A stretch of DNA of 64,000 nucleotides, taken from Pseudomonas purpurea. Its GTDB lineage: Bacteria > Pseudomonadota > Gammaproteobacteria > Pseudomonadales > Pseudomonadaceae. A program made the translations under genes and the position numbers. Numbering within the stretch: position 1 is the first letter of the stretch; each line of letters begins with the position of its first letter. The stretch lies in contig NZ_CP150918.1 in NCBI RefSeq assembly GCF_039908635.1, forward strand, positions 4,666,001 to 4,730,000, written 5' to 3'. This document shows, one piece after another, positions 1 to 64,000 of this stretch. The notes beneath the pieces are model-generated. The model saw only the letters and a list, made by a program, of their open reading frames with translations. It was not told the DNA's origin and made no database searches.

Positions 1-84
1 TACCAGGCTGTAGGTGGCAACAGCACCCCCGGCAGTTACACCGACAGCACCCAATACCGCACCAACCAGTAACGACTTGTTCAC
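1..84 (-). CDS. Glycine-zipper 2TM-type outer-membrane/periplasmic protein, N-terminal fragment
   Basis: Only the first 28 codons are inside the window. The gene starts at a GTG (complement of 82-84), preceded by a strong AGGAGG (complement of 90-95). The overlapping ATG two bases upstream runs directly into TGA, which rules it out. The translation begins with a short lysine-containing n-region and then a hydrophobic Gly/Ala/Val-rich stretch, as in signal peptides. Pseudomonads commonly carry a glycine-zipper 2TM protein next to secF with this kind of N-terminus, so the family call is by resemblance. The body of the protein is out of view. Confidence 0.6.
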   Translation of the reverse strand, partial: MNKSLLVGAVLGAVGVTAGGAVATYSLV

Positions 85-143
85 ATGAACCTCCTGACCA
101 TCACATGCGGGGCTTGCCCGCGCTTCTCCCAACCTTGGAGCAT

Positions 144-173
144 AAAAAAAGGCGCGAGTTCAATACTCGCGCC
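144..173 (-). terminator. Rho-independent terminator of the queA-tgt-yajC-secDF operon
   Basis: A perfect 9-bp stem (GGCGCGAGT, 151-159, with ACTCGCGCC, 165-173) and a 5-nt loop are followed on the minus strand by seven T residues. It lies 30 bp past the secF stop codon, and the next minus-strand gene has its own Shine-Dalgarno. Confidence 0.85.
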
Positions 174-202
174 TTCTGGTTATAACGAGAAGAGATAACG
201 CC

Positions 203-1117
203 TTAAGGACGGTCGTCCACTTCCTTCTCGGTATTGGCCGGAGGAATCAGGTCCTCGCTGCTCAGGTTCAGCCAGATCAGCACCACGTTGGCGATGTAGA
301 TCGACGAGTAAGTACCCGCCAATACACCGACAAACAGCGCGATGGAGAAGCCGAACAGGTTGTCGCCACCGAAGAACAGCAGAGCGGCAATCGCCAGCAA
401 GGTGGAGATCGACGTCGCCATGGTCCGCAGCAGGGTTTGCGTGGTCGAGATGTTGATGTTCTCGATCAGGCTGGCCTTGCGCAGCACACGGAAGTTCTCA
501 CGAACCCGGTCGAATACCACAATGGTGTCGTTGAGCGAGTAACCGATGATCGCCAGTACCGCCGCCAGCACCGTCAGGTCGAAGGTGATCTGGAAGAACG
601 ACAGGATACCGATGGTCACGATCACGTCGTGGATCAGCGAAACAATCGCACCCACCGCGAACTTCCACTGAAAGCGGAAAGCCAGGTAGATCAGGATGCC
701 GCCCAGCGCCATCAGCATGCCGAGGCCGCCCTGGTCGCGCAGCTCTTCACCCACCTGCGGCCCCACGAACTCGACGCGCTTGACCACGGCCGGGTTGTCG
801 CCACCGACTTTCTGCAGGGCTTCAGCTACCTGATGACCCAGCTGCGGGTCTTCACCCGGCATGCGCACCAGCAGATCAGTAGTCGCACCGAAGCTCTGAA
901 CGATTGCTTCGTGATAACCGGCATCCGCCAGTTGACCACGGACTTTCATGACGTCGGCCGGACGCTCGTAGGTCAGCTCGATGAGCGTACCGCCGGTGAA
1001 GTCCAGACCGTAGTTCATGCCCTTGTGGAAGCAGCTGAACAGCGCCAGAGCGGTAAGGAACAATGTGACGCCGAACGCAACGTTGCGAACGCCCATGAAG
1101 TTGATAGTACGTAACAT
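203..1117 (-). CDS. secF: Protein translocase subunit SecF
   Basis: Inner-membrane partner of SecD. The SecDF complex uses the proton motive force to help pull Sec substrates out on the periplasmic side. At 304 residues it has normal length. It starts with a short cytoplasmic segment and a first membrane helix (about residues 12-30), followed by the periplasmic domain with the DFTGGT motif typical of SecF. The C-terminal half has five hydrophobic helices including the conserved GYSLNDTIVVFDRVREN segment. It lies 9 bp after the secD stop, so the two are co-transcribed, and a strong terminator follows. Confidence 0.97.
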   Translation of the reverse strand: MLRTINFMGVRNVAFGVTLFLTALALFSCFHKGMNYGLDFTGGTLIELTYERPADVMKVRGQLADAGYHEAIVQSFGATTDLLVRMPGEDPQLGHQVAEALQKVGGDNPAVVKRVEFVGPQVGEELRDQGGLGMLMALGGILIYLAFRFQWKFAVGAIVSLIHDVIVTIGILSFFQITFDLTVLAAVLAIIGYSLNDTIVVFDRVRENFRVLRKASLIENINISTTQTLLRTMATSISTLLAIAALLFFGGDNLFGFSIALFVGVLAGTYSSIYIANVVLIWLNLSSEDLIPPANTEKEVDDRP

Positions 1118-1126
1118 GGCAGCCCC

Positions 1127-2999
1127 TTAAATCCACAACTTCTTGAAGTCACGACCGCCGAAGATCAGGTTGACCATCGCGCGGGTCACCATGATGGCCG
1201 TGAACATCGAGGTAAAGATCCCGAGGGACATGGTCACTGCAAAGCCCTTGACCGGGCCGGTGCCCATGGCAAAGAGGATGCCGCCGACCAGCAACGTGGT
1301 CAGGTTGGCGTCGAGAATCGCAGTAAATGCCCGGCCGAAGCCTTCATTGATTGCCCGCTGCACCGTCATGCCGGCTGCGATCTCTTCACGTATCCGCGAG
1401 AAGATCAGTACGTTGGCGTCGACCGCCATCCCCATGGTCAACACGATACCGGCGATACCTGGCAAGGTCAGCGTGGCACCCAGCAAGGACATCAAGGCCA
1501 GCAGCAGCACCATGTTCACTGCCAGCGCAACTGTGGCAATGATGCCGAAGAAGCGGTAGATGGCGATGATGAACAGCGACACGAACAGCATGCCCCACAG
1601 CGACGCATCGACACCCTTGACAATGTTGTCGGCACCCAGGCTTGGGCCAATGGTGCGCTCTTCAGCAAAGTACATCGGCGCCGCCAGACCACCGGCACGC
1701 AGCAGCAAGGCCAGCTCCGAGGATTCGCCCTGACCGTTCAGGCCAGTAATGCGGAACTGAGCACCCAGCGGCGACTGAATGGTCGCCAGGCTGATGATCT
1801 TTTTCTCTTCCTTGAAGGTCTGGACCGGCACGTCTTTCTCGACGCCGTTGACCATTTGCTTGACGTAGGTGGTCACCGGGCGCTGCTCGATGAAGATCAC
1901 CGCCATGCTGCGACCCACGTTGCTGCGAGTCGCACGACTCATCAGCTCGCCACCGTGACCATCCAGACGAATGTTCACTTCCGGCGTACCGTGCTCACCG
2001 AAACCGGCCTTGGCGTCAGTCACCTGGTCGCCCGTGATGATCAGGCCACGCTCGATTTGCGCAGGTGGGCGCTTGCCTTCACGGAATTCGAAGGTTTCGG
2101 AGGTCGCTTTCGAAGCGCCAGGCTCAGCGGCCAGGCGGAACTCAAGGTTGGCCGTCTTGCCGAGGATACGCTTGGCTTCGGCAGTGTCCTGCACGCCTGG
2201 CAGTTCAACCACAATGCGGTTGGCACCCTGACGCTGAACGATAGGTTCGGCAACACCCAGCTCGTTGACGCGGTTACGTACCGTGGTCAAGTTCTGCTTG
2301 ATGGAGTACTCACGGATTTCCGCCAGCTTGGCCGGGGTCATCGCCAGACGCAGTACCGCCTGACCATTGAGGTCGGCCGGAACAATGTCGAAATCGTTGA
2401 AATTCTTGCGGATCAGCGCACGGGGCCTGTTCGCGGGAAGCTTCATCGCTGAAGCCCAGCTGAATGGCGCCATTGAGTTGCGGCAGGCTGCGATAGCGCA
2501 GACGCTCTTTACGCAACAGGCTCTTGACGTCGCCTTCGTAGACTTTCAGGCGTGCGTCGAGGGCTTTGTCCATGTCCACTTCCAGTAGGAAGTGCACACC
2601 ACCGGACAAGTCCAGACCCAGCTTCATCGGATGCGCGCCGAGGCTGCGCAGCCATTGCGGGGTTGTCTGTGCCAGGTTCAGCGCGACGACGTAGTCATCA
2701 CCCAACACCTTGCGCACTACGTCCTTGGCTGGAAGTTGGTCTTCCTGCTTGGTCAGACGCAACAAACCGCCCTTGCCGTTAGCCGCAATAGTGGCGGCCT
2801 TGACGTTGATCCCGGCGTCGATGAGCGCTTTGCTCGTACGATCCAGATCGGCCTGAGTGACTTGCAGCGCAGTGCTTGCACCGCTGACCTGAATGGCCGG
2901 GTCGTCAGGATAAAGATTGGGAGCGGAATAAATTAAACCGATCGCCAGCACTGCCAGGATCAGTATGTATTTCCACAGAGGGTATTTGTTCAGCATCAC
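1127..2999 (-). pseudogene. secD: Protein translocase subunit SecD, interrupted by a single-base frameshift
   Basis: SecD forms the SecDF membrane complex that aids late Sec export. The reading frame is split. Codons from 2999 encode the first helix and start of the periplasmic P1 domain (GLDLSGGVHFLLEVD) as far as DEASREQA. The rest (RALIRKNFNDFDIV onward, to the stop at 1127) continues in another frame. Removing one base from the GGGG run at 2422-2425 restores a continuous protein of about 623 residues, normal for the family. The C-terminal half keeps the six-helix region with GMAVDANVLIF. Loss of secD severely impairs growth in E. coli, and yajC and secF around it are intact, so a sequencing error is more likely than a real lesion. 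Confidence 0.9.
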
Positions 3000-3058
3000 G
3001 CCGCCCGCTTATGACGCGGGGCGCCTTGCGCGCCCCGTCGATTGGTAAAAGATGAAAC

Positions 3059-3394
3059 TTAGATCGCTTTCAGCGTGCCTTTTGGCAGCGTGGCAGCGAT
3101 GGCGCCTTTCTGGAACTTCAGCTCTACCGAGTCAGAAACTTCGAGAACAACGAAATCATCAGCTACTTTGGTGATCTTGCCGGCGATACCGCCAGACGTC
3201 ACAACTTCGTCACCTTTTTGCAAGTTGCTGAGCAGGTTCTTCTGCTCTTTGGCGCGCTTGGCCTGTGGACGCCAGATCATCAGGTAGAAAATGACCAGGA
3301 AACCGACCAGGAAAATCCACTCGAAGCCAGTACCAGCAGGGCCGGCAGCCGGCGCAGCGGCGTCTGCCATCGCATTAGAGATAAAAAAGCTCAT
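3059..3394 (-). CDS. yajC: Sec translocon accessory protein YajC
   Basis: Small single-span membrane protein that associates with SecDF and the SecYEG holotranslocon. At 111 residues it is the usual size. One hydrophobic helix (about residues 25-43, ending in MIWRPQAKRAKE) precedes the conserved cytoplasmic segment containing NLQKGDEVVTSGGIAGKI. It sits between tgt and secD in the canonical order and on the same strand, with 59 bp between its stop and the secD start, so it belongs to the same operon. Confidence 0.97.
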   Translation of the reverse strand: MSFFISNAMADAAAPAAGPAGTGFEWIFLVGFLVIFYLMIWRPQAKRAKEQKNLLSNLQKGDEVVTSGGIAGKITKVADDFVVLEVSDSVELKFQKGAIAATLPKGTLKAI

Positions 3395-3438
3395 TTAGCA
3401 CTCCAGTTGCAAAATTAGTGTCGTAAACGTTTTAAAAC

Positions 3439-5633
<2,195 letters not shown>

Positions 5634-5699
5634 GATGGAGTTCGTCTAGCAGGGCCGGGAAGTCTAGCGGAAATAGTGAAAATAGACCACGAAACGTGA

Positions 5700-5728
5700 T
5701 TGACCAACGGTAATCTCATCTCTATACT
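5700..5728 (+). promoter_or_regulatory. Sigma70 promoter of the tRNA-Leu gene
   Basis: TTGACC (5700-5705) and TATACT (5723-5728) are separated by exactly 17 bp. The -10 box ends 13 bp before the mature tRNA 5' end. Both hexamers are within one base of consensus. Confidence 0.85.
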
Positions 5729-5741
5729 TCGCCGCCATTGA

Positions 5742-5826
5742 GCCCTGATGGCGGAATTGGTAGACGCGGCGGATTCAAAATCCGTTTTCGAAAGGAGTGG
5801 GAGTTCGAGTCTCCCTCGGGGCACCA
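5742..5826 (+). tRNA. tRNA-Leu, anticodon CAA
   Basis: An 85-nt class II tRNA. The acceptor arm GCCCTGA (5742-5748) pairs with TCGGGGC, followed by an encoded ACCA end at 5823-5826. The anticodon stem GCGGA/TCCGT encloses the loop TTCAAAA, giving anticodon CAA (codon UUG). A long variable arm and the GTTCGAGTC T-loop are present. It has its own promoter and terminator. Accessory DNA begins shortly downstream, which fits the habit of islands inserting near tRNA genes, though no duplicated 3' end was found. Confidence 0.97.
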
Positions 5827-5830
5827 AATT

Positions 5831-5863
5831 AAAAAAGACCTTGAAATTCAAGGTCTTTTTTTT
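5831..5863 (+). terminator. Rho-independent terminator of tRNA-Leu
   Basis: The self-complementary arms AAGACCTTGAA and TTCAAGGTCTT, with a run of eight T residues, lie 5 bp after the tRNA CCA end. The upstream A-run makes it potentially bidirectional. Confidence 0.9.
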
Positions 5864-5979
5864 CGCCTGTAGAAAAGTGCGCCACTCCTGCAGGAGCTGC
5901 CGCAGGTTCAGGCCGCGCTCGGACGGTCTTTTGATCTTCGCATCCTCACCCGACAGGAAATGCCTCAAGGACTCTCCCT

Positions 5980-6309
5980 ATGGAATTGCCACTGGAAACA
6001 GTCGCCCTCTTCTCCCTTAAGCTGGCTTACGAAACGGAAGGCCAAAGCCCGATCCTGCGTGACGATCTGATGATGAACGACTACCAGAGGGACGTATTCG
6101 GCTTGCTGGTGCGCAGAGGTGATGTCGAGACCATCAAGGTCAAAGTGGCTGAATGCCTGGGGCTGGCGCTTGAGGCGATAGGTGGGGCTGGTACGCCGTT
6201 GGGGCGAGAGCTGGATAGATTGTCGATTGATTTCAGCGCTGCGCAGACCATGGAGCAGCTTGATACTCCGCTCATTGCGCTTAAGGATTACTTGAAAGAC
6301 ATTCAGTGA
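5980..6309 (+). CDS. Hypothetical protein of about 109 residues
   Basis: A short acidic, leucine-rich soluble protein (MELPLETVALFSLKL...). There is no signal peptide, membrane span or recognised motif. Base composition and codon use match the core rather than the A+T-rich gene at 6831. A weak AAGGA lies 9-13 bp before the ATG. It stands alone between the tRNA-Leu terminator and a cluster of inverted repeats. I do not recognise the family and assign no function. Confidence 0.65.
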   Translation: MELPLETVALFSLKLAYETEGQSPILRDDLMMNDYQRDVFGLLVRRGDVETIKVKVAECLGLALEAIGGAGTPLGRELDRLSIDFSAAQTMEQLDTPLIALKDYLKDIQ

Positions 6310-6830
6310 ATGATCGGGCTGGGAGTACGCAGGGTGCCCCTTTACACCCTCACTGATCGCTCCCACCTGCGCGACGCAAGTTCATCGAGGTGTAAAAGGC
6401 GCAGCCCGAAGTCAAAACCGGTGTAAGCGCTCCATAAACCCCGTCTATTTTTAACAGGCGGGGTTTAGGAACGCTTACAGTGGTTCCCGCCGAAAACCCA
6501 CCTCTTGTACAGCGATAAAATGGACGACGCCGACACCTGTAAGTGGGAACCATCTAGATGCGCAAAGGAGAAAAGAATTGCCGTTCGAGACGATGGCGAT
6601 TTGCCAATCGCGTGGTATATTCGGGATATGTTGTGCATCCACAGCCAAGTTCTGTAGCTGATTTCCCAAGGAAATTTAATACGATTTTAGTCTGATTTGC
6701 ATCACGACAAGGGTGTACACGTGCTGAGGGAGAAGCGCCAGGGTAAGACCGCAAGCCTCTCCGCCTTCGTGCGACTACATGGTCTGAAACTGGTTTTGCC
6801 TAGGAAAGCATTGAAGGTGCACCTTTTATC
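6310..6830. other. Non-coding gap with nested inverted repeats ahead of the phosphoramidate genes
   Basis: This 520-bp stretch has no convincing gene. Its left part contains several short arms sharing TGTAA in alternating orientation, described separately. The right part (about 6560-6830) shows nothing definite. No RfaH ops element (GGCGGTAG) was found, although the downstream genes look like surface-glycan enzymes. An AAGGTG about 15 bp before the ATG at 6831 may serve as a ribosome site. Confidence 0.5.
6334..6552. repeat. Cluster of three nested inverted repeats
   Basis: Three arm pairs are visible. CCCCTTTACACC (6337-6348) pairs with GGTGTAAAAGG (6389-6399). TGTAAGCG...TAAACCCCG (6422-6443) pairs imperfectly with CGGGGTTTA...CGCTTACA (6459-6479). 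CTTACAG and TGGTTCCC (6474-6488) are mirrored by CTGTAAG and GGGAACCA (6537-6552). The middle hairpin could act as a weak terminator for the gene ending at 6309. I considered an integron attC site, but no RYYYAAC/GTTRRRY core pair was found. Confidence 0.55.
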
Positions 6831-8021
6831 ATGAAAAACGTTTACTTGATCAGCAACGTCAGCAATGGCGGAAAAACATACCTTGAATACCTGCTACCAG
6901 CGCTAAATGCTCTTCGAAATAACTATAATTGCGTAGTGCTTCAAACAAATATTACCGGCTTGAGCAAATATGAAGCAGAGCAGGTTCTAAGTTATCCAGT
7001 CGAGGAGGTAGGGCTGGATTATATCGAAAGCTTAAAATCACAAACAATTATCTCGAATGATGCCTTCGTTGGGTCGCTGCTTGACGAGTCAAATTTCGGA
7101 GTATTTATCGCGCATGGCAACGTCGGCATGCCGCTCAGAGACAAGTATTATTGTTCCAGCTTGTTATCATTTTGGGATGCGATTGTTTCTCCATCCAGAT
7201 CGCTTTTTGGTCTGATGAAAACAGGTCTACAGCTTTACAGGCATGACAGAAACGCGTCGCGTCTAGCCTATGTAGCGAAAATACAGCGATCCGATCTTCG
7301 AAAAACGAGTGCAATATCCACACTGCCAGTTAAACTCCCCGAGTTTTTAAGTTCGCCGCCTGCCTTCCTGCGAACATCTGAGCAGTATGTCGTAGGCATT
7401 CTGCCGACGCAAATAGGAATATGCCCAAGTGGCGCCTCTCTATTTGAAAACATGGAAGTGGTTATTACTGCAGTTAAAACCCAGATTCCTAGTGCAAAAA
7501 TTATTGTGCGACCTTACATGACTGATTTTGAAAATCCGTATGTAAAGGAGATGTGTGAACAGCTGGTCAAGTATCCGTGGATTTCAATAGATTATGCCAA
7601 GGGCAGCAGCAAGGACTTCTACCAGCAGTGTGACACGATCATTACCGACGCTTCGAGCGGTGGTGTTTCGTTTATGCTCAACACATGCAGGCTACCCATT
7701 TATTACGTTCCGTCAGGCAGCGAGAGCCACCCTATCGTTAATGCGTGGCTGGAACAAATGGATAATTTTTTGCCAATCGCTAAAAATGGCAGCGAACTTA
7801 AAGAGCTGATGGGTGGGTTTGAGTTGATTACACCCGAGCAAAGACATTATATATATAAGAAGTTCTACGAGTCAGAATACAGAGACTTTCATCACCCGGA
7901 TGAAGTGTTTCAGGATCTGGTTCATGAGCAGCATGATTCCAGGTTTTGCTACTTTGCGATGCATGCGAATGGAGAAGTCAACGAGAGAACGATCAAGGGC
8001 ACAGAAAACGTGCTGCAATGA
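6831..8021 (+). CDS. CDP-glycerol glycerophosphotransferase-like protein; candidate phosphoramidate or phospho-alditol transferase
   Basis: A 396-residue GT-B-like protein with no signal peptide. Two segments recall the CDP-glycerol:poly(glycerophosphate) glycerophosphotransferase family: an N-terminal region with FIAHGN (around residue 88) and a C-terminal donor-site region DTIITDASSGGVSFML followed by PIYYVPSG. Family members transfer phospho-alditols from CDP-activated donors to glycans. It opens the run that makes a CDP-linked phosphoramidate, so a CDP-type donor is biochemically coherent. That it transfers phosphoramidate is inference. The gene is clearly richer in A+T than its neighbours, which suggests separate acquisition. 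A 52-bp gap separates it from the next gene. Confidence 0.6.
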   Translation: MKNVYLISNVSNGGKTYLEYLLPALNALRNNYNCVVLQTNITGLSKYEAEQVLSYPVEEVGLDYIESLKSQTIISNDAFVGSLLDESNFGVFIAHGNVGMPLRDKYYCSSLLSFWDAIVSPSRSLFGLMKTGLQLYRHDRNASRLAYVAKIQRSDLRKTSAISTLPVKLPEFLSSPPAFLRTSEQYVVGILPTQIGICPSGASLFENMEVVITAVKTQIPSAKIIVRPYMTDFENPYVKEMCEQLVKYPWISIDYAKGSSKDFYQQCDTIITDASSGGVSFMLNTCRLPIYYVPSGSESHPIVNAWLEQMDNFLPIAKNGSELKELMGGFELITPEQRHYIYKKFYESEYRDFHHPDEVFQDLVHEQHDSRFCYFAMHANGEVNERTIKGTENVLQ

Positions 8022-8073
8022 TCGTGTATGAATTCCAATTAAAATTTATAGACTGCATACGAATCAGGTCGAT

Positions 8074-8622
8074 ATGAAAGTTGATTTCATCGGGCAAGTA
8101 GTGTGGATTACAGGGCTGTCGGGTGCAGGAAAATCAACATTAGCCCGGGAGTTTATTGCCGGGCTTCGAAACCAAGGCCACTCGGTCATCATGCTGGACG
8201 GGGATGAACTGCGCGACGTATTTGGCGCAACGGCTGCCCATCCGCAGAATTATGGGCGAGAGGGGCGATTGGCGCTGGCCATGCAATACGCTCATCTGTG
8301 CAGAGTCATTGCCGCTCAAGGGCACACCGTAGTGATCGCTACGATTTCGCTGTTTCGGGAAGTTCATGCCTGGAACCGAGCCCATTTGCCAGGTTACTTC
8401 GAAGTCTACTTGAAGGTGCCGGTGGAGGAACTGCGCCGCAGGGATCCCAAGGGCCTATACCGCCGATTCGATGCGGGCGAGCTGCACGATGTCGCTGGGC
8501 TCGATTTATCGATTGATGAACCGACAGCGGCAGACTGGGTGGTTGAGTTCGAACCTCAGCGTTCCCTGCAAACTTTAACAGATGATTTACTACATCGATT
8601 TTGTAAAAGGAAGTTAGTATGA
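8074..8622 (+). CDS. CysC-family kinase; likely cytidine diphosphoramidate kinase (Cj1415-like)
   Basis: A 182-residue P-loop kinase of the adenylylsulfate kinase fold. Walker A GLSGAGKST is at about residues 14-22, and DGDELRD follows at the position of the APS kinase DGDN motif. In C. jejuni the CysC homologue Cj1415 does not phosphorylate adenylylsulfate but the 3' position of cytidine diphosphoramidate. The genes that follow here supply exactly that substrate, and no sulfate-assimilation gene is nearby, so the phosphoramidate role is favoured. The family alone would also allow APS kinase. It overlaps the methyltransferase start by four bases (ATGA). Confidence 0.75.
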   Translation: MKVDFIGQVVWITGLSGAGKSTLAREFIAGLRNQGHSVIMLDGDELRDVFGATAAHPQNYGREGRLALAMQYAHLCRVIAAQGHTVVIATISLFREVHAWNRAHLPGYFEVYLKVPVEELRRRDPKGLYRRFDAGELHDVAGLDLSIDEPTAADWVVEFEPQRSLQTLTDDLLHRFCKRKLV

Positions 8623-9368
8623 AAACCGAATGGGATTACACCACGCTGGCCGATGCTTATTTGAAACGTCCTGACTACGCAGATGCCGCGATTGATGCAA
8701 TGCTTTCAATTGCAGGTGCCGAGCAAGGCGACAAGTTCTGCGATGTCGGAGCAGGCGTCGCACACCTGACCATGATGCTGGCTGCGCGTGGTTTGAATGT
8801 TGTTGCGGTGGAACCTAATGATGCGATGCGCGCGAATGGCATCAAGCGTACCGCCGACCTGGCCAATGTAAGTTGGCATGAAGGAACGGGCGAAGTCACA
8901 GGACAAACGTCGCAAGCTTTCGACATGGTCACCTTTGGTAGTTCCTTCAATGTCTGCGACCGCCAGCAGGCACTCAAGGAAACCGCGCGCATTCTCAAGC
9001 CACGAGGCTGGTTCGCCTGTATGTGGAATCATCGCCATCTTGATGATCCGATCCAGGCCCGCATCGAAGCCATCATTAAAGAGCGGGTACAAGGTTATGG
9101 CTACGGTACTCGTCGTGAAGATCAAACTGCCGTGATCGATGCCAGTGGGCTTTTCGGTCCTGTTGTTCATCTTGATGCACGTGTCATTCACGAGCAAAGC
9201 ATTGAAGAGTGCCTGGAAGCCTGGCGTTCTCACGCAACACTGGAGCGCCAAGCCGGTGCGAAATTCCATGAGGTGATCAGCGCAATCGATGACTATCTGA
9301 AAAGCCTTCAGACATCCTCGATCCAGATTCCGTACTCGACCAATATCTGGGTTGCTCAGTTGAGATAA
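8619..9368 (+). CDS. SAM-dependent methyltransferase, candidate phosphoramidate O-methyltransferase (Cj1419/Cj1420-like)
   Basis: A 249-residue class I methyltransferase. SAM motif I is DVGAGVAHL (about residues 42-50), with the acidic VVAVEPND strand end after it. In C. jejuni two methyltransferases, Cj1419 and Cj1420, lie directly before the glutamine kinase gene and are thought to supply the O-methyl group of MeOPN. Here there is only one, in the equivalent place. The start overlaps the kinase gene upstream, and the stop TAA shares its last A with the next ATG (TAATG), so the run is tightly coupled. The methyl acceptor is inferred from context. Confidence 0.7.
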   Translation: MKTEWDYTTLADAYLKRPDYADAAIDAMLSIAGAEQGDKFCDVGAGVAHLTMMLAARGLNVVAVEPNDAMRANGIKRTADLANVSWHEGTGEVTGQTSQAFDMVTFGSSFNVCDRQQALKETARILKPRGWFACMWNHRHLDDPIQARIEAIIKERVQGYGYGTRREDQTAVIDASGLFGPVVHLDARVIHEQSIEECLEAWRSHATLERQAGAKFHEVISAIDDYLKSLQTSSIQIPYSTNIWVAQLR

Positions 9369-11689
9369 TGCCGATGGCGCTGCATTTCTCAACCAAGGCT
9401 GGCACATTGGCCAGCCTACAAGAGCGGCTCAAGTCGGCTCGCATTGCGCCGCTGCTGTCGTTCACCGTGAGGGACTGGCAAATCGGTGGGCAAGCCTGTT
9501 TTCGTGATCTCCAGGGACAGCTGGGGGCCGGTCCCTGGATCGTACGCTCCAGTTGTCTGCGCGAAGATGGCGCGCAAGCTTCCTGTGCGGGGGCCTTTCT
9601 CTCGGTCCCTGACGTCAATGAAGCAGGATTGGTATCGGCCGTTGAACAGGTAATCGCAAGTTATGGCGATGTACACCTGGCAGACGAGGTACTGATTCAA
9701 CCGATGTTGGGTAACGTGGTTCGTTCCGGCGTTGCCTTTTCCCACGACCCGAATACCTGCGCGCCGTATCGGGTGGTGAACTGGTCGGAAGGCAGTGACA
9801 CGGCATCTGTCACCGGCGGCATGGGCGGTCGGCTTTGGCAGCAGGCGGCACTTAGCAAAGTGCCGCCACCGCCAAGTTTCGCACCCTTGATTGCCTTGCT
9901 CGAAGAGTTGCTGGCGTTGTTCGATGGCGCACCGGTCGATTGCGAGTTCGCTGTCACACGCGAAGCAGAAGGCGAGGTGTTGTGGCTGTTACAAGCCCGG
10001 CCATTGATTTTGCCAACACCTGCGGAATCCGAAGCAACACAGGCCGATTGCCTGGAAAGTATTCAGCGCAAGGTAGCGCGGGGTATGCAGCCGCATCCAT
10101 TCCTGATGGGGCAGCGTACCGTCTATGGCGTGATGCCGGACTGGAATCCGGCCGAGATTATCGGTATCCGTCCCAAACCGCTGGCGCTCTCGCTGTACCG
10201 GGATTTGGTGACTGACTCAATCTGGGCCTACCAGCGCCACAATTACGGCTACCGCAACTTGCGTAGCTTCCCGCTGATGCCGCATTTCTTCGGGTTGCCG
10301 TACATCGATGTGCGCTTGTCGTTCAACTCCTTCATTCCAGCAGACCTTGATGAGGGACTGGCCGGGCGCTTGGTCGATCACTATATCGATCGGCTGCTGG
10401 CCGAACCGACGCTGCACGATAAGGTGGAGTTCGAGATTGTTTTCTCGTGCTACACATTGGATTTGTCGCAGCGACTGGAGCGTTTGGCCAGTGCCGGTTT
10501 CCTGGAGCACGAGCTTGAGGCCATCAGCACCAGTTTGCGCAAGCTGACCAACCGCATCGTTCACCCCAAGGACGGCCTATGGCGCGCCGATGCAAACAAG
10601 CTCGACATGCTGAATGCGCGACGCGAAGAGTTGCTGGCATCCAACGCCGACCCTTTAGAGCGGATTTACTGGCTGTTGGAAGATGCAAAACGCTACGGCA
10701 CCCTGCCATTCGCCGGTCTGGCCCGCGCCGGCTTCGTCGCGGTGCAGATGCTTAAATCGCTGGTGACGGTGGGAGTGTTCTCGCAGGCTGACTACGATTG
10801 CTTCATGGGGGGTGTCTCAACCGTCAGCGGCCAGTTGGCACGTGACCGAGCGACACTGGACAAGGCGACGTTCCTCGCGCGCTACGGACACTTGCGCCCG
10901 GGCACCTACGACATCCTTTCGCCGCGTTACGATGAAGCACCGGAACTCTACTTCGACTGGACTCAGCGTCCATCCACCCCAGAGCCAGTACAGCCTTTTT
11001 CGCTGACCCTTCCACAGATGCGCGAAATCGTGAAGCAGCAGGAAGCGCACGGCCTGGAGCCTGATCCCGTTGGCTTGTTGGACTTCATGCAAGCCGGTAT
11101 CGAACTGCGCGAGCTGGCCAAGTTCCACTTCACCCGCAATCTCTCGGATGCCTTGGCATTGATTGCTGAAGTAGGCGCCCAGCATGGCATTGGACGCGAA
11201 GACATGGCCTATTGCGACATCAGTGCCTTAAAGGAACTGCACGTTGCAGCTGCCGACCCGAAAGATGTGCTTTTGCGCAGCATTGAACAGGGCAAGGCCC
11301 GCTACGAAAAGACCCTCAAGATATCGCTACCGCCGGTGATTACCCGACCTGAGGATGTCTGGTCCTTCGAGTGGCCGGAAACAGCGCCCAACTTCATCAC
11401 CCAGAAGCAGGTCACAGCCCCCGTGGTGCGCAGCGATGACCGAGAAAAGCTTGCCGGGGCGATTGTCTGCATTCCCAATGCAGACCCAGGTTTTGATTGG
11501 CTGTTTGCCTACCCGATTGCCGGGTTGATAACGGCGTGGGGCGGCGCCAACTCGCACATGGCCATTCGTGCCGGTGAGCTTGGCCTGCCAGCGGTCATCG
11601 GTGCCGGTGAAGTGCTCTACCGCCGCTGGTCGGCGGCTCAGCGCTTGCATCTGGACTGTCCTGGGCGCTGGGTGGAGATGCTGGCATGA
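9368..11689 (+). CDS. L-glutamine kinase of the PEP-synthase/PPDK superfamily (Cj1418-like)
   Basis: A 773-residue three-part enzyme. The N-terminal ATP-grasp half has IVRSSCLREDGAQAS (about residues 55-69) and GNVVRSGVAFSHD. A long central region follows. The C-terminal swivelling phosphohistidine domain ends in GGANSHMAIRAGELGLPAVIG, with the likely catalytic His730. C. jejuni Cj1418 is of similar size and phosphorylates the amide nitrogen of L-glutamine at the expense of ATP, giving AMP and phosphate. This is the first step to phosphoramidate. PEP synthase is unlikely because the PEP-binding barrel domain is missing and the neighbours match the Cj1416-Cj1418 order. The stop overlaps the next ATG. 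Confidence 0.8.
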   Translation: MPMALHFSTKAGTLASLQERLKSARIAPLLSFTVRDWQIGGQACFRDLQGQLGAGPWIVRSSCLREDGAQASCAGAFLSVPDVNEAGLVSAVEQVIASYGDVHLADEVLIQPMLGNVVRSGVAFSHDPNTCAPYRVVNWSEGSDTASVTGGMGGRLWQQAALSKVPPPPSFAPLIALLEELLALFDGAPVDCEFAVTREAEGEVLWLLQARPLILPTPAESEATQADCLESIQRKVARGMQPHPFLMGQRTVYGVMPDWNPAEIIGIRPKPLALSLYRDLVTDSIWAYQRHNYGYRNLRSFPLMPHFFGLPYIDVRLSFNSFIPADLDEGLAGRLVDHYIDRLLAEPTLHDKVEFEIVFSCYTLDLSQRLERLASAGFLEHELEAISTSLRKLTNRIVHPKDGLWRADANKLDMLNARREELLASNADPLERIYWLLEDAKRYGTLPFAGLARAGFVAVQMLKSLVTVGVFSQADYDCFMGGVSTVSGQLARDRATLDKATFLARYGHLRPGTYDILSPRYDEAPELYFDWTQRPSTPEPVQPFSLTLPQMREIVKQQEAHGLEPDPVGLLDFMQAGIELRELAKFHFTRNLSDALALIAEVGAQHGIGREDMAYCDISALKELHVAAADPKDVLLRSIEQGKARYEKTLKISLPPVITRPEDVWSFEWPETAPNFITQKQVTAPVVRSDDREKLAGAIVCIPNADPGFDWLFAYPIAGLITAWGGANSHMAIRAGELGLPAVIGAGEVLYRRWSAAQRLHLDCPGRWVEMLA

Positions 11690-12303
11690 AGGTTGTTGCC
11701 GTCAGTCAGCGTGTGGACGTGTTGCCTGAGCGCGGCGAAAACCGTGATGCACTGGACCAGTGTCTGGTCAGCTTTCTTCTGGCTGCCGGTTTTATACCGG
11801 TGCCGGTACCCAACGGGTTGCACCTGCGAACACTCGATGGGGGGGTAACTCAGGATGCCCTTGATGGCTGGCTAAACGCGGTATCCCCCCAGGCCATCGT
11901 TCTTTCGGGCGGAAATGACATCGGGCAGTGTTCGGCACGCGACCTGACCGAAGGCAGGCTGCTTGACCATGCACGATCCCACAACCTGCCAGTACTCGGA
12001 ATTTGCCGGGGCATGCAGATGATGGCGCACTCGGAAGGTGGCGAACTAAAACCGGTTACAGGTCATGTGCGAACCCGGCACACGTTATCAGGGCAAATAG
12101 TTGCCGAGGTGAACAGTTATCACAGTTTTGCCCTTGCCGGCTGCCCGGAAGGGTTTGAGGTTTTGGCGCGAAGTGAAGATGGGGAAATCGAAGCCATCCG
12201 ACACCTCAGCCGGCCCTGGGAAGGCTGGATGTGGCACCCGGAACGAGAGGCGGTTTTTGCATCGCACGACGTTCATCGATTGAAGCAGTTATTCGGTGAC
12301 TAA
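11686..12303 (+). CDS. Class I glutamine amidotransferase-type hydrolase, likely gamma-glutamyl-CDP-amidate hydrolase (Cj1417-like)
   Basis: A 205-residue stand-alone glutaminase-fold protein of the peptidase C26 type. The catalytic triad is visible: nucleophile Cys107 in GICRGMQ, then His184 and Glu186 in WHPERE. SGGNDIG gives the oxyanion region. In C. jejuni Cj1417 removes glutamate from CDP-L-glutamine and releases cytidine diphosphoramidate. No synthetase partner domain that would use ammonia is adjacent, which supports a hydrolase role. It overlaps the glutamine kinase by four bases and is followed after 84 bp by the cytidylyltransferase, the same order as Cj1418-Cj1417-Cj1416. Confidence 0.8.
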   Translation: MKVVAVSQRVDVLPERGENRDALDQCLVSFLLAAGFIPVPVPNGLHLRTLDGGVTQDALDGWLNAVSPQAIVLSGGNDIGQCSARDLTEGRLLDHARSHNLPVLGICRGMQMMAHSEGGELKPVTGHVRTRHTLSGQIVAEVNSYHSFALAGCPEGFEVLARSEDGEIEAIRHLSRPWEGWMWHPEREAVFASHDVHRLKQLFGD

Positions 12304-12387
12304 AACCTGTATCTGCCTAAGCGGTGGCACTTGGAGCCGAACTCGCCGAGACGAATTCCATTCGAATATTCATGAGGTAGAACTGTT

Positions 12388-13101
12388 GTGAAAGCCATTA
12401 TTTTGGCTGCCGGACGTGGCAGCCGCATGAAAAGCCTCACGGATGAACGTCCCAAGTGCATGGTCGAGTTGCGGGGCAAGACACTGCTGGAGTGGCAGCT
12501 TGCGGCGCTGCACGCTGCAGGCGTTCGAGAGATAGCCATCGTTACGGGTTACAAACGCGAGTTGCTGGCGGACCAAGGGCTGATCGAATTCCATAACTCA
12601 CGCTGGGCGCAAACCAATATGGTGTCGTCATTGGCGTGTGCTGAAACCTGGTTGCAGGCAGAGCCGTGCATCGTGAGTTATTCCGATATCTTCTACAGCC
12701 CTGCAGCGGTCCAGTCGTTGATGACATGCAAGGCTTCCCTGGCAGTCACCTATGACCCGAATTGGCTGGAGCTTTGGACACAGCGTTTTGGCAATCCATT
12801 ACTGGATGCAGAAACGTTCCGCCTGACAGCTGCTGACACCTTGGCCGAAATCGGCAACAAACCAGAATCGGCAGACGATATTCAGGGCCAATACATGGGG
12901 CTTTTGCGCTTCACGCCTGAGGGTTGGGCAGAAGTCGTTCGGCTTCGCTCGGCATTAACCCCGGAGCAGTGTGACAACGTGCATATGACGAACACCCTTC
13001 AGCACGTCATTGATGCGGGTCAGGTCCCGATACAAGCCGTTCCTTACACAGGAGAATGGGGAGAGGTCGACTCTTCTGAAGATCTCTTCTTGTATCAATA
13101 A
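12388..13101 (+). CDS. Nucleotidyltransferase, likely CTP:phosphoglutamine cytidylyltransferase (Cj1416-like)
   Basis: A 237-residue sugar-nucleotidyltransferase fold. The N-terminal signature LAAGRGSRMKSLTDERPKC contains the glycine-rich NTP loop and the conserved lysine, and VSYSDIFY supplies a metal-binding aspartate. Cj1416 transfers CMP from CTP to phosphorylated glutamine, giving CDP-L-glutamine. The start is GTG at 12388 with GAGG about 12 bp upstream; the first in-frame ATG would delete the signature. It closes the co-directional run. A sugar-phosphate or phosphocholine nucleotidyltransferase is the fallback reading on fold alone. Confidence 0.75.
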   Translation: MKAIILAAGRGSRMKSLTDERPKCMVELRGKTLLEWQLAALHAAGVREIAIVTGYKRELLADQGLIEFHNSRWAQTNMVSSLACAETWLQAEPCIVSYSDIFYSPAAVQSLMTCKASLAVTYDPNWLELWTQRFGNPLLDAETFRLTAADTLAEIGNKPESADDIQGQYMGLLRFTPEGWAEVVRLRSALTPEQCDNVHMTNTLQHVIDAGQVPIQAVPYTGEWGEVDSSEDLFLYQ

Positions 13102-13157
13102 CCGCCCTCACCTGTTCATTACCCTGCAACTACCTACCCCCTCCAACGCCCAAAAGA

Positions 13158-13208
13158 AATACAGGAACAGACCACGATTATGGGTGTGAGAAAACGTGGT
13201 CTGCCTCC
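13158..13208. repeat. Hairpin repeat, copy 1 of a pair flanking the hydrolase gene
   Basis: CAGACCACG (13168-13176) pairs with CGTGGTCTG (13195-13203). A second copy with nearly the same 50-bp sequence lies at 14096-14148 in the same orientation, so the two bracket the gene between them. Confidence 0.75.
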
Positions 13209-13292
13209 ATGCTTTGCCCAGCGCTGCGGATTGGAGTTGTCGTCGGCTTATCTTTTTCCACGGACGGTACGGAACACACAAAGGAGAACACT

Positions 13293-14067
13293 ATGAAGCA
13301 GACAATATTCGCCGGAACGCAGGGCAATCTTGCGGTGGTTGAAGCAGGACATGGCGAAGGTTTGCCGGTGCTCTTCCTCCACGCAGACTCCGGTCGAGCA
13401 AGCCAGTGGGCGGAAATGCTTGAGCCGATCGGACGAGACAGGAAAGTCTATGCCCTTGATTCACGGGGCAGCGGCGACAGCTCCCCGGCCGCGAATGGAG
13501 ACTATTCATATACAGGACGCGCGCAAGACATCATCGATACAGCCGCAGCCTTCAAGCTTGAGCGTTTCATCATCGTGGCCCACAGCGGAAGTGGCGCCGC
13601 AGCGCTGGACTATGCCGCCAGATACGCCGACCGCGTGGCTGGCTTGTTCTTGCTTGATCCCGCGACAGATCCAAGGGCACTTCCTGATGAGGTTCGCGCC
13701 GGAATGCTGGAAGCGCTTGCGGGGGCCTGCGAGCCTTGATGTGCAACAGGGGTTCTATGCGACGATCGCGGGCAATAACGCAAAGGTAAAGTCCAGAGTT
13801 CTGGAAGATTGTACTGCGGTCGATGCGGCTGCACGGTTGGGGTTTGCGGTGGCGTTCGCCAATTGGAACCCCGAGTCCGCGCTGGATGCATGGAAGGGTC
13901 CGGTTTTTATCCTGGTCAGTAGCGCGAACGACAACCCCAATGCGCTTTACGCGTTACGACCGGAGCTACCCCACGCCGTGGTGGCTAATACGGGACACTG
14001 GATACAGCTCGACCAGCCCGAAAAGGTCGAGCGGGAAATACGGCGTTTCATCGCTAGCGTTCGATAG
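13293..14067 (+). pseudogene. Alpha/beta hydrolase, interrupted by a single-base frameshift
   Basis: The ATG at 13293 follows AAGGAG (13281-13286) and opens MKQTIFAGTQGNLAVVE. The oxyanion region FLHADSG, the nucleophile elbow AHSGSG and a strand with LFLLDPATD are in the first frame, which stops at 13739. The remainder, ending in the catalytic-histidine segment NTGHWIQLDQPEKVE, is in another frame and runs to 14067. One extra base in the G5-CC tract at 13721-13727 accounts for the break; without it the protein is about 257 residues, normal for the fold. Substrate unknown. It is bracketed by a pair of hairpin repeats. Sequencing error is as likely as a true null. Confidence 0.8.
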
Positions 14068-14095
14068 CGAAGTAGTGGTCAAGAAGTAGTTGGGA

Positions 14096-14148
14096 GATAC
14101 AGGGGCAGACCACGATTACGGGTGTGAGTAAAACGTGGTCTGTCCCCG
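14096..14148. repeat. Hairpin repeat, copy 2 of a pair flanking the hydrolase gene
   Basis: GGGGCAGACCACG (14102-14114) pairs with CGTGGTCTGTCCCC (14135-14148). The core and loop match copy 1 at 13158-13208 except for a few positions and one extra T. Confidence 0.75.
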
Positions 14149-14250
14149 CTTCCTCCCTGATACCGGTCGGTGAGGTGTGAAGTCTGCGGGAGCGGGCTGC
14201 TTGGGATGATGGCTGGGCATTCAGCATTGGTGTTGGCTGATCTGGCGCTA

Positions 14251-14275
14251 TCGCGAGCAAGCTCGCTCCCACAGG
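14251..14275. repeat. Pseudomonas REP-type hairpin, single copy
   Basis: TCGCGAGCAAGCTCGCTCCCACAGG shape: GCGAGC and GCTCGC arms followed by TCCCAC, the usual Pseudomonas REP head. The same family recurs at 52427-52519 and 52984-53009. Confidence 0.7.
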
Positions 14276-14305
14276 GGTTGTGCGTGCTGACTGGAATTTG
14301 GGATT

Positions 14306-14327
14306 AACCCCGAGTTTTCGGGGTTTC
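14306..14327. terminator. Terminator-like hairpin after the hydrolase
   Basis: AACCCCGA and TCGGGGTT pair around a GTTT loop and are followed by a short T run. It is about 240 bp past the hydrolase stop and could end readthrough before fds. Confidence 0.55.
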
Positions 14328-14756
14328 AATATTCGAGGCAAAGCGAATGCTGAGAAATCAGTTTCGAAGTTTCCACCGTCGAATTCCTCCCGGTGAGCTC
14401 AGCCATCATCTTCCCCGCCAGCAATTCATTGCGCATAACCCCTCAAGCAAAAAAGCATAACAACCCCTTCATCGACGACGCCTTCGACTACGCTCTTCTA
14501 GACTCAACGATTGGTCGTAGAAAGAACCAAGCACGTCGCTTTTGTGCAGTTGAATCAATGCCAGCGTGGCAAGCTGCGATTTATGCCCTGAAGAGGTGCG
14601 GCAAAGACCGCACCGGGCCCAACAAGATGCCCGCTCAGGGTGCCTGGCCAACGGCCTGAAAATGCCACGATACCGTGACGTGGTGTGAATGCCGCAGCCG
14701 ACACTTTCGGACAACCGACAACCGCCTGGTGTGTCCGTGACCGTGAGGAATGCTGT

Positions 14757-15233
14757 ATGCCTGATGAGATGTTGCACCTGCCGATGGTCAACAGCCTGCT
14801 GGCGCGCCACAAGGGTTCGCCCGGCGCACTGTTGCCGATCCTTCATGATATTCAGAAGGGCATCGGTTACATCCCCGATGCCGCCATCCCCGAGATTGCC
14901 CATGCCCTCAACCTGAGTCAGGCCGAGGTGCGCGGGGTGATCAGTTTCTACCATGACTTCCGCACCGCGCCCCCGGCCCGGCATATCCTGCGTCTGTGCC
15001 GGGCCGAGTCCTGCCAGAGCCGCGGCGCCGAGCAGCTCGCTGCGCAGTTGCGTGAACGCCTGCAATTGGACGATCACGGCAGCAGCGCCGATGGCAGCAT
15101 CAGTTTGCGGCCGGTGTATTGCCTGGGTGCTTGCGCCTGCTCGCCGGCCCTTGAGCTGGATGGTCAGGTGCATGCGCGGCTCAGCGCCGAGCGTCTGGAT
15201 GCCCTGCTCGACGCTTGCCTGGAGGACGCATGA
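14757..15233 (+). CDS. fdsG: NAD-linked formate dehydrogenase, gamma subunit (FdsG, NuoE-like)
   Basis: A 158-residue thioredoxin-like [2Fe-2S] protein of the NuoE family. Ligand cysteines are in CRAESC and CLGACACSPA. It passes electrons within the soluble FdsGBAD complex, which oxidises formate to CO2 and reduces NAD+. The ATG at 14757 has GAGGAA about 7 bp upstream. The stop overlaps the fdsB start region (GGAGG at 15221-15225, ATGATG at 15230). It opens a four-gene operon in the order G-B-A-D. Confidence 0.92.
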   Translation: MPDEMLHLPMVNSLLARHKGSPGALLPILHDIQKGIGYIPDAAIPEIAHALNLSQAEVRGVISFYHDFRTAPPARHILRLCRAESCQSRGAEQLAAQLRERLQLDDHGSSADGSISLRPVYCLGACACSPALELDGQVHARLSAERLDALLDACLEDA

Positions 15234-16793
15234 TGCCGAGTCTTTATCTGCCCTGTGATTCTCTTGCCCGTGCCGTGGGTGCCGATGAGGTGGCCGTGGC
15301 CCTGGCCACTCAGGCCCGTGAACGCAATCTGCCGCTGGACCTGCAACGCACCAGCTCGCGCGGCCTGTACTGGCTGGAACCATTGCTGGAAGTGGACACG
15401 CCACAAGGCCGTTTCGGCTTCGGCCCACTGACTGCTGACGATGTACCGTCAGTGCTCGAAGCCTTGAAAGGCGAGCCGTCTGCTCATCCTCTGGCCCTGG
15501 GGCCTGGTGGAAGAGTTGCCCTATCTTAAGACTCAACAACGCCTGCTGTTCGCCCGCGCCGGCATCACCCAGCCGCTGTACATCGACGATTACCAAGAAC
15601 ATGGCGGTTTCGAGGGTTTGAAAAGAGCCATCACCATCGGTGGCGAACAGACCGCGACGGAAGTGTTCGATTCAGGCCTGCGCGGCCGTGGCGGCGCAGC
15701 CTTCCCCGCCGGGATCAAATGGCGCACGGTGCGCGCCACCCAAGCGGCGCAGAAGTACATTGTGTGCAACGCCGACGAAGGCGACTCCGGCACCTTCGCC
15801 GATCGCATGTTGATGGAAGGCGACCCCTTCCTGCTAATTGAAGGCATGGCTATTGCCGGCATCACCGTCGGGGCCAGCTACGGCTACATCTATGTGCGCT
15901 CGGAATATCCACAGGCCGTGGCCACACTGCGCTCAGCGCTGGATATCGCCCGGTCCGCCGGTTACCTCGGCGCCAATGTCGACGGCAGCGGCCAGGCCTT
16001 CGATATGGAAGTACGCGTCGGTGCCGGCGCTTACATCTGCGGTGAAGAAACCGCGCTGCTCGACTCGCTTGAAGGCAAGCGCGGGATCGTCCGCGCCAAG
16101 CCGCCGATTCCGGCATTGCAGGGCCTGTTCGGCCTGCCGACGCTGGTGCACAACGTGCTGACCCTGGCCTCGGTGCCGCTGATTCTGGCCAAGGGCGCGC
16201 AGTTCTATCGCGATTACGGCATGGGCCGCTCTCTGGGCACCATGCCCTTCCAACTGGCGGGCAATATTCGTCACGGCGGCCTGGTGGAACGGGCCTTTGG
16301 CCTGACCCTGCGCGAACTGGTGGAAGACTACGGCGGCGGTACCGCCAGTGGCCGGCCGCTGAAGGCCGCGCAAGTTGGCGGCCCCCTCGGCGCCTGGGTG
16401 CCACCGGGGCAATTCGACACGCCGCTGGATTACGAAGCCTTCGCCGCCATTGGCGCGATGCTCGGTCACGGTGGTGTGGTGGTGGCTGACGACAGCCTGG
16501 ACATGGCCCACATGGCGCGCTTCGCCCTGCAGTTCTGTGCCGAGGAATCCTGTGGCAAATGCACCCCCTGCCGCATCGGCTCGACCCGGGGCGTGGAGGT
16601 GATCGACCGCCTGCTGGCCGCGCCTGACCAGAGCGGTCGCGATGCGCAGGTGATCATCCTCAAGGACCTCTGCGACACCCTGCAATACGGCTCGCTGTGC
16701 GCGTTGGGCGGCATGGTCTCCTTTCCGGTCGCCAGCGCCCTCAAGTACTTCCCCGCCGACTTCGGCTTGCAGTCCTCGGAGGCCGACCAATGA
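15230..16793 (+). pseudogene. fdsB: NAD-linked formate dehydrogenase, beta subunit (FdsB, NuoF-like), interrupted by a single-base frameshift
   Basis: The diaphorase subunit that carries FMN, an N-terminal thioredoxin-like segment and a [4Fe-4S] cluster, and reduces NAD+. The FMN/NADH loop GRGGAAFPAGIKW and the cluster motif ESCGKCTPCRIG are intact. The first 90 or so codons (from ATG 15230 or 15233) read into a premature stop at 15529. The body continues in another frame from EELPYLKTQQRLLF. One extra base in GGGGCC at 15499-15504 explains it; removal gives about 521 residues. The catalytic body is complete and fdsA and fdsD are intact, so a base-calling error is favoured. The stop overlaps the fdsA ATG. 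Confidence 0.9.
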
Positions 16794-19678
16794 TTACTCT
16801 CTTCGACCCGAACACCGATATCGATCTGGGCACCCCTGCTCGCAACAGCGAGGTGCAGGTCACCCTGAACATCGACGGCCGCAGCATCAGCGTGCCCGAA
16901 GGCACTTCGGTGATGCGCGCCGCCGCGCTGCTGGGCACCACCATTCCCAAGCTGTGTGCCACCGACAGCCTGGAAGCCTTCGGCTCCTGCCGCATGTGCC
17001 TGGTGGAGATCGACGGCATGCGCGGCTACCCCGCGTCCTGCACCACGCCGGTCAGCGAAGGCATGAGCGTGCACACCCAGACGCCGAAGCTCGCCACCCT
17101 GCGCCGCAACGTCATGGAGCTGTACATCTCCGATCACCCGCTGGACTGCCTGACCTGCTCGGCCAACGGCAACTGCGAGCTGCAAACCGTCGCCGGCCAG
17201 GTCGGCCTGCGGGAAGTGCGTTACGGCTATGAAGGCGAGAACCATCTGGCTGACCAGAAGGACACCTCCAACCCCTACTTCGACTACGACCCGAGCAAGT
17301 GCATCGTCTGCAACCGCTGCGTGCGCGCCTGCGAAGAAACCCAGGGCACCTTTGCCCTGACCATTACCGGGCGCGGTTTCGAATCCCGGGTCGCGGCCGC
17401 TGGTGGCGAGAACTTCCTCGACTCCGAATGCGTGTCCTGCGGCGCCTGTGTGCAAGCCTGCCCCACCGCGACCCTGATGGAAAAAAGCGTGGTAGAACTG
17501 GGTCAGCCCGAACGCAGCGTGATCACCACCTGTGCCTATTGCGGCGTGGGCTGCTCGTTCCGCGCCGAAATGAAAGGCGACCAGTTGGTGCGCATGGTTC
17601 CCGACAAGAACGGCCAGGCCAACCACGGCCACTCCTGCGTCAAAGGCCGCTTTGCCTGGGGCTACGCCACCCACCCGGATCGCATCACCAAGCCGATGAT
17701 CCGCCATCACATCAACGACCCTTGGCAGGAAGTCAGCTGGGATGAAGCGGTGACCTACGCCGCCAGCGAGTTCCGCCGGTTGCAGCAAACATACGGCCGC
17801 GACTCCATTGGTGGCATCACCTCCAGCCGCTGCACCAACGAAGAAACCTACCTGGTGCAAAAACTGGTGCGCGCCGCCTTCGGCAACAACAACGTCGACA
17901 CCTGTGCGCGGGTCTGCCACTCGCCTACCGGCTATGGCCTGAAACAAACCCTGGGCGAGTCCGCCGGCACCCAGAGTTTCGATTCGGTGATGCAGGCCGA
18001 CGTGATCCTGGTGATGGGCGCCAACCCCAGCGATGCGCACCCGGTGTTCGCTTCCCAGCTCAAACGCCGCCTGCGTGAAGGTGCGCGGTTGATTGTGATC
18101 GACCCACGACGCATTGATCTGGTGGACTCGGTGCATGCCCGTGCCGAACTGCACCTGGCCCTGCGCCCGGGCACCAACGTCGCCATGCTCAACGCGCTGG
18201 CCCACGTTATCGTCACCGAAGGCCTGCTCAACCAGGCCTTTATCGACGCCCGTTGCGAGGGCAGCGATTTCGCCCGCTGGAGCGAATTCGTCAGCCGTGC
18301 GGAAAACTCGCCGGAAGTGTTGGCCGCCATCTGCGGCGTAGACGCTGCCGACATCCGTGCCGCCGCACGCCTGTACGCCACCGGCGGCAACGCGGCGATC
18401 TATTACGGCTTGGGCGTCACCGAACACAGCCAGGGCAGCACCGCCGTCATGGGCATCGCCAACCTGGCCATGGCCACTGGCAACATCGGCCGCGAAGGCG
18501 TGGGCGTGAACCCGCTGCGGGGGCAGAACAACGTTCAGGGCTCCTGCGACATGGGCTCGTTCCCCCACGAGTTGCCCGGCTACCGGCACATTTCCAACGA
18601 GGTGGTACGCGCGCAGTTCGAACAGGCCTGGAACGTCACCCTGCAACCCGACCCGGGCCTGCGCATCCCCAATATGTTCGAGGCAGCCCTGGGCGGCAGC
18701 TTCAAGGGCTTGTATTGCCAGGGCGAAGATATCGCCCAGAGCGACCCCAATACCCAGCACGTCACCGCGGCCCTGTCGGCCATGGAATGCGTGGTGGTGC
18801 AGGACATTTTCCTCAACGAAACCGCCAAGTTCGCCCACGTGTTCCTGCCGGGCAGCTCGTTCCTGGAAAAGGACGGCACCTTCACCAACGCCGAGCGGCG
18901 CATCTCCCGGGTGCGCAAGGTCATGGAGCCTCTTGGCGGCAAGGCCGACTGGGAAGGCACAGTCGCCCTGGCCAATGCCCTGGGTTATCCCATGAACTAC
19001 CAGCACCCGTCGCAAATCATGGATGAAATCGCCAGCCTGACGCCGACCTTCACCAACGTCAGCTACACCGAACTGGATCGCCACGGCAGCCTGCAATGGC
19101 CCTGCAATGCCGCGGCACCGGACGGCACGCCGACCATGCACATCGAGGAATTCGTGCGTGGCAAGGGACGCTTCATGCTCACCGGCTACGTGCCCACCGA
19201 GGAAAAGGTCAACACTCGCTATCCCCTTCTGCTGACCACCGGGCGCATCCTCAGCCAGTACAACGTCGGCGCCCAGACCCGGCGTACCGACAACGTCGCC
19301 TGGCACGACGAAGACCGCCTGGAAATCCACCCGACCGACGCCGAGAGTCGAGGCATTAACGAAGGCGACTGGGTCGGCATCGGCAGCCGCGCCGGACAGA
19401 CCGTACTGCGTGCGCGGGTCACTGAACGGGTAGCCCCTGGCGTGGTGTACACCACCTTCCACTTCCCGGAATCGGGCGCCAACGTCATCACCACCGACAA
19501 CTCCGACTGGGCCACCAACTGTCCGGAGTACAAGGTCACCGCCGTGGAAGTCAGCCGCGTCTACCACCCTTCCGAGTGGCAAAAACGCTACCAGGCATTC
19601 AGTGACGAACAACAACGCCTGCTCGACGAACGCCGCCAGGCGCGCACCACCGGAGCAAAAGCCGAGGTACGCCGATGA
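16790..19678 (+). CDS. fdsA: NAD-linked formate dehydrogenase, molybdenum catalytic alpha subunit
   Basis: A 962-residue molybdopterin enzyme that oxidises formate. In order: an N-terminal [2Fe-2S] ferredoxin-like domain (CRMCLVEIDG), a His/Cys [4Fe-4S] segment (CLTCSANGNCEL), two [4Fe-4S] ferredoxin motifs (CIVCNRCVRACEE and CVSCGACVQACP), another [4Fe-4S] site (CAYCGVGCSF) and the bis-MGD domain. The molybdenum ligand is Cys, about residue 376 in VCHSPT, so this is not a selenocysteine form. The start at 16790 overlaps the fdsB stop and the stop overlaps the fdsD ATG. Confidence 0.96.
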   Translation: MITLFDPNTDIDLGTPARNSEVQVTLNIDGRSISVPEGTSVMRAAALLGTTIPKLCATDSLEAFGSCRMCLVEIDGMRGYPASCTTPVSEGMSVHTQTPKLATLRRNVMELYISDHPLDCLTCSANGNCELQTVAGQVGLREVRYGYEGENHLADQKDTSNPYFDYDPSKCIVCNRCVRACEETQGTFALTITGRGFESRVAAAGGENFLDSECVSCGACVQACPTATLMEKSVVELGQPERSVITTCAYCGVGCSFRAEMKGDQLVRMVPDKNGQANHGHSCVKGRFAWGYATHPDRITKPMIRHHINDPWQEVSWDEAVTYAASEFRRLQQTYGRDSIGGITSSRCTNEETYLVQKLVRAAFGNNNVDTCARVCHSPTGYGLKQTLGESAGTQSFDSVMQADVILVMGANPSDAHPVFASQLKRRLREGARLIVIDPRRIDLVDSVHARAELHLALRPGTNVAMLNALAHVIVTEGLLNQAFIDARCEGSDFARWSEFVSRAENSPEVLAAICGVDAADIRAAARLYATGGNAAIYYGLGVTEHSQGSTAVMGIANLAMATGNIGREGVGVNPLRGQNNVQGSCDMGSFPHELPGYRHISNEVVRAQFEQAWNVTLQPDPGLRIPNMFEAALGGSFKGLYCQGEDIAQSDPNTQHVTAALSAMECVVVQDIFLNETAKFAHVFLPGSSFLEKDGTFTNAERRISRVRKVMEPLGGKADWEGTVALANALGYPMNYQHPSQIMDEIASLTPTFTNVSYTELDRHGSLQWPCNAAAPDGTPTMHIEEFVRGKGRFMLTGYVPTEEKVNTRYPLLLTTGRILSQYNVGAQTRRTDNVAWHDEDRLEIHPTDAESRGINEGDWVGIGSRAGQTVLRARVTERVAPGVVYTTFHFPESGANVITTDNSDWATNCPEYKVTAVEVSRVYHPSEWQKRYQAFSDEQQRLLDERRQARTTGAKAEVRR

Positions 19679-19896
19679 GCACCGCCAACCTGATCAAAAT
19701 GGCCAACCAGATCGCCCAGTACTTCGCCAACGAACCGGACCCGCAACAGGCCGTGCTCGGCGTGCGTAATCATCTGCAGATGTACTGGACGCCCGGCATG
19801 CGCAAGGAGTTGCTGGCCTGGCAGACGGCGCATCACGGGGCAGACTTGCACCCACTGGCACAGGCGGCGGTCAGTGGGGCGGGTTGGGAGGCTTAG
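19675..19896 (+). CDS. fdsD: NAD-linked formate dehydrogenase, delta subunit (FdsD)
   Basis: A 73-residue small subunit of the soluble formate dehydrogenase complex. MSTANLIKMANQIAQYF and the central YWTPGMRKEL segment are typical of FdsD. It overlaps fdsA by four bases. In several bacteria the maturation factor gene fdsC (FdhD-type sulfurtransferase) lies between fdsA and fdsD; here it is absent from the operon and from the window, so maturation must be encoded elsewhere. Confidence 0.92.
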   Translation: MSTANLIKMANQIAQYFANEPDPQQAVLGVRNHLQMYWTPGMRKELLAWQTAHHGADLHPLAQAAVSGAGWEA

Positions 19897-19919
19897 ATTC
19901 ACACGATCCCTTGGAATTG

Positions 19920-19949
19920 CCCCTTGGCCTGTGAAGACAGGCCAAGGGG
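19920..19949 (+). terminator. Strong hairpin at the end of the fds operon
   Basis: A 13-bp perfect stem (CCCCTTGGCCTGT with ACAGGCCAAGGGG) and a GAAG tetraloop lie 23 bp after the fdsD stop. There is no T run, so it may block exonucleases or act with other factors rather than as a classic terminator. The rest of the 315-bp gap to 20211 shows nothing I can name. Confidence 0.65.
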
Positions 19950-20211
19950 TGTTCCAGAGGTTTTTAACCTCGAGCATCGAGGGCGCGGAGAACCCACTCA
20001 CCCTACGATTGCGCAGCTCAAGAACGTTGATCAACGTTAACTGACTTCCTCAGAGCATGAAGCAGCCGCTCCAGCTATGGAAAAACCTGCTCTTTTTTCC
20101 GATTCCCAGCCAATTTTTCTCAGATATGGCCTTTTGCAATTACCTGACACCTTCTAGAATCCGCGCGGCCCTCCGAATGGAGGCGCTTTGCCATCAATTA
20201 AGGAAGTCGTC

Positions 20212-20847
20212 ATGCAATTTGGAAAAATTCTGGGGTTGGCCCTGGTACTTGGGCTAAGCGGTTGCGCCAGTTTTACCAAGGACGAAGTGGCTCCGGTGAC
20301 TATGCCGTCCATGTCCAGCTATTCGAACAAGCCGAATGTCTATGTGGACTTCGACTTCTATCAAGGCGAGCCAAAAAGCGCTTCAGCCGTTGAAGTTCCA
20401 CAAGCGCGCGACATGCTCAAGCCTGAACTGCAAAAAGTGCTGAACGATTCCGGGCTGTTTGGCCGCGTCACGCTGGACGAGTTTCAGAAGCAGCCTGGCG
20501 ACTACAACTTGCGCCTGAAGGTTTACAACCACCCGCCGGGTGGTGGTCAGATGGTCATGGCCTTTATCAGTGGGTTCACCTTTACCGTGATTCCTACGAT
20601 GGCGACGGATCAATACACCATGAGCCTCGAGGCGCTTGACCCACAAGGGCTGACCGTCAGCAATGCCAGTAACCATGACGCGATCAATACCTGGATGGGC
20701 ATCTGGTTTGTGCCTTTGATGGCTAACACCCCGAAAGCGGCGGTTAGCGATACCTTCAGCCGTCAGGTCAACGCGTTGCTCAAACAAATGGTGGAGAGCA
20801 AGAGCCTGAAATATTCGGCACTCGATTCCGTTGTGCCACGGGTTTGA
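20212..20847 (+). CDS. Conserved lipoprotein of unknown function
   Basis: A 211-residue protein with a lipoprotein signal peptide: MQFGKILGLALVLGLSGCAS gives the lipobox LSGC with the acylated Cys at residue 18. The mature part has a central hydrophobic stretch (MVMAFISGFTFTVIPTM) that may be a membrane-inserting segment. ATG 20212 follows AAGGAAG. It converges with another lipoprotein gene of similar size (20885-21427) across a shared terminator. Function unknown. Confidence 0.8.
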   Translation: MQFGKILGLALVLGLSGCASFTKDEVAPVTMPSMSSYSNKPNVYVDFDFYQGEPKSASAVEVPQARDMLKPELQKVLNDSGLFGRVTLDEFQKQPGDYNLRLKVYNHPPGGGQMVMAFISGFTFTVIPTMATDQYTMSLEALDPQGLTVSNASNHDAINTWMGIWFVPLMANTPKAAVSDTFSRQVNALLKQMVESKSLKYSALDSVVPRV

Positions 20848-20850
20848 TAA

Positions 20851-20880
20851 AAAAAGAGCCGCAATTGCGGCTCTTTTTTT
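20851..20880. terminator. Bidirectional rho-independent terminator between two convergent lipoprotein genes
   Basis: AGAGCCGCAATTGCGGCTCT is a perfect palindrome flanked by an A run on the left and seven T on the right, so it can terminate both strands. Confidence 0.93.
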
Positions 20881-20884
20881 ACCC

Positions 20885-21427
20885 TTATTTCAGGGCCTGG
20901 ATGAATTGCGGATCGCTGTACAAGGTCTTCAGCAAATCACGAACCATCGGGTTGTAGGCGTTGGCGGCATTCGGGATCGCAATGACACCGAAAAAGCTGC
21001 TGTCCCACTGGTGGCTCACGTTCTTGGTCGCGTCGTAAACCACTTCATTGCCCTTGAGCAGAGTAAAGCGGGCTGCAAGCTCGCCAGTACCGGTCCCCAT
21101 TCCTGCCGTCAGCTCATTCTTGACCAACAGTACGTCGAGGTGCCGCTGTGCCTGCGGATCCAGCAGGCCCGCACGACGCAGTTCTTCATTGATGGCCTCT
21201 TGAATATGCAGAGGGATGCTGCCACTCGGCGAACTGATCGGATTAGCCCGAACCGTCAACGAGCCCTGGCCAAATTCCGCCTTCACCTGAGCATTGCTGA
21301 TCGATTGCAGCGGTGGGGTCTGCTTGAGCTGTTGGACGTTCTCGTAGCTTGGCTCATAGCGCGTCATGCTGACACCGCAACCTTGCAGCAGTAGGAGCAG
21401 CGGGACGAGCAGGAGGGACTTTTTCAC
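20885..21427 (-). CDS. Conserved lipoprotein of unknown function
   Basis: A 180-residue protein with the lipobox LLQGCG (MKKSLLLVPLLLLLQGCG, acylated Cys17). The mature domain has the segment IQEAINEELRRAGLLD and ends near VRDLLKTLYSDPQF, a layout like small outer-membrane-anchored proteins annotated only as DUFs. There is no detectable link to the next minus-strand gene, 195 bp upstream. Function not known. Confidence 0.8.
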   Translation of the reverse strand: MKKSLLLVPLLLLLQGCGVSMTRYEPSYENVQQLKQTPPLQSISNAQVKAEFGQGSLTVRANPISSPSGSIPLHIQEAINEELRRAGLLDPQAQRHLDVLLVKNELTAGMGTGTGELAARFTLLKGNEVVYDATKNVSHQWDSSFFGVIAIPNAANAYNPMVRDLLKTLYSDPQFIQALK

Positions 21428-21622
21428 GACGTTTCCTTGCGTGAGTGTAGGGGAGCGGAATTATCGTTAGATGGCAGCTGGCCATCAACCATGAATCGTC
21501 TCTAACCTTCCTGCACCGGCAACCCCAACTACGCAACGGCAAGCTGAACACAGGGACTCATCTTCCAGGTGGCTGGGTCACGCTCTTATCGCTCACAGAC
21601 ACTTCAAATGCCCAACCAAACC

Positions 21623-22189
21623 TCACCCCTCCAACGACCGAAGGATATTTTTCAGCCTGGATACATCTTCTTCATAAAAGTCATTGCACTGCGAAACCAC
21701 CACAACCCTCTGCCCGATCACTCGTTCAAACGTACTGCAAACAAGGCTATACCCTTCCCCATCGCTTTCGCGCCCGGCCACATACTGAATATCTTTCATG
21801 TCCAGTAACTTCCAGCCCTCTTGCATCACTTTTGCTTTCGCGGTCCCGGCGGCGTCGGAGTAGCGAGTGATCGCCCCATAACCGGGGAGTTCTATCAAAT
21901 TGTTGTAGGGATTGGCAGCGCCCAGACCGACTTTTCTCAAGACTTCATCCGGGTTACTCCCGGCCACGATGACGGTTGGAAGCTTGTCGAACTCCGAGCC
22001 ATAGAGGGGGACATTGGCGGGAAGCAGTTTTAGTACTTCGACGCTGCCTTCCTTGTGGCAATCGGCAACCACCCACGCGGTGTTCGGTACATGGATTGAA
22101 CATGATTGCTCGTCAGCCAGCAGGGTTACAGGGAAACCCATCAAACCGATAACGCTCACGACCAGAGCGCCGAATGGATGGCGCGTCAT
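21623..22189 (-). CDS. Exported protein of unknown function, third gene of a two-component operon
   Basis: A 188-residue protein with an N-terminal signal peptide (about residues 1-25, ending near LLADEQS). The mature part has four cysteines, which could form disulfides in the periplasm. The ATG overlaps the sensor kinase stop by four bases (22186-22189), so it is co-expressed with the two-component pair and may be a periplasmic accessory or target. No family recognised. Confidence 0.75.
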   Translation of the reverse strand: MTRHPFGALVVSVIGLMGFPVTLLADEQSCSIHVPNTAWVVADCHKEGSVEVLKLLPANVPLYGSEFDKLPTVIVAGSNPDEVLRKVGLGAANPYNNLIELPGYGAITRYSDAAGTAKAKVMQEGWKLLDMKDIQYVAGRESDGEGYSLVCSTFERVIGQRVVVVSQCNDFYEEDVSRLKNILRSLEG

Positions 22190-23541
22190 AGGGCTGTCAC
22201 CTGCACCGGCAATACCACGCGCGCCTCCAGCCCTCCAATCTTGCGATTCCTCACCGTCAAACTTCCTCCATGTTCCAACACAATGGCTCTTGCCGCCGAA
22301 AGTCCCAGCCCGACCCCGCCCGTGCTTTTGTTGCGCGAGGCTTCCAGCCGGAAAAACGGGGTGAACACTTGTTCATAACTGTCGGCAGGAATCCCCGGCC
22401 CACGGTCGAGTACGCGGATGGTCACCTGATCCTCCGCGTTGCGCAATTCAATGGCCTGTTCGCTGGCGTACTTGATCGCGTTGTCCAGCAGGTTGGTGAT
22501 AACGCGCTTGAGGCCCAGCGGGCGGCCGAAGTACACGAGCCGGGGCGGGCCACTGAAGGTGATGTCGATGGACTGATCGCGGTAGTCGTCGATCAGGGTT
22601 TGCAGGAGTTCAGCCAGGTCGAACTGGGTCGCCTGCTCCAGCCGGGCGTCGTCGCGGAAGAACTCCAGCGCCGAGTTGATCATCGCCTGCATTTCGTCGA
22701 CGTCTCGAAACAGCCGTTGTTGCTGGTCCGCATCTTCGATGAACTCGCCGCGCAGGCGCATCCGGGTCAACGGGGTGCGCAAGTCGTGGGAAATGGCCGC
22801 GAGCATCTGGGTGCGGTCCTTGATGAAGTGCTGCAACTGCGCCTGCATGGCGTTGAACGCGAGGATTGCCTGACGAATTTCGTGAGGCCCGACCGGCTCG
22901 ATGGGCGGGGCGCGAAAGTCCGCGCCAAAGCGCCGCGCCCCTTGGGCGAAGTGCTGCAAGGGCCTGGCCAGGTGACGGGTGGCGATCAGCGCGACAACGG
23001 CAGTCGACAGCAGCACCAGCATGATGACGATCAGGTTTCGCGGCCCCTCATCCAGCCCCCAACTGCGCGACGGCACGCTGAACATCAGCCAGGACTCATC
23101 CGCCAGTTGCACCAGCAAGGCGTAATGGCCGTTTTTCTGCGGCCAGTCGCCAGGCTGATAGGCTTCGACCCGACGCGTCGGGGTGTTGAACAAGCGCTTG
23201 GCCGCCGGTGAGGCCGTGCGGTACGCCGCGTCGGTGACCGCAGGCAAATCCAGGCCCTCACGGCTGGCGTGCCAGCTCACGCTCATGCCGCTATCACTGG
23301 CGGCGGCTGCCAGCCGTTCGCGCTGCGATGCTTCGGACGCTTCGATCACGCGGGTTATCGAGGCGGTTTTTTCCAGAAGGCCGGTTTCAGCCAGCGGCGG
23401 ATACGCCCAGACACCGGCCAACTGCGTAAACAGCGCGTTGAAGGCCAGGGAAATCAGCATGGCGACGATAGTGGTCAGGGCAATCCAGCGGGCCACCGTG
23501 TCCCGGGGGCGCAAGCGCCAGCCAGCCTTGAACCTGATCAC
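22186..23541 (-). CDS. Sensor histidine kinase
   Basis: A 451-residue inner-membrane sensor. It has two membrane helices (about residues 20-42 and 168-190) enclosing a periplasmic domain, a HAMP linker, the H-box AAISHDLRTPLTRMR (phosphorylated His) and an ATPase domain with NLLDNAIKYA, DRGPGIP and GVGLGLSA. It overlaps the response regulator gene by four bases and the exported-protein gene by four, forming a three-gene operon. The stimulus is unknown. Confidence 0.92.
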   Translation of the reverse strand: MIRFKAGWRLRPRDTVARWIALTTIVAMLISLAFNALFTQLAGVWAYPPLAETGLLEKTASITRVIEASEASQRERLAAAASDSGMSVSWHASREGLDLPAVTDAAYRTASPAAKRLFNTPTRRVEAYQPGDWPQKNGHYALLVQLADESWLMFSVPSRSWGLDEGPRNLIVIMLVLLSTAVVALIATRHLARPLQHFAQGARRFGADFRAPPIEPVGPHEIRQAILAFNAMQAQLQHFIKDRTQMLAAISHDLRTPLTRMRLRGEFIEDADQQQRLFRDVDEMQAMINSALEFFRDDARLEQATQFDLAELLQTLIDDYRDQSIDITFSGPPRLVYFGRPLGLKRVITNLLDNAIKYASEQAIELRNAEDQVTIRVLDRGPGIPADSYEQVFTPFFRLEASRNKSTGGVGLGLSAARAIVLEHGGSLTVRNRKIGGLEARVVLPVQVTAL

Positions 23542-24248
23542 TGGCGCGTCACGCTGGGGGTGAACAGGTAGCCGCCGTTGCGCACGGTGCGAATCATCTC
23601 CGGTCGCTTGGTGTCGTATTCCAGCTTGCGCCGCAAGCGGCTGACCTGAACGTCGATGCTGCGATCAAACGCTTCATGGGAACGCCCCCGCGCCAGGTCC
23701 AGCAACTGCTCACGGGTGAGAATGCGCTGCGGGTGCTCGACGAACACCAGCAGCAAATCGAACTCCCCGGCCGACAGTGGAATCATCACCTGATCCGGCG
23801 AGCGCAGCTCGCGGCGGGTGAGGTCCAGTTGCCAGTCAGCGAACTTGATCAGCGGGCGCGGCACCTCTCCCGCCAGCGGCCGACTCTCGCCGGCGCGGCG
23901 CAACACCGCACGCACCCTGGCCAACAGTTCCCGGGCGTCGAAGGGTTTACTCAGATAATCGTCGGCACCCATTTCCAGCCCTACCACCCGATCACTCAAC
24001 TCGCCCATGGCGGTCAGCATGATCACCGGGGTCGCGTACTGCTGGCGCAGGCGCTGGCACAGGGTCAGGCCGTTCTCGCCCGGCAGCATCAGGTCGAGGA
24101 TGATCAGGTCCGGCACTTGGCGCTCCATGGCCGCCCACAGCGAGACGCCCTCGGTGGCGACCTCGACGGCATAGCCTTGCTGCATAAAAAACTTCTTCAG
24201 CAGAGCGAGGACCTCAAGGTCGTCGTCCACGATCAAAAGACTGCTCAC
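23538..24248 (-). CDS. OmpR-family response regulator
   Basis: A 236-residue regulator. The receiver domain (1-120) has the acidic pair DDD, the phospho-acceptor Asp in LIILDLMLPG and the conserved Lys in LSKPF. The C-terminal winged helix-turn-helix includes RSIDVQVSRLRRKLE and the wing RNGGYLF. It is the first gene of the operon with the kinase and exported protein. Confidence 0.93.
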   Translation of the reverse strand: MSSLLIVDDDLEVLALLKKFFMQQGYAVEVATEGVSLWAAMERQVPDLIILDLMLPGENGLTLCQRLRQQYATPVIMLTAMGELSDRVVGLEMGADDYLSKPFDARELLARVRAVLRRAGESRPLAGEVPRPLIKFADWQLDLTRRELRSPDQVMIPLSAGEFDLLLVFVEHPQRILTREQLLDLARGRSHEAFDRSIDVQVSRLRRKLEYDTKRPEMIRTVRNGGYLFTPSVTRQ

Positions 24249-24417
24249 CGGTGGGCTTCACTTAAGGTCTGAATGAGCCAGTATCTAAAACCATTCGGCG
24301 CGCTCCGTCATTTATTTCAACTCGGTAACACAGCGTCAACGCGGTAAAAAACCAGACATCTTTGCGCAAAACCTTGATGTCAGCATCTGGCACCTTTTCT
24401 CCGACGACTGTTTGCCT

Positions 24418-24669
24418 ATGCCCTCGCTCAAGCATTCACCCGCCCAGGTTCGCCACGCCGCGCGGCGGCTGACCCAGGCCTACCTGACGGGATGCAGCAA
24501 CCGCACGCCAGCCGAAACCGTCACCTGTGCACAACTCGCCAACCCGTTGTACAGCCCGGCCGAGTGGATGATCGCCGAACACCGTGCCGACGTTGTGCTC
24601 AAAGGCCAGCAAGCCGCCCCCGAACCGCAAAAGCAACGCTGCCAGGAAGACCCTGCCGATGGTTTCTGA
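24418..24669 (+). CDS. Small hypothetical protein, overlapping its downstream neighbour
   Basis: An 83-residue basic protein (MPSLKHSPAQVRHAARR...) with a potential N-terminal amphipathic helix and no recognised domain. A TTG two codons upstream is a possible alternative start. Its stop region overlaps the ATG of the next small frame at 24659, as in coupled pairs. Codon use is G+C-rich like its surroundings, so either a real Pseudomonas-specific gene or chance is possible. Confidence 0.45.
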   Translation: MPSLKHSPAQVRHAARRLTQAYLTGCSNRTPAETVTCAQLANPLYSPAEWMIAEHRADVVLKGQQAAPEPQKQRCQEDPADGF

Positions 24670-24937
24670 CAACCAACCCCTGATCCTGCACCAACACGTG
24701 GTGAAGCGTGCCAACACCGACGTGCATTGCCGCGAAGTCAGCCTGCAGTTATCGAGCGACCAGCGCGAACTGATCCTCACGCGCTACAGCGAACATTACA
24801 GCCCCGACGGCATGCAATCGGTCGAACGCAGCCACCGTGTGCCGGTGACCGACATGCTGCGCTGGCTGATCGCCCATGGCGAGGCGCTGCCCCTGGCGCA
24901 CAGCAGCGAGGCATCGACGCCCCCAGCGATGGGTTGA
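24659..24937 (+). CDS. Small hypothetical protein
   Basis: A 92-residue protein beginning MVSDNQPLILHQHVV, rich in charged residues and with the segment VPVTDMLRWLIAHGEAL near its end. The ATG lies inside the last codons of the gene before it, 11 bases of overlap, which suggests coupled translation. Family not recognised. Confidence 0.45.
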   Translation: MVSDNQPLILHQHVVKRANTDVHCREVSLQLSSDQRELILTRYSEHYSPDGMQSVERSHRVPVTDMLRWLIAHGEALPLAHSSEASTPPAMG

Positions 24938-25120
24938 CGCACACCGGGGACAGAAATCGTGAACGCCCGCTCTTTGCTTTTCTGTCCCTTGAAACCTTTA
25001 TTTACGAAATACTGGCTCGCCTTAGCCACACGCCCGATAGCGTCCCCTGAACACCCTACATCGCACAGCGACAGCTGCGTTATGATCGCCGGCTACTTCG
25101 CGCCAAGAGCCTGACCCCGG

Positions 25121-27050
25121 ATGAAACCTGACGATCACTCCACGTTGCCACCCGTCCTGGTCGGCCCGCTGTTGCGGCGCCTGGAACCGACGCGGCTGGT
25201 GCTGTGGCTGGTCGGGTCGCGGGCGTTAGCGCTGACGCTGCATGTGCAGGGCCGATGGCGAACCGGGCGTGGACATTGCGCTCGACGCCCGCCAGTGTCA
25301 GGTCATTCCGGTCGGCACCCACGCCTTTGTTCATCTGATCGACGTTCACCTGGACAGCGCCCTGCCCGGCGACGTGGCCATCGAGTACGACGTACGAGTC
25401 ACTCAGGCTGACGGTTCACACACCGGGATTGCCGACTGGGCGCCGCATCTTCTTTATGGCGAGGCCAGCCGTCCGAACTTCGTGCTGCGCAGCCGTATCG
25501 ATCAACTGCTGCACGGTTCCTGCCGCAAACCCCATCATCAGGCCGACGACGGTTTGCTGTGCGTTGACCGGTTGCTGGCAGCCAACCCTGAGGTCGCTCA
25601 GCGCCCCGCCCTGTTGATGATGAGTGGCGATCAGGTGTACGCCGACGATGTGGCCGGGCCGATGCTGCGTGCGATTCATGCGCTGATCGAACGCCTGGGC
25701 TTGTTCGAGGAACACCTGGACGGCGCGGTGGTGAACGACAGCGCCAAGCTCTATGAACACCCGGCCAGCTACTACCATCGCGCCGATTTGCTGCCGAAGC
25801 TTTCGAGTAACGAAACCCTGCGCGAACGGTTTTTCGGCGGCGTACGCAAACCGATTTTCACCAGCAGCAACGCCGACAACCATTTGGTGACCTTCGCCGA
25901 AGTCATGGCCATGTACCTACTGGTCTGGTCGCCGACGCCCTGGACGCTGATCGCCCCGCAACCACCCGCGCTGACACCCGAACGGCGCAAGCGCTACGCC
26001 CATGAACAGACGCGGATCGATGCTTTCCAGGCTGGGCTTGGCGGCGTCGCCCGGGTACTGGCGCACTTGTCGTGCCTGATGATTTTCGACGACCACGACA
26101 TCACCGATGACTGGAACCTGTCCGCCCAGTGGGAGGAAACCGCCTACGGTCACCCGTTCTCCAAACGCATCATCGGCAACGCCTTGATCGCCTACCTGCT
26201 GTGCCAGGGCTGGGGCAACAACCCGGATGTGTTCGACGTTGTGCTGGAGAAAACCCGCGCCTTGAAGGCTACGAGCCAGAACCGCTACCTGGACAGCGCC
26301 GCGCAGGACAGCCTGATCGATGAACTGCTGAAATTCCAGGACTGGCATTACATGCTGCCGACCAGCCCGGCGCTGGTGGTGCTCGACACCCGCACCCGAC
26401 GCTGGCGCAGCGAGTTCAACCTGAAACAGCCCTCGGGTTTGCTCGACTGGGAAGCCCTCAGCGAACTGCAACAGGCACTGCTCGATCACCCGTCGGCGAT
26501 CATCGTTTCACCGGCGCCGGTGTTTGGCGTCAAGTTGATCGAAACCATACAGCGCGTGTTCAGTTGGTGCGGTTATCCACTGCTGGTCGATGCGGAAAAC
26601 TGGATGGCTCACCGGGGTTCGGCGCAGGTCATCCTGAACATTTTTCGCCATTCGCGCACGCCGGGCAATTACGTGATTCTGTCCGGGGACGTGCATTACT
26701 CGTTCGTCTATGAAGTGCTGATCCGCCACCGCAAGGCCGGCCCGAGGATCTGGCAGATCACCAGCAGCGGCATCAAGAACGAGTTCCCGCACACCTTGCT
26801 CGAATGGTTCGACCGCCTCAACCGCTGGCTCTACTCGCCGCGTTCACCGCTCAACTGGTTGACCAAACGCCGTTTGATGCGGGTGGTCCCGCACATTCCC
26901 GAACACGCGCAAGCCGGCGAGCGCTTGTGGAATTCGGCCGGGATCGGCCAGGTGTTCTTCAATGCCAGCGGCCAGCCACAAACGATTTATCAACACAACG
27001 CCAATGGCTCGCCGCCGACCCGGATGGTCGGCCCGGTTCAGTCAGACTGA
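25121..27050 (+). pseudogene. PhoD-like metallophosphatase, interrupted by a single-base frameshift
   Basis: A protein of the PhoD-like alkaline phosphatase/phosphodiesterase superfamily. Metal-site segments are visible: MMSGDQVYADD, FDDHDITDDWN and LSGDVHYSF. The ATG at 25121 opens MKPDDHSTLPPVLVGPLLRR but this frame leaves the homologous path at about codon 43. The rest, starting ADGEPGVDIALDARQ, is in the frame that ends at 27050. One extra base in AGGGCC (25248-25253) explains the split; correction gives about 643 residues. There is no signal peptide, so the enzyme is probably cytoplasmic. A small conserved protein and an acetyltransferase follow. Confidence 0.82.
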
Positions 27051-27073
27051 GACCTGCAACAGGAGTTGTTGGA

Positions 27074-27433
27074 ATGGGACGCCCCATCAGCCAGGAAGAA
27101 CGCGCGGCCATCCACTGGACGTTATCGGATGCCTTTGTCGACAACGACGTGAACTACGCCGTGATTGCCCGGGACACCGCCGATTACGACCGCGATGCCA
27201 TCGAACACATCCTGTATGCCGAAGTGGCGCCGGTGTGCCACACCAACCTGGAAACCGTCATTCCGCCGATCTGGTCGTGCTTTGACCCGGCCAGCCTGGA
27301 AATCCAGATTCAGGCCATGCTTGAAAAGCGCCAACGCAGTCGCTTTCGTCGGTACTTGGGCACCCTGCACATTCGCTGGCTGAGGTTTCGCTACGCCTAC
27401 CTCTGGCGCGAGATCACCCGGTACTACCCATGA
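27074..27433 (+). CDS. Small conserved protein of unknown function
   Basis: A 119-residue soluble protein beginning MGRPISQEERAAIHWTLSDAF and ending with an arginine-rich segment. ATG 27074 follows AGGAG at 27061. Conserved-looking but without a domain I can name. It lies 23 bp after the PhoD-like gene and overlaps the acetyltransferase by four bases, so the three are probably one transcript. Confidence 0.75.
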   Translation: MGRPISQEERAAIHWTLSDAFVDNDVNYAVIARDTADYDRDAIEHILYAEVAPVCHTNLETVIPPIWSCFDPASLEIQIQAMLEKRQRSRFRRYLGTLHIRWLRFRYAYLWREITRYYP

Positions 27434-27825
27434 CCATTCGCGACCTGCTACCCACCGAAGTCGAATCCGTTCGCCAGTTTCTTGCCGCCAATGGCTGGGG
27501 ACACCGCATCGGTTCTCCCGAGCACTTCGCCCAACTCATCGCCAACTCCCAGCGTACGGCGATTGCCGTTGAAGCGTCGCAGATCATCGGATTTGCACGG
27601 GGCATCAGCGATGGCTTATCCAATGGCTACCTGTCGATGGTGGTGGTGTCCGGGCAGCATCGGCGCGCCGGTGTTGGCCGCGCACTGGTTGAACACATCA
27701 TGGGGGACAACCCGGACATTACTTGGGTGTTGCGCGCCGGTCGGCTGGGCGCCTCGGCGTTTTTCTCAGGCCTGGGGTTCGAGGAGTCGACCATCGCCAT
27801 GGAACGCCCACGCTCGAAGCCGTAG
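27430..27825 (+). CDS. GNAT-family N-acetyltransferase
   Basis: A 131-residue GNAT-fold enzyme using acetyl-CoA. The acetyl-CoA pyrophosphate loop is QHRRAGVGRALVEHI (the R/Q-x-x-G-x-G/A motif), preceded by the strand YLSMVVVSG and followed by the C-terminal FFSGLGFEES turn. Acceptor unknown. Its ATG overlaps the preceding stop. Confidence 0.9.
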   Translation: MTIRDLLPTEVESVRQFLAANGWGHRIGSPEHFAQLIANSQRTAIAVEASQIIGFARGISDGLSNGYLSMVVVSGQHRRAGVGRALVEHIMGDNPDITWVLRAGRLGASAFFSGLGFEESTIAMERPRSKP

Positions 27826-27843
27826 AACGTTGTACCCGAACAC

Positions 27844-28566
27844 CTACAAACCCGCCTTCACCAGCACCGGCTGTTCCTGATAGCGCTGCGGATACAACTG
27901 TTTGAGCTGCGCGACTTTCGGCAGGTCATTGATGACGATGTAGGGATAGCTCGGGTGCTCTGTCAGGAAGTTCTGGTGATACGCCTCGGCAGGATAGAAA
28001 CCGTTGTAGGTTTCCAGCGTGGTGACAATCGGTTTGTTGAACGAATGGGCTGCGTCGAGCTGGACGATGTAGGCCTTGGCAATGCGCTGCTGCTCGGGGC
28101 TGTGGATAAAGAGCGCCGAGCGGTATTGAGTGCCGGTGTCAGGCCCCTGGCGGTTGAGTTCGGTGGGGTTGTGGGCCACCGAGAAGTAGATCTGCAACAA
28201 GGCGCCATAGCTGACCTGGCTCGGGTCGAAGGTCACTTCAACGGATTCGGCGTGGCCGGTATCGCCATCGCTGACTCGCTCGTACTGAGCCGTGTTGGCG
28301 GCGCCACCGGCGTAACCTGAAACAGCGTTCTTCACGCCTTTGACATGCTGGAACACGCCCTGCACGCCCCAGAAACAGCCGCCCGCAAACACAGCGGTTT
28401 CGCTGCCGGCCTGAGGCGTTTCGTCCAGCGTTGGCGGCGCGATGGCCACGGCGTCCTCGGAGGCGCCAAAGGAGAACGCCAAGCATTGGCCTGCCGCCGC
28501 AGCGATGACCAGACCCAACAGCACACGACGCACGCCCGTAGCGGTAGTTTTCGATGAGGATTTCAT
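27844..28566 (-). CDS. msrA: Exported peptide-methionine (S)-S-oxide reductase MsrA
   Basis: Reduces the S-epimer of methionine sulfoxide. The catalytic motif GGCFWG is near residue 62 and the C-terminal part carries EAYHQNFL. Unlike cytoplasmic MsrA it has an N-terminal hydrophobic signal segment (about residues 12-32), so it should act in the periplasm. It is the last gene of msrB-dipZ-msrA, where DipZ can supply electrons across the membrane. Confidence 0.93.
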   Translation of the reverse strand: MKSSSKTTATGVRRVLLGLVIAAAAGQCLAFSFGASEDAVAIAPPTLDETPQAGSETAVFAGGCFWGVQGVFQHVKGVKNAVSGYAGGAANTAQYERVSDGDTGHAESVEVTFDPSQVSYGALLQIYFSVAHNPTELNRQGPDTGTQYRSALFIHSPEQQRIAKAYIVQLDAAHSFNKPIVTTLETYNGFYPAEAYHQNFLTEHPSYPYIVINDLPKVAQLKQLYPQRYQEQPVLVKAGL

Positions 28567-28608
28567 TGGGCTGACTCCTGCTGAATAGGTGGCGAGAATC
28601 GGTGGGCG

Positions 28609-30411
28609 TTAACCGAAGGTGAACGCATAGGCCGACACGCCCGGATCAAGGAATTCGATGCTGAAGGTGCGGTCCACCACGTCGCCCGGCTGGCGCAGCA
28701 ATTGGTAGAGGCGCTGTTCAGTGACACTCCCGCTGCCATCCGGCGCGACGTCGGTGCCGTGGGCATCGCCCGGGGCCTTGCCGTCAATCGTGACCTTGAA
28801 GCGCACCGGTTTGCCGTCAGCGCCAGGGCCCAGCACCAGATGCAAATCACGGGCATGGAAGCGATAGACGATGCCGCTGGCGGGCGCGGTGGACGTCGCC
28901 CGTTCGGCGCCTACGTTCCACTGCCCGTTCAGCCCCCAGTCGTTGAGCGATAAAGCGCTCGGCACGCTGTACGCCGCCACCTTGTCCGGGGCAAGACTGG
29001 CTTCGGGTACAAAATGTTCCGAACGCTGATAGCCGACGTAGGTTTCCGGCGAGCGCACTTCATTCATGTCCGGCGCCCGTTGCACGCCTTGGGCGTCGGC
29101 ATTGATCAGGCCGTCCGCGACTTTCGCGGCGCCAGCCTCACGCAGCAGTTGCTGGATCACCCGTTCCGACTCGGCGTAGTCGCCCTCACCGAAGTGGTGA
29201 TAACGGATACGTCCCTGTGCGTCGGCAAAGTAATGCGCCGGCCAGTATTCGTTGTTGAACGCCCGCCAGATCCGGTAGTCGTTATCGATCGCCACCGGGT
29301 AGGTGATACCCAGATCCTTCATGGCCCTGGTCACGTTGCCTACGTCGCGCTCAAAGGCAAATTCCGGGGCATGCACGCCGATCACCACCAGGCCCTGATC
29401 GCGGTACTTCTCGGCCCAGGCCTTGACGTACGGCAAGGTGCGCAGGCAGTTGATGCAGGAGTAGGTCCAGAAATCCACCAACACCACTTTGCCCTTCAAT
29501 GCCTGGGCATCCAGAGGCGGCGAGTTGAGCCATTGCACGGTGCCCTCCAGCGGCGGCAGGTTGCCTTCGACCGGCAGCGTCGCGGGACCGTTGGCGGACA
29601 GTTTCATCGCACCGCCAGCCGCCATCATGTTTGCCCCCGCTTGGGACTGAGGAACCTGCGCCATCATCGCGCCGTTGTTGGCCGGTGATTTACCGGCCAG
29701 TCGCCCGACCAGCGCCTGTTCGATACCGCCCGTGGAGGCTGTCGACACCCGCGCCAGAATGCCGGTGTCCAGCCCGAGAGCGATGGCCGCCACCCCCGCC
29801 AGCATCGCCGCACCCAAGCCCCGACGCAGCCATTCACCGGCACCGATCGAGCGTTTCATCGCCGCGAAGACTTTACCGCCCAGCAACAACGCCCCGGCGA
29901 GGGAAGTGGCAGCGCCCGCCGCGTAGGCCAGCAACAGCAACGTGGTGCCGATGCTGGCGCCTTGCAGCGCTGCGCCGGTCAGCACCAATCCCAGAATCGG
30001 CCCGGCGCACGGTGCCCAGAGCAGGCCCGTGGCGACGCCGATCAGGAACGAAGCGCCGGGACGCGGCCGGGCATCGGCGCCCGCCGCATCCGACAACCGA
30101 CTGCCGGCCGCGACCAGTGGCCGGGTCAGCCGGTCGGCGAGGCGCGGCAGCAGCAGCGTCAGCCCGAACAGTGCCACGAACAGCAACGCGAGCCAGCGAC
30201 CGTACTGATTGACTTGCACCACCCAACCGCCGCCCACTGCCGCCAACGAGGCGACGAGCGCGAAGGTCAGCGCCATCCCCGCCAACAGCGGCAAGCCACT
30301 TTTCATAAACGGCTGCCCGGTGCGAGCGAAGACAAAGGGCAGTACCGGCAGAATGCACGGGCTGACAATCGTCAGCACACCACCGAGATAAGCGAGGACC
30401 AGAAGCCACAT
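28609..30411 (-). CDS. dipZ: DipZ-like fusion: CcdA-type electron transporter with a periplasmic thioredoxin-like domain
   Basis: A 600-residue fusion. The N-terminal 240 residues are a CcdA/DsbD-type membrane domain with six helices (it opens YLGGVLTIVSPCILPVLPF, with the reactive Cys). A periplasmic thioredoxin-like domain follows with YSCINCLRTLPY (CxxC). The C-terminal ~130 residues are a beta-sandwich extension as in mycobacterial DipZ. It would carry reducing equivalents from cytoplasmic thioredoxin to exported partners. The flanking exported MsrB and MsrA are the obvious acceptors. Confidence 0.9.
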   Translation of the reverse strand: MWLLVLAYLGGVLTIVSPCILPVLPFVFARTGQPFMKSGLPLLAGMALTFALVASLAAVGGGWVVQVNQYGRWLALLFVALFGLTLLLPRLADRLTRPLVAAGSRLSDAAGADARPRPGASFLIGVATGLLWAPCAGPILGLVLTGAALQGASIGTTLLLLAYAAGAATSLAGALLLGGKVFAAMKRSIGAGEWLRRGLGAAMLAGVAAIALGLDTGILARVSTASTGGIEQALVGRLAGKSPANNGAMMAQVPQSQAGANMMAAGGAMKLSANGPATLPVEGNLPPLEGTVQWLNSPPLDAQALKGKVVLVDFWTYSCINCLRTLPYVKAWAEKYRDQGLVVIGVHAPEFAFERDVGNVTRAMKDLGITYPVAIDNDYRIWRAFNNEYWPAHYFADAQGRIRYHHFGEGDYAESERVIQQLLREAGAAKVADGLINADAQGVQRAPDMNEVRSPETYVGYQRSEHFVPEASLAPDKVAAYSVPSALSLNDWGLNGQWNVGAERATSTAPASGIVYRFHARDLHLVLGPGADGKPVRFKVTIDGKAPGDAHGTDVAPDGSGSVTEQRLYQLLRQPGDVVDRTFSIEFLDPGVSAYAFTFG

Positions 30412-30455
30412 AACAATGACCTGTATGAAGTGAGGAAAATGACATGCCCATGGGA

Positions 30456-30974
30456 TTAGGCCGTTCGCGGCTCAAAGGTCATGGCCAGACCGTTCATGCA
30501 ATAGCGTAGCCCGGTGGGTTTGGGCCCATCGTTGAACACATGGCCCAAATGGCCGCCGCAGCGACGGCAGTGAACCTCCGTGCGCGACACCCCGAACGAA
30601 CGGTCATCGTGGGTTGCCACGGCGTTTGCCAGCGGTGCCCAGAAACTCGGCCAACCGGTGTGGCTGTCGAATTTGGTGTCCGATGAAAACAGCGCCAGAT
30701 CGCAGCCGGCGCAGGCAAACGTACCCTCGCGATGTTCGTTGTTCAGTTCGCTGCTGTAGGCCCGCTCGGTGCCTTCCTCGCGCAGGATGTCGAACTGCCC
30801 GGCGCTGAGCATGGCCCGCCATTCGGCCTCGGTGTGGGTCACCTCGAAGGCCTCGGCGGCAACCGCATCACCCACCAGCGCAGCGCTGGCAGTCAATTTT
30901 GGCAACACACCGGCGATCAGCGCTGCAACGCCCAGCCCGCCGCCTGCCAGAAGAATCTGTCGCCGTGAAATCAT
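30456..30974 (-). CDS. msrB: Exported peptide-methionine (R)-S-oxide reductase MsrB
   Basis: Reduces the R-epimer of methionine sulfoxide. The 172-residue protein begins MISRRQILLAGGGLGVAALIAG, a twin-arginine type leader. Zinc-site cysteine pairs CAGC and CRRC and the catalytic region GLRYCMN are present. ATG 30974 is preceded by GGGAGAGG; longer readings add a stretch without a ribosome site. It is the first gene of the msrB-dipZ-msrA operon and is divergent from a two-component system. Confidence 0.92.
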   Translation of the reverse strand: MISRRQILLAGGGLGVAALIAGVLPKLTASAALVGDAVAAEAFEVTHTEAEWRAMLSAGQFDILREEGTERAYSSELNNEHREGTFACAGCDLALFSSDTKFDSHTGWPSFWAPLANAVATHDDRSFGVSRTEVHCRRCGGHLGHVFNDGPKPTGLRYCMNGLAMTFEPRTA

Positions 30975-31126
30975 GGCCCTCTCCCTAAATTCGCCGTGGT
31001 TTACATGGAACACAGCCTAGGCTTGAGGTGATCGCCAAATCCTCACGGGGAGTTAAACAATTCGTGATAACTCGGCGGGGAGAAAACCCGCACAATGCGC
31101 TCACTGCGCCACAGGATTCAGCTCAT

Positions 31127-31843
31127 ATGGATCAACCCAAACGCGTCCTGGTCGTCGAGGACGACCAACACATCGCCGACCTGATCTGCCTGCACCTGCG
31201 CGATGAACACTTTGAAGTCGTGCACAGCGCCGACGGCCATCAGGGCCTGAAACTGCTCGAACAGGGCAGCTGGGATGCGCTGGTCCTCGACCTGATGCTG
31301 CCCGGTGTCGATGGCCTGGAAATCTGCCGCCGCGCCCGCGCCATGGCCCGCTACACCCCGATCATCATCACCAGCGCCCGCTCGAGCGAAGTGCACCGCA
31401 TCCTCGGCCTGGAACTGGGCGCCGACGACTACCTGGCCAAACCCTTCTCGATGCTGGAGCTGGTGGCACGGGTCAAGGCCCTGCTGCGCCGGGTCGACGC
31501 CATGGCCCGCAACCTGAAAATGGACACCGGCAGCCTGACTACCGACGGCTTGTTCATCGACCCGATCACCCGTGATGTAACCCTCGACGGGCGTCGGCTG
31601 GACCTCACGCCCAGAGAGTTCGACCTGCTGTACTTCTTCGTCCGCCAACCCGGCAAGGTCTTCTCGCGCATGGACTTGCTCAACGCCGTGTGGGGTTACA
31701 GCCATGAAGGCTACGAACATACGGTCAACACCCACATCAACCGCCTGCGGGCGAAAATAGAAACCGACCCGGCCCAACCGGTGCGCATTCTCACGGTGTG
31801 GGGTCGCGGTTATAAGTTTGCCTCGGCGCAGGAACAACCATGA
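31127..31843 (+). CDS. OmpR-family response regulator, divergent from the msr operon
   Basis: A 238-residue regulator. The receiver domain has DDQ, the phospho-acceptor Asp in LVLDLMLPGVDG, SARSS and LAKPF; the winged-helix domain ends in VWGRGYKFA. ATG 31127 is used because the receiver fold starts at once (MDQPKRVLVVEDD). It shares a 152-bp intergenic region with msrB. E. coli controls its periplasmic MsrPQ by the HprRS two-component system, so control of this msr operon is a reasonable inference. Confidence 0.92.
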   Translation: MDQPKRVLVVEDDQHIADLICLHLRDEHFEVVHSADGHQGLKLLEQGSWDALVLDLMLPGVDGLEICRRARAMARYTPIIITSARSSEVHRILGLELGADDYLAKPFSMLELVARVKALLRRVDAMARNLKMDTGSLTTDGLFIDPITRDVTLDGRRLDLTPREFDLLYFFVRQPGKVFSRMDLLNAVWGYSHEGYEHTVNTHINRLRAKIETDPAQPVRILTVWGRGYKFASAQEQP

Positions 31844-33363
31844 GACTGACCCTGACTCAACGCCTGTCGGCCGTGTTCGCCCTGCTGTTGCTGGTGTGCT
31901 GCGGTACGTCTGCGTGGATGCAGGTGCGTTCCAACAAAATGCATGAGCTGGAAGTGGTGCAAGGGCTGTCCCGCGATCTCGCCCGGCACATTGCCCGCGA
32001 CACCCAACTGATGGACGCCAACGGCCTGAAACCCGAGGCCCTGCGCGAGCTGTTCAGCCAACTGATGCGGGTCAACCCGAGTGTCGAGGTGTACCTGCTC
32101 GACACCACCGGCCGCGTGGTCGGCAACGCCGCGCCCGAGGGCCACTTGCGCCGCGAACAGGTGGATCTGGCCCCACTCCAGCGCTTGCTCAATGGCGACG
32201 CGCTGCCGATCCTCGGCGACGACCCGCGCAGCCCCGACGGGCGCAAGGTCTTCAGCGCCGCGCCGTTACGGGTCAACGGTCAACCGGCCGGTTACCTCTA
32301 CGTGGTGCTGCTCAGCGAAGAACACGACCGCCTCGCCGAGCGCGGCGCCACCAGCGTGGCGCTGAACACCGCGCTCTGGTCCATCGGACTGGTCGCGTTG
32401 CTGTGCCTGATCGCGGGCCTCACCGCGTTCACCCTGATCACCCGGCCGTTGCGCCGGCTGACCGAAAACGTCGCACAATTCGACATCGACGCCATTCCCG
32501 CCGCCCCGCTGCCACCCGCCCTCCAGCCGGACACCGTCCGCCACGACGAAATCAGCGTGCTTGATGCCGCGTTTCGGCAGATGCAAATCCGCTTGCGGGA
32601 TCAGTGGCGCACATTGACCCGCCAGGATCAGGAGCGACGTGAGCTGGTGGCGAACATTTCCCACGACCTGCGCACTCCGTTGGCGTCGCTGCACGGTTAC
32701 CTGGAAACCCTGTCGCTCAAGGACAGCACACTGACCCCGGCCGAGCGCCGTCGCTACCTGGGCATTGCACTGGATCAGAGCCGCAAGGTCGGCGGGTTGG
32801 CGCAATCGCTGCTGGAGCTGGTGCGCCTGGAACACGGTTTCGTGCAGCCCATCCTCGAACGTTTTTCCCTGACCGACCTGGTGCAGGACATCTTCCAGAA
32901 GTTCGAACTCACCGCCGAGGCGCGGCAGGTCACCCTGCAGGCCAGGTTTGCGCCGAACGTGTCCGGGGTCTGCGCCGACCTGGGGCTGATCGAGCGCGTG
33001 CTGACCAACCTTTTCGACAACGCCCTGCGCCATACCCCGGCAGGCGGAGACATCGAGATAAGCCTGCTGCCCGTCGGGAAATTTGTCGAAGTCACGGTCA
33101 GCGACACCGGCCCCGGTATCGCCGCCGAACTGCGCGAAGGCCTGTTCCTGCGCCCGTTCAACATCGGCGGCGCCCGCCGCGACGGCGGCCTCGGGCTACG
33201 CATCGTGCACCGGATCCTGCAATTGCATGGCCTGGACATCCGACTGATGGACATCCCCGGCCGGGGCGCGACCTTTCGCTTCGCGCTACCGCAAGACGAA
33301 GAAACGGCGGCGCCGCTGGCCGTGCGCTCGATGAACGTGAATTCGCTGCACAACCACTCGTAA
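31840..33363 (+). CDS. Sensor histidine kinase paired with the msr-adjacent regulator
   Basis: A 507-residue inner-membrane kinase. It has a first helix at residues 10-28, a periplasmic sensor region of about 150 residues, a second helix near 182-204, HAMP, the H-box VANISHDLRTPLASLHG and an ATPase domain with NLFDNALRHTP, DTGPGI and GGLGLRIVH. It overlaps the regulator by four bases. The large periplasmic domain fits a sensor of envelope stress or redox damage, though the ligand is not visible. Confidence 0.92.
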   Translation: MRLTLTQRLSAVFALLLLVCCGTSAWMQVRSNKMHELEVVQGLSRDLARHIARDTQLMDANGLKPEALRELFSQLMRVNPSVEVYLLDTTGRVVGNAAPEGHLRREQVDLAPLQRLLNGDALPILGDDPRSPDGRKVFSAAPLRVNGQPAGYLYVVLLSEEHDRLAERGATSVALNTALWSIGLVALLCLIAGLTAFTLITRPLRRLTENVAQFDIDAIPAAPLPPALQPDTVRHDEISVLDAAFRQMQIRLRDQWRTLTRQDQERRELVANISHDLRTPLASLHGYLETLSLKDSTLTPAERRRYLGIALDQSRKVGGLAQSLLELVRLEHGFVQPILERFSLTDLVQDIFQKFELTAEARQVTLQARFAPNVSGVCADLGLIERVLTNLFDNALRHTPAGGDIEISLLPVGKFVEVTVSDTGPGIAAELREGLFLRPFNIGGARRDGGLGLRIVHRILQLHGLDIRLMDIPGRGATFRFALPQDEETAAPLAVRSMNVNSLHNHS

Positions 33364-33380
33364 GAAGGACCTTGCCGATA

Positions 33381-33396
33381 TGTACTCATTTCTGTA
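33381..33396. promoter_or_regulatory. Possible YefM-YoeB operator
   Basis: Two TGTAC elements (33381-33385 and 33392-33396), 11 bp apart, lie 29-44 bp upstream of yefM. E. coli YefM binds palindromes with TGTACA cores in the same position relative to its own gene. Confidence 0.45.
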
Positions 33397-33424
33397 CGTT
33401 TATCGCATCAAGCGAGGACCCACC

Positions 33425-33679
33425 ATGCAAACCATTAACTACACCAACGCCCGCGCTCATCTGTCGGAAACCATGGATCGGGTCAACGAAGACCGGGTGC
33501 CCTTACTCGTGACCCGTCAAAAAGGCGAACCTGTGGTGATGATTTCCCTGGCGGAATACAACGCCCTCGAAGAGACCGCTTACCTACTGCGATCTCCCGC
33601 CAACGCCGAACGACTCATCCAATCGATCCATAACCTGCGCGCAGGTAAAGCCAAAGCCAGGCAGCTCATCGAAGAATGA
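33425..33679 (+). CDS. yefM: Antitoxin of the Phd/YefM family
   Basis: An 84-residue antitoxin. The N-terminal DNA-binding part INYTNARAHLSETMDRV and the LVTRQKGEPVVMISLAEYNALEET core are typical of YefM; the C-terminal tail would wrap and neutralise the toxin. It overlaps the toxin gene by four bases, as usual for this pair. The start is ATG 33425 after GCGAGGACC. Confidence 0.93.
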   Translation: MQTINYTNARAHLSETMDRVNEDRVPLLVTRQKGEPVVMISLAEYNALEETAYLLRSPANAERLIQSIHNLRAGKAKARQLIEE

Positions 33680-33930
33680 ATATCTTGTTTACGCCCGAAG
33701 GCTGGGATGACTACCTCTGGTTCCAGCAGCATGACAAAGCGGGACTCAAGCGCATCAACTTGCTGATAAAGGCCATTGAGCGTGATCCCTTTGACGGCCT
33801 CGGCAAGCCAGAACCCCTCAAGCACAACCTGAGTGGGTTCTGGTCACGACGTGTGACAGCGGAACATCGTCTGGTCTATGGGATAGACGGCGAGGACATT
33901 CAGATTCTGATGTGTCGCTACCACTATTGA
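33676..33930 (+). CDS. yoeB: Toxin YoeB, ribosome-dependent mRNA interferase
   Basis: An 84-residue RelE-fold endoribonuclease that cleaves mRNA at the ribosomal A site. The family segments are present: YLWFQQHDK, FDGLGKPEPLKHNLSGFWSRRVTAEHRLVY and the C-terminal CRYHY with the catalytic His. All look intact. It stands at the edge of the biosynthetic cluster and faces it convergently. Confidence 0.95.
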   Translation: MNILFTPEGWDDYLWFQQHDKAGLKRINLLIKAIERDPFDGLGKPEPLKHNLSGFWSRRVTAEHRLVYGIDGEDIQILMCRYHY

Positions 33931-33946
33931 ACTTCCCCCCTCACCT

Positions 33947-34339
33947 TTAACGGTCCATCACCCGCCCGCCAATCACTGCCCGGCTCCGCTCCTGGCGTAA
34001 TGCACGCCAGGTCCATGTGGCGCTGCACAGGTCCGGCAATCCCAGGAGCAGCAACACCGGCGGTACCAGGCCTGCGGCGACGAAGAGCGCGAAAAACACG
34101 ATCACCGACAGCCGGATCGGCACGGTCAGCGCGATGAATTCACGCTGGTTCTTGCGCCCGGCCCACACGTAGTAAATGCCCAGGTACAACGCCAGTTGCC
34201 CCATGACGCGGATCCACACTTCGTCTGTCAGGGCAAAGCCGAACAACGGCAGCAACAGGTTCGGGGCGATCAGCAACGGCATGCCCAGCAACAGCATGTA
34301 GAGGCCAAACACAAACACGGTTTTCCCGGAATGGCTCAT
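33947..34339 (-). CDS. Small integral membrane protein at the distal end of the biosynthetic cluster
   Basis: A 130-residue protein with four hydrophobic segments (about residues 8-34, 42-62, 70-92 and 94-108). No known domain. Its start overlaps the monooxygenase stop (34336-34339), which makes it part of the cluster transcript. Function unknown; it might aid export or membrane placement of the product. Confidence 0.75.
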   Translation of the reverse strand: MSHSGKTVFVFGLYMLLLGMPLLIAPNLLLPLFGFALTDEVWIRVMGQLALYLGIYYVWAGRKNQREFIALTVPIRLSVIVFFALFVAAGLVPPVLLLLGLPDLCSATWTWRALRQERSRAVIGGRVMDR

Positions 34340-35850
34340 GGTCGAGGTCCTTGTGGTTCAGGCATCAGGCGATAGACTTCGGCGTCGAAGCGCCGGGTCT
34401 GTTGGCGGAATTTCCAGCTGAAGCCGGGCCACAGCGCAACGTTGCGCCCGGAGTCCGGGTCCATGTACCAGCTCTTGCAACTGCCGACGCTCCATACCGC
34501 GCCCCGCATCCGATGCCCCAAGCGCTGATTGAACGCCTGCTGGGCCTCGGGGTGCACATCGAGGCTGGCGATGCCTTCGGCATCCAGGGTGTCGAGCGCG
34601 CCGAGGATGTAGGTGATCTGCGACTCGATCATGTAGACGATGGAGTTATGCCCCAACCCGGTGTTGGGCCCCATCAACAGAAACAGGTTGGGAAAGCCGC
34701 TGACGGTGGTGCCTTTGTAAGCCTCGGACCCGGCCTGCCAGGTGTCGACGATGTCAGCCCCCTCCCGACCGAAAATCATGCCCTTGGGAAATGGCGTGCG
34801 GGCCTTGAACCCGGTGCCGAAAATCAGCACATCCACCGGATGACGTTGACCGTCGGCAGTGATGACCGCGTCCTTGCTGATGCGCTGAATACCGCTGGTG
34901 ACCAGGTGGGTGTTGGCTTGCGCCAACGCAGGAAAGTAATTGTTGGAGAGCAGGATGCGCTTGCAGCCAATCGAGTAATTCGGGGTCAGTTGCCGACGCA
35001 GCACCGGGTCCTTGACCTGGCGCCGCAACAGATTCAGGGCCAGCATTTTGTGCAATGCCATCAAGCGTGGGTTGAACACAAACCCCAGCACCCGGACTTC
35101 GTGGGCACTGTAGATCAGCCCTCGCAGCAGCTGCTGCAACGTGGGAAAGCGCTGCAACAGGCACTGTGATCGGGTGCTGAAGGCTCGATCAGGCTTGGGA
35201 ATGACCCACGGCGGGGTGCGCTGGAACACGCTCAACTGTGCGACCTGAGGCTGGATCTGTGGAACGAACTGGATCGCCGAGGCCCCGGTGCCAATCACCC
35301 CCACGCGTTTTCCGGCCAATGAGTAGCTGTGGTCCCATTGCTGCGAGTGAAAGATCCGTCCGCCAAATCGCTCAAGCCCTTCCAGCGCTGGCACTTCAGG
35401 TGTCGACAACGCGCCAGTGCCGGCCACCACCACTCGGGCGTAGGCCACGTCTCCTGCTGCGTCGGTCACTTCCCACAGGGCCCGGGATTCCAGCCAGCGC
35501 AGGCTGGCGACCTGAGTATTGAAGCGGCAGTGAGCAAGCACCTGATACTTGTCGGCACAGTGTTTGAGGTAGTCGCGGATTTCCGGCTGCGGCGAGAAGC
35601 GTCGCGACCAATGGGGGTTCGGTTCGAAGGAAAACGAGTAAAGGTGCGAAGGAATATCGCAAGCGCACCCTGGATACTGGTTGACCCACCAGGTTCCGCC
35701 GACGCCGGCCTCCTGCTCGTAGATGACAAAGTCCTGCTCGCCCCGTTGCTTGAGGCTCACCGCCATGCCGATACCGGAGAACCCGGCACCAATAATCAAG
35801 ACGCGGTAAACCCGCGCCACAGATGCATGTTCCTGAAGTACGGCACTCAT
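34336..35850 (-). CDS. Flavin-binding monooxygenase, Baeyer-Villiger type
   Basis: A 504-residue FAD/NADPH enzyme. The FAD Rossmann motif IIGAGFSGIG is at about residues 19-28. The Baeyer-Villiger fingerprint FGGRIFHSQQWDHS fits FxGxxxHxxxW, and GVIGTGASA is the NADPH motif. ATG 35850 is chosen because AGGAGCAAGGA lies just upstream; the longer frame has no support. Such enzymes insert oxygen next to ketones or oxidise N or S; in an amine pathway N-oxidation is conceivable. The substrate is inference. Confidence 0.88.
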   Translation of the reverse strand: MSAVLQEHASVARVYRVLIIGAGFSGIGMAVSLKQRGEQDFVIYEQEAGVGGTWWVNQYPGCACDIPSHLYSFSFEPNPHWSRRFSPQPEIRDYLKHCADKYQVLAHCRFNTQVASLRWLESRALWEVTDAAGDVAYARVVVAGTGALSTPEVPALEGLERFGGRIFHSQQWDHSYSLAGKRVGVIGTGASAIQFVPQIQPQVAQLSVFQRTPPWVIPKPDRAFSTRSQCLLQRFPTLQQLLRGLIYSAHEVRVLGFVFNPRLMALHKMLALNLLRRQVKDPVLRRQLTPNYSIGCKRILLSNNYFPALAQANTHLVTSGIQRISKDAVITADGQRHPVDVLIFGTGFKARTPFPKGMIFGREGADIVDTWQAGSEAYKGTTVSGFPNLFLLMGPNTGLGHNSIVYMIESQITYILGALDTLDAEGIASLDVHPEAQQAFNQRLGHRMRGAVWSVGSCKSWYMDPDSGRNVALWPGFSWKFRQQTRRFDAEVYRLMPEPQGPRP

Positions 35851-35962
35851 TTTCCTTGCTCCTGACAACGCTGTAGCCGGGCAACCGTGCCCGCAGCACA
35901 TGAACGACTGGACGTTGAAAAAACGGGATTGAGCGCCGGGGCAAAGCCCCCGGCGCAGAGGG

Positions 35963-36463
35963 TCAAACCGGTTGGGGGCTGTTCATTTGCACCGCACGCA
36001 CAGACAACGTTTGCAGCGCCAGTGGATCGATATGGGTGGCGATGGCCGTGGCCTGGGCCAGCAGTTTTTCGTGACGGGTACGGGGGCCGAACAGCCCGGT
36101 GAGATGCATGAACATGCGCAGACCAAAGCCCAGCGCATCGCCCTGTCGACGCGGCACCAGGTGCAGGTGCGCATGAGGAATGTGCTGGTTGGTGGCCTTG
36201 CCGTCGTTGACGATCAAGTGCGTGCCCTCGACGCCGAAACCGGCGCTGCGCTGGGCCGCGATCAGCGTGTCGAACACCCGGTACAGGTGAAACCGGGTGG
36301 TGTCGGGCAACTGCTCGAGTTTCTCTACGTGCTGCAACGGAATCAGCAGCAAATGGCCCTGCCCCAAGGGGTGAACATCCATGAACGCCATGCAGTGCGG
36401 GTCGCGATAGACCTGGGCCGCGGGCAATGTGCCCGCTGTGATCTGGCAGAAAATACAGTTCAT
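35963..36463 (-). CDS. HIT-family nucleotide-binding protein
   Basis: A 166-residue histidine-triad protein. The active-site motif HIPHAHLHLVPR (HxHxHxx) is at about residues 94-105. HIT enzymes hydrolyse or transfer nucleotidyl groups, often from aminoacyl or acyl adenylates. The N-terminal MNCIFCQI fits the zinc-binding start of many members. The C-terminus is about 50 residues longer than in minimal HIT proteins. In a cluster with an acyl-AMP ligase it may clear adenylate by-products. GAGGAG lies before the ATG. Confidence 0.88.
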   Translation of the reverse strand: MNCIFCQITAGTLPAAQVYRDPHCMAFMDVHPLGQGHLLLIPLQHVEKLEQLPDTTRFHLYRVFDTLIAAQRSAGFGVEGTHLIVNDGKATNQHIPHAHLHLVPRRQGDALGFGLRMFMHLTGLFGPRTRHEKLLAQATAIATHIDPLALQTLSVRAVQMNSPQPV

Positions 36464-36511
36464 CCGTGACTCCTCGCCGGGTATTTTTCCAATAGGCGGA
36501 GTAAATGTAGC

Positions 36512-37468
36512 TCACGCCACCCTCCCCGGCTCAGTATCGGGCGGCGATGGGCGACGTTTGAACATCCGCGCCAACAGCCAGCGATCACGCAGATAGACCT
36601 TGTTGTCCAGCAATGCCGAGAGTTTGCGCAGGTTGACGAAGGGCACATTGGGGTAAACGTGATGCTCGACGTGGTAGTTGATGTTGGCCCACAAAAATCC
36701 GATCAGCCGGTCAGTCACGGTCACGGTGTTTTTTGCCAGGTCGAGGCGGTCATGGTGTTCGGGGTCGAGGGTCGCCATGGGGAAGTGCTCGTAACCCCGG
36801 GAGACCGGATTGATCACCAGCGCCAGCACCAGCAACGGGGCGACAAAGATCAGCACGAACTGCAACAGCATGCCCTGGCTGACGAACCAGGCGCACAGCG
36901 CCGCCATGCTCAACACATTGAAGGCCAGTTCGCGCAGCACCAGGTTGCGCACCTGACGGCCATAGCGCACCAGCGAGAAGTAGATGAAACGCGGCACGAA
37001 CACGGCGATGCGCACGAACATCCAGGCCACACCAGCCTCGTAGTTCCAGTCGTCCGGGTCCTTGTCCGGGTCGCCCAGGTAGCGATGGTGATACTTGTGG
37101 CACTCGGTAAACGATGAAAACGGAAACACAATGAACCAGGCCATGAAACGCCCGACCCAGAGGTTCTGCCACGGCGCGCGGAACGCGCTTTGATGGCCAC
37201 AGTCATGCTGCAGCACGGTGAACGCATGCAACTGATTGCCCAGCACCAGCACCGCCGCCAGTTGTCCCCAAGGGTTTTCAGCACGTAGCAGGTACAACGC
37301 GGCAGCAATCCAGACCGCGACATGGAACAACGACCACAGCGCGAATTTCAGCGGTTGCGGCTGCATCAGCGCCTGCAACCGGGCCTGGAGCTCACGGTCG
37401 ACCCGAAGCTCGGCGCGTTTGGCCAAGCGGTACTCGTCATCAGCCGCGAAAGCGGCGTGGGTGTTCAT
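36512..37468 (-). CDS. Membrane fatty acid desaturase (cluster desaturase 1)
   Basis: A 318-residue di-iron desaturase or related hydroxylase. Three histidine boxes are present: HDCGH (about residue 89), HKYHH (about 124) and HVEHH (about 266), with hydrophobic helices between. It would oxidise an acyl chain, using electrons from a ferredoxin-type reductase such as the one encoded just upstream at 37499-38542. A GGGAGACG precedes the ATG. Confidence 0.92.
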   Translation of the reverse strand: MNTHAAFAADDEYRLAKRAELRVDRELQARLQALMQPQPLKFALWSLFHVAVWIAAALYLLRAENPWGQLAAVLVLGNQLHAFTVLQHDCGHQSAFRAPWQNLWVGRFMAWFIVFPFSSFTECHKYHHRYLGDPDKDPDDWNYEAGVAWMFVRIAVFVPRFIYFSLVRYGRQVRNLVLRELAFNVLSMAALCAWFVSQGMLLQFVLIFVAPLLVLALVINPVSRGYEHFPMATLDPEHHDRLDLAKNTVTVTDRLIGFLWANINYHVEHHVYPNVPFVNLRKLSALLDNKVYLRDRWLLARMFKRRPSPPDTEPGRVA

Positions 37469-37498
37469 GGATAACGTCTCCCTTCCCAGGAATAAGCA

Positions 37499-38542
37499 CT
37501 AATGGACTTGCAGGCGAACGTTGTCCGTCAGCGGATAGCCGACACACAGCAGCGCCTGGCCCATGTTCAGTTCAGCGGTGGAAAGACCGTGGTCCTCGCG
37601 CATGCGCACGTCACCCGCCAGCCGCGTGCACACGCACGCGGTACAAAAACCGGCGCGGCAGGAAAACGGCGGGGTCACGCCGCTGGCCAGCGCAGCTTCG
37701 AGCAGGGTCTGGCCGCTGGGCACCATGAAGCTAAATTCCTGCCCCTGCATCAGCAGTTGCACGCGCTTCGGCGCCTCGGACACCGGCGCAACGGCCGCGG
37801 CTTTGGCCGGGGTGAAACGCTCCTGATGCACCGACTCGGCGGCGATGCCCATGGAGGTCAGCGCGGCCGTCACTTCATCCATCATCCCGCCCGGCCCGCA
37901 GCTGTAGTACTCGCGGGTTTGCGCGCCACTGTCGGGCAATGCGCGCAACAGTTCCACCAGGCGCTGTTGGGTCAACCGACCGCCCTGGGCAGCAGGCGCC
38001 TCGGGTTGGGACAGCACGTGAACCAGCTTCAAGCGCTCGCCGAAGGTGCGTTGCAACTGCTCGAGCTTGTCGCGAAAAATCACCGATCCGGTGTTGCGGT
38101 TGCCGTAGATCAGCGACACCTGGGAATCCGGTTCGAAGTGCAGCGCCGACTTCAAAATCGAGAAGATCGGCGTGATGCCACTGCCCGCCGCCAACAATAC
38201 AATGTGCCGGCGACTCCCCGGCTGCGGGGCGAAGGTGAATCGCCCGTGCGTGCCGAGGGTCTGCACCACATCACCGGCACTCAGTTGCTGCACCAGTTGG
38301 TTGGACACCTTGCCCCCGGCCACCCGCTTGACGGTGATCGACAAGGTTTTGTCCAGCCCCGGCGTGCTGCTGATGGAATAGGCGCGACAGCCTTTGACAC
38401 CGTCGACCTCGACCTCAAGCGTCAGGTACTGCCCTGCGCTGTAACGCACTTTGCGCAGCATCGGTTGCTTGAGGTGGATGGTCACCGCGTCGTCGGTTTC
38501 CCGCTCGATGGAGGCAACTTTCAGGGTCAGTGGCTTGTTCAT
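37499..38542 (-). CDS. Ferredoxin--NADP reductase-type protein with C-terminal [2Fe-2S] ferredoxin domain
   Basis: A 347-residue electron-transfer protein. The FAD site is RAYSISSTPG, the NAD(P) site AAGSGITP and CGPGGMMDE, and the C-terminal plant-type ferredoxin carries CRAGFCTACVC and a later LLCVGYP cysteine. The ATG at 38542 overlaps the upstream desaturase stop (ATGA at 38539-38542). This tight coupling marks it as the electron donor for the cluster desaturases. Confidence 0.92.
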   Translation of the reverse strand: MNKPLTLKVASIERETDDAVTIHLKQPMLRKVRYSAGQYLTLEVEVDGVKGCRAYSISSTPGLDKTLSITVKRVAGGKVSNQLVQQLSAGDVVQTLGTHGRFTFAPQPGSRRHIVLLAAGSGITPIFSILKSALHFEPDSQVSLIYGNRNTGSVIFRDKLEQLQRTFGERLKLVHVLSQPEAPAAQGGRLTQQRLVELLRALPDSGAQTREYYSCGPGGMMDEVTAALTSMGIAAESVHQERFTPAKAAAVAPVSEAPKRVQLLMQGQEFSFMVPSGQTLLEAALASGVTPPFSCRAGFCTACVCTRLAGDVRMREDHGLSTAELNMGQALLCVGYPLTDNVRLQVH

Positions 38543-39879
38543 GGCGGGCTCATGGCGTTGTACGCCGCTTGAGGTTCTGGGGCCGACGAAGGCGCTGGCG
38601 TACGGTGCTGATGCGCCTGTTCGTGGGCATGGATCGGGGCTGGCAATACACGGCGGCGCAGCAGCTGGACTTTCTCTTCGTGGGTCAACGGCTCCCACCA
38701 GTCAAGCTTGTGCGCCATGGCGTCGAAGCGCCGGAAAATCAGCATGAAAAAGATGTCCAGCACACTCAGGTCACGAAACACCATCGACTGTGCCGCCGCC
38801 AGTTCCGGCTTGAGTTTTTCGAACAGCGCAGGCGCTTCACTCCAGTGGCCGATGGACCAGTGGTGGTGGCAGGCGTGGTAGCCCTCGTTGAAGATGTTCA
38901 CCGGTTTTTCCAGCAGCGTGACGGTGTTGTACATCCAGTCATGCGGGTCTTGCTGGCCGCCGTAGAACGCGTGCTGGCTCCAGTGGATAACGCCCATCAG
39001 AATGTTGCTCGCGCACCACGGCACCAGCATGTACAGCACGGCAATCGGCAGGCTGTAGAGCGCCAGCGCCACGAACACACCCAGGTGCACCAACACGCCG
39101 GCGACCATGCTGCGGGCCTGGGTTGGTTTGTCTTTGCTCTTGAAATACAGCCACGGTGAAATCAGCAGTTGCTGGTACATCACCTCGCGCACCATGTACA
39201 CCATGAAGTGCCAGAGATTGGCGTGGTCATAACGGGCCGTGGCGTAGACATCCAGCGGCCCGGCGCTTTCGCGGTGATGCTGCTGCAAATGGGCGGCCGC
39301 GTGAGGCGTCAGGCCCATGGGAATGGCGAAGTACATGTACAAGAACGAGTTGCCGACCCAGCGATCCAGCACGCTCGACTGTTTGAAAATCCCGCCCGGC
39401 ACGTGCCCGTCCTGATGCATGGCACTGAAGGAACGCACGAAGCTGCGAATGTTCGGCCCATAGACACAGGCGTAGAACGCCACCACCAGCGGCCAGGAAA
39501 TTTCCTTGAGCCACAGTTGCGCAATGAACACCGGTACAGCGGTCACGCTCAGGCTGATGGCCGCCGCAAGAATCTGCTCGTCGCGCGGGTCCTTGAGGAT
39601 CTTGTTCGCCAGCCGCTGCACCAGCCGGTGATAGCCGCGTACCCAGGCGCCACTGGCAGCGCTGACGCCCGGGATTTTTGCCAACAGCCAACGAGCGCCC
39701 TGCAAGGTGAAGGCAATGACGAGGATCACGGCAACGGCGGCGAGGTTGAAAACCATCAAGACGCTGAACAGCGGGATGGCAAAAAAGTGAAAGAGCCGGC
39801 TGATGTTGGCCGGGCGTTGCGGGTACAGCGTATCGGTGGAGGTGCTCAAGATTCCTACTCCTTCAGGCATCGAGTTCAT
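38539..39879 (-). CDS. Membrane fatty acid desaturase (cluster desaturase 2)
   Basis: A 446-residue di-iron membrane oxidase. Histidine clusters are HQDGH, HLQQHH and HACHHHWSIGH, with several long hydrophobic helices. The first ATG (39879) has only a weak AGGG upstream. A TTG at 39849 lies behind a clear AAGGAG (39858-39863) and may be the true start, giving 436 residues. It overlaps the reductase gene at its 3' end. With two other desaturases in the cluster, repeated oxidation of one chain, even to an alkyne, is possible. Confidence 0.88.
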   Translation of the reverse strand: MNSMPEGVGILSTSTDTLYPQRPANISRLFHFFAIPLFSVLMVFNLAAVAVILVIAFTLQGARWLLAKIPGVSAASGAWVRGYHRLVQRLANKILKDPRDEQILAAAISLSVTAVPVFIAQLWLKEISWPLVVAFYACVYGPNIRSFVRSFSAMHQDGHVPGGIFKQSSVLDRWVGNSFLYMYFAIPMGLTPHAAAHLQQHHRESAGPLDVYATARYDHANLWHFMVYMVREVMYQQLLISPWLYFKSKDKPTQARSMVAGVLVHLGVFVALALYSLPIAVLYMLVPWCASNILMGVIHWSQHAFYGGQQDPHDWMYNTVTLLEKPVNIFNEGYHACHHHWSIGHWSEAPALFEKLKPELAAAQSMVFRDLSVLDIFFMLIFRRFDAMAHKLDWWEPLTHEEKVQLLRRRVLPAPIHAHEQAHQHRTPAPSSAPEPQAAYNAMSPP

Positions 39880-39932
39880 CGCCGCCCTGGGCGACGGCGC
39901 GGGTGCGACGTCGCCTTCGGCAACGATGGCGG

Positions 39933-41075
39933 TCAGGTGTCTGCGATGAATGACTCGCGCAGAAAAGCCACCAGCATTGGCGTGGCAGCGGCCCGTGAGA
40001 TCGGGTGAAAGCAGATGGCCCGTGAAGCGGCGAGCAAGTAGGCGACGTCATCGGAACCGATGAACGCCATCCCCCCCAGCAACTCGACGCTCAGGTTAGT
40101 GCCGCGCTCAATGGCCGCCTGCACCAGGAACCGCGTGCACAAGGCCTTGTTGTATGTGGTCAGCGGCGCGACGGTTTGCGCTTGCAGCTCAGCCGCCGTG
40201 CCCATCAGCGCCTGGTGAGCGCCTTCAAACTCGATGGTCAGTTGCGCCAGTTGCGCGGCGTCGACGGTGGACCTTTTCAGCAGCATCCGCACCAGTGCCG
40301 AAGCCACGCCCAGGTAAGTACCGCCAACCATCAACTGGAACCAGCTCAAGCCGTTCAGCGAGGTTTCCATGGCGGTGGCCGCCACTTCGGCAGCGTCGGC
40401 CCCATCGGCCAGCAGCATGCGTTCGGCCGGCACGAATACGCCGTTGAACACCAGCGCATGGCTGTCCGAGGCGCGCAGCACCGTGGCGTTCCAGAACGGT
40501 TCGCGGCTGACATTGCTGCCATCGGCAAACACCACGGCAAAGCCCTGGCTGACGCTGCCGTTGTCTTGCTCGCAGGCCACACCGACGACGATCACGTCCA
40601 TCTGGTGGCTCATGGTGCAAGGCTTCTTGACGCCATCGAGAACAAAGCCGCCCTCCACGGCGCGGGCCTTGACGCTGGTGTTGAAAATCTCGGCGCCCGG
40701 CTTGCCCTCGGCGAAGGCCGAGGCAATCAGCAGCTGATTCTGGCTGATGCCCCACAGCAATTCGTCGGCGGCAGGAATCAAGCCGCCCAGCTGCACGATG
40801 GTGGCGATGGTGTGGTGATGCATGGTCATCATCACCGCCAGCGACGGGCAGCGAGAACCGATGGCCCGCAGGATTTCCACGGTCTCGCTCGGCGTGGCGC
40901 CGAGGCCGCCATAGCTCTGGGGAATGATCAGGCCAGCGGCGCGAAAACCGCGAAACAGCTCACAGATTTCGCTCGGGTCAGCCTGCTCCAGGGCCATCAA
41001 CCCGCGGCTTTCCAGCGTGGCCAACAGACCCGGCAGGTATTTTTCAGTGGCGCTTACGGCGCTGTGCATGGACAT
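39933..41075 (-). CDS. Acyl-CoA dehydrogenase family protein, TamT-like candidate
   Basis: A 380-residue FAD flavoprotein of the acyl-CoA dehydrogenase fold. An all-alpha N-terminal part contains IPQSYGGLG, a middle beta domain includes GVKKPCTMSHQMD, and the C-terminal alpha domain includes the FAD-region segment VELLGGMAFIG. In tambjamine biosynthesis TamT, of the same family, makes a double bond in an ACP-bound fatty chain. Its position after the ACP and reductase/transaminase genes supports the same role here. AGAGG precedes the ATG. The catalytic base was not confirmed by eye. Confidence 0.85.
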   Translation of the reverse strand: MSMHSAVSATEKYLPGLLATLESRGLMALEQADPSEICELFRGFRAAGLIIPQSYGGLGATPSETVEILRAIGSRCPSLAVMMTMHHHTIATIVQLGGLIPAADELLWGISQNQLLIASAFAEGKPGAEIFNTSVKARAVEGGFVLDGVKKPCTMSHQMDVIVVGVACEQDNGSVSQGFAVVFADGSNVSREPFWNATVLRASDSHALVFNGVFVPAERMLLADGADAAEVAATAMETSLNGLSWFQLMVGGTYLGVASALVRMLLKRSTVDAAQLAQLTIEFEGAHQALMGTAAELQAQTVAPLTTYNKALCTRFLVQAAIERGTNLSVELLGGMAFIGSDDVAYLLAASRAICFHPISRAAATPMLVAFLRESFIADT

Positions 41076-41104
41076 GGTTGAAGCCTCTGTTCGGGGTAAA
41101 GGGG

Positions 41105-43726
41105 TTAACCGGCCTTCTCGATCGACAGCTCGATGGCCGGCGCAAAACCGAAACTGCGGGCCAGGTCGAAGATCGCTTCGGCGTCTTCCAGCGGCGGCCG
41201 TTTGCCAATGCTGTAGTCACGCTGCGCACCGGCCATGGTCAGGACAATCGTTTCGGCGAGGCAGCTGAAGGTCACGCCGGTCGGCAGGCAGGTGAGGTTC
41301 TGCTGGCCGAAGCGGTAACTGCGCTCGGGCAGATTGATCAGCCCGCCCTCGATCACCGTGACGTCCGGACGCAAGGCCAGGGCGGCCGGGCCGATGTCTG
41401 GCGGCTGCGCGCAATCGCACAGAATCGCGTTGGGGTGCAGCACGGCCGGGTCGATGAATGCCGAGCCGTTGGAGGTCGCCGAGAGCACGGTTTCCAGGCG
41501 TGGCAACCAGACCGCGAGGTCCGCGGTAATCACCAGCGGCGGCTGCATGTTGGGTTTTTCCCGGGCCAACCCGTCGACCACATCGAACAGCGCACGCAGT
41601 TGCTCGTCGTCGGTGAAATCCCGGTCGAGCAGATGCTCGACACTCGCCAGGCTCGGCAACAGTTGCACCAGGCTTTTGGCGATGCCGCTGCTGTGCCCTT
41701 GCTGAATCGCCAGCAGTGCATCGCGGTACAACTCGCCACCCACGCGCCGCAGTTCATCCATCGCGCCCCGGTTGGCGGCATTGCCGAGCAACACCAGGTG
41801 TTCGCAGAACTTGCCCAGGCGCAGGCTCGCCAGGCGCCCCACCGAACCGTAGGCACCGATGACGCCGGTCAAGCGCTTGGCCAACGGCGTGCCACGGTTG
41901 GCGCAGGTGGTGAGCAAGGCATCGACCCCCACCATTGCCGTCAGGCTGTTGCCGGTGGTGGTGTGGAAACGCTCGTTGAGCATGTCTTCGCCAGCATTGG
42001 AAATCACCGAGGTGTAGGCGCCGAGGCCGACGAAATCGACGTTGAGTTTGCCGACGCTTTCCAGGTAATTGCCCAGTAACTTGCGACGTTTGCCCAGGCT
42101 CAGGCGCATCAGGTCCCGAGGTTGCAACAGGCTGCCCACCAACCAGCCTTCGACGTAATCACCGGCCAGGTTGTAGAGGCGCCGTGCATGGAACGAGACG
42201 CCGGTGTCGAGATCGGGTTTGGCCCACTCGGAGAACTCGTTGAGCCAGTCCTGAATAAAGGCTTTTTCCTCGCCCGCCAGGCCCAGGCCCTCGACGACAC
42301 TGTCGCCGTTGACGCTTTCGGCGGTGGTCGGGTGCAGCAGGAACGCAAAGCGCCCCAGGCATTTGCCGCTGTCGACGCGAGGTTTACCGGCCACCGGTTG
42401 CGGCCAGTTCACCAGCGGCTGCGGCGCGGCGGCAAAACCGTGGGCCTCGAGGATCAAGCGATGCTGCTGATGCTGCATCACCAGCTCGGCCACCGAGCGC
42501 AAACCTTCGAGCAGTACATCGATGTCGGGCCGGGTGACGGTCAGCGGCGGTTGAATCCGCAGCACGTTGCCTTCGGTGAGCGTGGGCAGGCAATAGACCC
42601 CATGCCGGGTTTTCAGGTAGCCACAGACGATCGGCACCAACGCGCCAAAAGCACTGGCCAGGGACAAGGTGTACAAGCGCTCGCCGCTCCAGCGCCGGAA
42701 TTTCAGGCCGAGCATCAACCCGCGTCCGTCGAGGCTTTCGAACACCTCGGGATAACGCTGCACCAGCGCCGTGAGCCCTTCATGCAAGTAGGCGCCCTGT
42801 TTCGCCGCCTGCTTGACCAACGCGCCGTCCTTCGCGGTGAGCTGGTCGAGCACCGCCAGGCCGATGGCCGCGCTAAAGCCGTTCACGGCGAAGGTCGAAC
42901 TGTGATGACGGTCGAAGTCGCGGGTCCAGCATTGCTCGCCATAAATGCACGCACCGATGGCCACCAGGCCGCCGCCCAGGGCCTTGGCCAGCAGCATCAC
43001 GTCCGGGCTCAAGCCCTCGGCCGACGCGGCGAACAACTCACCCGTGCGGCCCAGTCCGGTCTGCACTTCGTCAAGCACGAACAGCGTGCCGTACTGCCGG
43101 CACATGTTCTGCGCCGCGAGCAAGTAGCCGCCCGGTGGCGTAATCATCCCCGCCTCGCCCTGTATGGCCTCGATGAAAAACGCAGCGGCGCGTTTGTCTT
43201 TGAGCGCAGCTTCCAGCGCCCCGAGATCGCCGTAAGGCACATGGGCAAAACCGTCGGAGCGCAGGTGGAACGGATCGCGATAGGAGGCCTTGCCGGTTAC
43301 GCCTACCGCGCCCTGGGTCTTGCCGTGAAAGCCGCTGAACGTGCCGACGATCAACTCACGGTTGGTCGCCGCGCGGGCCAGTTTGATCGCCGCTTCCACG
43401 GCCTCAGCGCCGCTGGTGGTGAAGGTGACTTTCGAGTAGTTGCCGGGCGCCAGTTCGATCAGGCGCCGGGCCAGTTCTTCGGCGTCCGGGTTGAGCAGTG
43501 GCTGGATCAGGCTCGGCTTCCCGGAAGCCAGAAAGGCATTGGCCGCTGCGACCATCGACGGCGCCGCATAACCGAACGGCACCGCGCCGAACTGGCCGAC
43601 GAAGTCGATCAGGGTCTGGCCGCTGGCGGTCTCGATGCGGGTGCCACGGGCATTGACCACGGTCTCGTTGAGGCCGACGAAATCCAACAGTTCCTGACGG
43701 GTAATGTTGAGCAGTGAAAGGGTCAT
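41105..43726 (-). CDS. Bifunctional class III aminotransferase / acyl-thioester reductase (TamH-like)
   Basis: An 873-residue fusion. Residues 1-430 form a class III PLP aminotransferase, with FTTSGAEAVEAA, the cofactor Asp in FVLDEVQTG (Asp219) and the Schiff-base Lys248 in LLAKALGGG. The C-terminal half (about 465-870) resembles long-chain acyl-ACP reductases, with GLGAYTSVIS, the TTGNSLTA stretch and the NADPH-binding GVIGAYGSVGR. Together they would reduce an acyl-ACP thioester to the aldehyde and transaminate it to a fatty amine, the reaction of TamH in tambjamine biosynthesis. It starts 3 bp after the ACP stop. Confidence 0.88.
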   Translation of the reverse strand: MTLSLLNITRQELLDFVGLNETVVNARGTRIETASGQTLIDFVGQFGAVPFGYAAPSMVAAANAFLASGKPSLIQPLLNPDAEELARRLIELAPGNYSKVTFTTSGAEAVEAAIKLARAATNRELIVGTFSGFHGKTQGAVGVTGKASYRDPFHLRSDGFAHVPYGDLGALEAALKDKRAAAFFIEAIQGEAGMITPPGGYLLAAQNMCRQYGTLFVLDEVQTGLGRTGELFAASAEGLSPDVMLLAKALGGGLVAIGACIYGEQCWTRDFDRHHSSTFAVNGFSAAIGLAVLDQLTAKDGALVKQAAKQGAYLHEGLTALVQRYPEVFESLDGRGLMLGLKFRRWSGERLYTLSLASAFGALVPIVCGYLKTRHGVYCLPTLTEGNVLRIQPPLTVTRPDIDVLLEGLRSVAELVMQHQQHRLILEAHGFAAAPQPLVNWPQPVAGKPRVDSGKCLGRFAFLLHPTTAESVNGDSVVEGLGLAGEEKAFIQDWLNEFSEWAKPDLDTGVSFHARRLYNLAGDYVEGWLVGSLLQPRDLMRLSLGKRRKLLGNYLESVGKLNVDFVGLGAYTSVISNAGEDMLNERFHTTTGNSLTAMVGVDALLTTCANRGTPLAKRLTGVIGAYGSVGRLASLRLGKFCEHLVLLGNAANRGAMDELRRVGGELYRDALLAIQQGHSSGIAKSLVQLLPSLASVEHLLDRDFTDDEQLRALFDVVDGLAREKPNMQPPLVITADLAVWLPRLETVLSATSNGSAFIDPAVLHPNAILCDCAQPPDIGPAALALRPDVTVIEGGLINLPERSYRFGQQNLTCLPTGVTFSCLAETIVLTMAGAQRDYSIGKRPPLEDAEAIFDLARSFGFAPAIELSIEKAG

Positions 43727-43729
43727 GGC

Positions 43730-43996
43730 TTAGTTCGCTCTCGCCTGGTTGATAACGCCGTACAAGTGCTGGCTGATCTTGCGCACGGTGTCGTGCAGGT
43801 AACCCAGCTCGGGGTCCAGAGAGACCCCGAAACGGTCCTCGAACTCGGCCGACATGCCGACGATCAGCACCGAGTCGACCCCCATTTCATGGAACGAGCG
43901 CTCGACATCCAGACCTGCCGAATCGACTTCGAGCAACGTCGCCAGGGTCTGGGTGACTGCGTCGGTAATTTCATCAATGTGCACATTCGCCTCCAT
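43730..43996 (-). CDS. Stand-alone acyl carrier protein
   Basis: An 88-residue four-helix ACP. The phosphopantetheine attachment site is Ser42 in MGVDSVLIVGM. The start at 43996 (MEANVHIDEIT) has GGGAG upstream; a longer frame to 44137 has an arginine-rich, non-ACP leader. It is directly followed by the aminotransferase/reductase gene. It should carry the chain loaded by the acyl-AMP ligase at 45216-47060. Confidence 0.93.
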   Translation of the reverse strand: MEANVHIDEITDAVTQTLATLLEVDSAGLDVERSFHEMGVDSVLIVGMSAEFEDRFGVSLDPELGYLHDTVRKISQHLYGVINQARAN

Positions 43997-44023
43997 GCAT
44001 GTTTTTCGCTCCCTGTGCCGTGC

Positions 44024-44343
44024 CAATGACCCGCGAGAGGTTCGCCGTACTCGCTGATCGGCACCATGCTGCAAGCGCGTGAGTGGATAACTGCCCGCTC
44101 GGGCAGCACCGTTCCTACGCCCCAATGCTCGGCGCACGGGCCTCTGCTCTCAATACTCCGTACGGAGTAACCAACGGGACAACGACGCCGCGATTGGCAG
44201 GCGACACGCAGCCGCAGACCGAGGCCGAGACTCTGGGCATAACGCAGGGAAATGAAGTGAACAGGCACGGCCATGCCGCTCATAGCGCTGAACCCGTCAG
44301 CGCTAACCGTTACAGGGTGTATCGAAGGGGTGACAACAACGGC
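44024..44343. other. Non-coding gap upstream of the ACP gene, probable internal promoter region
   Basis: This 320-bp gap separates the LuxR-type regulator from the ACP gene. It holds a perfect 16-bp palindrome (44154-44169) about 160 bp before the ACP start. No coding frame is convincing. No terminator hairpin was seen after the regulator. Confidence 0.6.
44154..44169. promoter_or_regulatory. Perfect palindrome, candidate operator of the cluster regulator
   Basis: TACTCCGTACGGAGTA is fully self-complementary. A related site, TACTCCGAACGGCGTA (14 of 16 identical), lies at 47171-47186 in the other regulatory region of the cluster. Confidence 0.65.
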
Positions 44344-45219
44344 TTATTCGTCAGAAAACAGCGCGGCGACCTGGGCCCGGCTCGAGGCTTCGAGCTTGAA
44401 AAAGATGTTCTGCATGTGGGTTTTCACGGTTTTGTCGCTGATCCCCAGGATCTGCCCGATTTCCCAATTGGTCTTGCCACGGGACACCCAGCGTGCGATC
44501 TCGGCCTCCCGGTTGGAGAGGATCGAAATCAACTGCTGATGCGGATCGCGGCTTTGCTGATGACGCAGCAGTTTGCTGCCCAGGGCCCGGTTCAGGGCGA
44601 TGTGCAGGTACGGTGCGAAGACCATCATGCGCATCTTGCTTTCGTGGGCGACCACCGGCGAAATGTTGTGGAAGAAGTAGCCGGTAAAGGTGTTGCGGTG
44701 CAGCCCGGGGAGGAAGGTCCACCCCAGGTTGCGAATGCCGTGAGCCCGGAAGATATTGGCCCAGACCCGGTCGATCGGACTGTCCAGACGGTCCAGCGAG
44801 GTGAACCTTGGCCGGCCGCAATGTTCGACCGGGTCGATGTCCATCGGCGGCACCATGCCGTCACGCCCGACAATCGCCTGGACGAATGCCTCGCTGACGT
44901 TGTCGGGGTAGATCAGGTGCGAAATGAACACCCGGTGGCCACGGATCCTGCCGCTGGCGAAGACAAAGCTTTCGCACGGCATGATCTGCGGCAGCGCCAG
45001 TTGTGTCTGCACCTTCAGGTCAGCGATGGTCCGCGACGAAGTGATCGAGTTGAGCACCCCGGTCAGCTGCAAGCGCTGCTGGCTGTCCGTGGGGGGCAAC
45101 GCGAGCACACCGCGCGGGCGACTACTGAGCTCGATGCGCGGTTCTCCAAAGCTCGGCGGGGCAAACAGCAACGCCGCAGGTTTATGGGCATGCGCCGGGC
45201 CAATCCATACGCTGGTCAT
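44344..45219 (-). CDS. LuxR-type transcriptional regulator of the biosynthetic cluster
   Basis: A 291-residue regulator. The C-terminal LuxR/GerE helix-turn-helix is clear: ILSNREAEIARWVSRGKTNW followed by EIGQILGISDKTVKTHMQNI. The N-terminal ~200 residues look unlike acyl-homoserine-lactone-binding domains and recall EpsA-like regulators of exopolysaccharide loci. Its ATG overlaps the stop of the acyl-AMP ligase (45216-45219), so ligase and regulator are co-transcribed. Its probable sites are the two palindromes in the cluster. Confidence 0.88.
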   Translation of the reverse strand: MTSVWIGPAHAHKPAALLFAPPSFGEPRIELSSRPRGVLALPPTDSQQRLQLTGVLNSITSSRTIADLKVQTQLALPQIMPCESFVFASGRIRGHRVFISHLIYPDNVSEAFVQAIVGRDGMVPPMDIDPVEHCGRPRFTSLDRLDSPIDRVWANIFRAHGIRNLGWTFLPGLHRNTFTGYFFHNISPVVAHESKMRMMVFAPYLHIALNRALGSKLLRHQQSRDPHQQLISILSNREAEIARWVSRGKTNWEIGQILGISDKTVKTHMQNIFFKLEASSRAQVAALFSDE

Positions 45220-47060
45220 ACCTCCAGGACCTGACTGGCGAGCGTGATATCGAAGACGATCTGCCCGTTACTGTCCACGGCCACGATCGACTTGTCCCAG
45301 ACCACACCGCCCGGTTCCTGCACAGTAGCGGAGCGCGTCAGCCACGGTTGGAAAACCTTGCGACACTCCTGACGCTTGATCTTGCCACTGGAGGTCCGCG
45401 GCAAGGTGCCGCCAAACACCAGGACCAGGATCGGCCGAGCCAGTTGATGCTGTTGCCAAAGACGCGTCTTGAGGTCGGCGAACAACGCCGGCACATCGAG
45501 AGACTTCAGGGCGCGGCGCTCGATCTCCTGGACGATCACCACCTGCTCAGTATTGCCCAGCTCTACGCTGAATGCTGCGCTGCCATCGGGCCGGAAACTG
45601 TCGTGGGTACGCAGCACCGTGTTTTCAATATCACCGGGGTGATGGTTTACGCCGTTAACGATAATCAGGTCCTTGAGACGTCCGGTGACAAACAGTTCGC
45701 CGTCGAGCAAAAAGCCCAGGTCGCCGGTGCGGAAAAAACGTGGCCATGGGGTCTGCTCGGGCAGTGCATCACGGAACGCTGCGGCGGTACTGTCGGGGCG
45801 CTGCCAGTAACCACTGGCGACGCTGTCACCCACAATGCAAATCTCCCCGACCTGGCCTTCTTCAAGGCGTTGCTCGGTGGCCGGATCACAGATGAACGGC
45901 TCACTGCCGGGAATCCCCCGGCCACAACTGACCAGGTTACGAACCCGTGCATCCTGGGGCCGCTCGCTGGTGAACGGCTCGGCGCGGTTGTCCTCCAGCA
46001 TGGCGGCATGAAAGGGTCGAATCAACGGCTCACGCACCGTGCCGGCGGCGCTGACCATCAGCGTGCCTTCGGCCAGCCCATAGCAAGGGAACGCAGCCGT
46101 GCGCGGAAAACCGCACTGTGCAAAGCGCTGATGAAAGGCGTCAATGGTCTGCGCCCGCACATGCTCGGCACCGTTGAACGCCACTTCCCAGCAACTCAGG
46201 TCGAGCCCGGCCAGCTCCTCGTCCTTGATTTTGCGCAGGCACAATTCATACGCAAAGTTCGGTCCACCGCTCACCGTGCCACGGTATTTACTGATCGCTT
46301 GCAACCAGCGCAACGGCCGTTGCAGAAAGTGAATCGGCGCCAGCAACGTTGATGAGAAGCCCACGAACAACGACTGCAGGATGCCACCGATCAGCCCCAT
46401 GTCGTGATAAGGCGGCAACCAGCTCACCAGGTGGCTGCCCTGATGAGTCAGGAAGCCACGGCTCATGCTGCGCGAGTTGTGAATCAGGTTTCCGTGCGTC
46501 ACCGTCACCCCTTTGGGCGTGCCGGTGGAGCCGGAAGTGTATTGCAGAAACGCCAGGTCGCCACGCGACACCGCCACCGGGCGCCATTGCGTCGCGATCG
46601 TCTGATCGAGCGCCGAGATGTCCAGCACCAGCGCCGATGATGTGGCTTGTTCAAGCCGGGCGCGGATGGTCGGGGCATCCTCGGCCGTCGCCAATGCGGC
46701 TGCCGGTTGGCAGTCATTGATGATCCCGTCGAGCCGGTCCAGGGTTTTGCTCGCACCCGGTGGATAAGCCGGAACCGCCACCAGCCCGGCATACAGGCAA
46801 GCCATAAAGCCCGTTACATAGTCGAGGCCAGGCCTGAGCAATATCAGGACCCGGTCGCCGACCACACAATGACGTTGCAGGGTCGCCGCGGCTGCGCGTG
46901 CAGCCGTGTCCAGTTCAGCAAAGCTGATCAGTATTTCTTCATCGCGGCCGTTTTGCAGAAAACGATACGCCAGGTGATGGGGGATCGTTCGTGCGTGGTG
47001 CTGTAGACATTCCGAAAAATTCACATACGGAACGTCGCGGTCGTGGTCGTTCGTAGTCAT
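45216..47060 (-). CDS. Fatty acyl-AMP ligase (FAAL)
   Basis: A 614-residue ANL-superfamily enzyme that adenylates a fatty acid and loads it on an ACP. FLQYTSGSTGTPKGV is the nucleotide loop, SWLPPYHDMGLIGG is typical of FAALs, and the C-terminal VNGVNHHPGDIENTV carries the hinge region. The start is placed at ATG 47060 (MTTNDHDRDV), where the conserved N-terminus begins; the frame is open to 47126 and ribosome sites are weak at each candidate. It is the first gene of the minus-strand cluster and divergent from the amidase. Confidence 0.92.
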   Translation of the reverse strand: MTTNDHDRDVPYVNFSECLQHHARTIPHHLAYRFLQNGRDEEILISFAELDTAARAAAATLQRHCVVGDRVLILLRPGLDYVTGFMACLYAGLVAVPAYPPGASKTLDRLDGIINDCQPAAALATAEDAPTIRARLEQATSSALVLDISALDQTIATQWRPVAVSRGDLAFLQYTSGSTGTPKGVTVTHGNLIHNSRSMSRGFLTHQGSHLVSWLPPYHDMGLIGGILQSLFVGFSSTLLAPIHFLQRPLRWLQAISKYRGTVSGGPNFAYELCLRKIKDEELAGLDLSCWEVAFNGAEHVRAQTIDAFHQRFAQCGFPRTAAFPCYGLAEGTLMVSAAGTVREPLIRPFHAAMLEDNRAEPFTSERPQDARVRNLVSCGRGIPGSEPFICDPATEQRLEEGQVGEICIVGDSVASGYWQRPDSTAAAFRDALPEQTPWPRFFRTGDLGFLLDGELFVTGRLKDLIIVNGVNHHPGDIENTVLRTHDSFRPDGSAAFSVELGNTEQVVIVQEIERRALKSLDVPALFADLKTRLWQQHQLARPILVLVFGGTLPRTSSGKIKRQECRKVFQPWLTRSATVQEPGGVVWDKSIVAVDSNGQIVFDITLASQVLEV

Positions 47061-47405
47061 TGTTTTTATCCAGGCAGCCATACTTAGCCAAACTCCCGGA
47101 ACGCCCTGAATCAGGGCGTTCCGCATCCTTTACGCCTGTTCATCCTCTGGGACCGGGCCGCCGAAGTTAATACTCCGAACGGCGTATACCCGCAATTCTG
47201 GCCTTCGGCGCATAGTCGATTTCGGGTGTGTGGCGCGCCCGGCGATCGCTGCTGTGCGCCAGATGCTTCTCGCCTGAGTCACGTCGTACTGACAACAAGG
47301 CACATCCGTCAGCCGAGCATGTATTGCGCGCTGTGTCATGAGACGCGGCAGCGCGACAAAAACGTCCTGGCCGACCTGAAATCGAGCGCAACAGGAGAGA
47401 AAGGG
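47061..47405. other. Divergent regulatory region between FAAL and amidase genes
   Basis: The 345-bp region between oppositely oriented genes includes an imperfect palindrome related to the one before the ACP gene (47171-47186) and a hairpin-forming GGGCGTTCCG / CGGAACGCCC pair near 47095-47125. No small gene stands out. Confidence 0.55.
47171..47186. promoter_or_regulatory. Second candidate operator of the cluster regulator
   Basis: TACTCCGAACGGCGTA differs at two positions from the perfect palindrome at 44154-44169. It lies 111 bp from the FAAL start and 220 bp from the amidase start and could serve both. Confidence 0.6.
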
Positions 47406-48875
47406 ATGTCTTTTACCGAGTACGCTGAATTCGATGCCGTAGGCCTGGCCGAGTTGGTCAGAAACAAGGAAGTGTTGCCCTCCGAATTGACAGAAGAAGC
47501 AATTCGACGGATCGAAGCCTTTAACCCGGCAGTCAATGCCGTGGTGTTCAAAGCCTATGACCTGGCCCGCGACATGGCGGCGGCACAAGACCTGGCGACG
47601 CCAAGCGGGCCATTGCACGGTGTGCCGTTCTTGCTCAAGGACATCCTCGGCGATTGCCAGGGCCTGCCCTCGACACTCGCCTCTCGTATGCTGTGTGAAC
47701 GCGTGATGCCACAGGATTGTGAATTGGTCAGCCGGTTTCGGCAGGCCGGCCTGGTGTTCGTCGGCAAAACCAACGCCCCGGAGTTCGGCATCTTGCCGAC
47801 CACCGAAGGCGCCTTCTATGGCGCCGCGCGTAACCCGTGGAACCTCGAATACTCGACCGGCGGCTCCAGCGGTGGCGCGGCGGCGGCCGTCGCCACCGGC
47901 ATGGTGCCGGCGGCCCACGGCAACGACGGCGGTGGCTCGATCCGCATCCCGGCGTCGTGCTGCGGGCTGGTCGGGTTAAAACCGACCCGCGCGCGCAACT
48001 CCCTGGCGCCGGACTTCGGTGAATTGCTCAGTGGCCTGCTCGACGAGCATGTGCTGACCCGCTCAGTGCGTGACAGCGCCGCCATCCTCGACGCCACCCA
48101 CGGCATGGTCCCCGGCGACCCATACCGTGCGCCGACCATGCACGGCAGCTTCTTGCAGCAACTGTCGATTGAACCCGGACGCCTGCGCATCGCCTTCTCC
48201 CGAGTCGACCCGGCCGGGCGACCGCTGCACGCCGATTGCGTCGCGGCGGTGGAACACACGGCCAAGCTGTTGCTGTCCCTGGGGCATGAGGTCGAAGAAG
48301 CCTCGCCGCAGATTGATCAAGCGAGTTTCGTCGACGCGTTCAGTGCGCTGTGGTTTTCCGGGATTGCCTTCGCCGTCGAACTGATGAGCCTGCAACTGGG
48401 CCGCGGCCCGCGGCCGGGTGAACTGGAAGGCTTTACCCAAGGCGTGCACCAGCGTGGGCTGGGGATGAGCGCAGTCGACTACCAGATGTCCGAACTGGTG
48501 CTGCAACAGGCCGGCCGGGAAATGGCCCGCTTCCACCAGACCTACGATTGCTGGCTGACCCCGACCCTGGCCGCCCCACCCTTGCGTAACGGCGTGGTCG
48601 ATGTGCAGCAATCGGACGTGGAAAAAGTCTATTCGCCGATGCTCGACTACAGCCCGTTCACCGCCATTCACAACGCCTCCGGGCAACCGGCGATCTCGTT
48701 GCCGTTGCACTGGAATGCCGAAGGGTTGCCGATTGGCCTGATGCTCAGTGCGGGCGTTGGCGAAGAAGCGTTGCTGTTGCGCCTGGCCGGCCAACTGGAA
48801 CACGCCCAACCGTGGAAGAACCGCCGCCCCCCGTTGTTTTTACAACCCCTCAGCCGCGAAGCCCTCGCCGGATGA
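47406..48875 (+). CDS. Amidase signature-family hydrolase
   Basis: A 489-residue enzyme with the Ser-cisSer-Lys catalytic set: Lys in GVPFLLKDILG (about residue 75) and the signature STGGSSGGAAAAVATGMVP with GGGSIRIPAS. ATG 47406 has AGGAGAGAAAGG upstream; the longer frame has an unlikely cysteine/arginine-rich leader. It could form or cleave an amide of the cluster amine product, for example releasing it from a storage form; this is inference. It is divergent from FAAL and is followed by another desaturase after 16 bp. Confidence 0.9.
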   Translation: MSFTEYAEFDAVGLAELVRNKEVLPSELTEEAIRRIEAFNPAVNAVVFKAYDLARDMAAAQDLATPSGPLHGVPFLLKDILGDCQGLPSTLASRMLCERVMPQDCELVSRFRQAGLVFVGKTNAPEFGILPTTEGAFYGAARNPWNLEYSTGGSSGGAAAAVATGMVPAAHGNDGGGSIRIPASCCGLVGLKPTRARNSLAPDFGELLSGLLDEHVLTRSVRDSAAILDATHGMVPGDPYRAPTMHGSFLQQLSIEPGRLRIAFSRVDPAGRPLHADCVAAVEHTAKLLLSLGHEVEEASPQIDQASFVDAFSALWFSGIAFAVELMSLQLGRGPRPGELEGFTQGVHQRGLGMSAVDYQMSELVLQQAGREMARFHQTYDCWLTPTLAAPPLRNGVVDVQQSDVEKVYSPMLDYSPFTAIHNASGQPAISLPLHWNAEGLPIGLMLSAGVGEEALLLRLAGQLEHAQPWKNRRPPLFLQPLSREALAG

Positions 48876-48891
48876 ACCTGGAGCACCAAGC

Positions 48892-50031
48892 ATGAGCGCA
48901 GTCGAGACGTCGCCCTCCCCGCCGCACCCCGGTGACCACGCCCAACCGGTCGACCCGGGCACCTTCGTGCCCTGGCCAACCGACGGGCTGAACCGCGAAG
49001 CGCTGGCGCATTACGGGCGCGACCTGATCCGCCAGACCCTGCCCTTCACCGTGGAAAACCGGCGGCTGAGCTGGTGGCACTTCTACTCGACGCTGCTGGT
49101 GATCGGCCTGTTCGGCGCCGCGGCGGCCAGCCCCTTGTGGTGGCCGTTGCGTGCGTGTTTTGGCGTGCTGCTGGGGCTTTCGCTGGTGCGCCTGTTCGTG
49201 CTGTATCACGACTACATGCACGGGGCGATCTTGCAGAACTCGCGCTTCGCCGCCGGGTTCTTCAAGACCTTCGGCCTGCTGCTGATGGCGCCACCGACCC
49301 TGTGGAAACAGTCCCACGACTACCACCACGGGCACAGCTGCCAATACGTCGGCGCCGAAGAACGGCGGCTGCCGCTGCTGTCGACCCACACCGACCTGGG
49401 GACCTTCCCCCTGCTCTCGACCGACGAGTACGCCCGGGCCAGCCGCGGCAAACGCCTGCGCTACCGAATCGCCCGCCACCCCCTGATGATCGCGCTGGCC
49501 TCGTTGACGATTTTCCTCTTCAGCATCTGCATGGTCTCGCTGATCACCCAACCCCGGCACCGGCTCTGGTCATTGCTGGCGCTGACCCTCAACCTGGCCG
49601 CCGGCATCACCCTGGCCGTGCTGGCGCCGGACATTCTGCTGTACTCGGTGCTGATCCCCAGCCTCAGCGGCTCGGCGCTGGGTGCGTACATGTTCTACTG
49701 CCAGCACAACTTTCCCGGCGTGCGTTACCCCGACCGCGAACACTGGGACTACGCCGCCACGGCCGTGTTCTCTTCCAGCTACATGCGCACCGGCCCGGTC
49801 ATGGCCTGGTTTACCGCCAACATCGGCTATCACCATGTGCACCACGCCAATCCGGGCATTGCGTTCTATCGCCTGCCGGAGGCCATGGCGGCGATCCCGG
49901 CGCTGAGTACACCAATCAGCACCTCGTTGCACCCACGCGACATCTATCGCTGCCTGAACCTGAAACTCTGGGACCCGAAACGCCAATGCATGGTGTCGTT
50001 TGCCGAGTTCCGGCAACAGACACAGGCGTGA
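48892..50031 (+). CDS. Membrane fatty acid desaturase (cluster desaturase 3)
   Basis: A 379-residue di-iron membrane oxidase. Histidine boxes are HDYMH (about residue 107), HDYHHGH (about 142) and HVHHANPG (about 314), with hydrophobic helices between. ATG 48892 has GGAG 9-12 bp upstream. It is coupled to the amidase gene and, through the shared regulatory region, to the rest of the cluster. Which bond it oxidises is not visible. Confidence 0.9.
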   Translation: MSAVETSPSPPHPGDHAQPVDPGTFVPWPTDGLNREALAHYGRDLIRQTLPFTVENRRLSWWHFYSTLLVIGLFGAAAASPLWWPLRACFGVLLGLSLVRLFVLYHDYMHGAILQNSRFAAGFFKTFGLLLMAPPTLWKQSHDYHHGHSCQYVGAEERRLPLLSTHTDLGTFPLLSTDEYARASRGKRLRYRIARHPLMIALASLTIFLFSICMVSLITQPRHRLWSLLALTLNLAAGITLAVLAPDILLYSVLIPSLSGSALGAYMFYCQHNFPGVRYPDREHWDYAATAVFSSSYMRTGPVMAWFTANIGYHHVHHANPGIAFYRLPEAMAAIPALSTPISTSLHPRDIYRCLNLKLWDPKRQCMVSFAEFRQQTQA

Positions 50032-50150
50032 GGTTCAGGCATTATCAGCGCCCTTCGCGACGCCATCGGTCGCGCCCTGCAAGGATGCTGACAATGCCGC
50101 GTTGCTGCGCACATACGATCCCCACTGGCCTGGCTGTTCGGGGATAACCG

Positions 50151-50663
50151 ATGTTCGATATTCTGCTGAATACGCCGTTCTGGGCGTATCTCGTGTTGCT
50201 GTTTCTGGGTTACCACGGCATCAAGGCCTGTTCGCCCACCCAGGAAAGCAAAAACTCATTGATCTTCAGCCCGCTGGTGTTGCTGGCCTGGGCGGCGCTT
50301 GCCCTGGACTTTTCAGCAGACCCAACGCTGTTGATCGGCGTCGGGATCGCCGCGTTGCTGCTTGGCAGCCTGCTGGGGATGATTGTTTTCTCCACCCGAG
50401 GCGTTGAACTGGACGATCCGGAAAACGGCTTGATCGTTCCCGGCACGGTGAAGACCCTGGTGTTCTACCTGCTGCTGTTTGTGGCGAACTACTACTTCGG
50501 TTATCAGAATGATGTTCACCCCGAGAACGCCACAAGCCTTGAAATGCTCACGCTCAAGGCCGGCGCAGCGGGTCTGGCCGTCGGAATTTTCAGCGGTCGG
50601 TCATTGAAGTTCTATCGCCTGTTCCGCTCGCTCAAGGCCCGGCGCGCCGCCACGGCCCTCTGA
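50151..50663 (+). CDS. Integral membrane protein of unknown function
   Basis: A 170-residue protein with four to five predicted helices (about residues 8-22, 38-52, 58-80, 98-116 and 132-148) and a basic C-terminus (RSLKARRAATA). No domain recognised. It lies 119 bp after desaturase 3 on the same strand and may or may not belong to the cluster. Confidence 0.75.
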   Translation: MFDILLNTPFWAYLVLLFLGYHGIKACSPTQESKNSLIFSPLVLLAWAALALDFSADPTLLIGVGIAALLLGSLLGMIVFSTRGVELDDPENGLIVPGTVKTLVFYLLLFVANYYFGYQNDVHPENATSLEMLTLKAGAAGLAVGIFSGRSLKFYRLFRSLKARRAATAL

Positions 50664-50807
50664 CCCGAAAGCCCCCACGCGTACAAAATGCACCGCTGGC
50701 CTGTTCAGCCGTGACAATGCGGCGTGGGTCCAATAGATTAGGCGACCTGAAAAATGCTCGACGCTGTTCCTGTCTCAAACTCTGTTTAAAGAAGTAGTGA
50801 AATTTCA

Positions 50808-51512
50808 ATGCCTGATTCCAACATCGCTGAATCCGTCGTCACCTTGTCGTCCAAAGCGGAGTACGAAAACTCCATCCATCTTTCCCAGCATGTGCCGCAG
50901 GCGAAAACCATCAGCGAGATGGTTCTCGACGCGTTCCAGAGCGCGAAAGAAAGCGACCAGATCCGTGAGTTGCGCGCCGCGATTCGCCAGGCCCACGACC
51001 GCTTCGACGACGACAAAGCCTACGAACTGATGGGTGAACTCAAGCAACTCAAGGACGCCGAGGCCGCCGATATCGCTGCCCTGGAAGACCTGAGCAGCAA
51101 GTTCTCGATCAGCCGGATTCTGTCGAGCTACAAGGATGACCCGGCCTTCCAGGAACTGGTCTACAGCCTGGCCCTGAAAGTGCTGAACCAGACACATCAA
51201 GCCATCAGCAACCCGAGCAGCGGCAAGAGCAAGGCCGCCCGCGCCAAGAAAGAAGCCGAAGTATTCAGCATCAGCAAGGACGGCGTGAGCGTCAGCCTGC
51301 CACTGCGCACCCCACGCTCCAAACCGAATGTGGACCGCGAAGCGTTCGAGTTCCTCGGTTTTGTCTTCGTGGGTGAAGGCGATGAGGCGGAGCTGGAAAG
51401 CGAGACGTTCCTCGACAACACCGGCGCCGAACAACCGGCCACCCGCAAGGCCATCGTCACCGCGCTGCAACAGCAGACGGCGTTTGAGGGTTACAGCATC
51501 GCTGTGCAATAA
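50808..51512 (+). CDS. Hypothetical protein with a coiled-coil-like centre
   Basis: A 234-residue acidic soluble protein. Residues 40-95 are heptad-like and rich in Lys, Asp, Glu and Leu (around RELRAAIRQAHDRFDDDKAY), then a basic stretch GKSKAARAKKEAE precedes a C-terminal domain. No membrane segment or known motif. Standing alone with 144 bp before it. Function unknown. Confidence 0.7.
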   Translation: MPDSNIAESVVTLSSKAEYENSIHLSQHVPQAKTISEMVLDAFQSAKESDQIRELRAAIRQAHDRFDDDKAYELMGELKQLKDAEAADIAALEDLSSKFSISRILSSYKDDPAFQELVYSLALKVLNQTHQAISNPSSGKSKAARAKKEAEVFSISKDGVSVSLPLRTPRSKPNVDREAFEFLGFVFVGEGDEAELESETFLDNTGAEQPATRKAIVTALQQQTAFEGYSIAVQ

Positions 51513-51525
51513 CCGCTGACGAGGT

Positions 51526-51557
51526 TGATCGTTCCCGCGCTCTGCTGGGAACGATCA
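51526..51557. terminator. Hairpin downstream of the 50808 gene
   Basis: TGATCGTTCCC pairs perfectly with GGGAACGATCA around a 10-nt loop, 14 bp after the stop. There is no T tract. GTTCCC/GGGAAC hairpins are common in Pseudomonas intergenic DNA. Confidence 0.6.
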
Positions 51558-51840
51558 GCAAATGTAGGACCGTTCTGAATCTTGCTTGTGGACATCTGGT
51601 TCATTTCCGAGCCACCTCCCCGCACGACCGCGCCCTGCGGCGCTCCCACCTCGCCAACACCTCAAAAAATCGTACCCGAGCCACTACATCGCTACGATTG
51701 TTCGCCCAACCTGCCCAAGCTAACTTCAAACCGTCGCTGCCCATTTAGCGACCGGGCCTGATAACCCGGGTAATATGCGCGCGCACCAGCGCCAAAAAAC
51801 TCGATTGCCGGCGTTTTTTATGCCTGTACTTTCGTGCAAT

Positions 51841-51915
51841 GGCGGCTGTGCGTGGGAGACCTTCGGGTCTGCCGGGTCGCGTGCATACCGGTTTATCAGC
51901 CTGCGCACAGCTGCC
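51841..51915 (+). ncRNA. C4-antisense-RNA-like structured element
   Basis: The outer stem GGCGGCTGTGCG (51841-51852) pairs with CGCACAGCTGCC (51904-51915). Inside are the hairpin AGACC-TTCG-GGTCT and a CCGG...CCGG stem. This three-stem layout and the GAGACCTTCGGGTCTGCCGG core recall the C4 antisense RNAs of phages P1 and P4. It lies 132 bp upstream of a small gene in the same orientation. Similarity is from memory and the strand is inferred from that gene; a covariance search is needed to settle it. The short frame over it (51775-51972) is probably not a protein. Confidence 0.5.
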
Positions 51916-52047
51916 ACCCATTCGCCTGATAACGAACGTGGCCGCTCTACTTTGTTTCTGGAGTATTGCTAATGCACGCTATTGATCCGTCCAAAGTCCG
52001 CGCTTCTGCTCCGCTAGTCATCACCTCCCAACTCTCGGAGGTATCCC

Positions 52048-52326
52048 ATGACTAATCTCCAAGACCTGACAACCGCCGGCCTCACGCCCTTCTCCATCCA
52101 TTCCGACCAAGCCCTGTTCCGCGTCAACAGCGGCGTCTCGATCCACGAAGCCTTATCCCACGTGTCCGACTTGCTCCACCTCTCCAAACTGCTGGCCGAA
52201 GATGCGGCGATGGAACGCGGCAAGGACCGCTATGCCTGGGCGTCGCATTATTTGCAGGAGATGAGTAAGGCGGTGATCGATGACGTGGTGAAGGTGCTTG
52301 GCGTACAGGGCAACCCGCACAACTGA
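52048..52326 (+). CDS. Small DUF3077-like protein
   Basis: A 92-residue soluble protein. The segment PLFRVNSGVSIHEALSHVSDLLHL-like (here ALFRVNSGVSIHEALSHV) is the hallmark of the small Pseudomonas DUF3077 proteins, whose role is not known. ATG 52048 follows GGAGG (52036-52040). A terminator lies directly after it. The upstream 130 bp hold a C4-RNA-like structure that could control it. Confidence 0.75.
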   Translation: MTNLQDLTTAGLTPFSIHSDQALFRVNSGVSIHEALSHVSDLLHLSKLLAEDAAMERGKDRYAWASHYLQEMSKAVIDDVVKVLGVQGNPHN

Positions 52327-52331
52327 ACGAA

Positions 52332-52364
52332 AAAGCCCCGCGCTTCTCTTGAAGGCGGGGCTTT
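52332..52364 (+). terminator. Rho-independent terminator of the DUF3077-like gene
   Basis: AAAGCCCCGC (52332-52341) and GCGGGGCTTT (52355-52364) form a 10-bp stem 5 bp after the stop codon. Confidence 0.85.
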
Positions 52365-52426
52365 GCAGATTTCGGCGCTCAGCTCAAACGGCTATTAGCG
52401 ATTTTCCTGATACACCGGGTGCTGCC

Positions 52427-52519
52427 TTCGCGAGCAAGCCCGCTCCCACACTTGATCGGAGTTGCCTCACATTTTGTGAACGACACTGAGCCCATGTGGG
52501 AGCGGGCTTGCTCGCGAAA
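52427..52519. repeat. REPIN: two REP hairpins in inverted orientation
   Basis: TTCGCGAGCAAGCCCGCTCC at the left is mirrored by GGAGCGGGCTTGCTCGCGAA at the right, about 90 bp across. This is the standard doublet of Pseudomonas REP sequences mobilised by RAYT proteins; no RAYT gene is in the window. Confidence 0.88.
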
Positions 52520-52619
52520 GGGGCAACACGGTCCACCAGAAAAAATCAAAATAAAAAAGCCAAGATCAAAAGATCGCAGCCTTCGGCAGATCCTACAGAT
52601 CCCCCCCACAATGAAGTAG

Positions 52620-52970
52620 CGCCCCCCCACCACTCAACAGGCCGAGCGTTAGCTCGCCTGCCGCTGTTGACCTTGACCTGACCGCCCCTTCGGGAGGCCG
52701 AGTGGAGGTGTTCAGCAGGGGGTTGGCGCGCAGCGCCGTACGGCGCAGCCGGACACATCGAGAGGAGGTCGTCGCGCAGCAGACCGTAGGCGATGCCCCC
52801 TGATGGACACCGGAATGAGGGGACGCCGAGCCTAGGCGAGGTGCCGTACGCTTGGGGCGAAGCCTTTTGCTTACTTTTCGGCGTCTGGAAAAGTGAGTCG
52901 CCGTCAGGGCGAAACCCTAAGCGGCCGTTACCGCAGCAACGGATATGTACACCTGCAAGAGAATGGTCGG
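52620..52970. repeat. Pseudomonas-type intergenic repeat block, no convincing gene
   Basis: The stretch contains many short self-complementary pieces (for example CGCCCCTTCGGGAGGCCG, GCGCAGCGCCGTACGGCGC and GTACGGCGCAGC). It reads as open on both strands, but neither translation looks like a folded protein. I recognise it as a block that recurs between genes in fluorescent pseudomonads and is often mis-annotated as a hypothetical protein. Recurrence cannot be checked inside one window. Confidence 0.5.
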
Positions 52971-52983
52971 CTATCAGGCCGCC

Positions 52984-53009
52984 ATCGCGAGCAGGCTCAC
53001 TCCCACAAG
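52984..53009. repeat. Degenerate REP hairpin
   Basis: ATCGCGAGCAGGCTCACTCCCAC matches the REP head with two mispaired positions, same family as 52427-52519. Confidence 0.6.
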
Positions 53010-53025
53010 TAAATCGAGTGCAATA

Positions 53026-53063
53026 AAAAACCCCGCGCTTCTCTCGAAGGCGAGGCTTTTCGT
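53026..53063 (-). terminator. Probable terminator of the cyo operon
   Basis: Read on the minus strand, an imperfect GCCTCGC / GCGCGGGG stem is followed by six T residues. It begins about 16 bp after the cyoE stop. Confidence 0.5.
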
Positions 53064-53078
53064 ACAACCGCAAAAACC

Positions 53079-53966
53079 TTAAGGCGCGTAAGTCAGCAAC
53101 AACTCACTCGGCACCTTGAAGTCCAGCGACATCATCACGCTCAGCGCAGTGATGGTGAAAATCGAAAACACGAACAGCTTGCGTGCCCAGACCGTGTCAT
53201 CCACCGCCTTATAGCCAGTCCACGCCATGTACAACCAGTACATGCCCATGGCCGCCGCGACAGCGAGATAGCTCATGCCAGCGTAGCCGCTGAACGTCAG
53301 CATCAACGTCGCCACCAGGAACGCCAGGATGTAGATCAGGATGTGCTTCTTGGCCACCTGAATCCCGCGCTTCACCGGCAACACCGGAATCGATGCCGCC
53401 AGGTAATCGTTGAAGCGGAAGATCGCAATGGCATAGGAATGCGGCATCTGCCACAAACTGAACATCACCAGCAGCGTCAGCGCGGCCATGTCGAAGCTAT
53501 TGCTGACCGCGACATAGCCAATCACTGGCGGCATGGCGCCCGACAGACTGCCCACCAGCGTGCCGTGAACCGACTTGCGCTTGAGGTACAGGCTGTAGAA
53601 GCCGACGTAGATGACAAACCCGATCACCGCGAACAACGCGGCCAACGGATTCGCCACGCGGTACAACAGCGCCACACCGGCAACACCCAGGACGGTCGCA
53701 TAAACCAGTGCCAGTTTCAGGGAGATCAAGCCCTGCACCAGCACGCGGTTCTTGGTGCGTTCCATCTTCAGGTCGATGTCGCGGTCGATGCAGTTGTTGA
53801 ACACGCAACCCGACGCCACGACCAGGGACGTGCCGATCATCGCCGCCAGGAAGATGGCCAGATCGACATGCCCTTTCGAGGCCAGGAAAAACCCGCCTGC
53901 CACAGAAAGCACGTTACCGAAAATGATCCCCGGTTTGGTGATTTGGATAAAGTGCTTTAAGGACAT
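53079..53966 (-). CDS. cyoE: Protoheme IX farnesyltransferase (heme O synthase)
   Basis: Attaches farnesyl to protoheme to make heme O for cytochrome bo oxidase. The 295-residue UbiA-fold membrane enzyme starts [18 protein letters not shown] at 53966; the 18 residues upstream in frame lack support. The prenyl diphosphate motif [14 protein letters not shown] is present, and about nine helices follow. It is the last gene of cyoABCDE, 11 bp after cyoD. Confidence 0.97.
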
Positions 53967-53977
53967 CCGGACTTTCC

Positions 53978-54325
53978 TCAGTGCGCCATCATGACGTGAT
54001 GGATGCTGAACATGATCCACAGCGACAGGCCGACCAGCAGGACGATCACCAGCGCAGCGAACACGAACGCAATCACGTTGTTACGCTGGGCAGCGGAGCG
54101 GTCCAGGTGCAGGAAGTACACCAGGTGCACCAGCACCTGGATCACTGCGAACGCCAGTACGATCCACAGGGTCACGTCTTTTGGCAGGGTCGGGTACATC
54201 ACCAGGCCGAAAGGAATGACGGTGAGGATCACCGACAGGATGAAACCGATGGCGTAGGACTTGACGCTGCCGTGGCCGGCGTCGTGGCTATCGTGGCCAT
54301 TGTGTGAGTGAGCTGCGTTAGCCAT
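53978..54325 (-). CDS. cyoD: Cytochrome bo ubiquinol oxidase subunit IV
   Basis: A 115-residue assembly subunit of cytochrome bo3 with a His/Asp/Ser-rich N-terminus and three membrane helices (about residues 26-45, 51-72 and 84-108). Its ATG directly abuts the cyoC stop, and its order within the operon is canonical. Confidence 0.96.
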
Positions 54326-54952
54326 TTACAGAGTCCCCATCAGGTAAACAACGGTGAATACGCAGATCCACACGACGTCCAGGAAGTGCCAGAACAGGCT
54401 CAGGCAGCTCAGACGGGTCTTGTTGGTCGCCGTCAGGCCGTTTTTCTGGACCTGATACATCATGATCGCCATCCAGATCAGGCCGCTGGTCACGTGCAGA
54501 CCGTGGGTGCCGACCAGGGTGAAGAACCCGGACAGGAAGCCGCTGCGGCTAGGGCCGTAGCCTTCGGAGATCAGCATGTGGAACTCGTTGATCTCCATGC
54601 CGATGAAGCCGGCACCGAACAGGAAGGTCATGGCCAACCAGCCCAGTACCTGGTTCTTCTTGCCCTTGAACAACGCCAGCATGGCGAAGCCGTAGGTGAT
54701 CGAACTGAACAGCAGCAGGGCGGTTTCGCCCAGCACGTACGGCAGTTCGAAGATGTCGTGGCCCGATGGGCCACCCGCAACGTTGTTAACCAGTACCGCG
54801 TACACCGCGAAGATCGACGCAAACAGAATGCAGTCGGTCATCAGGTAGAGCCAGAAACCGAATACGGTCATCTCGCCCGAGTCGTGGTGATGGTCATCGT
54901 GCCCATGGTCATGACCATGGGCGTGTCCAACAGGGGTCACTAAGTTCGACAT
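54326..54952 (-). CDS. cyoC: Cytochrome bo ubiquinol oxidase subunit III
   Basis: A 208-residue heme-copper oxidase subunit III with five helices. The N-terminus has a run of histidines (about residues 8-24: [17 protein letters not shown]), longer than usual and possibly metal-binding. [13 protein letters not shown] is the conserved core segment. It lies between cyoB and cyoD without gaps of note. Confidence 0.97.
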
Positions 54953-54955
54953 GGT

Positions 54956-56980
54956 TTAAGCCTGTTCCAACGAGGTTTCAACACGGGTGGCGGTGGCCGG
55001 AATGGCTTTGGCCGCTACCAGACGCTGGTGCTGCTCGGCTTCGATGCGTTCGATTGTCTCGACCGGCACCATGTAGCCCTGGTCATCACGTGCAGCGTGG
55101 ATCACGAAGTACACCACGGTCCCGACAAGGCCCGCGATGGCCATCCACCAGATGTGCCAGATCATTGCGAAACCGAACACGGTCAACAGAGCACCCATGA
55201 CCAGACCGGTCGCGGTGTTGTTTGGCATGTGGATCGGTTCATAGCGGCTTGGAGCCTGGTACGCCGTACCGTTTTCCTTGGCCTCGGTGAACGGGTCGAT
55301 GCCTTCGGCTTTGGGCAGTACCGCGAAGTTGTAGAACGGTGGTGGCGAGGAGGTCGACCATTCCAGCGTGTGGGCATTCCACGGGTCGCCGGCTTCGCAC
55401 ATGTTCTGCTTGCGATCACGGATACTCACGTAGAGCTGGATCAACTGGCAGGCAATGCCGATGGCGATCAGGACCGCACCGAACATGGCCACGTGCAGGT
55501 AAGGCGTCCACTCAGGGTTGGTGGTGCTGTTCAGACGACGGGTCATGCCCATGAAGCCCAGTACATAGAGCGGCATGAACGCGACGAAGAAGCCCGAGAT
55601 CCAGAACCAGAACGCTGCCTTGCCCCAACCTTCGTGCAGCTTGAAGCCGAACGCTTTAGGGAAGTAGAAGCTGAAGCCTGCGATGTAACCGAATACCGCG
55701 CCGCCGATGATCACGTTGTGGAAGTGAGCGATCACGAACAGGCTGTTGTGCAGCACGAAGTCAGCACCCGGGATGGCCAGCAGTACGCCGGTCATGCCGC
55801 CGATGGCGAAGGTGACCATGAAGCCCAGGGTCCACAGCACCTGGCTGGTGAAGCGCAGGCGACCGTGGTAGATGGTGAACAGCCAGTTGAATAGCTTCAC
55901 CCCCGTCGGGATCGAAATCAGCATCGTCGCCAGGCCGAAGAAGGCGTTGACGCTGGCCCCCGAACCCATGGTGAAGAAGTGGTGCAGCCAGACCATGAAG
56001 CCCAGGATCGAGATCGCGCCCGAGGCGTAGATCATCGAGTGGTGGCCGAACAGACGCTTGCCGGAGAAGGTCGAGATGACTTCGGAGAAGATCCCGAACG
56101 CCGGCAGAATCAGGATGTAGACCTCGGGGTGACCCCAGGCCCAGAACAGGTTGACGTACATCATCGGATTACCACCAAGTTCATTGGTGAAAATGTGGAA
56201 ATCCATGTAACGGTCAAGCGTCAGCAATGCCAGGGTTGCGGTCAGGATCGGGAAGGAAGCGACGATCAGAACGTTGGCCCAGGTGCAGGTCCAGGTGAAG
56301 ATCGGCATGTCCATCATTTTCATGCCCGGGGTACGCATTTTCAGCACGGTGGCCAGGAAGTTGACCCCCGTCAGCGTCGTACCTAGCCCCGATAGCTGCA
56401 GTGCCCAGATGTAGTAGTCCACACCCACGCCAGGGCTGTAGCCCAGTTCCGACAGCGGCGGATACGCAACCCAACCGGTACGGGCGAATTCGCCGACACC
56501 CAGGGACACGTTCACCAGCACCACGCCGGACACCAGCAGCCAGAAGCTCAGGGAGTTCAGGAACGGGTAGGCAACGTCACGCGCGCCGATCTGCAGCGGC
56601 ACGACGAGGTTCATCAGGCCGGTGAAGAATGGCATCGCCATGAAGATGATCATGATCACACCGTGAGCGGTGAAGATCTGGTCATAGTGTTCAGGTGGCA
56701 GGTAGCCAGGCGAACCTTCGGTGGCCATGGCCAACTGGGAGCGCATCATGATGGCGTCGGCAAAACCGCGCAGCAGCATGATCATGGCAACGATGATGTA
56801 CATCACGCCGATTTTCTTGTGGTCGACCGAGGTCAGCCACTCGGACCACAGGTAGGTCCACTTCTTGAAATAGGTGATTGCAGCGAACACCGCCAGACCG
56901 CCGAGCGCGATCATGGCGATGGTCACCATCACAATCGGCTCGTGGAACGGGACCGCTTCCCAACTTAATTTACCAAACAT
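54956..56980 (-). CDS. cyoB: Cytochrome bo ubiquinol oxidase subunit I
   Basis: The 674-residue catalytic subunit that reduces oxygen to water and pumps protons. Ligand segments are visible: TAHGVIMI (heme b His), [17 protein letters not shown] (CuB His and the cross-linked Tyr), HHF and [11 protein letters not shown] (heme ligands). At about 15 helices it is the usual form. It is the second gene of the operon, 3 bp after cyoA. Confidence 0.98.
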
Positions 56981-56983
56981 CGT

Positions 56984-57934
56984 TTACTCCTCTGCCCCGG
57001 CAGCTGAATGCGAACTCATGTCCATCCCTTCCATACCGGCGCCGGCCACTTCGTGCTCTTTCTTCTCGTGGTGCATCGGCTTGCCCGGTTTCATGCCCTC
57101 GTACTTGTCGAGGATGATCTGGAACAGGTTCGGCGTGAACGAGGAGTAGAGCTCTACAGGGTTGTTCTGGCTTGGTTTGGAAAGGGCTTCGTATTCAGCC
57201 TTTTCAAGCTGTTTAGGTGACTTCTTGACGTCACTGACCCAGGCATCGAAATCTGCCTGGGACGTTGCGATTGCTTTGAATTTCATGCCGGTGAAGCCAG
57301 CACCGCTGTAGTTGGCGGAGATCCCGTCAAGCTCGGCGTTCTGGTTGGCGATCAGGTGCAGCTTGGTCTGCATGCCGGCCATCGCGTAGATCTGGCCACC
57401 CAGGCCCGGGATGAAGAACGAGTTCATCACGGTGTCGGAAGTCACCTTGAAGTTGATCGGCGTATTGGCCGGGAACACGATCTTGTTGACGGTGGCGATC
57501 CCTTGCTCGGGATAGATGAACAGCCACTTCCAGTCCATGGAGACCACTTCGATGGTGATCGGCTTGACGTCGGATTCCAGCGGACGATACGGGTCCAGTG
57601 CGTGGGTCGACTTGTAGGTCACGTAACCCAGGGCAATGATGATGAGTACCGGAACAGCCCACACCGCGATTTCGATCTTGGTGGAGTGCGACCACTTAGG
57701 TGCGTAGGTCGCCTCAGTGTTCGAGGCGCGGTATTTCCAGGCGAAAGCGAAGGTCATCACGATGACCGGCACCACGACAAGGAGCATCAGCAGCGTTGCG
57801 GTGATGATCAGGTTTCGTTCATCCAGACCCACCTGCCCCTTGGGATCGAGCAAGGTCATGTTGCAGCCTCCCAGCAACAACGTGCCGAGCAGCGGCAATA
57901 AGCCTAGTAATCTGGGGTACCTGTTTTTACTCAT
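56984..57934 (-). CDS. cyoA: Cytochrome bo ubiquinol oxidase subunit II
   Basis: A 316-residue lipoprotein with the lipobox LLGGC (Cys24), two helices and a periplasmic cupredoxin domain. The CuA ligands are absent, as in quinol oxidases. The start is placed at 57934 ([10 protein letters not shown]) because AGAGGT lies just upstream; a longer frame to 58075 lacks a signal peptide start. It opens cyoABCDE. Confidence 0.96.
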
Positions 57935-58680
57935 CTCACGACCTCTAAAGCAGCTTGCGCAATGCAGTTGGGTTTTGATCGCCAACACTTCACCCTGCCA
58001 AGGGTTGGCATTTTTCTTGGATTGAATAAGGGCCTGCCCGTCGCACGTAAACGGCGATCGACACATCCTGGGCAAGCGGTTAGTTCTTATTCGAATTCGT
58101 GGTCAAAGGCCTTGTTACAGACCAATTCCATTTGGTGCGGATAATTGGAAGGCGCCGACACCTGGCGTCGCATGGAGCTGAAAACGCCCCTCGACCGCCC
58201 CTCGTGCTCAAGAAAGAGCAGTGCCGGAAATTCAGTGCGGGCGATTGTAGATATGTAACGTTTTATAAACCATGACTCATCCCGAAATAATTTTTATCGG
58301 ATCCAGCAACAATCATTAACGTATTTCGCAAAGGTCTCGAATCTTATCGCGATTAATTCTCAACAAGAACCCCAAAAAATGTAGGCCTACTTCGCCCACT
58401 TCAGACAGGTTCACGCACCGTCAGGCCATCGTCACGCCCCCGCAAAACCCCTTGCGACAGGGGCTGTGGCGTTTCACCGAAGCCTGTTAAAACTGCCTGC
58501 TGCGGCAGATCAGGGAGGCTTTCAAATGACGGATCAGTGACGAATTTTTCAGGCTCGGCCAGGGAACTTTCCGTCACCTTGAAATGACTTGCGACACATC
58601 ACCTGTGACAACATGTCGCACATGGATCGCACCGTTCATTGCTACGCATCACAGACTTTTTACACCGCGACTGAAATGCA
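57935..58680. other. Long leader/promoter region of the cyo operon
   Basis: About 750 bp without a convincing gene. An A+T-rich part (58240-58380) is a likely place for the cyo promoter and regulator sites, but I could not assign a clear -10/-35 pair or an Anr box (TTGAT-N4-ATCAA). Confidence 0.5.
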
Positions 58681-58740
58681 AAACGCCCCGGCCCTCTCAA
58701 GGAGGACCGGGGCGTTTTGGGCTCACCGGGCGGTGAGCCC
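58681..58740 (-). terminator. Terminator of dsbB, two adjacent hairpins
   Basis: On the minus strand GGGCTCACC-GCCC-GGTGAGCCC is followed by AAACGCCCCGG / CCGGGGCGTTT, then T residues. It begins 7 bp after the dsbB stop. Confidence 0.8.
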
Positions 58741-58746
58741 ATGGCC

Positions 58747-59256
58747 TCAGCGCAGGTGCTTGCGGTTGCGCGAGGTCAGCAGCGGCACCAGCACCACGAT
58801 CAGCACGAACGCCACCAGCGCCCACTGCGCCAGGGACAAACCGAGGATCGGCGGATACGGCGTGGAGCAGAAGCCATCGACCTGGAAGCCCAGTGGGAAC
58901 AGCGTGGCCAGCGGCAGGCTGTCGACAATCGGTTGCAGCACATCAATGCCACAGCTGACCGCCGGGTAGAACTGGGTGTAGACGTGATGCCCGGCCACCC
59001 CCATCCCCGCGAGAGCGAAGATCACCACCAGCACTTCGAATACGGTAATGCTGCGGCGGGTGCGCATGGCTGCGCCAATGAAGGCGCTGATGGCAATCAG
59101 CAGCAACGCATAACGTTGCAGGATGCACAGCGGGCAAGGGGCCTCACCCAGCACGATTTGCATGTACAGCGCCCCCCCGATCAGCGCCAGGCAGATAATG
59201 CCCAACAACACCAGGAAGCGCCGCTCACGTCCCAACCGCATCATTTCCTCACTCAT
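58747..59256 (-). CDS. dsbB: Disulfide bond formation protein DsbB
   Basis: Reoxidises periplasmic DsbA and passes electrons to quinone. The 169-residue protein has four membrane helices, the first periplasmic cysteine pair CPLC at residues 41-44 and the second pair in the loop (SCGIDVLQ and GFCSTPY). It sits between the cyo operon and a SnoaL-like gene, on the same strand; a terminator follows. Confidence 0.96.
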   Translation of the reverse strand: MSEEMMRLGRERRFLVLLGIICLALIGGALYMQIVLGEAPCPLCILQRYALLLIAISAFIGAAMRTRRSITVFEVLVVIFALAGMGVAGHHVYTQFYPAVSCGIDVLQPIVDSLPLATLFPLGFQVDGFCSTPYPPILGLSLAQWALVAFVLIVVLVPLLTSRNRKHLR

Positions 59257-59281
59257 CGCGTTTCCCTTTTTCGTACGTGGA

Positions 59282-59839
59282 TCAGCTCGAAGGCGCCAGC
59301 GTATTGAGCTGCTGCATCAAGCTGATGTTGTCTTCGATATGCCAGTTGGCCGCAATGCGGCCGTTGTCGATCTGATAGATATCAGTTGCCCGGAAGTCTA
59401 CACGCTGACCATGACCATTGAGCGCATTGAACTGCCCCGTGAAGTGTCCACGAAAGTGCAAATGCACCACCACGCGGTCGCCGGCCACGATCATCTGCTC
59501 GATCTCGCAGCTCAGGTCCGGCACCGCCGTGCGAAAGAACGCCGACGCCAGCAAAGGCCCGCCCGGCCCCTGCACCCGGCCTTCGGGCGGGGTCTTGTCG
59601 ATGAACTGTTCCGACAAGGCTGCCTTGGCCAGTGCCGCATCGCCGCTGTTCCAGAAACTGCCATAGCGCCGGGCCGCCAATACCATCGAGTCGCGCTGCG
59701 CCTGGGGCAGGCTCTGATCGACGATCAGGGTCTGCGGCTGGAGTAACGCGCTGTCGGCCGTGGCAACGGAACTGAGCAACATAGCCGCCAGACTGAGGCT
59801 GGCGAGGGAGAGACGACGGGAGATGACGAGCTGCGACAT
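59282..59839 (-). CDS. Exported SnoaL-like (NTF2-fold) protein
   Basis: A 185-residue protein with a signal peptide (about residues 1-28, cleavage near VATADS) and a SnoaL/NTF2-like domain: LAARRYGSFWNSGD, FIDKTPPEGRVQGPGG and the final strand IAANWHIEDNISLMQQL. Members include polyketide cyclases and many unassigned hydrolase-like proteins. It precedes dsbB by 25 bp and may be co-transcribed. Substrate unknown. Confidence 0.85.
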   Translation of the reverse strand: MSQLVISRRLSLASLSLAAMLLSSVATADSALLQPQTLIVDQSLPQAQRDSMVLAARRYGSFWNSGDAALAKAALSEQFIDKTPPEGRVQGPGGPLLASAFFRTAVPDLSCEIEQMIVAGDRVVVHLHFRGHFTGQFNALNGHGQRVDFRATDIYQIDNGRIAANWHIEDNISLMQQLNTLAPSS

Positions 59840-59995
59840 GGGGTGATCCTGATCATGATTGCGAACGAGCGCCTATCATCAGCATCGGGGAATAAACGAT
59901 AAACCGGTTAAGAGCGGATTAACTTTTAAGGGATTTTTACTAATCGGGACTGCTCGCGAAAAAGGCGACCCGGTTTCCCGGGCAGCCTTCAAAAA

Positions 59996-61177
59996 TCACT
60001 CCAGCGCCGAAGCCGGGCCGAAGAACTCGTAACGGCTCTGTTTCTCTGGTACGCCGAGGGCCTTGAGGTGGCGCTTGATTGCCGCCATGAAGCCTTTAGG
60101 CCCCAGGAAGTAAGCGTCCAGGTCTCGCTCTTGCGGCAGCCAGTCGGCCAGTTGCTCCTGGCTCAGCATCCCGACCTTGTGCGCCGCCGGGCTGATGCCA
60201 TCGTCTTCGGCGTAGCAATAGAAGCGCTTGAGCTGCGGATGACGTGCCGCCAGGCCATCGACCCAATCACGGAAGGCATGCACCCCACCGTTGCGCGCGC
60301 AGTGGATAAAGTGCACCGGCCGCTCGGTGGCCAGCGCAGCTTCCAGCATTGCCAGGGTCGGGGTAATCCCCACCCCGCCGCTGATCAGCACCAGCGGTTT
60401 GTCGCTGGCGGTCAGGGTGAACTCGCCCGAGGGCGGGAACAGCATGATGCTCGCACCCACCTGGAACTGGTCGTGCAGGTAATTGGAGGCACGACCACCG
60501 TTCTCGCGCTTGACGCTGATGCGGTACTGACCGTTGTCGCCCAGGGACGACAACGAGTAGTTGCGACGAATCTCTTCACCGTCGACAAACAGTTGCAGGC
60601 CGATGTACTGACCCGGTTCTGCGGCGAGGATCGGCCCATGATCGGCCGGTTCGAAGTAGAACGAGGTGATTTCAGAACTCTCCTCCACCCGCGCGGCCAG
60701 TTTGAACTCACGCGCCCCGCGCCAGCCGCCGACAGCCGCGGCTTTTTCGTCGTAGATCGCCGTTTCGGCGCCGATCAGGATGTCGGCCAACTGGTTATAG
60801 GCCGCGCCCCAGGCCGCGATCACTTGCGGCGTGGCGATTTCTTCACCGAGCACTTCGCCAATCGCCCGCAGCAGGCAGTGGCCGACAATCGGGTAATGCT
60901 CCGGCAGGATTTGCAGCGCGACGTGCTTGTTGATGATCTTCGCCACCAGGTCGCCCAACTGATCGAGTTGGTCGATGTGGCGGGCGTACATCAGCACACC
61001 GTTGGCCAAGGCACGCGGCTGATCGCCACTGGCCTGGTGCGCCTGATTGAACAGCACCCGCACTTGCGGATATTCGGAGAGCATCATGCGGTAGAAATGG
61101 GTGATCAACCCTTCCCCGCCGCTTTCAAGCAGCGGCACGGTGGATTTGACGATGGCACGGTCTTGGGCACTCAGCAT
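59996..61177 (-). CDS. hmp: Flavohemoglobin, nitric oxide dioxygenase
   Basis: Converts nitric oxide and oxygen to nitrate, protecting against nitrosative stress. Residues 1-140 form the globin domain (proximal His in NKHVALQI), followed by the FAD domain with RRNYSLSS and the NAD domain with LISGGVGITPTLAM. Start 61177 (MLSAQDRAIV, 393 residues) has AGGAG 7 bp upstream; a GTG three codons earlier overlaps that site. It is divergent from norR, with NorR boxes between. Confidence 0.97.
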   Translation of the reverse strand: MLSAQDRAIVKSTVPLLESGGEGLITHFYRMMLSEYPQVRVLFNQAHQASGDQPRALANGVLMYARHIDQLDQLGDLVAKIINKHVALQILPEHYPIVGHCLLRAIGEVLGEEIATPQVIAAWGAAYNQLADILIGAETAIYDEKAAAVGGWRGAREFKLAARVEESSEITSFYFEPADHGPILAAEPGQYIGLQLFVDGEEIRRNYSLSSLGDNGQYRISVKRENGGRASNYLHDQFQVGASIMLFPPSGEFTLTASDKPLVLISGGVGITPTLAMLEAALATERPVHFIHCARNGGVHAFRDWVDGLAARHPQLKRFYCYAEDDGISPAAHKVGMLSQEQLADWLPQERDLDAYFLGPKGFMAAIKRHLKALGVPEKQSRYEFFGPASALE

Positions 61178-61225
61178 AAGGAACACTCCTGAACAAATGA
61201 GTTTCTAGTGGATTGCCCTATACGT

Positions 61226-61242
61226 ATCAGTTTCCATGCCAA
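61226..61242 (-). promoter_or_regulatory. Candidate sigma54 promoter of hmp
   Basis: On the minus strand TTGGCATGGAAACTGAT fits the -24 element (TGGCA) and spacing, with one mismatch at the -12 GC. It lies 49 bp upstream of the hmp ATG. NorR is a sigma54 activator, so the type of promoter is expected. Confidence 0.5.
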
Positions 61243-61282
61243 CAATTTAATCTATACAAATCAATAGCTTGAATAACACGTA

Positions 61283-61293
61283 GTCATTAAGAC
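61283..61293. promoter_or_regulatory. NorR box 1
   Basis: GTCATTAAGAC fits the NorR consensus GT-N7-AC. It is upstream of the hmp promoter at enhancer distance. Confidence 0.6.
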
Positions 61294-61308
61294 CCAAGCT
61301 GTTTTATA

Positions 61309-61319
61309 GTCACCCTGAC
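61309..61319. promoter_or_regulatory. NorR box 2
   Basis: GTCACCCTGAC fits GT-N7-AC and is the core of a perfect palindrome TAGTCA-CCC-TGACTA (61307-61321). It starts 26 bp after box 1 and ends 14 bp before the norR ATG, so autoregulation is likely. Confidence 0.7.
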
Positions 61320-61333
61320 TACACGGAGTCAAT

Positions 61334-62890
61334 ATGACCGCAAAATCCCTGCTGACCACCCTGCTGCCGCTGGTGTCCGACCTCTCGCGCGAATTGCCCG
61401 AAGGCGAACGCTACCGACGCCTGCTCGAAGCCCTGCGCGCCCTGCTGCCTTGCGACGCCGCCGCCCTGTTGCGCCTCGATGGCGAGTGGCTGGTGCCGCT
61501 CGCCGTCAACGGCCTGAGCACCGACACCCTCGGGCGGCGCTTCAAAGTCAGCGAGCACCCGCGCTTCGCCGCACTGCTCGCCAGCCCCGGGCCGACCCGC
61601 TTCCCCAGCGACAGTGATTTACCGGACCCTTACGACGGGCTGGTCGATGGCCTCGACGAACACCTGCAAGTCCACGACTGCATGGGCTGCCCGCTGTTCA
61701 TCGACGAGCGGCCGTGGGGCTTGTTGACCCTCGATGCGCTGGACCCGGAACGCTTCGAACCGATTGAACTGGACGCCCTGCAAGCCTTCGCCAGCCTCGC
61801 GGCCGCCACGGTCAACGCCGCCGAGCGCATCGAACGGCTAGCCACTCGCGCCGAGGACGAACATCAGCGCGCCGAGGTCTATCGCCAGGCCAGCGGCCAG
61901 CAGCAGCGTGAAATGATCGGCCAGAGCAAGGCCCACAAACGCCTCGTCGAAGAGATCAACCTGGTCGGCGGCAGCGACCTGACCGTGCTGATCACCGGCG
62001 AAACCGGGGTCGGCAAGGAGTTGGTGGCGCAAGCGATTCACGCCGCGTCCCCGCGCGCCGAAAAACCGATCATCAGCCTCAACTGCGCCGCACTACCGGA
62101 CACGCTGGTGGAAAGCGAACTGTTCGGCCACGTGCGCGGGGCGTTCACCGGGGCGATGAATGACCGGCGTGGCAAGTTCGAACTGGCCAATGGCGGCACG
62201 CTGTTTCTCGATGAAGTCGGCGAATTGTCCCTGACGGTTCAGGCCAAGTTGCTGAGGGTGCTGCAAAGCGGTCAGTTGCAGCGGCTCGGTTCGGACAAGG
62301 AACATCAGGTGGACGTGCGCCTGATCGCCGCGACCAACCGCGACCTCGCCTTCGAGGTACGCAGCGGCCGCTACCGCGCCGACTTCTACCATCGCCTCAG
62401 CGTGTATCCATTGCTGGTGCCGGCCCTGCGGGATCGCGGCCGCGATGTGTTGCTGCTCAGCGGTTACTTTCTGGAACAGAACCGCTCGCGCATGGGCCTT
62501 AACAGCCTGCGCCTGAACAGCGATGCCCAGGCCGCGCTGCTGGCCTACGGCTGGCCGGGCAACGTGCGCGAACTGGAACACTTGATTGGCCGCAGCGCCT
62601 TGAAGGCCTTGGGCAATTGCCGTGAACGACCGAAGATATTGAGCCTCAGCGCGGCAGACCTGGATTTGCCCCACACGCCCCTCGACGCCGCGCCCGAACA
62701 GTCTGTCGCCATGGCAGCGCCGGCCCTTGAGGTCGGCAGCGACCTGCGCCAGGCCACCGAAAACTACCAGCGTCAGTTGATCGCCGCTTGTCTTGAACGC
62801 CACCAGAACAACTGGGCCAGCGCCGCCCGTGAACTAGGCTTGGATCGGGCGAACCTTGGAAGGATGGCCAAAAGATTGGGCATGAAGTGA
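61334..62890 (+). CDS. norR: Nitric oxide-responsive sigma54 activator NorR
   Basis: A 518-residue activator. The N-terminal GAF domain (1-170) binds a mononuclear iron that senses NO. The AAA+ domain (about 190-420) shows GETGVGKE (Walker A), GAFTGA (sigma54 contact) and [12 protein letters not shown] (Walker B). The C-terminal Fis-type helix-turn-helix ends [20 protein letters not shown]. It is divergent from hmp, its probable target. Confidence 0.96.
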
Positions 62891-62912
62891 TCGCATGCCA
62901 AACTCGGTCCCC

Positions 62913-62942
62913 TGTGGCGAGGGAGCTTGCTCCCTCGCCACA
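62913..62942. repeat. Palindromic repeat hairpin
   Basis: TGTGGCGAGGGAGC and GCTCCCTCGCCACA pair perfectly around TT, 22 bp after norR. This is a widespread Pseudomonas intergenic palindrome and may also end norR transcripts. Confidence 0.8.
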
Positions 62943-63069
62943 AGGTTCAGCGTATGACGCACAGACTGCCAATAACCCTAAAGCCTGCCCCCGACAAGTC
63001 GATAACCCGGCATCAATAGTTGTTGGCGATCCCGTCATCGCCCATCACCTTTTTCCACAGAAGGTTTTT

Positions 63070-63972
63070 ATGTCTTCCAACAAAGCCCGCGCAGACTCAC
63101 TTTCGCTTCTGCTCTTTACCTTGCGCAGCGGCAAGCTGATGGCGATCAACCTGCTGAAAGTCAGTGAAATCATCCCCTGCCCGCCCCTGACCAAACTGCC
63201 GGAGTCGCACCCGCACGTCAAAGGCATCGCCACGTTGCGTGGTGCCTCGCTGTCGGTGATCGACCTCAGCCGGGCGATTGGCGAAATGCCCCTGGCCGAC
63301 CCGGATGGCGGCTGCCTGATCGTCACCGACGTGAGCCGCTCCAAACAGGGCCTGCATGTGCAAGCCGTGAGCAAGATTGTTCACTGCCTGACCACCGACA
63401 TCCGTCCGCCACCCTTTGGCTCCGGTGGCGTGCGCTCCTACATCACGGGCGTGACCCAGGTCGACGGCACACTGGTGCAAGTACTGGACATCGAAAAAGT
63501 CATCCACGGTATCGCCCCGGCGCAGATCGAAATGGCCCCGACCGAGCTGAGCATGGAAGACGCCGAAGTGCTGGGCAACGCCAAGATCCTGGTAGTCGAT
63601 GACAGCCAGGTGGCGCTGCAACAGTCGGTCCACACCCTGCGCAACCTCGGCCTGCAATGCCACACCGCCCGCAGCGCCAAGGAAGCCATCGATTGCCTGC
63701 TGGACCTGCAAGGCACCGCCCAGCAGATCAACCTGATTGTCTCGGACATCGAGATGTCGGAAATGGACGGCTACGCCTTCACCCGCACCCTGCGCGAAAC
63801 ACCGGACTTCTCCCACCTCTACGTGCTGCTGCACACCTCGCTGGACAGCGCGATGAACAGCGAAAAAGCCCGTTTGGCCGGGGCCAACGCGGTGCTGACC
63901 AAGTTCTCCTCGCCAGAGCTGACCAAGTGCCTGATCGAGGCCGCCAAAACCGTCGCCCAGCAAGGGTACTGA
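63070..63972 (+). CDS. cheV: Chemotaxis coupling protein CheV
   Basis: A 300-residue protein joining a CheW-like domain (about 1-155) that couples chemoreceptors to CheA with a receiver domain (about 170-300). The receiver has VVDDSQ, the phospho-acceptor Asp in IVSDIEMSEMDG and LTKFSS. ATG 63070 (MSSNKARAD) follows AAGG; the frame stays open to 62887 through a REP hairpin, so the longer start is not used. Confidence 0.95.
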   Translation: MSSNKARADSLSLLLFTLRSGKLMAINLLKVSEIIPCPPLTKLPESHPHVKGIATLRGASLSVIDLSRAIGEMPLADPDGGCLIVTDVSRSKQGLHVQAVSKIVHCLTTDIRPPPFGSGGVRSYITGVTQVDGTLVQVLDIEKVIHGIAPAQIEMAPTELSMEDAEVLGNAKILVVDDSQVALQQSVHTLRNLGLQCHTARSAKEAIDCLLDLQGTAQQINLIVSDIEMSEMDGYAFTRTLRETPDFSHLYVLLHTSLDSAMNSEKARLAGANAVLTKFSSPELTKCLIEAAKTVAQQGY

Positions 63973-64000
63973 GCCTTGGCTGACGCGTACTGCCTGCTTA

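Follow-up and report, generated by a model that had tools for sequence, protein, structure and literature searches.

Positions 6831-13101 of the window (the whole 64,000-nucleotide stretch of Pseudomonas purpurea DNA that was analysed) hold six intact open reading frames on the + strand, in the order T1-K-MT-GK-H-CT, and this cassette probably makes and transfers a phosphoramidate group (probability about 0.74), which would resemble the rare P-N tag of Campylobacter capsules. The substrates, the roles of T1 and MT, and the acceptor are ones that we infer. The first-pass annotation had read five consecutive genes of this accessory region as a full MeOPN-type pathway. The pathway stands: all five genes are present, and K, MT, GK, H, and CT fit the phosphoramidate pathway of C. 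jejuni. However, the stretch has six genes, and the one omitted, T1, is the likely transferase. New beyond that claim are the wide spread of the module, T1 as a transferase candidate, varied flanks with a near-empty site, and MT as a candidate for O-methylation. A broader view, which we hold to be slightly better than an even bet, is that phosphoramidate tagging is widespread and modular. The donor module would cross phyla and swap transferases of a sulfotransferase type and of a GT-B glycerophosphotransferase type, T1 would found a Pseudomonas group of the second type, and MT would be the missing O-methyltransferase.

In the proposed pathway, GK would phosphorylate glutamine, and CT would use CTP to attach CMP to the GK product, forming CDP-L-glutamine. 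H would remove glutamate from this compound to leave CDP-phosphoramidate (CDP-NH2), whose ribose 3'-OH would be phosphorylated by K, yielding a PAPS-like donor. T1 would move the phosphoramidate onto a hydroxyl of the acceptor, most likely a glycan or glycan precursor, and MT would O-methylate it before or after transfer. K-MT-GK-H-CT would form a portable donor module, with an exchangeable transferase that sets the acceptor. The six genes likely form a single operon, since neighbours overlap or are separated by at most 85 bases. Consensus promoters and terminators in the cassette were no commoner than in shuffled sequence, and on this ground an own promoter or terminator defined by consensus was rejected.

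The proposed donor enzymes and the methyltransferase

GK (9368-11689, + strand, 773 aa) is proposed to be an L-glutamine kinase like Cj1418. It scores 1000 bits against NF004508 (cut-off 501), a model named 'hypothetical protein' to which we take Cj1418 to belong, and whose cut-off was exceeded in none of 14 control genomes. At E 0.01, the only Pfam domains in GK are PF01326 (PPDK_N) and PF00391 (PEP-utilizers); no PEP/pyruvate-binding domain, which we take to be PF02896, was found at that threshold. H730, within GGANSHMAIR, is invariant in alignments of 31 and 25 rows. In the predicted structure (pLDDT 84.8, pTM 0.82), the middle is mostly helical: long helices span roughly 222 to 650, and the secondary structure shows no obvious barrel. 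L-glutamine would be the substrate.

K (8074-8622, + strand, 182 aa) is CysC/APS-kinase-like and is proposed to be the 3'-kinase of CDP-phosphoramidate, like Cj1415. It reaches 223 bits against NF004041/PRK05541 (cut-off 127), and keeps K20 in 74/74 sequences, N101 and R102 in 73/74, and W100 in 66/74. Public databases name relatives of the cassette proteins 'phosphoenolpyruvate synthase' and 'adenylyl-sulfate kinase', which speaks for reading the genes as PEP synthase, APS kinase, and sugar nucleotidyltransferase. This reading is barely credible: GK, besides lacking the PEP/pyruvate domain, obtains 27.8 bits against the PEP synthase model TIGR01418 (cut-off 739.75), and K obtains 98.7 bits against TIGR00455 apsK (cut-off 138.7), while two genes elsewhere in the genome score higher in the APS-kinase family (PF01583; 175 and 168 bits vs 100 for K). 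The first-pass annotation had itself named these two families among those that would refute its pathway, and with both scores under the equivalog cut-offs, both identities are disfavoured and were rejected.

H (11686-12303, + strand, 205 aa) is class-I amidotransferase/C26-like, and would act as a gamma-glutamyl-CDP-amidate hydrolase like Cj1417. Its best NCBIfam match is the model for that hydrolase, NF045546 (91.5 bits, E 7e-26, missing the cut-off of 250), and each residue of its putative triad (C107, H184, E186) is present in 79/79 sequences. CT (12388-13101, + strand, 237 aa, GTG start) is the proposed CTP:phosphoglutamine cytidylyltransferase, like Cj1416. It matches NTP_transf_3 (E 1.8e-20), and its best match among PDB sequences is the CTP:phosphocholine cytidylyltransferase 1jyk (E 2.5e-10), within a broad nucleotidyltransferase superfamily. 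G9, G11, R13, K23, and D100 of CT are found in 80/80 sequences, and R10 and S12 in 75/80. An active-site check, as proposed in the first-pass annotation, thus found the putative catalytic residues of GK, H, CT, and K intact in aligned homologues; their roles are presumably those known from the respective enzyme families.

Judging from sequence, K, GK, H, and CT very probably work like the C. jejuni donor enzymes; we speak of likeness and not of orthology because H falls under the NF045546 cut-off and the comparison with Cj1415-1418 was made by family, not by direct alignment. The same two points, together with the phosphocholine cytidylyltransferase as the best solved relative of CT, would also suit a changed chemistry, in which GK would act on another compound and CT would make another CDP-activated head group (LicC-like), so that the product would carry no P-N bond. 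We regard this as very unlikely, since GK has both H and CT nearby in 64 of the 68 named loci that remained after 12 of 80 were dropped for having less than 2.6 kb on a side, the putative triad of H is invariant, and a glutamine-derived amidate would best account for a GK-family kinase found with a CDP-forming enzyme and a glutamyl hydrolase.

MT (8619-9368, + strand, 249 aa) is a class-I SAM methyltransferase (Methyltransf_11, E 1.8e-13) and a candidate for the O-methylation step, as a proposed phosphoramidate O-methyltransferase. An MT-like ORF (at least 50 bits) lies within 7 kb of GK in 59/68 loci; it is not universal, as seven of the 68 have K, H, and CT with no MT match. The first-pass annotation had matched MT to Cj1419/Cj1420, an identification that gives MT no proven counterpart, as according to a 2025 paper neither gene has an assigned function (PMC11800397). 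Methyl phosphoramidate decoration is listed as a step to be elucidated in an excerpt of another 2025 paper (PMC12409886).

T1 and the gene beside K

T1 (6831-8021, + strand, 396 aa) has a GT-B fold and is remote kin of the CDP-glycerol glycerophosphotransferases. Its sequence has no Pfam or NCBIfam match and no informative match among PDB sequences, and PF04464 matched none of 50 T1 homologues at E 1. With the predicted model (pLDDT 88.6, pTM 0.87), the best Foldseek match was 8a0m (E 4e-10), with TagF (3l7j) at E 1e-8; by Z, UDP-GlcNAc 2-epimerases are the nearest fold neighbours, tied with TagF. Comparison with PF04464 proteins by hhalign gave prob 94.5, E 8e-8 and prob 98.1, E 7e-14 (single-pair E-values). 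H95-G96, R227-P228-Y229, and T272-D273-x-S275 are invariant in the 50 homologues. TagF, TarL, and the capsule polymerases (8a0m; PF04464) thus share fold and remote profile kinship with T1, which differs from PF04464 transferases in having no model match and in being proposed to move phosphoramidate, not polyol phosphate.

The gene adjacent to K was also compared in loci without T1. Of 43 slot ORFs without a core-gene match, 36 were scanned, leaving aside L071, L080, L082, and L083 (doubtful or short) and the near-copies of L100 (L101, L102, L104); eleven loci with no same-strand ORF in the slot are outside the 36. At E 0.01, 12/36 slots hold a sulfotransferase-type gene, 7/36 a glycerophosphotransferase-type gene, and 17/36 neither. 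Of the 12 sulfotransferase-type slots, three (L052, L076, L091; two of them in key tree pairs) match below the gathering score, and the matches in L096 (E 0.027) and L116 (E 0.051) were too weak to be counted. L031, L100, and L110, three of the seven loci with a glycerophosphotransferase-type slot, seem to represent a single lineage; the L101 slot protein, scanned apart, matches Glyphos_transf. For comparison, 36 control ORFs were chosen and 33 scanned, three being slot genes themselves. Neither transferase family is among the 25 commonest families of these 33, so each accounts for at most one control ORF (singletons were not all displayed). Either class thus occupies 19/36 slots vs at most 2/33 controls (one-sided p 1.8e-5, counting related loci as independent), or 16/36 when only slots over the gathering score are taken (p 2.4e-4).

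The sulfotransferase-type gene beside K in 12/36 related loci suggests that the 3'-phospho-CDP donor serves these enzymes in the way PAPS does. The PAPS system (CysC, Sulfotransfer_1/3) resembles the cassette in the CysC-like K, and those related loci also in this neighbouring gene; by contrast, the cassette has no sulfate adenylyltransferase, K is under the apsK cut-off, and T1 is not sulfotransferase-like. A further link comes from one metagenome protein, P0175, whose N-terminal part is 71% identical to CT over 237 aa and continues into a Glyphos_transf domain scoring 22.8 bits (gathering score 22.1), a fusion that could be due to a lost stop codon. P0171-P0178 were collected with a profile already containing the Paludibacterium protein L057, so it is profile comparison alone that ties them to T1.

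Our leading candidate for the phosphoramidate transferase is T1. A doubtful but serious alternative is that T1 builds the acceptor and that the transferase is encoded elsewhere. The GT-B fold is common to many glycosyltransferases and epimerases, and an excerpt of a 2014 paper places one transferase gene of C. jejuni 81-176 well downstream of the locus for biosynthesis (PMC3907429). Against this, T1 accompanies the module in 9/9 genomes and across eight flank clusters, CT is joined to a Glyphos_transf domain in P0175, and the sulfotransferase-type proteins that occupy the same slot elsewhere fit a PAPS-like donor.

It is also unlikely that the donor pathway, though correctly read, yields a small molecule similar to phosphoramidon or phaseolotoxin, with T1 using a small acceptor. 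In favour of this, those nine genomes each hold a self-contained cassette, eight flank clusters surround it across 17 Pseudomonas loci, and Pseudomonas makes phosphoramidate natural products, the phaseolotoxins, as stated in part of a published account (PMC4887976). However, none of the six cassette proteins exceeds the cut-off of any family of peptide synthetases, ligases, or exporters, the kin of T1 are polyol-phosphate transferases, and related clusters elsewhere have flagellar neighbours (in L109, flgK and a gene of the flagellin family; FliD in 2/33 control ORFs) as well as sugar genes (such as DegT, in 5/33).

Distribution, genomic site, and known systems

The donor module is not Campylobacter-specific and has relatives in many other bacteria: 474 stretches of a species-level genome collection encode a GK kinase, no Campylobacter is among the best 80 of these 474 matches, and six phylum labels occur among the 55 loci that, out of 80 named loci, were placed in a tree with the window. 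In 57/68 named loci with enough flanking sequence, all four partner genes (K, MT, H, and CT) map no more than 7 kb from GK. Within Pseudomonas, T1 was found in nine of 199 genomes searched, and all nine carry the full set of six genes in unchanged order, which answers the neighbourhood comparison proposed in the first-pass annotation. This constancy, together with the linkage in 57/68 loci, argues that the gene set is not due to chance. The view that the modification is known mainly from Campylobacter agrees with the published chemistry but not with the distribution of the genes.

The cassette lies in a variable stretch (6317..14492) that also contains repeats and an alpha/beta-hydrolase gene that is probably broken. 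The stretch is absent from two of five relatives checked. Homology to the window stops at 6313 and resumes at 14495 in L132 (G044), with about 110 bp between, and stops at 6316 and resumes at 14493 in L134 (G058), where a repeat forms part of the roughly 1.1 kb in between. L133, L135, and L141 carry some 5 to 6 kb of different DNA between the flanks, so the site is variable. We take the near flanks to be secDF-yajC-tgt-queA-tRNA-Leu and, across the cassette, formate-dehydrogenase-type genes. A tRNA-Leu(caa) gene (5742..5826, + strand, ARAGORN) lies outside the cassette, and an integrative element borne by it was rejected: the insertion is about 0.5 kb downstream, none of the repeats detected in window 5600-14700 is a direct repeat of the tRNA, and Pfam recognised no integrase among the eight nearby proteins scanned. 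Reading the ORFs of window 1-22000 by eye revealed no capsule gene, and the cassette does not appear, from these near flanks, to belong to a capsule locus.

Four donor enzyme types of the C. jejuni MeOPN system (Cj1415-1418, with the transferases Cj1421/Cj1422) are also present in the Pseudomonas cassette. The order MT-GK-H-CT is presumably that of C. jejuni, methyltransferase-1418-1417-1416 by gene number. The Pseudomonas cassette differs in having K upstream of MT, a GT-B-type T1 at its head, no recognised capsule gene beside it, an H under the model cut-off, and related modules that carry two transferase classes. Phosphoramide outside Campylobacter, as proposed here for Pseudomonas, has a Gram-negative parallel in the LPS of Xanthomonas campestris and Shewanella MR-4, reported without gene assignment in the portions consulted (PMC3907429, PMC8042644). 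Excerpts of a 2022 review call the glutamine kinase C. jejuni-specific (PMC9561416), and those of the 2014 paper give cj1416-1418 orthologues in 13/30 Campylobacter strains (PMC3907429). A literature search that combined four annotation names found no paper. If the present reading is true, many environmental bacteria make P-N bonds, the transferase and methyltransferase become named, testable genes in pseudomonads that are harmless, and public names like 'phosphoenolpyruvate synthase' and 'adenylyl-sulfate kinase' need correcting.

Among 16 distinct cassettes (excluding L042, with T1 split over two ORFs, and the partial L067), the median identity of T1 is 59% vs 93% for MT, the highest of the six proteins. 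Many phages recognise the tag in C. jejuni, according to the same review excerpt (PMC9561416), and one might speculate that the divergence of T1 reflects phage pressure. A search of phage sequences returned one record with a GK relative.

Gene content and family assignments

ORF analysis of window positions 6831-13101 gave six intact, tightly packed genes on the + strand, in the order T1 (GT-B fold), K (CysC-like kinase), MT (SAM methyltransferase), GK (glutamine-kinase family), H (amidotransferase-like hydrolase) and CT (cytidylyltransferase). The first-pass annotation had listed the last five, all of which are present, and lacked T1. GK scores 1000 bits against NF004508, whose cut-off is 501. 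Its sole Pfam domains are PF01326 (ATP-binding) and PF00391 (phosphohistidine); the PEP/pyruvate domain was looked for with Pfam and not found. Between both known domains, the predicted model shows long helices (residues ~222 to 650). K lies above the PRK05541 subfamily cut-off and below that of apsK in NCBIfam, MT is a class-I methyltransferase, and CT is a MobA-like nucleotidyltransferase whose closest solved relative is a CTP:phosphocholine cytidylyltransferase. The top NCBIfam match of H is the gamma-glutamyl-CDP-amidate hydrolase NF045546, at 91.5 bits and below the cut-off of 250. T1 had no Pfam or NCBIfam match at E 0.01.

The ALTERNATIVES named by the first-pass annotation, PEP synthase and APS kinase, would have spoken against a phosphoramidate pathway, and the scores go against both. 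GK reaches 27.8 bits with the PEP synthase model TIGR01418, against a cut-off of 739.75, and K scores 100 bits with the APS kinase family PF01583, compared with 175 and 168 bits for two other genes of the same genome. Of 74 K-like proteins, 73 share N101-R102 of K and 66 share its W100; the corresponding residues of L142, the host's APS-kinase-like protein, are A-R and F. According to one paper, PEP synthase or PPDK was the former annotation of Cj1418 (PMC10971088); in our protein search, misnaming of this type also occurs among the GK relatives.

In the active-site check suggested at first pass, the putative catalytic residues are kept across relatives: C107, H184 and E186 of H in 79/79 sequences, K23 and D100 of CT in 80/80, K20 of K in 74/74, and H730 of GK in every aligned row. 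The cassette would work like the MeOPN pathway of C. jejuni (Cj1415-Cj1422) and is very likely homologous to it. Orthology is not claimed, because H scores under the NF045546 cut-off. The individual reactions of Cj1416 and Cj1417 are reported to be described in the papers of Taylor and Raushel.

Linkage and spread of the module

A single scan across a species-level genome collection returned 549 pattern matches, 474 of them encoding a kinase relative, and the best 80 of these 474 were kept. Linkage was tallied in the 68 of these 80 loci with room on both sides, counting matches of at least 50 bits that start within 7 kb of GK. K was found near GK in 65 loci, an MT-like ORF in 59, H in 64 and CT in 65, with all four partners present in 57/68. 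MT alone is missing in seven loci, two of which (L101 and L110) carry another methyltransferase-domain protein downstream of CT; other misses include L067, which lacks K, H and CT, and L080, which lacks H. In two Magnetococcales loci (L069 and L088), a GK relative 73-74% identical stands alone, with no other module gene within 7 kb.

GK genes over the cut-off occur in 15/398 Pseudomonadota genomes (one of the 15 only when two pieces are joined), in 7/95 relatives and in 0/14 controls; the remaining GK matches, among those listed, are below 80 bits. A protein search for GK relatives placed 7234 of 8000 scored candidates at E <= 0.001. A kinase tree of 55 loci covers six phylum labels, and its branching departs in part from the phyla, a mismatch that is compatible with gene transfer, short of proof.

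Several loci deviate in their content. Pseudomonas sp. CFII64 carries two GK copies on one contig (L038 and L067). One copy is accompanied by K, MT, H and CT; beside the other lie T1 and MT, and K, H and CT are missing from its surroundings. In L030, L034 and L036, the GK proteins are more distant and run to ~1000 residues, ~200 of them extra at the N-terminus, and the locus has no K; the extra part had no Pfam match in L030 and L034. In L034, a gene for a glycerophosphotransferase domain (Glyphos_transf, PF04464) lies immediately downstream of CT. A Cupriavidus taiwanensis plasmid (L035) encodes a GK relative with no H or CT in the locus and nifK ~8 kb away. Finally, a GK relative of 33.8% identity is encoded at 676-2988 of MT837632.1, a 9.5-kb record that has no annotation and whose label is a bacteriophage from human faeces.

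Proposed transferases, methylation and acceptor

T1 is probably the phosphoramidate transferase, as argued by its linkage, the families found in its position elsewhere, a fusion protein and the scatter of transferase classes on the kinase tree. T1 is linked to the module in 9/9 genomes. At 36 loci that lack T1, the gene preceding K matches a sulfotransferase family in 12 (9 over the gathering score) and Glyphos_transf in seven (all over it). Among 33 control ORFs taken from beyond CT at the same loci, neither family is in the 25 commonest, and thus at most one control ORF can belong to each. Either class therefore fills 19/36 of the positions upstream of K against at most 2/33 controls (p 1.8e-5), or 16/36 when only matches over the gathering score are counted (p 2.4e-4), both p values being optimistic because the loci are not independent. 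In one metagenome protein, P0175, a cytidylyltransferase 71% identical to CT is joined to a Glyphos_transf domain.

On the kinase tree, the sulfotransferase locus L052 pairs with the GT-B locus L059 (support 99), L076 with L077 (support 100) and L050 with L053 (support 87). In the first two pairs, the sulfotransferase match (L052, L076) falls short of the gathering score; in the third, the GT-B gene of L053 lies outside the position upstream of K. L050 and L094, each a clear sulfotransferase type, fall in the clade closest to the T1 cassettes (support 94). The simplest reading of these gene patterns is that the donor module would be fixed and the transferases exchangeable. Sulfotransferase-type proteins would agree with a 3'-phosphorylated, PAPS-like donor; K is kept in GT-B-type clusters as well. 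Our literature search, which covered few subscription papers and so leaves absence unproven, found neither this module described in Pseudomonas nor GT-B-type phosphoramidate transferases. A 2014 paper held transferases with low similarity to Cj1421/1422 to be possible (PMC3907429).

For C. jejuni, two papers state that deletion of Cj1421 and Cj1422 abolishes MeOPN on two sugars, and that Cj1419 and Cj1420 have no assigned function (PMC11800397; PMC12096443). Given the latter, MT makes a good candidate O-methyltransferase for the phosphoramidate. It is also the cassette protein with the highest conservation, with a median identity to the window of 93% across 16 distinct cassettes (GK 87, CT 81, K 77, H 75 and T1 59).

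A glycan, none specified, is the favoured acceptor. The related cluster of P. taiwanensis (L109) lies downstream of flgK and a flagellin-family gene and upstream of a DegT aminotransferase gene. The similarly laid out L031, L101 and L110 have a Glyphos_transf gene by K and, by size comparison only, ORFs upstream of GK like those of L109, which suggests flagellar glycans as the acceptor in such clusters. LPS phosphoramidate has been reported for Xanthomonas campestris and Shewanella (PMC3907429; PMC8042644).

Insertion site

The site was compared across five relatives. In L132 and L134, homology to the window stops at ~6316 and resumes at ~14493, with 0.1 and 1.1 kb, respectively, in between, and L133, L135 and L141 hold ~5 to 6 kb of other DNA there. 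The cassette is thus an insertion at a variable site. The genes on its far side are, we presume, of the formate-dehydrogenase type, and the site between them and the tRNA-Leu side behaves as an insertion hotspot would. No integrase was recognized among the eight proteins of the area scanned with Pfam. The comparison of neighbourhoods in other pseudomonads, also proposed at first pass, set 15 other Pseudomonas loci against window 1-22000: dispersed repeats aside, the common block is the six genes plus at most ~200 bases upstream. By nucleotide similarity, the flanks of 17 loci (the window counted, and L067 being a partial cassette) fall into eight clusters, a count in which diverged copies of one site could figure twice.

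Downstream of CT, an alpha/beta-hydrolase gene (13209-14067) seems to be split over two overlapping reading frames, ORFs 13209-13739 (the one covered by the Pfam scan) and 13330-14067; either a frameshift or a sequencing error would account for the break. Copies of a ~55-bp imperfect repeat lie on either side of it (13156-13208 and 14094-14147). The segment at ~14185-14285 is probably a dispersed repeat: among the 59 Pseudomonas genomes searched, many contain ~75-90% identical copies of it at numerous positions.
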